33,472 bases of DNA, from positions 1-33,472 of the forward strand of contig JAPKYE010000059.1 of assembly GCA_026394495.1 (NCBI GenBank). Reading direction: 5' to 3'. The translations under genes were made by a program, and so were the position numbers. The stretch's first letter is position 1. Each line of letters begins with the position of its first letter. The DNA comes from Methanobacteriota archaeon. GTDB taxonomy: Archaea; Thermoplasmatota; E2; DHVEG-1. The notes beneath the pieces are model-generated. The model searched no databases, was not told the origin of the DNA, and saw only the letters and a program-made list of their open reading frames with translations. Shown here in pieces: positions 1 to 33,472 of the stretch.

Positions 1-212
1 CCAAGAATCGCTTTGCACATTGGACAAATGAGGAGATATTTTTTTTCTTTTACAGCGCCAGAACCAATCCTTCCTATTGTACCAAATCCTGATCCAAGAC
101 CAAAGTTAATATTATTCTTTTCGAGGATTGGTGTAATTTTCATGTGACAAAAACGGCATTCCCTTTCTTTGGTATCATACTGTTTTTTCTTAAAGAGAGA
201 TGCGAACATCAT
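1..212 (-). CDS. zinc-ribbon protein, partial (runs off the left edge)
   Basis: Reverse-strand translation MMFASLFKKKQYDTKERECRFCHMKITPILEKNNINFGLGSGFGTIGRIGSGAVKEKKYLLICPMCKAILG is open to the window edge. It has two CxxC pairs, and its ATG overlaps the upstream gene stop as ATGA. Confidence 0.6.
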   Translation of the reverse strand, partial: MMFASLFKKKQYDTKERECRFCHMKITPILEKNNINFGLGSGFGTIGRIGSGAVKEKKYLLICPMCKAIL

Positions 213-895
213 TTTGTCTCTACATTTTTTTCATCATTTTCAGCAAATCGCGAAAGCGTCTTGTAACATCGCATGAGGTTTTTATGGTCAATAATAATAC
301 TCATCTCTGTTGAGGTGAGGATAATACTTGTGATGTTGATGTTTTCCCATGCAAGGAATCGGACGACGTCATAAAGCACTCCTGGGGTGAATATAAATTC
401 TTTTGAGTATGTCAGAGAAATAGAGACTAATCCTTCTACGACGTCTAAGACTTTTTCTTCATTTAAAACATCCAACAGTTCTTCTTTATATTTTTTGTTT
501 GTAATGATCCCTATTTCAAAATTCCCCTGGGTGATATTGAGGATACCGCCTTTTCTAAAATCAATGACTGGATACAGCATTTGAATTTTATTGAGAAGCG
601 TTGGTGATTCCTCCAGCATCACGTAGCAGATATCTGTTTTGATGGTCCCAATGTAATAACTGAATTTTGGTTCTATCAACATTTTTTCTGCTTTTTCTGC
701 TTGTCGCCGAAGCGCCATAACGATTGCTGAGTTTTTTACTTCTTTTTTAAGTTCTTCTTCTATTTTTGGTTTAAGATATCTTGCGAGTTTATTGAATGAA
801 ACGATTTCATGGTTGATTGCTTCTTGGAGAAAAATTTGTCTGTTGATGATATCTTTTACGATGTTGCTTACGGTCACCATATCCGGTTCCCCCAT
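209..895 (-). CDS. ACT-domain-like regulatory protein (archaeal aspartate-kinase-like ACT repeat protein)
   Basis: 228 aa ORF. C-terminal half reads as an ACT-like fold (VLYDVVRFLAWENINITSIILTSTEMSIIIDHKNLMRCYKTL). Confidence 0.6.
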   Translation of the reverse strand: MGEPDMVTVSNIVKDIINRQIFLQEAINHEIVSFNKLARYLKPKIEEELKKEVKNSAIVMALRRQAEKAEKMLIEPKFSYYIGTIKTDICYVMLEESPTLLNKIQMLYPVIDFRKGGILNITQGNFEIGIITNKKYKEELLDVLNEEKVLDVVEGLVSISLTYSKEFIFTPGVLYDVVRFLAWENINITSIILTSTEMSIIIDHKNLMRCYKTLSRFAENDEKNVETK

Positions 896-1184
896 GTTAT
901 CTATTTTTGTTACTATTCTACTACTAGTTGTTCATTCTGATTACAAAATTGTGTAAATAATAACTATTATTTATAGTTTCGTTAGAGGTGTTACGTAACC
1001 TATTTTAACAATATTTAGTCTTTCTATCTTAATGAGAACTAGTATGTTGGGAAAAAAAATTGTTATAAATAATTTTGCCGCCTCACCCATTCTTGTTATT
1101 AAAATAACATTTTTGTTCCGTATTCTAATGGCTTTACAACTACATGAACCACGAGAAATCCCTTAGGAAACCGGGGGAAAAAAA

Positions 1185-1310
1185 ATGGACGATGAATATT
1201 GGAAACTCTATAAGATGTTTCGGGAGAATGGCTTGCTTCCCGAAGACGCGGTAATTCGAGCACATGAAAGCATGAGAACCATGGTTGAGGAACATAAAAA
1301 CCCAACCTAA
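1185..1310 (+). CDS. small ORF, 41 aa hypothetical
   Basis: MDDEYWKLYKMFRENGLLPEDAVIRAHESMRTMVEEHKNPT; GGGGG purine-rich stretch just upstream of ATG; coding-like composition. Not in the supplied ORF track. Confidence 0.4.
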   Translation: MDDEYWKLYKMFRENGLLPEDAVIRAHESMRTMVEEHKNPT

Positions 1311-1335
1311 AGTAACGAAAGGGGAGTTGAAAAAT

Positions 1336-1464
1336 ATGGAAATAAAAATTGTCGGGTCTATAGGGGATCGTGATGAGGTAGACACCATAAAAAGAATAAC
1401 TGAAGTTTTCATCATTGAGCGAAGAATAAAAAATCTTGTTTACCCGCAAGAGAGCGAGAAATAG
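1336..1464 (+). CDS. small ORF, 42 aa hypothetical
   Basis: MEIKIVGSIGDRDEVDTIKRITEVFIIERRIKNLVYPQESEK; preceded by GGGGAG; 25 nt after the previous small ORF. Confidence 0.45.
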   Translation: MEIKIVGSIGDRDEVDTIKRITEVFIIERRIKNLVYPQESEK

Positions 1465-1659
1465 ACACGCATGCATTTGTTGTCTAAAGGAACAAAAATT
1501 CTTGATATTATAAAAAATAATACCTATAAAAAAACAATTACTGATCCGTGTTTACCTCTCTAAATGTATTTATCAGTAACAAAACGTGTCGTTTTGCCTG
1601 ATGACACCTGAGGAAAAGTTTTTTAAAGTAGTGCTTTGTTACAATTCTGAGGCTATATC

Positions 1660-3363
1660 TTGGGGGAGTCAAAAACAAGAGCTATCATCGTATGTACCTT
1701 ACTCTGTTTTCTCCTTATAGTATCCAATGCTTCTGTAAGCAGCAAATTCATCTCATCACACAAGTCTACCTCAACTGAAAAACCTCTTCTGTCTGAACAA
1801 AACATCATCATTGCCCCCCCAGAATTCTATGATGCTGCAAGAGATCTTCAACAATTCCGCAATGGCGAAGGGATTTCAACTGTTATTGTAAATACAACCT
1901 TTATCAACACCAACTATGATCCTGCAGAAGATCCACCATTTAAAGGATATGCAACAGGCAAGATTCCTCGACTACTTATACGAAATTACAATTATGATTT
2001 CGCAAAAAAAATCATTACGTTCTTACGCGATAATGCAACCCATCCAAACATGGAATACGTCACTCTTTTTGGTAATGGAGAATTTATCCCTGCAAGCTAC
2101 TATATCCATTCAGAAATGCGATGGACCAAAAAAATCCTTAATTTATTTACCATTCCTGATATGTATAATAATCGTATCGCAACTGATTTCTTCTACACAT
2201 CTCCTGATTACGATCTTAATACCGACTATAAAGTTGGACGTATCTCAGTATCCACTCCCACTGAAGCAACCGCGTATGTCCACAAAATCATCAGCTGGCA
2301 GCAAAACGTAACATGGGACTGGTTTCAACAAGTTATTGTCGGCGGTGACCAGCCAAATCTCCCAGAAGAGATGGATCTAGATGGATGTTATGCTGGAGAA
2401 ATGATTGCAGCAGATGTAATCAACAAGGGATATTTCCAAGGGATGGATATTTCAAAACTCTTTTTAACAGAAGGAAACTTCAATAAATCCTGCATCATCA
2501 AAGCACTCAAGGAGGGAGAATCAGGTTTTTTCTTCATGATGACCCATGGCATTACTGATCGATGGGGCACATCCGAAATGAAAGAATATGTTAATGCTGA
2601 TGAAATGCTTGAGCTTCCTGAGAATACTAAAATCCCTGTGATTGTCTCAGTTGCATGTATGTGCGGTGCGTATGATACGCATTCCATGCATCCTCTTTTC
2701 TTTATGAGGAGTGGGCAGAAATCATTTGGCGAAGCCATTCTTACCTCAAAAGGTGCAGGTATCGCCTATATTGGCACTACCCGGGGGACGCTCGGCTCTC
2801 CTCTTCTTTATCTTGATGATGGAGAAGTGATGATAACCAAAGAACGCGGGATTGCTGGAATGCTTTTGAATTTTTTTGAGGAATATCACAATGGAACTAT
2901 TCGCCTTGGGGATATTACTACAGCAGCGATGACCAAATATGTACAGCAGAATGTTTTTTCAGATACACCCGAAACAGATGAAGCCTTCGCCGTCTTAATG
3001 AGCTTTGTTTTACTTGGTGATCCCGTGATTTTACTCCCACAACAACAACCACAAAGCAGGCCGTCATACCAACAACCACATCTCACCGCAATAGACCCTG
3101 AGGGCTCCACCTCAGAAACGCATTCTCGTCCTTGGTACTCTACCAACGCAACAGTTCATATCCAGATTGAAACCAACTCTTCACAAGTATCGGTGAAAAT
3201 CATTGATATCGATACCAACACGGTAGTTGATCGACAAACCTTCATATTGGTCAATAACTCAACAGAGTATACATTTACCTCTGCAAACGCTGCCCGGTAT
3301 CTAATCCGCGCAAGTGGAAATGACGGCAAAGAAGGATGGCTCTATTGTACAATAAAAGATTAA
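1660..3363 (+). CDS. secreted C25 (gingipain-like) cysteine peptidase
   Basis: Signal peptide, then C25 domain with candidate His (MMTHGITDRWG) and Cys (SVACMCGAYD). TTG start; in-frame TGA at 1648-1650. Confidence 0.8.
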   Translation: MGESKTRAIIVCTLLCFLLIVSNASVSSKFISSHKSTSTEKPLLSEQNIIIAPPEFYDAARDLQQFRNGEGISTVIVNTTFINTNYDPAEDPPFKGYATGKIPRLLIRNYNYDFAKKIITFLRDNATHPNMEYVTLFGNGEFIPASYYIHSEMRWTKKILNLFTIPDMYNNRIATDFFYTSPDYDLNTDYKVGRISVSTPTEATAYVHKIISWQQNVTWDWFQQVIVGGDQPNLPEEMDLDGCYAGEMIAADVINKGYFQGMDISKLFLTEGNFNKSCIIKALKEGESGFFFMMTHGITDRWGTSEMKEYVNADEMLELPENTKIPVIVSVACMCGAYDTHSMHPLFFMRSGQKSFGEAILTSKGAGIAYIGTTRGTLGSPLLYLDDGEVMITKERGIAGMLLNFFEEYHNGTIRLGDITTAAMTKYVQQNVFSDTPETDEAFAVLMSFVLLGDPVILLPQQQPQSRPSYQQPHLTAIDPEGSTSETHSRPWYSTNATVHIQIETNSSQVSVKIIDIDTNTVVDRQTFILVNNSTEYTFTSANAARYLIRASGNDGKEGWLYCTIKD

Positions 3364-3405
3364 TAAGATATTTCTTCTACAACTGATGAATTATTTTTCT
3401 GCTTC

Positions 3406-3954
3406 TCAGACAGGCTCAAAACTAGGTGTAACACTACCTTTTTGTTCTGCTTGTAATCGAATCATGGCTAAATCAGCTTCAAAACTATCCCCGCCCCCGC
3501 CTCCGCCACTTTTCTGCAGGGTGAAACTTACACTTGCAGAAGGATGTTCAACTGTGAGGGTTATTGTCTGAGATTGCGACACATATCCTGGGTAACTTGC
3601 AGTCACCGTATGGGTCCCATATGCTAGATTACCAATGGAGTAGCCACCACCAAAGCCTGTCAATGTAGATTTGCTCCCTGCTGAAACAGGTGCAAATATC
3701 AGGGGAACGAGCGCCCATCCATAAGTTCCAAACACCGTTCCAGAAACACTCCCGTACTGAGAATCATCTCCGCTACCCCCAGAACCATCATCATAATAAG
3801 ATACATCCTTGACAAAAACAGTTTGAGTCATACTGCCGCTTTGTTCAGCCCCTCCAGATCCTGTGCCATTCGTAGAAGCCAAAGCACCATTTGATAATAA
3901 AATCACAAGCGTTACCAGTGCAATCACAAATATCTTTTTCATAGACATATGCAA
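3406..3954 (-). CDS. secreted protein with carboxypeptidase-regulatory/PEGA-like domain
   Basis: N-terminal signal peptide; SVSGTVFG...GGYSIGNLAYGTHTVTASYPGYVSQSQTITLTVEHPSASVSFTLQ; Gly-rich linker. Confidence 0.65.
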   Translation of the reverse strand: MHMSMKKIFVIALVTLVILLSNGALASTNGTGSGGAEQSGSMTQTVFVKDVSYYDDGSGGSGDDSQYGSVSGTVFGTYGWALVPLIFAPVSAGSKSTLTGFGGGYSIGNLAYGTHTVTASYPGYVSQSQTITLTVEHPSASVSFTLQKSGGGGGGDSFEADLAMIRLQAEQKGSVTPSFEPV

Positions 3955-4166
3955 CCTTCTGTGTTCTTATCACCATACAGAAACCCGTACGGCACGGAAC
4001 ACTACATATAATATAATCATCGGTAGTATATAAAATTTGTGTGAATTTCCCTATATTTTTAGTGATTTTCTGTAGCATGCTATAACATCATGTTATTTTT
4101 ATAATCAAGACATTATTTTATGAATGAACGGCAGCCTCCTTTATTTTCGCAATAAAAAAAGTTTGT

Positions 4167-4772
4167 TTAAATTTTCTGTTTGATTTTTTTATATGCGTTC
4201 ATTCCTTGCACAAATGCATTCTTATTAACCATCTTATATTTTTCAGGGATATTCTCAAGAATCGTCTCAAGCAAAACTTCAGATGGAAACGGCAAAACAT
4301 CGGTTCCTGCAAGCGCGCCCAAAAGCACACTATTTCGCGTAATCACTGCGCCAGCGTTTTCCGCAATCTTAAGAGCATCAATCGGGTACAACTCACCATA
4401 CATCTTCAACTCAGAAAAAATATCCTCAAGAGATGGATAGATCTCCCCGCCAACCGCAACAGTAAATGGAATCAAAGGATTTGTATCCGTAATAATCTTT
4501 GTTTTCTTATGAGCATACGTGATATAACGAAGCGCCTCCACAGGTTCCGTACTTACAATCACATCAGCACCACCATTAGGAACCAACGGACCAGACACAT
4601 CGCCCATACGCACAGTACAACTCACGCTTCCTCCACGCTGCGCCATCCCATGAATCTCAGAAGTAAACACATTCACTTTTCCATTAATTCCTGCTTTTCC
4701 TAGAAGATTCGCTGCGGTCACAACACCTTGACCACCAACACCAGCAAGCACAATGTTCACTTTTTTATTCAT
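4167..4772 (-). CDS. iorB: indolepyruvate:ferredoxin oxidoreductase beta subunit
   Basis: NIVLAGVGGQGVVTAANLLGKAG...EIHGMAQRGGSVSCTVRMG, typical of the gamma domain of 2-oxoacid:ferredoxin oxidoreductases; 4-nt ATGA overlap with iorA. Confidence 0.9.
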   Translation of the reverse strand: MNKKVNIVLAGVGGQGVVTAANLLGKAGINGKVNVFTSEIHGMAQRGGSVSCTVRMGDVSGPLVPNGGADVIVSTEPVEALRYITYAHKKTKIITDTNPLIPFTVAVGGEIYPSLEDIFSELKMYGELYPIDALKIAENAGAVITRNSVLLGALAGTDVLPFPSEVLLETILENIPEKYKMVNKNAFVQGMNAYKKIKQKI

Positions 4773-6661
4773 TTTTTCCCTCCTTTTTTTGAGATGGCAC
4801 TAAACGGACAGATCTGCGTACAGATACCGCAGCCGTTACATTGTGTAACATCAATATGAATGCTTTTATCATCAGCAAAATACAATGCAGGACAACCAAA
4901 TCGACCAATACAGGTTTTACACTGCTTACATTTACTTTGATCAATCTCATAAATAGCAATGTTTTCACCTGCTTTTCGCTTCCGTTGCACCTCCAGAAGA
5001 ATACATGGTGATTTACTGACGACAACTGCTGGTCCTTTGAAATCAATCGCACGCTTAAACGCAGCAGTCGTCTCCTTCAAATTATCTGGATTCACAATCT
5101 CGATATGTTCCACACCAAGGCCTTTTACGACATCCTCGACATTGAGGCGTTTTGCTGGTCGTCCCATCCCATCAATATCGGTTCCAGGATTTGGCTGATG
5201 ACCAGTCATCGCAGTTGTTCGATTATCAAGAATAGTGATCACAACATCGTGATTATGATGCACTGCGTCAATAATCGGTGGAATACCAGAATGGAAAAAC
5301 GTGGAATCACCCATAAAAGAAACGATTTTCTGATCAGTGGATACTGCTAGACCACATGCTGTTCCTGCGTTTGAACCCATACAGAGCAGAAGATCAGCGA
5401 TTTCCAGTGGCGGGGCTTTCCCAAGCGTATAACAACCGATATCAGTTGGATAAATAGTGTCCTTTGGAGCTGCTTTTTTCACCGCATAATACGTTGATCG
5501 ATGCGGACAACCAGGGCAGAGCGATGGAGGCCTGCTAGGAAGTTTTAGTTTCGATTCAAAAGGTTGAGGGTACGGGTTTTTCGTTTTGAAAAATTTTGAA
5601 AACGCGGCCGCAACGATATCCGGAGTATATTCATATAAACGAGAGAAATGACCTGTTGATTTACCAATGATCTTTACATCAGATCCGATGTCGTGAGCAA
5701 ATGTTTTGAATTGCTGCTCAAGAATCGGTTCGAGTTCTTCAACAACGATAATGGTTTCGCATGAGTCGATGAATTTCTCACACATCTTTCTTGGGATTGG
5801 GTGGGTCATACCCAGTTTTAATATCCTTACGTTCAGATGCATGTCTTCAGCGACTTCTTTTGCGTAATCAAAACCAACACCTGATGCTACAATCCCGATA
5901 TCTCCAGGTTTACCAATTGTGATGATTTCGTTAAACGGCGATTTCTCAGAGATTTTTTCAGCGTCGTCAAGATGCTGCAATAAAACCGGGTGTTTCGCCC
6001 GTGCTGTTGAAGGGACGGTGACAAGCAACGGGTTTTTTTCAAAATGTCCTTTTCTTCGTGGTTTTTGCAATGCGTTGAATACGGTTGGTCCACGAGCATG
6101 GTTTAACCGCGTGGTGGTACGAAGAAGTATCGGAAGCTCTAGTTGTTCTGAGATGTCAAAGCCTATTCTTGTCATCTCTTTTGCTTCCTGCGGCGTGGTC
6201 GGTTCAAGCATCGGTGCACCGCCAAAGATTGCGAAATATCTGTTATCCTGTTCGTTTTGAGACGAATGACAATAGGGATCATCAGCGGAGACGATGATGT
6301 GTCCTCCTTTGCAGCCGACGTACATGTACGTCATAAACGCATCGCTTGCAACATTGAGTCCCACGTGTTTCATGCAGGTGAGTGCCCGCAGTCCACAAAA
6401 CGATGCAGCGGCAGCAATCTCAAGTGCAACCTTTTCATTAACAGAATATTCAAAATAAAACCCTGGGTCTTTGTCTTGTTTTGTTGCTTCTTGGGCTATT
6501 TTTGAGAATGTGTCCGCAATTTCTGACGAGGGTGTCCCAGGATATGTTGTTGCGACATCGACTCCTGCTTCTAATGCACCGCGGGTAATCGCTTCGTTTC
6601 CTAATAGTAGTACACGCTTTCCTTTGTTATCTTCTGTTATCTCCATCATGAAAAACACCAT
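4769..6661 (-). CDS. iorA: indolepyruvate:ferredoxin oxidoreductase alpha subunit
   Basis: TYPGTPSSEIADT, CPGCPHRSTYYAVKKA, GDSTFFHSGIPPI, C-terminal 2x[4Fe-4S] motif CKQCKTCIGRFGCP / CNGCGICTQICP. Confidence 0.95.
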   Translation of the reverse strand: MVFFMMEITEDNKGKRVLLLGNEAITRGALEAGVDVATTYPGTPSSEIADTFSKIAQEATKQDKDPGFYFEYSVNEKVALEIAAAASFCGLRALTCMKHVGLNVASDAFMTYMYVGCKGGHIIVSADDPYCHSSQNEQDNRYFAIFGGAPMLEPTTPQEAKEMTRIGFDISEQLELPILLRTTTRLNHARGPTVFNALQKPRRKGHFEKNPLLVTVPSTARAKHPVLLQHLDDAEKISEKSPFNEIITIGKPGDIGIVASGVGFDYAKEVAEDMHLNVRILKLGMTHPIPRKMCEKFIDSCETIIVVEELEPILEQQFKTFAHDIGSDVKIIGKSTGHFSRLYEYTPDIVAAAFSKFFKTKNPYPQPFESKLKLPSRPPSLCPGCPHRSTYYAVKKAAPKDTIYPTDIGCYTLGKAPPLEIADLLLCMGSNAGTACGLAVSTDQKIVSFMGDSTFFHSGIPPIIDAVHHNHDVVITILDNRTTAMTGHQPNPGTDIDGMGRPAKRLNVEDVVKGLGVEHIEIVNPDNLKETTAAFKRAIDFKGPAVVVSKSPCILLEVQRKRKAGENIAIYEIDQSKCKQCKTCIGRFGCPALYFADDKSIHIDVTQCNGCGICTQICPFSAISKKGGKK

Positions 6662-6887
6662 ATAACGAGACTAAATATTATACATTGCCCCGGAGTGGTC
6701 GTAAATGAAAATAGCATATAAATCTAACGAATCTTGGTTGAAGCTTGCTAAAAAAAATGCGGCTCGGTTTAAACGCCTTTAATGATGAGATGATAATAAA
6801 CGATATCAATATTATATTAATTATTTAATAAATTATTGAAAAATTGTTAAATACTAGATAAAACATAAATAATATGAAGGAAGGAAT

Positions 6888-7151
6888 ATGAAACGAAAAA
6901 TGTGGGTGATAGGTGGAAGTGTGGGGGCAGGTGTTCTTTTAGTCCTAGCAATGTTACCAACGGTTGTTAGTGCACAAACAACAAAGATGACGATTAATGA
7001 CATGTATCAAACTATAAAAAATGAACTATTAATAAAAAAGAAAAACGATCTAAAAAATGCGGGCCGTATAGGTTTTCTTCTGGCTTTATTAATAGACATG
7101 TTAGCTCCAATCATCTATCTCATTTTTGCTATTATAGGTTCTCTTGGATAA
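6888..7151 (+). CDS. small secreted/membrane protein, 87 aa
   Basis: Signal peptide ending VVSAQ, charged middle, hydrophobic C-terminal helix; GAAGGAA upstream of ATG. Confidence 0.6.
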   Translation: MKRKMWVIGGSVGAGVLLVLAMLPTVVSAQTTKMTINDMYQTIKNELLIKKKNDLKNAGRIGFLLALLIDMLAPIIYLIFAIIGSLG

Positions 7152-7189
7152 TAATTAAATTATCTAATTAAAATAAGGGGGAGGAGATT

Positions 7190-9364
7190 ATGAGGAGAAA
7201 AATAAATGCATTAATTATTACACTGGTGATGTGTTCAACTTCAATGGCTGCACTCTTTGTTGTTCACAATGATGTAAATGTCAAAGCAAACCCAGAAGAA
7301 TCTGGAGATATAAAATTAGATGGAAACCTAATTTACAATGTCACACAATATTTATCAAATATCATAAATACTGCATACAATAATAACGAATTATACAAGG
7401 GAAGAGCATTCGGATCAAAAGGAGAGTGGAACGCATCAGATTATATTAAAGACAACATGAATGCATTGGGTCTTTTTAATGTTCATAAAGAACAAATTGT
7501 TGATATTCCGCCTGATGTTGATTTATTGCCATCTCAAAATTCTAGGATTCTCACAACCAAACTTGATATATTAACCATGGGCTTAACTGTGAATCATTCT
7601 GGGATTCTATCACCTACTGATTGTTATATTAGTCCAAGATGGAACGACAGCATAGATGACGAAAATTACAACAAAAACGATTTATCATATAACTGCACAA
7701 ATAATAATCTTAAAATAATCAAAACAGATAATTATTCATGCACCGATGCTTTCCTCCAATACGTTTACATTCCAGAACAAATTCCACTTATCCCACTTAT
7801 CCCGCCGTATTTACCCTCTTGGAATAATTTCATGCAAGATATGAAACTTGCATTACAAGTACCAAGTGGAATGGAAACCGCCTTTGAGGATTATTATGAT
7901 TTTCATTTTAATACGATAACTCCTAATGACAATTCTACGTTTCCATCTTTTTTAAAAAACCAATCTATTCCAAATTATGACTTTGTCTTTATTCAAGAAA
8001 ATCCAAAATTCAATCCAAATATCAAAGAACTACCATCAATAGAATACGATCAAAATTATAATGGACTTTATCAATGGACATTTCTCATCAAGAATCAATT
8101 TGAACGATTACAGTGGAAAGTCTGGGAAAAAGTATATCCGCATTGTCAAGGACTTATTCGATATGATTATGATAATCTCTCATATGACACAGGTCAAAGG
8201 GGATCATACTTTCCGGTGATTTATATTAACGGATCAATTGGCAAGACCATCTACAACCAGGTAGAGGATTATCAGATCAACTATTTTGTAAATCAACAAT
8301 GGAACACATCGGTAATAAGCTATAACGTCATCGGTCAGATTAACGGAAAAGATCCAACAAAGACCGTGATAATCGGCTGTTTATATGATTGCATGTGGAA
8401 CCAAGGAACAGTTGACTCAGCAATCGGCATCGGCATCATGCTTGCTTTAGCTAAATATTTGAAAACATTACAAACGAATTATGGTATTATCCCGGATTAT
8501 ACGACAAAGTTTATTGCATATGGTGGGGAAGAATATGGAATGATTGGTGCTTATCATTATGAGGCTACGCATTTAGATGAAAATATTAGAACAGTAATTG
8601 ATTTGAATCAGGTTGGTTATCAAATCAATTCTTCATCTATATTTTATATCGCATCAAATAGTTTAACTCCCCTATTCAATCCCGATAATAACATATTGGA
8701 AAGACTAGCTGACACATTTCACTATAAAGACAGGACAGATGGCATCACGGATCTTAGCATCTTACCAACACCAGTAGGTTCAGTCAGTGACGAATCCGTG
8801 TTTGCACAAGCCAGATTACCATCGTTTCTACTTGGTGGTCACGATCGTTTATTTCTTAATACCATCATGTTTCTGAAAGATACAGCATGGTATCGTCACC
8901 ATAGAACCGGTATGAACTACACCGAAGGTGATGTCATGAAATACTATAACGACACCGATGTCGCAGTCACCAGTGAAATGGTTCTTAACGTCACCAAATA
9001 CTTCACAGTTGACCCACACGACTGGTTTCAACCAAACAGCGTCAGCGTAGAACTTGCTGACCTCGGCGACGACCAAGACACAAACCCAGACAGCGTCATC
9101 GTCCACTACACCCTTATAACCGATATACCGAACGAACGCGCAACCATCAGAGCATTTCTTGATTATATCCCATTTCCTCTTCTCTTCCGATTTTGGAATA
9201 AAGAAGAATACATCCTCAACCCAGAAACCAACGCCCAAGGCAGCATCATCGTCAGCCTCCCTAAAGAATCCAAAGAAGGATGGTACCGACTCACCGTCTA
9301 CCTCCACGACAGCAACGGAGACATTGACGTATCAGATGGTTTGGAATTTTACCTCCCCAGATGA
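7190..9364 (+). CDS. secreted M28-like (Zn aminopeptidase fold) protein with divergent metal site
   Basis: VIIGCLYDCMWNQGTVDSAIGIGIMLALAKYLK, FIAYGGEEYGMIGAY, TVIDLNQVGY. Strong SD GGGGGAGGAG. Confidence 0.75.
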   Translation: MRRKINALIITLVMCSTSMAALFVVHNDVNVKANPEESGDIKLDGNLIYNVTQYLSNIINTAYNNNELYKGRAFGSKGEWNASDYIKDNMNALGLFNVHKEQIVDIPPDVDLLPSQNSRILTTKLDILTMGLTVNHSGILSPTDCYISPRWNDSIDDENYNKNDLSYNCTNNNLKIIKTDNYSCTDAFLQYVYIPEQIPLIPLIPPYLPSWNNFMQDMKLALQVPSGMETAFEDYYDFHFNTITPNDNSTFPSFLKNQSIPNYDFVFIQENPKFNPNIKELPSIEYDQNYNGLYQWTFLIKNQFERLQWKVWEKVYPHCQGLIRYDYDNLSYDTGQRGSYFPVIYINGSIGKTIYNQVEDYQINYFVNQQWNTSVISYNVIGQINGKDPTKTVIIGCLYDCMWNQGTVDSAIGIGIMLALAKYLKTLQTNYGIIPDYTTKFIAYGGEEYGMIGAYHYEATHLDENIRTVIDLNQVGYQINSSSIFYIASNSLTPLFNPDNNILERLADTFHYKDRTDGITDLSILPTPVGSVSDESVFAQARLPSFLLGGHDRLFLNTIMFLKDTAWYRHHRTGMNYTEGDVMKYYNDTDVAVTSEMVLNVTKYFTVDPHDWFQPNSVSVELADLGDDQDTNPDSVIVHYTLITDIPNERATIRAFLDYIPFPLLFRFWNKEEYILNPETNAQGSIIVSLPKESKEGWYRLTVYLHDSNGDIDVSDGLEFYLPR

Positions 9365-9446
9365 TATAATGAATGATTCAGCCGATCAACAAATGCAGAT
9401 AAACCTTTAAATACAATGAAAGAGATAATATTTATGGGTATAACGT

Positions 9447-9671
9447 ATGAATAAAAAAATAATTGCCGGAAGCATCTTTATAATTGTTATTCTTGTCCTC
9501 GTATCATTTACATCCGTTGTGAGTGCTAATTCATCAGAAGCAAAAACAGTCTTTCAACAAATGAAAGACAGAAATACAAAAGGTAGTTTGGATTTTCCAA
9601 AACTTTTAGAGGCATTATTTAAAATTATTTTAGGTTTTATCTATTGGATTGTTCTTAATTTTCATTCGTAG
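9447..9671 (+). CDS. small secreted/membrane protein, 74 aa, paralog-like to 6888-7151
   Basis: Same architecture as 6888-7151: signal peptide ending VVSAN, short charged segment, hydrophobic C-terminus; also sits just upstream of an M28-like start. Confidence 0.55.
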   Translation: MNKKIIAGSIFIIVILVLVSFTSVVSANSSEAKTVFQQMKDRNTKGSLDFPKLLEALFKIILGFIYWIVLNFHS

Positions 9672-9738
9672 AGATTTCAATTACCTATCTTCAAATAGAT
9701 TTGGTAAATTGAAAAAAAATAACGTTAGGGGGAAAAAT

Positions 9739-9918
9739 ATGAGGAGAAAATTAAGTGCTATATTTGTAACACTGTTGATGTGCTTGACCGCTGTAGTCAT
9801 TGTTCCGCGCAATAATGACGTCAAAGCAGACTCGGGAAGTGGTGGAAGCAGTGGATTGGATACTCAATTTATACATCAGATAACAGAAAATTTGAGCAAC
9901 GTCATCTACAATGCATAA
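9739..9918 (+). pseudogene. truncated N-terminus of a paralog of the 7190-9364 M28-like protein
   Basis: MRRKLSAIFVTLLMCLTAVVIVPRNNDVKADSGSG...QITENLSNVIYNA* resembles MRRKINALIITLVMCSTSMAALFVVHNDVNVKAN...NVTQYLSNIINTAYNNN; stop codon where the paralog has Tyr. Confidence 0.7.
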
Positions 9919-9970
9919 AATAAAAACCTCGAATCTCTCGAAACACAACATCGGCAGGAAAACCCGCAAA

Positions 9971-10202
9971 TTCCCATCTCTGTCACCTGAAACACCCTTC
10001 AATGACCAGTTCCAGGCAGGGTTCATTGACCGCCAATTTCCAGGAGTAAATCATTTCCCATTCCTGTCACTTTTCCATTTCCCAAACGTATCACCTAAAA
10101 GTGCCTTCGTTGATTTCCCCCTCTCCAAGAAATAATTCCCATCCGTGTCACCTGGGATATTTCCTATCTCTGTCACTTTTGGTTCCCATCGGTGTCGCTT
10201 TT
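9971..10202. repeat. cluster of six degenerate TTCCC-N5-TGTCACYTKT repeats
   Basis: Copies near 9971 (ttcccatctctgtcacctg), 10054 (tttcccattcctgtcactttt), 10078 (tttcccaaacgtatcaccta), 10136 (ttcccatccgtgtcacctgg), 10161 (ttcctatctctgtcactttt), 10183 (ttcccatcggtgtcgctttt). Confidence 0.75.
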
Positions 10203-10318
10203 GATTTTCAGTTTTCGATGGTTATTTCATTGTATTGTTCATAAAAAAATCTTCTTTTTTTTAAGGTTCTGTGGCAAAACCGTTATATATACGTTATTCC
10301 CATAATTATTATTGTATA

Positions 10319-10402
10319 ATGACAAAGAAAGAGAAACAGGAAATTAAATTGTTTGTTCAAGAGCGATCAGAATATCTCAAATACTGTGCTAGAGTTCATT
10401 AG
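10319..10402 (+). pseudogene. possible N-terminal fragment of a transposase
   Basis: MTKKEKQEIKLFVQERSEYLKYCARVH* (27 aa) directly downstream of the repeat cluster; transposase origin is inference only. Confidence 0.25.
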
Positions 10403-10862
10403 GATTGTATTTTTTTAACCATTGTAGTATTTTTGTCCCATAAGAAGATATCATTAGTTTTTTGATTTCGTTTCTCCTCGCCGATTCATCTTCGATATTT
10501 GTTATTCTAAAAAACTCTCTGTGTAATTCATGTTTTTCCTCATAGGGCAGTCTCCATTTTTCCAGTTTAATTCTTTCTGTATTGGTTGCAAGTGGTCGAC
10601 AGTGATTTTTCTGTAAAAATCGTTCAGCAGAGAGAAGTGATGTCCGGTGATTTCCGTTTCTAAACGGATGCAACACTATGAGAGATACGCAATATCCCAA
10701 CGCTTTGCGGTAGATATCTTTTCCAAATTTTTCGGATATAAAACGAAGAGTAAATCTGATATCATCAGGTTGTATAACCTGGAATTTTTCTCCCTCACCT
10801 GTAAGCTGCAGTGAATATCGATTGATTTCTTGTATTTCATCTTCTGAGAGATACTCAATCAT
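10389..10862 (-). CDS. Fic/Doc family protein (putative orphan)
   Basis: 157 aa with Fic core LIVLHPFRNGNHRTSLLSAERFL. Confidence 0.75.
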   Translation of the reverse strand: MIEYLSEDEIQEINRYSLQLTGEGEKFQVIQPDDIRFTLRFISEKFGKDIYRKALGYCVSLIVLHPFRNGNHRTSLLSAERFLQKNHCRPLATNTERIKLEKWRLPYEEKHELHREFFRITNIEDESARRNEIKKLMISSYGTKILQWLKKYNPNEL

Positions 10863-10914
10863 GGCGGGTACATCACGTTACTATTTATTCAAGATTCTCA
10901 TTACCTTTTTAGTA

Positions 10915-10955
10915 TTTCCCAACTTTGTCACTTAGCATTTCCCACCTTTAACTCA
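10915..10955. repeat. two further degenerate TTCCC...TGTCACTT-like copies
   Basis: tttcccaactttgtcactta (10915) and tttcccacctttaactca (about 10938), on the far side of the Fic gene. Confidence 0.5.
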
Positions 10956-11110
10956 ACAACAATAAAGACCAGATATCCCTAGCTGTAAATACAGATACAT
11001 TTACATCTTTTTATCTGAGGTGTGAAGACAGTAGTGATAGAAGGTTAACTACATACGTATTTACATATTCAGCTGCGAAAAAGGTACTTAAAACCCAGCG
11101 TCTTTTTAGA

Positions 11111-11202
11111 GGTTGGAAGGAATTGGGCTGGTAGTTGTTTTAGAGTGCATCCCATCCCCTCCTAGTGAGGCCAGCCTTTCCTTCTTTCTAATAACTGTTT
11201 TT
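11111..11202 (+). ncRNA. candidate structured non-coding RNA
   Basis: TATA-like TACTTAAA at 11086-11093. Long stem GAAGGAA-(tt)-G-GGCTGG (11116-11131) pairs with CCAGCC-T-TTCCTTC (11171-11184). Inner hairpin CCTC-CTAGT-GAGG (11158-11170). T-run 11198-11202. Confidence 0.45.
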
Positions 11203-11416
11203 CCCTTCGACAACTAAAAGAATCTTGATTTTTATTCGTGAAAAAATAACAAAGTATTTTACCATAGTCGACATTACAAAACTGGTGGATGGAAAAACAC
11301 ATTTGAGGGGAAACTGAGGAGAGATCTTTATCCCAAAAAATAGTGCATCAAACATCCTTTGATTTCCAGAAGATCCACATCATTGAAACAAACATATGCT
11401 GAGGAGGAATCGTTGA

Positions 11417-11530
11417 ATGACCACACAGATACCAAATTATTGCCAAGAGCCAAAGATTATACCGAAACAGATACCGCTATTTGAGGAACAGGATGACGGA
11501 GAACTCATCCCGTACACCAAAGAAATCTAA
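11417..11530 (+). CDS. small ORF, 37 aa hypothetical
   Basis: MTTQIPNYCQEPKIIPKQIPLFEEQDDGELIPYTKEI; GAGGAGG SD about 9 nt upstream; not in the ORF track. Confidence 0.45.
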   Translation: MTTQIPNYCQEPKIIPKQIPLFEEQDDGELIPYTKEI

Positions 11531-11612
11531 CAGTAGATTTTTTCTTCTTTTCATTTCTTTTTTTATCAGTTAAAGGAACAAATATAAACATTGTTATGAT
11601 ATAAACCGTCTC

Positions 11613-13001
11613 ATGGAAAAACGAACCGTTGCATTAAGTATCGCAGGATCGGATTCTTCAGGTGGCGCAGGCATTCAAGCGGATATGAAATCATTTTCTG
11701 TCCTTGGTGTCCATGGATTAACCGCTATAACTTGTGTTACCGCACAGAACACACAACGGGTACACCATATACATCCTATAAGTGTTGAAAGTATTGAACA
11801 ACAAATTGATGCCGTGTATGAAGATTTCTCTATTAACGCTGTGAAAACTGGGATGCTGTACAGTGATGAGATGGTAGGTTGTGTTGCAAAAAAAATATCA
11901 GAGTATCATATGAAACCTGTTGTTGATCCTGTAATGATTGCTACAAGTGGAGACAACCTTTCTCAAAAAACGTTTCTAAAGACACTGAAAAAAGAACTAC
12001 TGCCGAAAACGTATATGTTAACCCCGAATATCCCTGAGGCAGAAATGATTCTTGGAAAAACGATTAAAACTTTGGAAGAAATACAAAACGCATGCAAAAG
12101 ACTTCATTACCTCGGACCAAAATTTATTTTTTTGAAAGGAGGTCATCTTGAATGCGATGATGCCACTGATGTCTTTTTTGATGGGAAAAAAACTTCAACG
12201 TTTTCTCTCCCACGTATACCTTTGGGAAAAACACACGGTTCGGGATGTACACTTTCAGCGCTTATTGCCGGGTATCTTGCATTAGGAGAAACACCGCTTC
12301 ACGCAGCACAAAAAGCAAAAACCATGACATGGACGATGATCAACGATAGTTTTCAATTAGGAAAGGGCGCAACACTATTGAATCAATCACTTTGCATCCA
12401 TGATGCCCCACCATTATGTCCCAGCAACGATCATTTTTGTGTGTGGCTTGAGTTAAAAACCATGGTTGATCGTCTTCTTTTAATTTTACCCAAAGAGTTT
12501 GTCCCTGAGGTAGGAATTAATATCGGTTACGCGGTGATTGGTGCACTGAGTCCAGATGAGATATGCGCGATTGAGGGACGAATCGTAAAAACAAAAGACC
12601 GTGTACTTCGACAAGGCCGATTGGATTATGGCGTCTCAAAACACATAGCCTCGATTATCCTTACTGTGATGTCTATTGATATGTCGATGAGATGTGCGAT
12701 GAATATTTCTTATTCAAAAGAAAACCTTAAACTATGTAGAAACGCTGGGTTAACAATAGGTTCCTTTGATCGAAAAAATGAGCCAGCGAACGCCTCTTCA
12801 ACAATGGAATGGGGAACTAAAGATGCAATCGTAAGGCTCAACGGCATCCCTGATATAATCTATGATACCGGTAGTGTTGGAAAAGAACCTATGATTCGCC
12901 TCATTGGCAAAAACCCACCTGATGTTCTTCGAAAAATGCAATGCATCATCGGAAAAACAGGAGAAAAACTACGAAATCATTATAAAGCACAACAGAATTG
13001 A
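11613..13001 (+). CDS. thiDN: bifunctional HMP kinase/HMP-P kinase - thiamine-phosphate synthase (ThiD-ThiN fusion)
   Basis: [60 protein letters not shown]-terminal ThiN-like domain ([28 protein letters not shown]...[12 protein letters not shown]). Confidence 0.9.
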
Positions 13002-13041
13002 GCGCAGTCGTAAAACCAAAGATGATACGGGGAGTTTAGTT

Positions 13042-13329
13042 ATGACTGGAAAAGGAAACGCAGAAGAAAACATCATCTATGTAGGAAGCAAACCGCCAAT
13101 GAGCTACGTACTCGCGATAGTCACTCAGTTTAACAGTGGCTCAAGTGAAGTGTTCATCAAAGCACGAGGCAAAGCAATCAGCAGAGCAGTCGATGCAGCG
13201 GAGATTACACGAAACCGGTTTGTGACAGACGCAAAATTAAAAGACATCAAAATCGGCACAGAAGCAGTGACAAACGAAGAAGGCAGAACATCCAACGTTT
13301 CTTCCATCGAGATTTGCCTTGAGAAGTAA
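13042..13329 (+). CDS. alba: Alba DNA/RNA-binding protein (start trimmed from the ORF track)
   Basis: [54 protein letters not shown] at 13042 preferred because the 12904 start overlaps thiDN. Confidence 0.9.
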
Positions 13330-13503
13330 CGTTATTTGGAAGACGTATTCTCTTTAATAAAAAATACTTCTTTCCACTTCTTTTTCTTTTTTTGTTTTAA
13401 TTGTAGTATTTTCTGTTCGCATAAATACATTAAAAATAAAAAAAAGAAGAAAAAATGGAGGAAAATTCTCCAACTTTTCTATTATTTCAATTTTCTGTTA
13501 TAT

Positions 13504-13812
13504 TTATGCTGGTGGTACCATACCAGCATGATGGTCAGGAATGAAATAGGTAATGGTTTTCAAAATTTTGGTCTCATGCCAATCATGACCACCTGTACCA
13601 GTCTCCCAATAAACTCCTATATACCATGTTTCAGTAACCCATTTTCCGTCAAAAACCTTAGTTACAGAATATTCTTTATATACGGGTCCATACTCAACCC
13701 ACCTACCTTGTACTTGTGCTGTACACGCCGGTACAAATGCTATCAACACAAATAGTGCGCCTGCCCCAATTCCCATTATTTTTAATGTTTTGTTCTTCAT
13801 TTTTCTCATCAC
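13504..13812 (-). CDS. small secreted protein, 102 aa
   Basis: Clear signal peptide (IMGIGAGALFVLIAFVPACTAQ), aromatic-rich mature part with HDWHE and DHHAG. Confidence 0.5.
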   Translation of the reverse strand: MMRKMKNKTLKIMGIGAGALFVLIAFVPACTAQVQGRWVEYGPVYKEYSVTKVFDGKWVTETWYIGVYWETGTGGHDWHETKILKTITYFIPDHHAGMVPPA

Positions 13813-14105
13813 ATCCTAAATTTTTCTTTGTTATATCGTTTGAGCACTGCCCAAACAACTTCTATAAATCATTGTGGTCAATTTGATATTTATATGTTGC
13901 TTGACGATTGTTGTCCAAATCAAATTGACAGTTCATACTGTTATACTTTCAAAAAACCTATATCTAATTTTGCCTTGTTAAAATGTCAAAACGAAAAAAT
14001 GACATTTGTATAGCTCTTTTAGTTAATTATGAATTGCGATCTGTCTTTTTATGAATTGATTTATATTGTTGTGGAGTAAACACCATAATTAATATTTTTT
14101 TATTC

Positions 14106-15944
14106 CTAAGGTAGCATATACGCTATATCATCCCATGGATGTCGATACAAACCTTGTTTCAGTCGCTTCTGATCAAGGTAATGACCGATAAGTCCGATAC
14201 TGCGACCGAGTACGAAGAGGCCGTTGAGTGCACCCATCTTTATGTATTCATCTGCTTCTTGTTTCGTCAGCTCTGATCTGAGTAAATCAACAAAACAGAT
14301 CCCGATGCAGCCATCCACGTTCAAGATCAGATTATCTCGTTTTGAAGTGGTGATTTTCTCAACTTCTCGCGCATAATCAAGCAGAGGAGTACTTTTAAAA
14401 TGCTTCTTTGCATAGCTACTGATGATCGTGACACGCATATCTGGGTTATGGATCGATTTTACCAGATGACCAATACCCTGGATATTCGCACCTTTTGCCT
14501 TCATATCATCGACAAACTGCTGCGGTGTTTTCCCAGCATCATACGCCTCAGAAAACATCTGAGCAGCGCCATCAATCGCACCACCAAAACGCGGCCCGAT
14601 CGTAAGCATCCCAGATACTAGAGAAGAAATCAGATCTTTTCCTGCGCGTGTCGCAACAATCGTGTTATGCGCGCCAGAAACAGCAGGCCCATGATCCGCG
14701 GTGACCATGATTGCCATTTCGATGAACTTTGTAGCGTAGGATGGCAAGAGTTTTTTAAACCACAGAATACTCAGCACTCCGCCGATACCAATATCTTTTT
14801 CAAACACTTTAGAAATCGACATGTTCCCATATAAAAGTTCCTCGCCACGGTCATCTGATATTGTACAAATAAAATTCGCAGGTTTTCGTACAGCCTTTGT
14901 TTTCATCGCAGTAGCATAATCCATCGGAACCTTAACAGGATCAGGCTCTGGTTTTGGTATAATTATCTTCTTTTTCACAAGATCATCATAGACCATGCGG
15001 ATTTTTTCATCGTAATCATCAAAGGAGTTTGGAACAACTGCACCAGCAGTTTTCAATGCCGCATTCTTTGCATCTGCGGTCTCCGTATCGGATCCTGCTT
15101 TCGCACCAGCATGACCAAACTGTACCTCTGTCTTGAATGCTTTTGAACACGTGCCAGTAACCCACATAACAAGTGGTTTTTTGATTTGTTTTTTCTTCAG
15201 TGCTTCAACAATCGTATATTCATCGGTTCCTCCGACTTCACCAAGACACACAAGCATCTTTATCTCAGGGTTTTTCTCAAAACGCAACAGATGATCTAGA
15301 AGATTGGAGCCTGGGTATCGGTCACCACCAATAGCAATTCCCTCGTAGAGACCATCGGTGCTTCGTGCAACAATATTATATGCTTCGTTGCTCAGTCCAC
15401 CAGATTTTGAAACAAAACCAACTGAACCTGGTCTATGAAGTTTGGATTCCATAATGTTTTCAATGGTTCCACCAGTATTTCCTATCTTAAAAGCACCAGC
15501 AACAATCCCGCCGACAGTCGCAGGACCAATAATGATTTTCCCGAGTTTCTTTGCTTTTACGGTGAGCTCTTTCATCCTGCGTTCAGGAACCCCTTCAGCA
15601 ATAATCACAATTGTTCTAATTTGTGGTATCGCAAACGCTTCTTCTGTAGATGATGCAGCGGATCGAAACGAAGCAAAATTAATCATCACGTCAACGTTTG
15701 GATGTTTCATTGCAGCTGTTTTCAATTGTTTGTAGACTGGGACAAGAATCTCCTTTGGTCCGAAGAAAAACTTCTGAAATCCATCTGATCCAGTCGGGTT
15801 CACCACAGCAGCAACTGACGGTGTTTTTCTTCCTGCGACATAATCAAAATCAAGCATACGTTGCACTGCGTTTGTTTGCATGTTATAGATGAATGATTGT
15901 GTATCTTTTGTAAATAACAAATAATCTTTTTTATCAGTTGCCAT
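14106..15944 (-). CDS. aclB: ATP-citrate lyase, C-terminal-type subunit (CoA-binding/ligase + citrate synthase homology domain)
   Basis: [35 protein letters not shown], catalytic-His motif [92 protein letters not shown], as in eukaryotic ACLY. Confidence 0.93.
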
Positions 15945-15947
15945 AAT

Positions 15948-17234
15948 CTATTTTCCTCCTTTCAGTGTATTCATCGCCATGGGGACAATTTTTGTCATAT
16001 GCGTTTCAGGTCCATAGACTTCGATAGGGACACCCACGTCATTTCCCAGTTCTCGCATGATTTTCAGGCCTTCTTTGTAGTTTGGTCCACCCCTGCGAAC
16101 AAAGATACGAATATTGTTCTCCCGAAGTTTTGTCTGATATTCTTTTATAGCGCGAACAATACCTTTGAAGGTGTTTGCAACATCAGTGAAATTCGCTATC
16201 CCGCCACCGATAATCAAGACTTTACCATTGGGATGTTTCTTTCTGGTCATAAGATCAAGAATTGTTTTTGCGTACAGATACGTGAATTCCTCATTTGGAT
16301 CGCCGGAGTATTCCCCATAGTTTGCCATTTCATTCATGCCGCCTAGATCCGTAATCGTATCTGCATAGATGACTGAGGCGCCGCCACCAGCAACCATCGT
16401 CCAGATCCTTCCCTCAGGGTTAATGACCGTGAGTTTCAATGATGCACCAGTCTTAGAATCAAGATCTTCGATAAACGCTTCTTCTTTTGACAGAATCCTA
16501 CCAAACGGTGAAGGAAACTTTATGCCACCCCATTTTTTTCCGCTCACAAACTCAGCGGTATCATCAAGTTTTGCTGCAAGATCCAACGGAAAGATTTTAT
16601 TATCAATAACGACAAATGGGTTTATTTCCAGATACGCGTAGTTAAGATCAGCATAGAATTTATACATGCCTTCAATGAACCCTGCAATGAGAGATCGTCG
16701 GTCACTAGGGACTTTTCCAAGGATCTTTTTCTCGATATCAGATGCAGTCGGTTGTTCACCAATAAGAACCAGGAGGCGAACCGCTTTTGTGTCAATGTCA
16801 CCAACATTGATCCCCCCTTCATGATGAAACAAAATCTCATCACCATCTTTAGTTGAGACAATTGCAAGATAATACTCATCTGTTTCTTTATGGACAATGA
16901 ACGGCTCAACAATAAAATGATCAAGAATACCGGTAACAGTTCCCACTGTTACTGGTTTGCTCATGCGTTCTTTGACCCAGTTTTCAACGTCTTTCCAGTC
17001 TGCATTCAACAAAAGAAGCTTGCTTTTTCCCCGTCGTTTGATAAGTTGATCAGGTTTCACAACAAGTTTTTCTTTCATGAGCCATTTGTATGTCGTCGGT
17101 AATTGTTTAAAATCTATATCAGGCCCAATCGTAAGAAAACGATCTTCAACAGTATATTTGCCGTTCGTATATTCTTTCAGTAAACGGGCGATCATCTTTT
17201 TTCCGTCCGCCTCACGAATTGCTTTCTGCGCCAT
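15948..17234 (-). CDS. aclA: ATP-citrate lyase, N-terminal-type subunit (ATP-grasp + citrate-binding)
   Basis: LVVKPDQLIKRRGKSKLLLLN, DHFIVEPFIVHKETDEYYLAIVSTKDGDEILFHHEGGI, GRIWTMVAGGGASVIYADTITDLGG, GEYSGDPNEEFTYLYAKTILDLMT; plant ACLA / animal ACLY N-terminus-like. Confidence 0.92.
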   Translation of the reverse strand: MAQKAIREADGKKMIARLLKEYTNGKYTVEDRFLTIGPDIDFKQLPTTYKWLMKEKLVVKPDQLIKRRGKSKLLLLNADWKDVENWVKERMSKPVTVGTVTGILDHFIVEPFIVHKETDEYYLAIVSTKDGDEILFHHEGGINVGDIDTKAVRLLVLIGEQPTASDIEKKILGKVPSDRRSLIAGFIEGMYKFYADLNYAYLEINPFVVIDNKIFPLDLAAKLDDTAEFVSGKKWGGIKFPSPFGRILSKEEAFIEDLDSKTGASLKLTVINPEGRIWTMVAGGGASVIYADTITDLGGMNEMANYGEYSGDPNEEFTYLYAKTILDLMTRKKHPNGKVLIIGGGIANFTDVANTFKGIVRAIKEYQTKLRENNIRIFVRRGGPNYKEGLKIMRELGNDVGVPIEVYGPETHMTKIVPMAMNTLKGGK

Positions 17235-17254
17235 AAAAATCCTCCTTTATTTCT

Positions 17255-18496
17255 TTACATTTTTTTCTGAAGATTCTTCGCAATAGCATCAACGAATTCT
17301 TCAGTATATACTTGTTTGTTTTTTGGTGAGGGAGTCGCAACTCTCAACAAATCACCAGTCATGATTCCGCTTTCGATGGTCTCAAGTGATGCATCTTCGA
17401 GTTTCTTTGCAAAATCTACAACCTCTGGTGTTTTATCAAGTTCTCCACGTTTCCTGAGGCATCCGGACCAGGCAAAGATAAGTGCCATGGGGTTTGATGA
17501 GGTTTTTTCTCCTTTTAAATATTTATAGTAATGTTTCTGAACAGTCCCATGTGCAGCTTCGTATTCAAAAAACCCTTCTGGTGATACGAGAACTGATGTC
17601 ATCATAGCAAGACTACCATACGCTGAACCAAGCATATCAGACATCACATCGCCATCGTAGTTTTTCACAGCCCAAAGAAGTCCTCCTTCTGCTTTCATAA
17701 TCCGTGCAACCGCATCGTCGATAAGGGTGTAAAAATATTCAATGCCTGCTTTCTCGAATTTTGTTTTCCAGTTTTTCTCGTACTCATTTTGGAAGATCTG
17801 TCTGAATCTTGCATCATAGGTTTTAGAGATCGTGTCTTTTGTGGAAAACCACAGATTAACCTTTTGATCAAGAGCAAAGGTGAAACAGGCTTTCGCAAAA
17901 CTACCAATCGATTTATCAGTGTTATGAATCCCTTGCAAAATTCCAGGTCCCTTGAACTCATGAATAGTACACCGAATAGGCTGCCCGCCGTCAGAAGGAG
18001 TAAACACAAGTTCTCCTTTTCCAGGGCCTGGGACACGAATCTCCTGGTTTTTGTACACATCGCCATACGCATGTCTGCCGATGATAATCGGTTTTGTCCA
18101 ATTGCGAACACCAGGTAGGATGTTTTTTACAAGAATCGGCGCTCTGAACACGGTTCCATCAAGAGCTGCTCGAAGGGTTGCATTTGGGCTTTTCCACTCT
18201 TCTTTCAAATTGTATTCTTTTATCCGATCCTTGTTTGGAGTGATGGTTGCGCATTTTACACCAACACCATGTTTTTTTATTGCGTTCGCCGCATCAACGG
18301 TTACCTTATCATTTGTTTCATCCCGATATTTCAACCCGAGATCATAGTAGTCAAGATCCATGTCAAGATACGGTAAAAGAAGTTTTTCTTTCACCATCTT
18401 CCACATGATGCGGGTCATTTCATCCCCATCGATTTCAACTATCGTGTTTTTTACCTTGATTTTATCTTGAGTTTTCATATGTTGCATCTGTTTCAT
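17255..18496 (-). CDS. icd: isocitrate dehydrogenase (NADP+), eukaryote-like type II
   Basis: [100 protein letters not shown]-like, [11 protein letters not shown]; resembles human IDH1/2. Confidence 0.93.
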
Positions 18497-18503
18497 TGTT
18501 CTC

Positions 18504-20450
18504 TTACTCCTTTTTTCCCATAAAATTCAATGTTCCCCCAGATAGAAGAATCTGTTTCTCCCGCTCAGAGAGATCGTATGTTACTTCAAACTGTTTGTCT
18601 TTTGTTTTATTTCTCACGATCATTGTTTTTCCTTTTTTCAAAAAGCTGTGAACGTCTGGGATTTCTAGTTCATCATTCTGATCAATCATATCGTAATCTT
18701 TCTCATTTTTGAACGTGAGAGGAATGATGCCGAAGTTCACAAGATTTGCTTTGTGGATCCGCTCCATGGATTTTGCGATAACTGCTTTTACTCCAAGATA
18801 CATCGGGCAGATTGCGGCATGTTCCCGTGATGATCCTTGACCGTAGCTGACCCCGGCAACAATGATGTTTTGTTTCCCGGTTTGCTGTATCTTTTTTGCA
18901 CGTTCATGGAATTTCGGATCAATCATTTCAAAAACAAACTCTGAGTATTTTGGTACATTTGATCGATATTTCATCCGTGCACCAGCAGGGATGATATGAT
19001 CTGTTGTGATTTTATCACCGACCTTAATAGTGACTACGCCTGTGATGAGTTCAGGCATGGGTGTGCTTCGTGGCGGTTCACCGATGTTTGGTCCACGGTA
19101 GATTTTCACTGTTTTCCCATCTTTTAGTGGTGTGATGAACATGCTGTCGTCAACGTAGAATTTCTTCGGCATTGCAATCTTTGGGTACTTGATGCCAAGC
19201 TTTTCAAGATCACGTGGGTCGGTAAATTTCCCAGTGATTACTGCTGCGGCTGCGGTCTCTGGGCTGACAAGATAAACCTGAGCGTCTTTTGTGCCAGAGC
19301 GCCCTTCAAAATTCCGGTTGCTAGTTCGCAGTGATACACCTGCGCTTTGCGGTGATTGGGAGTTACCTATGCAGAACCCGCATGCTGATTCAGCAAATCG
19401 TGCTCCTGAGGAAAGCAACTCGGAAAATCCTCCATTGATTGTAATATTTTCAAAGACTTGTTTTGATCCTGGTGCGACAACAAAACTCACGTTTTGGTAC
19501 GTTTTTTTATCTTTGAGGATATATGCAACGGTCATAAGATCTGTGTAAGATGAGTTTGTACAACTTCCAATGCATACCTGATCAACATCTATTCCTTTGA
19601 GTTCTCGTACTTTTTTTATGTTACCTGGACTATGCGGTGTTGCTGCGAGTGGTTCAAGGTCGCTGAGGTTTATGTCGACTATTTTATCATAGATCGCATC
19701 TTCATCTGCAGAGAGTGTTATCCAGTCGGATTCTCTTCCTTGTGTTTTGAGGAATTCTTTTGTTATTTCATCGCTGGGGAACACTGATGTGGTAACCCCG
19801 CATTCTGCCCCCATGTTGGTGATGGTTGCACGGTCTGGGACGGAGAGTGTTTTTACGCCTTCTCCACCATATTCGAAAACGGTACCAACGTTACCTTTGA
19901 CTGTGAAGATTTCAAGAACTTTAAGGATTACGTCTTTTGCGCTAACCCATGGTCTGAGTTTTCCCATGAGGTTGATTTTAATGACTTTTGGGTAGGTGAT
20001 GTAGAATGGTCCACCGGCCATGGCGACTGCGACATCAAGTCCTCCGGCACCTATTGCAAGCATGCCGATGCCGCCGCCAGTTGGTGTGTGCGAATCTGAT
20101 CCAAGGAGTGTTTTTCCTGGTTTTCCGAAGCGTTCAAGATGGACTTGGTGGCAGATGCCGTTTCCTGCACGTGAATACATTATTCCGTATTTTGCAGCTA
20201 TGGTTTTTAGGTAACGGTGGTCATCTGCGTTTTCGAACCCGATTTGAACGGTGTTATGGTCGACGTAGCTTACTGAGAGTTCTGTTTTGACTTTTGGGAC
20301 GTTCATTGCTTCAAATTGAAGATATGCCATTGTTCCGGTTGCATCTTGGGTGAGTGTTTGGTCTATTTTGATCCCAATTTCTTTTCCTTTTTCCGGTTTG
20401 CCTTCTTTGATGTGGTTAGCAAGTATTTTTTCGGTAATTGTCAATCCCAT
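18504..20450 (-). CDS. acn: aconitate hydratase
   Basis: [104 protein letters not shown]. Confidence 0.93.
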
Positions 20451-20657
20451 AATTCAGCCTCTTCATTCTTTGTTTCATGGGTGAATATTGAAAGATTTAA
20501 TAAACTTTTTGCATAGAAACAGCCATATAAATAAAATATTAATCAATAAATAGTTATTTTGATAATTTTTAAAAAAATTTTGACCATTATAACGTAAATT
20601 TTTTGTAATATAGTTAAAACGAGAATTATAAATACTATATTCAACCATTCCGTCAAT
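20451..20657. promoter_or_regulatory. divergent intergenic promoter region between the acn-icd-acl operon and the double-HTH regulator
   Basis: 207 bp AT-rich gap between divergent starts; TATA-like TTTATTTATAT on the minus strand (near 20522-20535) and ATTATAAATA on the plus strand (near 20635-20644). Confidence 0.6.
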
Positions 20658-21716
20658 ATGAAAAGAACGAACCTGACATCCAACGAACACAATGTCCTCT
20701 ACGGTCTGACGAAATACCCTCATATAAGCGACAGCGAACTTTCCACAATACTACATGTAAAAATGTCGACACTAACCTCAATCAAACGCAGACTTAAAGA
20801 ACGAAAACTATTCAAAACACTTACCATACCACTCATAAACCGATTAGGATGTGAACTACTCAGCGTAATCTACATGCAATATAACCCCGTCATCCCGCTT
20901 GAAGAACGTGTGCAGACCACCAAAAAAACCATCGAGGTTTTCGATGAAATATTTTTTTCTGCGGGAGAACAAGAGAAAGGATTTTCCATTAGCCTAGCTA
21001 AAAACTACACGGATGTCGAACGCATCAACGAAATCAGAACGGAGACTTTCGGTCGGATGGGTTTACTGGAAGACGAATACCCTCATGAGGTGATTTTCCC
21101 TTTCGAAACCAGCCATATCGACCGTTTTTTCGATTATTCACGACTCCTCCACCAAACGTTCTCTCTTACAGAAGCAGATCCCCCACAATCAAACAGGGAA
21201 TGGTTCACCCCAATCGATTGCGTGGATCTTTCCATCAAGGAAAGAAGAGTCTATATCGCACTTGTGGAACACCCAGATGCGACCGCTCAACAAATCGCTG
21301 ATGTCGTCGGTCTTTCGCGGCATACCATTACACGGATGAAAGAGCGGTTTTTCACCGACGGGTTACTTCGACAAATCGTTCTTCCTCACCTTGCAGAACT
21401 TGGGTTTGAGCTGCTGGTTTTCTCCCATATCACCTTTAACCTACACCGCTTCCCCTCAACAGAGGAAATCGCGTTTCTCGACACCCCATCCACCGTGTTT
21501 TTCTCACGAAGAAAATTTGAGGCCGTCCTCATCTCAGCATATCAAACCTATCAAGAATATAAAGAGGATGAAATGAAAAAAATACGCTACCTCAAAGAAA
21601 AAAACCTGATCGTGTCACCGCCTGTGATTCAACCATATTCATTTAATCGTATGGTCAATATCAAGGATTTTACGTTTGCTCCGATAGCAAAAAAAGTCGT
21701 TGCAACATTGCAATAA
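20658..21716 (+). CDS. transcriptional regulator with two winged-HTH units
   Basis: Two HTH-like segments (LTSNEHNVLYGLTKYPHISDSELSTILHVKMSTLTSIKRRLKERKLF and LSIKERRVYIALVEHPDATAQQIADVVGLSRHTITRMKERFFTDGLL), each followed by a related alpha/beta domain. Confidence 0.75.
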   Translation: MKRTNLTSNEHNVLYGLTKYPHISDSELSTILHVKMSTLTSIKRRLKERKLFKTLTIPLINRLGCELLSVIYMQYNPVIPLEERVQTTKKTIEVFDEIFFSAGEQEKGFSISLAKNYTDVERINEIRTETFGRMGLLEDEYPHEVIFPFETSHIDRFFDYSRLLHQTFSLTEADPPQSNREWFTPIDCVDLSIKERRVYIALVEHPDATAQQIADVVGLSRHTITRMKERFFTDGLLRQIVLPHLAELGFELLVFSHITFNLHRFPSTEEIAFLDTPSTVFFSRRKFEAVLISAYQTYQEYKEDEMKKIRYLKEKNLIVSPPVIQPYSFNRMVNIKDFTFAPIAKKVVATLQ

Positions 21717-21914
21717 TCGCCCATTATTTTTTCAAAATATCGCATCATTTTTTTCTCAATGAAACATGTTGTTATTCCTGGTATTTTAATAGTAATTATG
21801 AAAAACTACTTATATTGAGATTCTATTCGGGCAACCCTCCTAACTGTATCTTGAAGGCATGTCTCATAACATTATCGTTGTCTTCAATAAAATAAAAAAG
21901 GACGAGGAAAAAAT

Positions 21915-23870
21915 ATGCCAAGCGAAAACATATCTGTATTGTTGGATGAGAAACGGGTTTTTAAACCCTCAAAAGAATTTGTTGATCAAACGAATGTAAA
22001 GCAGTGGATGGACGAACATAAAATCAAAACCATCGATGATCTGTACAAGAAAGCAGAGAACTGGGAATGGTTCTGGGGTGAGGCAGCAAAAGAACTCCTT
22101 GAATTTTATACCCCTTATAAAAAAGTTGTTGAATGGAATGCCCCCTGGGTGAAATGGTTTGTTGGTGCGAAATACAACATTGTCCATGATGCAGTTGATA
22201 AACATGCGAAATCCTGGCGGAAAAACAAGGTTGCAATTATTTTTGAAGGCGAACCCGGTGACGTCCGCAAACTCACCTATAACGATCTGTACATCGAAGT
22301 AAATAAACTTGCAAACGCACTGAAGAAACTTGGTGTGAACAAAGGTGATCGAGTTGGAATTTATCTTCCTATGATCCCTGAACTTCCGATTGCGATGCTT
22401 GCTTGTGCAAAGATAGGTGCGATTCATTCAGTTGTCTTTTCCGGATTCAGTGCTGTTGCGTTCCGTGACCGTATGCTTGATTGTGAAGCAAAAGCAGTGA
22501 TCACCTGTGATAGTTTCTGGCGCCGTGGCAAAAAAGTACCATTGAAAACACAGACCGATGAAGCAATAAAAGATGCACCCAGTGTAAAGAATGTTATTGT
22601 CTACAAGAGAACAAATGATCCTGTGAACTGGACAAACAACCGTGATTTCTGGTGGCATGAGATCACAAAAGATATGTCAAAGGAATGCCCAACAGAACAA
22701 CTTGATGCAAACGATCCACTATATTTCTTATATACTTCCGGGACAACCGGGAAACCAAAAGGAATAATTCATGCCCATGCTGGGTATGCGGTTGGGACTG
22801 CGCTCACCCTCAAATGGGTTTTTGATATGAAAGACGAGGATATTTACTGGTGTGCAGCTGATGTAGGCTGGGTCACTGGACACTCCTATATTGTGTATGC
22901 GCCGCTCATCCTTGGGGCAACCTCAATTATTTATGAGGGAGCACCGGATTGGCCGCAACAGGACCGCTGGTGGGATATCATCGAGCGATATGGTGCGACT
23001 ATTCTATACACATCTCCAACAAGTGTGCGACTGTTTATGCGGTTTGGGGAAGACTGGCCGAAGAAACACGATCTGAGCAGCCTGCGGTTACTCGGGTCAG
23101 TCGGTGAACCGATTAACCCAGAAGCCTGGATGTGGTACTACAGAAACATCGGTCATGAGAAATGTCCGATTATGGATACCTGGTGGCAGACTGAGACCGG
23201 TCATTTCGTGATATCACCATTACCAATTACTCCGTTGAAGCCTGGGTCTGCAACAAAAGCGCTTCCGGGTATGTCCGCTGAAGTGTATAACGAAGAAGGA
23301 AAAGCTGTGCAGAATGCAGGCGGTAATCTCGTACTTACCCATCCGTGGCCTGGGATGCTTCGAGGGATATATAAGAACCCGGATCGGTATGAGCAGACCT
23401 ACTGGAGCAGATTTAAGAATGTGTATCTTGCGGGTGATGTCACCCGTAAAGATGATGATGGATATTTCTGGATTCAGGGCCGCGCTGATGACGTACTCAA
23501 GATATCCGGTCATCGTATCGGTAACTCGGAGGTTGAATCTGCTCTTGTGAGTCATCCGATGGTCGCAGAATCGGCAGTCATTGGAAAACCCCATGAACTG
23601 AAAGGAGAATCCATCACTGCGTATGTGGTGCTCAAGAAAGGTATTCAACCCAGTGAAGATCTCCGGAAAACACTTACCGATCATGTCTCTAAAGAGCTTG
23701 GGAAAATCGCAAAACCTGATGAGATATGGTTTGTGTCTGATGTACCGAAGACCCGCAGTGGTAAGATCATGCGTCGGGTAATCCGCGCAAAAGCCATGGG
23801 TCAAGACGTCGGTGACACATCAACACTTGCGAACCCTGAAGCAGTTGATGAAATCGGCAAGGCAGTGTAA
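21915..23870 (+). CDS. acs: acetyl-CoA synthetase (AMP-forming)
   Basis: [73 protein letters not shown]-terminal [19 protein letters not shown]. Confidence 0.95.
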
Positions 23871-24040
23871 ATACACTCCTTGTGTTTCTTCTTATCTTTT
23901 TCTTTTCTTTCCTGTTTTTTTACTTGTTTGTTTTCTACTTTTGTTTTTTTGGGTACCAAGTGTAAAGACACAGGGTACCACTTGTACAATAAGATGTTTT
24001 AAAGAAAACAGACCAAGAAGGATATGGTAAGCGAGATATT

Positions 24041-24175
24041 ATGAATACCGCAGAACAAGTAAAAAAGCTGTACGAGGATGCAGTGGTAAACCATATGCTT
24101 GGTAAAGGATATTCTGAGGAGCGCGTTCGTGCAGAGGCGCAGAAGATATCAAATATCATTGTAAAGAATGAGTAG
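24041..24175 (+). CDS. small ORF, 44 aa helical hypothetical
   Basis: MNTAEQVKKLYEDAVVNHMLGKGYSEERVRAEAQKISNIIVKNE; TATA-like TTTTAAAG about 40 nt upstream; not in the ORF track. Confidence 0.5.
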   Translation: MNTAEQVKKLYEDAVVNHMLGKGYSEERVRAEAQKISNIIVKNE

Positions 24176-24398
24176 TTGAAGGATACGAACAGCATCGTTG
24201 TTAAGAGTATGGTATGATTGGTGCGGTGGTATCTACATTTGGTGTTATCACTATTTTTTTACAGGGTGTGCGTTCTTTATAAAGCCGTATCTTAAGAATT
24301 ATTGGAACTGATCTTTTATTTTTCTCCTTATGTGGTATTTTCTTTGAACTGTCATTCTGTCACGACAGGTATATAAACAATGACAGTTAAAGTATATC

Positions 24399-24530
24399 AT
24401 GAGAAAGAATAACAAAGGTGGTAGGAAAAAGATGGTTGATATAAAAATCCAGGCGACAACAATAGCTATTGGAGTAGCTTCTGGCATTACCCCGTTATTG
24501 TGTAAAGGGATAACGCCATTTCAGTTCTAA
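24399..24530 (+). CDS. small ORF (43 aa, or 32 aa from ATG at 24432) hypothetical peptide
   Basis: MRKNNKGGRKKMVDIKIQATTIAIGVASGITPLLCKGITPFQF; TATA-like GGTATATAAAC near 24368-24378 and an AAAGGTGGTAGG SD-like stretch before the internal ATG. Confidence 0.35.
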   Translation: MRKNNKGGRKKMVDIKIQATTIAIGVASGITPLLCKGITPFQF

Positions 24531-24552
24531 AAATTTTATTCCATAAATATTT

Positions 24553-25539
24553 TTAGATTTCTGGAATAAAACGTAGTTTATAATTTTTTGCTACAGTGAA
24601 GTAGTCGTATTTTCTGATTGCTCCGGGAAATTTTAGATGAATATCATCCATAATCTGATTAAGTTTATCAGAATCTTCTAAATAAAATTCCAATTCTAGA
24701 TCGGAGACACCTGCGGATGTCCCTATAAATGTTAGATACGGATTATTTTTAATGTAATTCGTGATATGATTGCGTTGTGTATGTTCTTTGAGATGTGCAT
24801 CAATTTTAAAATGTTTTAAACCAAATTTTGAGATGTCAATGCCAATACGAAATGCTTGAATAACTCCTGATTTCGTAAGATTATTAAGTCGATAGTTTAT
24901 TGTTTGCGAAGAACAATTCAATTTTTCCGCAAGATTAATAAGTGGGATTCGTGCATTTTCTGCTATTAGGTTTAGAAGGTGGTAATCGGTTTCATCAATA
25001 TCAACGAGTTCTGCTCTTCCACCTGTGATTTCATATTTTAAACGGTCTAGATCTTTAGTTTCTTCTAACAGAAGATATGAATTTCTATATGTATACCATT
25101 TTACATACAAAGAAAAAACTTTTTCTGCAAAATAATCTCCATAGTTATCAAGCATTTTTTCCCAGAAATGATAAAAATCATTGATATTTTTAATCCAAAG
25201 AAAAACCACCAAATCATATCTTCCAATAATTGAGTTGATAACACAAGTATGCTTTTCTTTAATAAGATATTCAATAACTTTATTCTTGATATCTGGGGTA
25301 GCATATTGGAATACCAGGTAGAAACGAAAAACATTATAACCCAACTTATATGCATCAATGAGCGTCCAAAAATTTTTTATAATTCCTTCATCCTGCATCC
25401 GTTGAACTCGATATACAACCATGTCCTTCTTTAATCCTACTTTTTTACCGATTTGGGTGAACGATTGTCTGGCGTCTAAATCTAATTCGTAGAGTATTTT
25501 TCTGTCTTTAATATCTATGGGCGTCATAGGTTTCTGCAA
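24553..25539 (-). CDS. Lrp/AsnC-family regulator with duplicated HTH + RAM-like units
   Basis: IDIKDRKILYELDLDARQSFTQIGKKVGLKKDMVVYRVQRMQDEGIIKNFWTLID and IDETDYHLLNLIAENARIPLINLAEKLNCSSQTINYRLNNLTKSGVIQAFRIGID. Confidence 0.85.
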   Translation of the reverse strand: MQKPMTPIDIKDRKILYELDLDARQSFTQIGKKVGLKKDMVVYRVQRMQDEGIIKNFWTLIDAYKLGYNVFRFYLVFQYATPDIKNKVIEYLIKEKHTCVINSIIGRYDLVVFLWIKNINDFYHFWEKMLDNYGDYFAEKVFSLYVKWYTYRNSYLLLEETKDLDRLKYEITGGRAELVDIDETDYHLLNLIAENARIPLINLAEKLNCSSQTINYRLNNLTKSGVIQAFRIGIDISKFGLKHFKIDAHLKEHTQRNHITNYIKNNPYLTFIGTSAGVSDLELEFYLEDSDKLNQIMDDIHLKFPGAIRKYDYFTVAKNYKLRFIPEI

Positions 25540-25656
25540 GAATGAGAATCATCTGGGTATTTTAGAGTTTTTCCAGTGTTTTTCCTACCGTTTTTCGGTA
25601 CAGTTTGTACAACAAATCTTATATGTTAAATACATATGTCACATCGGTTAAGCCCA

Positions 25657-26004
25657 TCATTCCTCCCTAAATCTCTGTCGATTAACATGGGGATCAAATG
25701 CCTGGCAATCGTATAAACTGTAGAAATCCATCAGGTCCATTTTGATATTCAGATAATGCAGTAACGCTGTGAGATGTTTACCTGCAGTTTCAGAGAATAT
25801 GGTGCTCCAGCGCAGATGTGTAAAACGAACTGCTTCTTTGCCTTTGGCCTCAGCCATCCTTCGAACAAGGTTGTAAATCAGCCTACTAACAAGAAGTGTA
25901 AGTATAGCCACCCAAATCAAGGCCTCAACGATATTTGCATTGGTAGTTTTGATCATATCCAAAGCATATTTACTCTTAAGTTCTTTGAATATAAGTTCTA
26001 TCCG
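25657..26004 (-). pseudogene. 5'-truncated transposase (IS4-like C-terminal fragment)
   Basis: RIELIFKELKSKYALDMIKTTNANIVEALIWVAILTLLVSRLIYNLVRRMAEAKGKEAVRF..., C-terminal part of IS4-type DDE transposases; in-frame stop immediately upstream at 26005-26007. Confidence 0.75.
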
Positions 26005-26181
26005 TTAGTCATCGGTTAAGGGCATTTTACTGTGGTTCAGCTTCATTCATGGCTCATATTTAGTACCCTAACTCGATGCCAAAGATTGTTTGTCAACAGG
26101 AGAAAACAGCCTATTTCTGCTTGATTATGGTTACATGTAAAGAATTTGTTGGTAAAAGTTACCTATATTACTCATATTTTG

Positions 26182-26400
26182 CTAAAACTTCTGGATAGCC
26201 TTCATGATTTCCTTATTATATTCCTTTTTGATCCGTATATGTCTGATTATTGCGCAATAGAGTTCTCCCTTCAACTTTTCTGAATCGATTCTTTTCTCCA
26301 TCCTTCCTTGATATTTCCAGATTTGTTTCTTCTGTTTAGGATCCCACTTCACTTCATAAGCATACTTACAGCCTTTAATCGTCTTTATTACCTGCGTCAT
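26182..26400 (-). CDS. small ORF inside the IS remnant, possible transposase N-terminal fragment or passenger
   Basis: MTQVIKTIKGCKYAYEVKWDPKQKKQIWKYQGRMEKRIDSEKLKGELYCAIIRHIRIKKEYNKEIMKAIQKF; beta-hairpin-like start reminiscent of transposase N-termini. Confidence 0.35.
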   Translation of the reverse strand: MTQVIKTIKGCKYAYEVKWDPKQKKQIWKYQGRMEKRIDSEKLKGELYCAIIRHIRIKKEYNKEIMKAIQKF

Positions 26401-26568
26401 AGTTAATATTGGTAACTTGTTATCAATAGTTGATCTAATCTGTTGAAACCATGTTATTTTGATCCTTGTATTTTCTTAACCGATGACACATGAATTGTAC
26501 ATTTAAAAGACAGAAAAAGCCATTTCAAGAGTTAACTATATAAACATTTTCATGATTGAAACCTATGG

Positions 26569-28491
26569 ATGGAGATGTACGACAAGAAATCAGTGTTACT
26601 TCTTTCGATGCCGTTTGCAGGCGCTGCTATCCCATCTATACAACTTCCAATATTGGAAGGATATCTCAAGAAACGAGGTATCAATGTTTCGACGCGTCAT
26701 CTGTATTTGAAAGCAGCTGAGCATTATGGAATAAATAACTATAATTTTTTGATTTATCCACCAAACGATTCGTATACTGCACAGATGCTTTTTTCTAAAT
26801 ATGTGTTTCCTGAACACTGGGAAATAAACATCGAAAAATTTCAACAATATTTTCAGAAACAATCATCTCAAAATACAGAAATCCAAACCAATTTTACGTT
26901 TGAGATGTATATTCAACGAACAGATATATTCTATGAATGGGTCCTTAACCAAGTTGACTGGAGGGCATATGACATTATTGGGTTTACTTTAAATTACGGA
27001 CAATTGTTGCCATCACTTGCGATTGCGAAAAAAATCAAGGAACTTCAGCCGGAAAAAAAGATTATTTTCGGGGGCAGTCGAACCGTTGGAACAATGGGCG
27101 TTCGCGTATTAGAGACGTTTCCCTATGTTGATTTCATTGTTTCAGGCGATGGCGAGGAAGCATTGTATCGCATTGCGTCAGACTTTGATCATTTAGAATC
27201 AATACCACGACTCATGTATAAAAAAGAAAATGAAGTTCTCTGGAATAAATCTGAGGGGATTGTTGATATTAATCAACTGTCTGTTCCATCGTACGATTCG
27301 TTTTATGCAGAGCTAAACACTGTATCGGAAGAAGTGCAGCAATATTTTCATTATTACGGCAGGCTCCCTGTGGAAATCTCGCGGGGATGTTGGTGGAATC
27401 GCTGTAGTTTTTGTAACTTGAATCTCCAACATCCAACATATCGAGAAAAAACCGTGGAAAAGATTGTTGAAGAGATTCAGTTATTATCAGATAAATATAA
27501 GATGCTGTCATTTCAGATCATTGGGAACACACTGTTAAAAAAAGACTATGGAAATCTATGCGAAAAAATCAAAAAGTTCGGAAAGGATTTTTCGTTTTTT
27601 GTTGAAGCACGTGCCGGACAACTCGCCAGTACGGACTACACGATGTTAAAAGACACAGGGTTTACCACAATTCAAACCGGGATTGAATCCTTCAGCCCGC
27701 ATTACCTAAAAAAAATGAACAAGGGAGCCAGAGTGATTGATAACGTCGCAGCATTAAAATTCTGTAAGGAGAACGGAATTATCAATGCGTATAATCTCAT
27801 TATCGATTATCCAAATGAGGAACCAGTTGATTTTGAAGAGACAAAAAAGAATATCCAGTTGTTTAAACAATATCTTGACCCGCCGCAAATCTGTTCCCTT
27901 CGCGTATTATATGGAAGCCCTATTCATCAGAATCCTTCAGAATATAATATCGAATCATTGACGTTTGTACCAATTGATCAACTCATGTACCCACAAGAAG
28001 TGTTAGAAAAAGGGTTCAACTTCGTCTCTGATTTCAAGAAAAGAATCGATTACGGAATAAATGATTGGAATGCGCTTGTAGATGACTGGAAGAAAGAACG
28101 AGAACGACTTCAACTCGAAGGACTCAAACGACAAACACCAATCGACCAATTTATTTTTTATTTTGTTGACGGCGCCAGTTTCATAAAAATCTATGACAAA
28201 CGACAAGCAGATGTGAAAATCTATGTGCTCGATGAACGAGAGCGGATGGTTTTTCTCTCTTGTATTGACGTGATTTCATTTCAAGAAATACAAGATCGTT
28301 ATCCACATATTCCTGAGTATGAGCTTGCTGCAATACTTGATTCCTTTGAACATAACGGTCTTGTATTTTGCGAAGACGAATACTACCTTTGTCTCCCGTT
28401 GCAATATAGCCTTCTGTTTGGTACGCAACAAAAAAACATTACACAAAACAAAAATCAGACAACAGTTATATCTTGTGAATCAAACATCTAA
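26569..28491 (+). CDS. B12-binding/radical SAM protein, RiPP-maturation-type
   Basis: N-terminal cobalamin-binding-like domain (IIGFTLNYGQLLPSLAIAKKIKELQPEKKIIFGGSRTVG) and radical SAM motif EISRGCWWNRCSFCNLNLQHPTYREKTVEKIVEEIQLL, resembling the RiPP maturation radical SAM C-methyltransferase family; C-terminal winged-HTH-like tail. Confidence 0.7.
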   Translation: MEMYDKKSVLLLSMPFAGAAIPSIQLPILEGYLKKRGINVSTRHLYLKAAEHYGINNYNFLIYPPNDSYTAQMLFSKYVFPEHWEINIEKFQQYFQKQSSQNTEIQTNFTFEMYIQRTDIFYEWVLNQVDWRAYDIIGFTLNYGQLLPSLAIAKKIKELQPEKKIIFGGSRTVGTMGVRVLETFPYVDFIVSGDGEEALYRIASDFDHLESIPRLMYKKENEVLWNKSEGIVDINQLSVPSYDSFYAELNTVSEEVQQYFHYYGRLPVEISRGCWWNRCSFCNLNLQHPTYREKTVEKIVEEIQLLSDKYKMLSFQIIGNTLLKKDYGNLCEKIKKFGKDFSFFVEARAGQLASTDYTMLKDTGFTTIQTGIESFSPHYLKKMNKGARVIDNVAALKFCKENGIINAYNLIIDYPNEEPVDFEETKKNIQLFKQYLDPPQICSLRVLYGSPIHQNPSEYNIESLTFVPIDQLMYPQEVLEKGFNFVSDFKKRIDYGINDWNALVDDWKKERERLQLEGLKRQTPIDQFIFYFVDGASFIKIYDKRQADVKIYVLDERERMVFLSCIDVISFQEIQDRYPHIPEYELAAILDSFEHNGLVFCEDEYYLCLPLQYSLLFGTQQKNITQNKNQTTVISCESNI

Positions 28492-28593
28492 TTAATCACA
28501 AACAACTCTTAGTTATATCAGACACATAAATGTATTCCACGATGGATTAAATGTTTTTCTTTTCCATCGCAGTTAATCTTATTTGTACCAACA

Positions 28594-29475
28594 TTGATTC
28601 CTGAAATGAAACCAATGGACGAACAACACATCATACAAGGCCTTGTTTTCCTTCTTAAAAAAGCACAAACAGAACTTCCATCAGACGTTGTAACCGCTTT
28701 AAAACAAGCATACAAAAAGGAGACAGGAATAGCAAAAATACAGCTTGAAATAATACTCAAAAACATCACTCTCGCAAAAAAAATCAAACACCCCATCTGT
28801 CAAGATACAGGTATGCATAGTTTTTTCATAACAATTGGATATGAATCACCTTACATCAAACACCTAAAAAAACTTATAACAAAAGCAATAAAAACCGCTA
28901 CAAAAGAAATCCCGTTACGACCAAACACCGTCGACCCAATCACCGGAAAAAACCACAACGACAACCTCGGCGGTCAGGCTCCTTTTATCGTCTGGGATTT
29001 TACTGGCGGATCTGATGTAGAGATCACGGTGCTTCCGAAAGGAAACGGCAGCGAAAACATGAGTGCACTTGCAATGCTTAACCCAAGTGACGGCATCACA
29101 GGTGCCATGGATTTCATCGTCGAAACCATCAGAAAAGCCGGTGGAAATCCCTGCCCACCAACCATTATTGGTGTAGGGCTCGGCGGTGCTGCAGACTCAG
29201 TTATGAACCTTGGAAAACATGCTTTGCTACGCCCAGTGGGTATAAGAAATTCAAACCCAAAGATCGCATCCCTTGAAAAACAACTCATCACCAGACTCAA
29301 CAAACTAGGGGTTGGCCCGATGGGCCTTGGGGGAAAAACAACGGTGCTTGATGTCCATATAAAAACAGCGTATCGACATCCAGCAAGCTTTCCTGTAGGT
29401 GTCGTTGTTCAATGTTGGGCAAATCGACGCGCACAGATGGTTCTTCATGCTGATGGTAGCTGGGAAGTGAAATAA
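28594..29475 (+). CDS. class I fumarate hydratase, alpha (N-terminal) subunit
   Basis: HPICQDTGMHSFFITIGYES, NPITGKNHNDNLGGQAPFIVWDF-type region, GGNPCPPTIIGVGLGG, GPMGLGGKTTVLDVHI. Start uncertain (TTG 28594, ATG 28606 or 28615). Confidence 0.85.
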   Translation: MIPEMKPMDEQHIIQGLVFLLKKAQTELPSDVVTALKQAYKKETGIAKIQLEIILKNITLAKKIKHPICQDTGMHSFFITIGYESPYIKHLKKLITKAIKTATKEIPLRPNTVDPITGKNHNDNLGGQAPFIVWDFTGGSDVEITVLPKGNGSENMSALAMLNPSDGITGAMDFIVETIRKAGGNPCPPTIIGVGLGGAADSVMNLGKHALLRPVGIRNSNPKIASLEKQLITRLNKLGVGPMGLGGKTTVLDVHIKTAYRHPASFPVGVVVQCWANRRAQMVLHADGSWEVK

Positions 29476-29478
29476 CCT

Positions 29479-30024
29479 ATGATATATCACCTTGATCTCC
29501 CACTTAGCAGTAAAGATGTGAAACAACTCAAGGTTGGTGATGTCCTCTATGTCACAGGGAAATTGTTTACCGCCCGTGATAAAGCACATCAGAAACTCGC
29601 TAAAGCTAAAAATATTCCTTTTAATCCAAAAGAGATGGTGTTGTATCACAGTGGTCCTCTCATGAAAAAAACAAAAAACAGGTGGCAGGTGATTTCTGCA
29701 GGACCAACAACAAGTGGCCGTATGGAAAAATTTGAAGGAAATATCATAAAAAAATATGGTGTCACATTAATCATCGGCAAAGCAGGTATGGGAGAAAAAA
29801 CGAAAAATGCCTTAAAAAAATACGGTGCTGTATACGCATCGTTTCCTGGGGGTGCAGGATTAGTTGCTGCACAAACCGTAATCAATGTTCCTGCAGTCTA
29901 CTGGCTTGAGGAACTCGGGATGCCGGAAGCAGTCTGGATTCTCGAAGTAAAAGAGTTCGGACCCCTTGTTGTCTCCATGGATACAAGGGGAAACACCCTT
30001 TATTCCCCCAAGGAATACATTTAA
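29479..30024 (+). CDS. class I fumarate hydratase, beta (C-terminal) subunit
   Basis: LKVGDVLYVTGKLFTARDKAHQKL, YHSGPLMKK, SAGPTTSGRMEKFEGNIIKKYGVTLIIGKAGMG. Confidence 0.88.
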   Translation: MIYHLDLPLSSKDVKQLKVGDVLYVTGKLFTARDKAHQKLAKAKNIPFNPKEMVLYHSGPLMKKTKNRWQVISAGPTTSGRMEKFEGNIIKKYGVTLIIGKAGMGEKTKNALKKYGAVYASFPGGAGLVAAQTVINVPAVYWLEELGMPEAVWILEVKEFGPLVVSMDTRGNTLYSPKEYI

Positions 30025-30066
30025 ATGTAAATAAACCTATTATATTAATAAAGAGGATAAATAAAA

Positions 30067-32007
30067 ATGAGACTATTCTTTCTCATTATTTGCGCAACCG
30101 TCATGATACTTAGTACCGTTGGAATGAGTGTACCAAGAGCCACTTTTCCATCAGATGAACAAATCGAAGACATTTCCATTTCGATTCCCACTATTTTTGA
30201 ATCAAAGACAAGTACTTCTGTTACTATTCCTGAGGCATCAACCTATTTAAATAATCCTGGACAACCCGCCCTTCCGGTTGTCATTAAAAAATATACATTC
30301 CATCAGGGGACTATTATCAACCAGGTGAGCTGTGAACCAAAAACGTTCTTTGAAATAACCATAAAAAACGCTTTGCATTTTGCACAAAAACCGCTTTCAT
30401 TTCTTTCCGGGGTAAACATCGAACCTACTAAAAAAGATGATACAGTATATTCATCAGATTCACTGTATCCAAGTACGTTTTTTACTTACCAAATCGGTGT
30501 GGGATTTAACGGCGATGAGCATGTCACTTATCTTACTGTTTTCTTCTACCCGGTTCGATACGTACCCGTAAAAAACCTTCTTACATATACCACGGATGTA
30601 GAGATCACCATTAATTATCAGGCGCCTTCATCACAAAAAACACTTGCAAGTACCTATGATTTAGTGATCATTGCACCCAGGGAGTTTAAAAATCCTCTTG
30701 AACGCCTAATCACCCATAAAAACAGCCTGGGCATAAAAACAATACTAGTCACAACCCAAGAAATCTACAGAACCTACGAAGGAAGAGATCAACCTGAGAA
30801 AATAAAATATTTTATACAACATGCACTTGAGGAATGGGGAATACAATACGTTCTTCTTGTCGGCGGTATAAACGGTCAGCGGTTCTGGTCCTGGCATGTC
30901 CCTGTTCGTTATTCAAATCTCGATGATGATTCTAATTTTGAAACACGATACATTAGTGATCTGTACTATGCTGATATATACAAATACGATAATGTAACCG
31001 GTTATACGTTTGATGATTGGGATTCCAACGGTAACGGTATTTATGCTGAATGGAACAACCAGAGTAAAGATATTCTTGATATGTACCCCGATGTCTGTAT
31101 CGGGAGGCTCCCTTGTCAATATCTCTGGGAGGTCAAACCGCTTGTCGATAAAATAATCAATTATGAGACAACGACCTATGGTCAGCCCTGGTTCAAAACG
31201 ATGGCAGGTGTTGGAGGAGACTCCTTTGATGATGAAAACACTACTGATTATAACGAAGGGCAAATCGAATCCAGTCAGGCATTGAACTTCACGCCTGATT
31301 TCAGTCATATTCGCATCTGGGTGGAAGGAGGAGATGTAACGCTTACTACTGAAAACATGATTTCAACGCTTTCTGAGGGGCAAGGGTTTGTCTATTTCAC
31401 CGGTCATGGTAACCCTGGTCTCTGGGGGACGCATCCGCATGATAATTTTACAACCTGGATTAATTTTAATTTAAAAAGCATAAAAAAACTTACAAATGGC
31501 GAGAAACTCCCGATCGTCATCGTCGGTGGTTGTCATAACTGTCAGTTTGATGTCAGTCTCCTTAAATTCCTTAAAGAAGGCAAAACCGCGCGATACCGCG
31601 GGGAAAACGTGCAGAAATGCTGGGGATGGACTTATGCAAGTCTTCGTTCAGGCGGATCGATTGCAACGATAGGAAATACCGGTCTTGGATATGGGACGAC
31701 AGGTGATGGACCAGTGACTCCTGATGAGATCCCTGGTGCGGTACCTGATGGGATCCCTGATTGCATTCAGTATCTTGGCGGATGGATTGAGCCGCATTTC
31801 TTTGAGGTGTACCATAATCAAAGCAAAGATATCCTTGGAAAGGCGCATATGCAGACATTGATTGATTATCTGAATCAGTTTAAAATCAACTGGTCGTTGA
31901 ACTGGATGGATGCAAAAGTAGGTCCGACTCTGGTGGATTGTAAAACGGTTCAGCAGTGGGTTCTTTTTGGTGATCCAAGCCTTAAGATCGGCGGATACCC
32001 TAGTTAA
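30067..32007 (+). CDS. secreted C25 (gingipain-like) cysteine peptidase with propeptide
   Basis: Signal peptide, pro-domain-like region, DLVIIAPREFKNPLERLITHKNSLGIKTILVTTQEIY, His motif YFTGHGNPGLW, Cys motif VIVGGCHNCQFD. Confidence 0.85.
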   Translation: MRLFFLIICATVMILSTVGMSVPRATFPSDEQIEDISISIPTIFESKTSTSVTIPEASTYLNNPGQPALPVVIKKYTFHQGTIINQVSCEPKTFFEITIKNALHFAQKPLSFLSGVNIEPTKKDDTVYSSDSLYPSTFFTYQIGVGFNGDEHVTYLTVFFYPVRYVPVKNLLTYTTDVEITINYQAPSSQKTLASTYDLVIIAPREFKNPLERLITHKNSLGIKTILVTTQEIYRTYEGRDQPEKIKYFIQHALEEWGIQYVLLVGGINGQRFWSWHVPVRYSNLDDDSNFETRYISDLYYADIYKYDNVTGYTFDDWDSNGNGIYAEWNNQSKDILDMYPDVCIGRLPCQYLWEVKPLVDKIINYETTTYGQPWFKTMAGVGGDSFDDENTTDYNEGQIESSQALNFTPDFSHIRIWVEGGDVTLTTENMISTLSEGQGFVYFTGHGNPGLWGTHPHDNFTTWINFNLKSIKKLTNGEKLPIVIVGGCHNCQFDVSLLKFLKEGKTARYRGENVQKCWGWTYASLRSGGSIATIGNTGLGYGTTGDGPVTPDEIPGAVPDGIPDCIQYLGGWIEPHFFEVYHNQSKDILGKAHMQTLIDYLNQFKINWSLNWMDAKVGPTLVDCKTVQQWVLFGDPSLKIGGYPS

Positions 32008-32065
32008 ATCAGCAAACATTTATATATTAAACAGATTAATTTAATCTACAGGAGTTATTAAGACT

Positions 32066-33364
32066 ATGCTGGGACGAACCGTTCTTATCGCCGGTGTTCT
32101 TCTTTGTTCGCTATGTACTGTTATCCAGGTGAACGCACAGCCAAGTCAACACTTTTCAACAACACCATCAACATCAACCATCCAAATGATCCAACAGGTG
32201 AACGAATCACTGTTGTTTTATTACCTTGACCATCTCACATCCTTTGGACCACGATATACTGGATCGGAGAGTTGTACGAATGCATCTCAATATATCTACG
32301 ATGAATTCAAAGCAATAGGACTCTCCGTTGAGTTTCATGATTGGAAAATAGCGGGTTTCACCTCAAGAAACGTCGTTGCCACACTACCGGGAAAAGACAC
32401 CACAAATAATGCAACGTATCTTATCACCGGTCACTACGACACCATCCCAACGTCTCCAGGAGCAGATGATGATGGATCAGGTGCAGCCGGGGTTCTTGCC
32501 ATCGCAAAAATCATGAGTCAATACACGTTCAATCATACGATTTGTTTCATTGCATTTTCAGGGGAGGAAGTCGGATCCTACGGGAGCTTCTCATACGCAA
32601 AAGATGCATATCGACGAGGAGACAACATCATCGCCTCTTTTGACGCCGATATGATCGGATACGCAAACACAACAGAAGGCGGATCATATATTAGATTCTC
32701 TTATCCGGAGCGCTCCCAATGGGTCTCTGAAACTGCGATAACCGTGAGCAATAGATACCATCCGTTCACAAACATGAGCATCGAAGCCCTCCCAAACTAC
32801 ATCGGATCAGATCATCAAGCATTCGTTGATTATGGTTACGATGCAGTCTGGATTGCACACCCTGATGGATACCCCTGGGGTCATTCACAAAACGATACGA
32901 TAGAACATATCAACTGGACGTACTATGTGAAAGCAACAAAACTCCTTCTAGCGGTCCTTGCAGAGTTTGCAAACACCCCGATCACATTACAGGTGATTAT
33001 CACTGCACCGATGGAAGGATATTTTTATCTTTCAGACAACCCGCTTTTCCATCTCGACCTAGGAAAAGCCTGGTATAAAGGACTTCGAGGCACTACTATT
33101 CTTTTTGGGAAAAACACTGCTCGTGCGAACGTTGTTGCTAATGATCCGATCAAATACGTTGTTTTCTGTATCGATGGTAACTTCCAGTTTTCTTGGCCGT
33201 CAGCACCACCGTATGAATGTTCTCTTGAAGGGATTCATTATCCTTTTCTTGGAAAACATACATTGAAAGTCTATGCGTATACAACCACAGGTGAAGTTGC
33301 AACCGACGAGATGGATATCCACATCTACCAGCCTGACTTTCGCAGATCGTCGCTCTTTTCTTGA
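32066..33364 (+). CDS. secreted M28-family aminopeptidase, canonical metal site
   Basis: Signal peptide; ITGHYDTIPTSPGADDDGSGAAG, FIAFSGEEVGSYGS, SFDADMIGY, WGHSQNDTIEHIN. Confidence 0.88.
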   Translation: MLGRTVLIAGVLLCSLCTVIQVNAQPSQHFSTTPSTSTIQMIQQVNESLLFYYLDHLTSFGPRYTGSESCTNASQYIYDEFKAIGLSVEFHDWKIAGFTSRNVVATLPGKDTTNNATYLITGHYDTIPTSPGADDDGSGAAGVLAIAKIMSQYTFNHTICFIAFSGEEVGSYGSFSYAKDAYRRGDNIIASFDADMIGYANTTEGGSYIRFSYPERSQWVSETAITVSNRYHPFTNMSIEALPNYIGSDHQAFVDYGYDAVWIAHPDGYPWGHSQNDTIEHINWTYYVKATKLLLAVLAEFANTPITLQVIITAPMEGYFYLSDNPLFHLDLGKAWYKGLRGTTILFGKNTARANVVANDPIKYVVFCIDGNFQFSWPSAPPYECSLEGIHYPFLGKHTLKVYAYTTTGEVATDEMDIHIYQPDFRRSSLFS

Positions 33365-33396
33365 TTAGAACATATTTCGCACTTCACATTTTTTTT

Positions 33397-33428
33397 GGTT
33401 TTCAGCCAGCAAAAAAGGCTGAAAAACC
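33397..33428. terminator. hairpin with adjacent T-tract, possible terminator
   Basis: GGTTTTCAGCC-agcaaaaaa-GGCTGAAAAACC stem (one bulged A), preceded by a T8 run, just after the M28 stop. Confidence 0.4.
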
Positions 33429-33472
33429 TACGATCCCGGTGTTTTTCCACAAAAAATCAAGCTATTGATCCA

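Follow-up and report, generated by a model that had tools for sequence, protein, structure and literature searches.

The window, by which we mean the whole stretch of 33,472 nucleotides analysed here (contig C71 of a 2.2-Mb genome), contains a gene for a B12-binding/radical SAM protein, a gene for a transcriptional regulator, and a candidate gene for a very small peptide. The features of this region are as follows.

24362 to 24431, plus strand: conserved upstream element with a TATA-like box, an operator-like AAAGTATATCATG block and a ribosome-binding site, AAAGGTGGT (from alignment and a held-out model)
24432 to 24530, plus strand: candidate precursor peptide gene, 32 aa, MVDIKIQATTIAIGVASGITPLLCKGITPFQF (from leave-one-out and held-out models, codon and repeat tests)
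24553 to 25539, minus strand: two-HTH Lrp/AsnC-type regulator, start likely ATG 25527 (from HTH matches and neighbourhoods)
25540 to 26529, no strand assigned: inserted DNA from regulator to enzyme, with a transposase-like fragment at 25657-25962 and a second fragment at 26182-26400, both on the minus strand
26530 to 26545, plus strand: promoter-like block, agttaactatataaac, ending about 25 nt 5′ of the enzyme's ATG (from orthologues' upstream sequences)
26569 to 28491, plus strand: B12-binding/radical SAM protein, 640 aa, TIGR03975 family
26569 to 27303, plus strand: N-terminal cobalamin-binding (Rossmann-like) domain, residues ~1-245 (from a weak PF02310 match, predicted fold and PDB matches)
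27388 to 27414, plus strand: iron-sulphur cluster motif CX4CX2C, with C274, C279 and C282 (from reading of the sequence)
28120 to 28428, plus strand: C-terminal domain, residues 518-620, short beta strands and a winged helix (from predicted fold, Foldseek and TIGR03975 coverage)

The host can be placed through its relatives. Those recovered by the alignment query include SM1-50, SG8-52-3, M9B1D and 3300003432D, which are listed as Thermoprofundales (MBG-D archaea) in PMC6461988, and the window therefore comes from the MBG-D/Thermoprofundales group (Thermoplasmatota), an uncultured group that is among the archaea most often found in sediments (PMC6461988). Orthologues of the enzyme, 46-65% identical over the aligned proteins, were found in 21 of the 60 relatives sampled. 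These 21 all belong to the host's family, and the sampled members of other families of the order or class have none; in a phylum-wide sample, the enzyme is present in 30 of the 46 genomes of the host's family. The metagenome-assembled genomes used are fragmented.

The open reading frame at 26569-28491 is intact over its 640 codons, and by sequence its product is a full-length and genuine member of TIGR03975 (NCBIfam rSAM_ocin_1, RiPP maturation radical SAM C-methyltransferase). The family HMM matches residues 9-611 at 351.7 bits, spanning model positions 1-606 of 606, against a curated cut-off of 281.85 bits; the orthologues score 302-376 bits. An earlier note on this DNA had called the protein RiPP-maturase-like and had proposed an HMM search as the check. 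The call held, with the remaining radical SAM families scoring far under their respective cut-offs. Pfam Radical_SAM matches residues 268-426 (66 bits), and residues 269-294 read EISRGCWWNRCSFCNLNLQHPTYREK; the match to Pfam B12-binding (PF02310) is weak (residues 125-202, 21.2 bits, under the cut-off of 32.1). An AlphaFold2 model of the whole enzyme (pLDDT 90.1, pTM 0.88) has OxsB, TsrM, CysS, MgmA and TokK as its nearest solved structures, all of them cobalamin-dependent radical SAM enzymes, and a sequence-based profile search concurs. In its predicted fold the enzyme is a cobalamin-binding domain followed by a radical SAM core, which agrees with the cobalamin-like N-terminus that had been suspected.

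The C-terminal region of about 90 aa had been described as a winged-helix or RRE-like tail. Predicted alone, the domain is a winged helix preceded by short strands (pLDDT 90.5), and Foldseek matches it to winged-helix proteins with probability 1.00, though with E >= 0.014. The winged-helix half of the description is thus retained, while RRE identity stays a conjecture, with no PqqD/RRE structure among the best 50 PDB matches of the domain. Because the TIGR03975 model spans this region, the tail is a family-wide feature rather than an oddity of this protein. Upstream, the promoter-like block is conserved among orthologues and intact in the window; its position so near the ATG suggests a leaderless or near-leaderless transcript.

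The cluster motif of the enzyme departs from that of other family members. Every MBG-D orthologue read has SRGCWWNxCxFCN, i.e., CX4CX2C (one reads GCQWN), whereas SRGCWWGxxxxCxFCGLN, or CX7CX2C, is found in five bacterial members (Streptomyces, Sinorhizobium, Niallia, Paracoccus and Mesorhizobium) and in one archaeal member from another Thermoplasmatota family, the loci being L114 (the archaeal one), L125, L126, L128, L129 and L130. The CX7CX2C spacing of the bacterial TIGR03975 members was not found in any MBG-D orthologue read, and the MBG-D cluster-binding loop is accordingly three residues shorter. Since membership of TIGR03975 is set by a score cut-off and not by spacing, CX4CX2C marks a variant, and from the motifs it is a clade-specific shortening among the MBG-D orthologues read. 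The earlier remark that the motif carries N where the family often has G was correct, yet it understated the difference, the substitution being one part of a three-residue deletion in the cluster loop. PoyC and the bottromycin methylases have been reported with CX7CX2C (PMC11285071, PMC5682303).

A second point concerns the substrate. The earlier note had found no precursor peptide directly adjacent to the enzyme and had said that its reading would be refuted if orthologues never lay near short peptides. The first statement does not stand and the refuting condition did not arise, because a conserved tiny gene, 24432-24530, lies just beyond the Lrp gene, and a tiny ORF of 24-34 aa is present beside 25 orthologous loci, always in the enzyme's direction. 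In five loci this ORF immediately precedes the enzyme gene, without an Lrp gene in between; in most others, as in the window, it lies just past the regulator. The window's gene is the in-frame 3′ part of ORF 24399-24530, with its true start at 24432; the peptide at 24399, one of two that had been put forward as possible substrates, therefore does contain the conserved gene. The other, at 24041, was discarded as a substrate, since it belongs to an unrelated family of small soluble ORFs found at five loci only (~40 aa, LYE[D/E]A; L028, L029, L030, L050 and window 24041-24175), in the same direction and further upstream.

The peptides share a hydrophobic N-terminal part of ~15 aa with the pattern M-[E/D]-x-I-[I/V]-[I/V]-x-G-A-[V/I]-A-G-A..., followed by a variable, repeat-bearing C-terminus that often has a duplicated [I/V]xP motif, and they have no classical leader. 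They are strongly hydrophobic, rich in Ile and Val, and about as long as one membrane span; examples from relatives are METIIIGVIAGAVAAGVFPLQGVFPKLF, MEIIVIGIIAGAVASSICPRICPL, MTEIIIAGAVAGAIVAAGYMPGYMPLGVMPK and MDKIMVAGAIAGAIVAASTWVMPSL, as well as MEIIVIGVIAGAVASSICPRICPL and MEIIIIGMVAGAVAAGVMPLQAVMPKLF. In leave-one-out tests with a protein HMM, 24 of the 25 candidates outscored all other tiny ORFs at their locus (63-579 per locus); the remaining one lost to a fellow member of the peptide family that is encoded next to a second Lrp gene. The window peptide is among the most divergent (leave-one-out E = 3.7, yet first of 579), and its identification consequently leans on its control region, its position, a model-free pairwise match to the peptide of locus L043 (E = 1.9e-5 in a 0.64-Mb search), and its repeat, in which GITP occurs twice with synonymous codon differences at all four positions.

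The peptide itself is under selection. Changes at codon positions 1/2/3 number 26/8/54 when summed over five independent close pairs. An exact tripeptide repeat occurs in the C-terminal half of 16 of the 34 distinct peptides, compared with a mean of 1.06 and a maximum of 5 in 2000 shuffles, and the copy number of the repeats varies, e.g., SICPSICPSICPK in G029 and SICPSICPSL in L031. The third-position excess and the synonymously recoded GITP repeat show selection on the peptide and are marks of translation. No precursor emerged when ORFs near the orthologues were clustered with a minimum length of 45-60 aa, since the peptides have only 24-34 aa and change rapidly, and an early all-against-all comparison of shorter ORFs was set aside because it returned mostly shadow ORFs of neighbouring genes. 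Taken on its sequence features, 24432-24530 is probably the precursor gene that the enzyme seemed to lack.

The DNA upstream of the peptide gene is conserved as well. Common to the peptide loci are a TATA-like box, the AAAGTATATCATG... block, a ribosome-binding site that reads like GGATGGTGAG or GGTGGTGA, and an ATG at the same place in the alignment, and in several relatives the conserved block contains the palindrome TGTCA-N5-TGACA. A sequence-only model was made from this upstream DNA and the first codons of the peptide gene. When rebuilt without the window, the model detects 24369-24451 at 38.4 bits (E = 4.6e-11), the next best match scoring 12.4 bits, and in the window's whole genome this is the sole site; weaker matches of the model in that genome gave no further peptide genes. 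Over the 46 genomes of the family it recovers held-out members beside Lrp genes in G029, G032 and G140 and two more in G154, together with G014 and a second copy in G151. Across 81 genomes of the class, matches at E <= 1e-6 occur in 35 of 46 genomes in the family and in 0 of 35 outside it. At one locus (L208, G007:C134, 601-700), the element precedes not a tiny peptide but a 761-aa, secreted-looking protein, which hints at a wider regulon.

PF13412 and PF13404 each match two AsnC-type HTH domains in the regulator, whose match to the AsnC ligand-binding domain (17.4 bits) is below the cut-off. Of 33 loci, 25 have the regulator gene close to the enzyme but on the other strand; most often the two genes diverge across 45-166 bp, and in some loci the regulator is downstream and convergent. 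The loci without it are mostly cut by contig ends, L047 (G022) being a real exception. The two-HTH AsnC/Lrp family is expanded in the host's family (20 members in G001) and nearly absent outside it. In the window, the gap between regulator and enzyme is ~1 kb. The earlier note had seen an IS remnant here; an insertion relative to most relatives is indeed present, although its transposase-like fragment matches DDE_Tnp_1 at only 13.4 bits, and no second copy of the inserted DNA was found in the window's genome. An IS remnant is a plausible description of this DNA.

The peptide and the enzyme tend to be found together. Across the 46 genomes, 28 have both, two have the enzyme only, four have the peptide only and 12 have neither; a Fisher test, which makes no correction for relatedness, gives p = 3e-6. 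The peptides without a detected enzyme (G014, G015, G028 and G029) are at contig ends, and the enzymes without a peptide (G251 and G264) are on short or cut contigs.

We consider it probable that the enzyme is the maturase of a three-gene archaeal RiPP-like pathway and that it C-methylates a leader-poor peptide. The first gene would supply a precursor of 24-34 aa that combines a conserved, hydrophobic front with a variable C-terminal end; the N-terminal ~15 residues may be a recognition element and the C-terminal part may be the core. The second gene would encode the B12/radical SAM enzyme. Its most likely activity is C-methylation of side chains of the peptide, either at Ile/Val C-beta or at core residues, and its winged-helix tail is a candidate peptide-binding part. 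By homology, the enzyme would form methylcobalamin from SAM, and a 5′-deoxyadenosyl radical would take a hydrogen from a peptide carbon, after which the methyl group would be installed; PoyC, an enzyme with the CX7CX2C motif, methylates Ile and Val (PMC11285071). The third gene, the Lrp/AsnC regulator, most likely would control the peptide gene through the conserved upstream block and would perhaps respond to the product. Of this picture, the genomes establish the enzyme's family and predicted fold, the linkage of the three genes, the coding capacity of the peptide gene with the selection on it, and the conserved control region; the substrate, the modification and its site, the operator role and what the product does are inferred. 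With regard to the cofactor, CobS was found in only 2 of the 46 family genomes, and methylmalonyl-CoA mutase is encoded in 30 of them, and the host genome has a B12-dependent one, which makes imported cobalamin the likely source.

There are other possible scenarios. The tiny gene may be real while its product is not a substrate, being instead an unmodified membrane peptide or a ligand of the Lrp protein, with the enzyme modifying something else under the same control. The strong hydrophobicity and the length of the peptides would be in keeping with such a role, and the peptide-Lrp units are separable from the enzyme: in G154 (L122, G154:C10), three tandem peptide-plus-Lrp units with differing peptides lie upstream of one enzyme gene, and in G022 the enzyme is on a different contig from the peptide gene and its Lrp partner. 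We nevertheless regard this scenario as unlikely, because the enzyme's family modifies peptides, the presence of the peptide correlates with that of the enzyme, and the five loci with the peptide gene directly upstream of the enzyme have no Lrp gene between them. In addition, the sampled Lrp paralogues without an enzyme also lack the tiny peptide, which was not found beside the other paralogues in G001, G006, G034 and G026 or beside the second copy in the window's genome.

Some archaeal radical SAM enzymes act on isoprenoids or membrane lipids, and such a substrate would fit the neighbourhood of the enzyme, where a large share of loci have a downstream block of C7 or C10/C12 together with C2 (geranylgeranyl-reductase-like) genes, and where several orthologues adjoin genes for geranylgeranyl-reductase-like and acyl-reductase-like proteins. 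The block, however, is present in genomes without a detected enzyme (G029 and G015), and it is located elsewhere in the window's own genome, in G035 and in G251. A lipid or isoprenoid role read from the C2/C7/C10/C12 block was rejected for these reasons, and with the match to a peptide-maturase family over the whole length of the protein, we judge a lipid substrate to be very improbable.

An archaeal precedent exists for methylation in trans, in that MgmA and Mmp10 methylate methyl-coenzyme M reductase, and MgmA is among the nearest solved structures; the enzyme might likewise methylate a housekeeping protein. This is slightly less probable again, because the gene linkage indicates the tiny peptide, the enzyme is patchily distributed, and MgmA and Mmp10 are not known to be members of TIGR03975. 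Least credible of all is a reading of the tiny ORF as an upstream ORF with a regulatory, leader-type role, or as a non-coding element. This would account for the strong conservation of the upstream DNA but not for the way changes are spread over codon positions or for a repeat recoded with synonymous codons; moreover, in most loci the Lrp gene stands between the ORF and the enzyme on the opposite strand, its 3′ end towards the ORF, so that the ORF is unlikely to be a leader of either transcript.

The three-gene pathway that we favour can be compared with known systems. The bacterial TIGR03975 members resemble the window's enzyme in having homology over the full length, including the winged-helix region, and a small precursor gene nearby, which is of the Nif11 or pheganomycin type. 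The window's system differs in its CX4CX2C motif, in its 24-34-aa precursor without a Nif11 or NHLP leader, in its two-HTH Lrp/AsnC partner, and in having no conserved epimerase or exporter. In none of the 46 genomes did a Nif11 (TIGR03798) or NHLP (TIGR03793) leader score above cut-off, and the orthologues' neighbourhoods contain no conserved gene for a dedicated peptidase or exporter. The pheganomycin-type precursor of Streptomyces globosus (L125) is similar in being short (37 aa), having an internal repeat and lying right before a TIGR03975 enzyme; it has no apparent sequence similarity to the archaeal peptides, and its locus has a peptide ligase gene along with further biosynthetic genes. 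The C-methyltransferases of the proteusin and bottromycin pathways, of which PoyC was compared by description, also carry out cobalamin-dependent radical SAM C-methylation of ribosomal peptides, with Ile/Val substrates, and also have an unusual spacing of the cluster motif (PMC11285071, PMC5682303). Theirs, however, is CX7CX2C, and their precursors have large leaders or C-terminal followers, whereas the window's system has a loop three residues shorter and a minimal precursor.

A positive control within the same phylum is provided by locus L114 of G197. There, positions 409-5594 comprise a TIGR03975 enzyme gene followed immediately by an ORF of 116 aa, and also an ABC transporter pair and a gene for a YydG-like radical SAM protein. 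As in the window, the enzyme has beside it a short ORF that looks like a precursor, here with a hydrophobic C-terminus rich in Ala and Val (NKVAILVAVAAVGAAAYAVLWLWGPD); the differences are the CX7CX2C motif, the length of the precursor, which includes a long leader-like region with no NCBIfam leader match, and the transporter and YydG-like genes. By eye, the C-terminus at L114 is like the MBG-D peptides, which would fit the latter being precursors minus the long leader.

A bolder extension of the three-gene pathway is that it represents a new, minimal archaeal RiPP class, in which precursors of only 24-34 residues, from which no classical leader can be separated, are C-methylated by a CX4CX2C B12/radical SAM enzyme to give a product that is read by the Lrp/AsnC regulator. 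We offer this only tentatively and think it rather doubtful as a whole; if true, it would amount to a peptide-sensing circuit in uncultured MBG-D archaea, a group for which our literature search found no paper making a connection to RiPPs. The linked regulator in itself makes peptide signalling in archaea conceivable. A minimal precursor, a duplicated core and a shortened loop would also widen the known tolerance of B12/radical SAM peptide methylases. At a more practical level, what was apparently an orphan maturase becomes a concrete three-gene unit with a 32-residue substrate candidate, and the question of its substrate becomes directly testable by co-expression. A candidate of this size would be overlooked under the usual length limits of gene finders, which suggests that other "orphan" maturases may have missed precursors.

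Finally, we note some properties of the conserved block downstream of the enzyme, which occurs with or without the enzyme (L029-L049, L117, L120, L121 and L124, and L134 in the window's genome). It includes an unknown protein of ~420 aa (C10), an acyl-ACP-reductase-like protein, geranylgeranyl-reductase-like flavoproteins, a FIST-domain protein and an unknown protein of ~130 aa. Downstream of the enzyme at L031, L037, L039, L040, L043, L048 and L117, a conserved inverted repeat of the form CCTACAAAA...TTTTGTAGG, not always perfect, is followed by GGGGCTTTATG ahead of the next gene, an arrangement that by its sequence looks like a regulated promoter.
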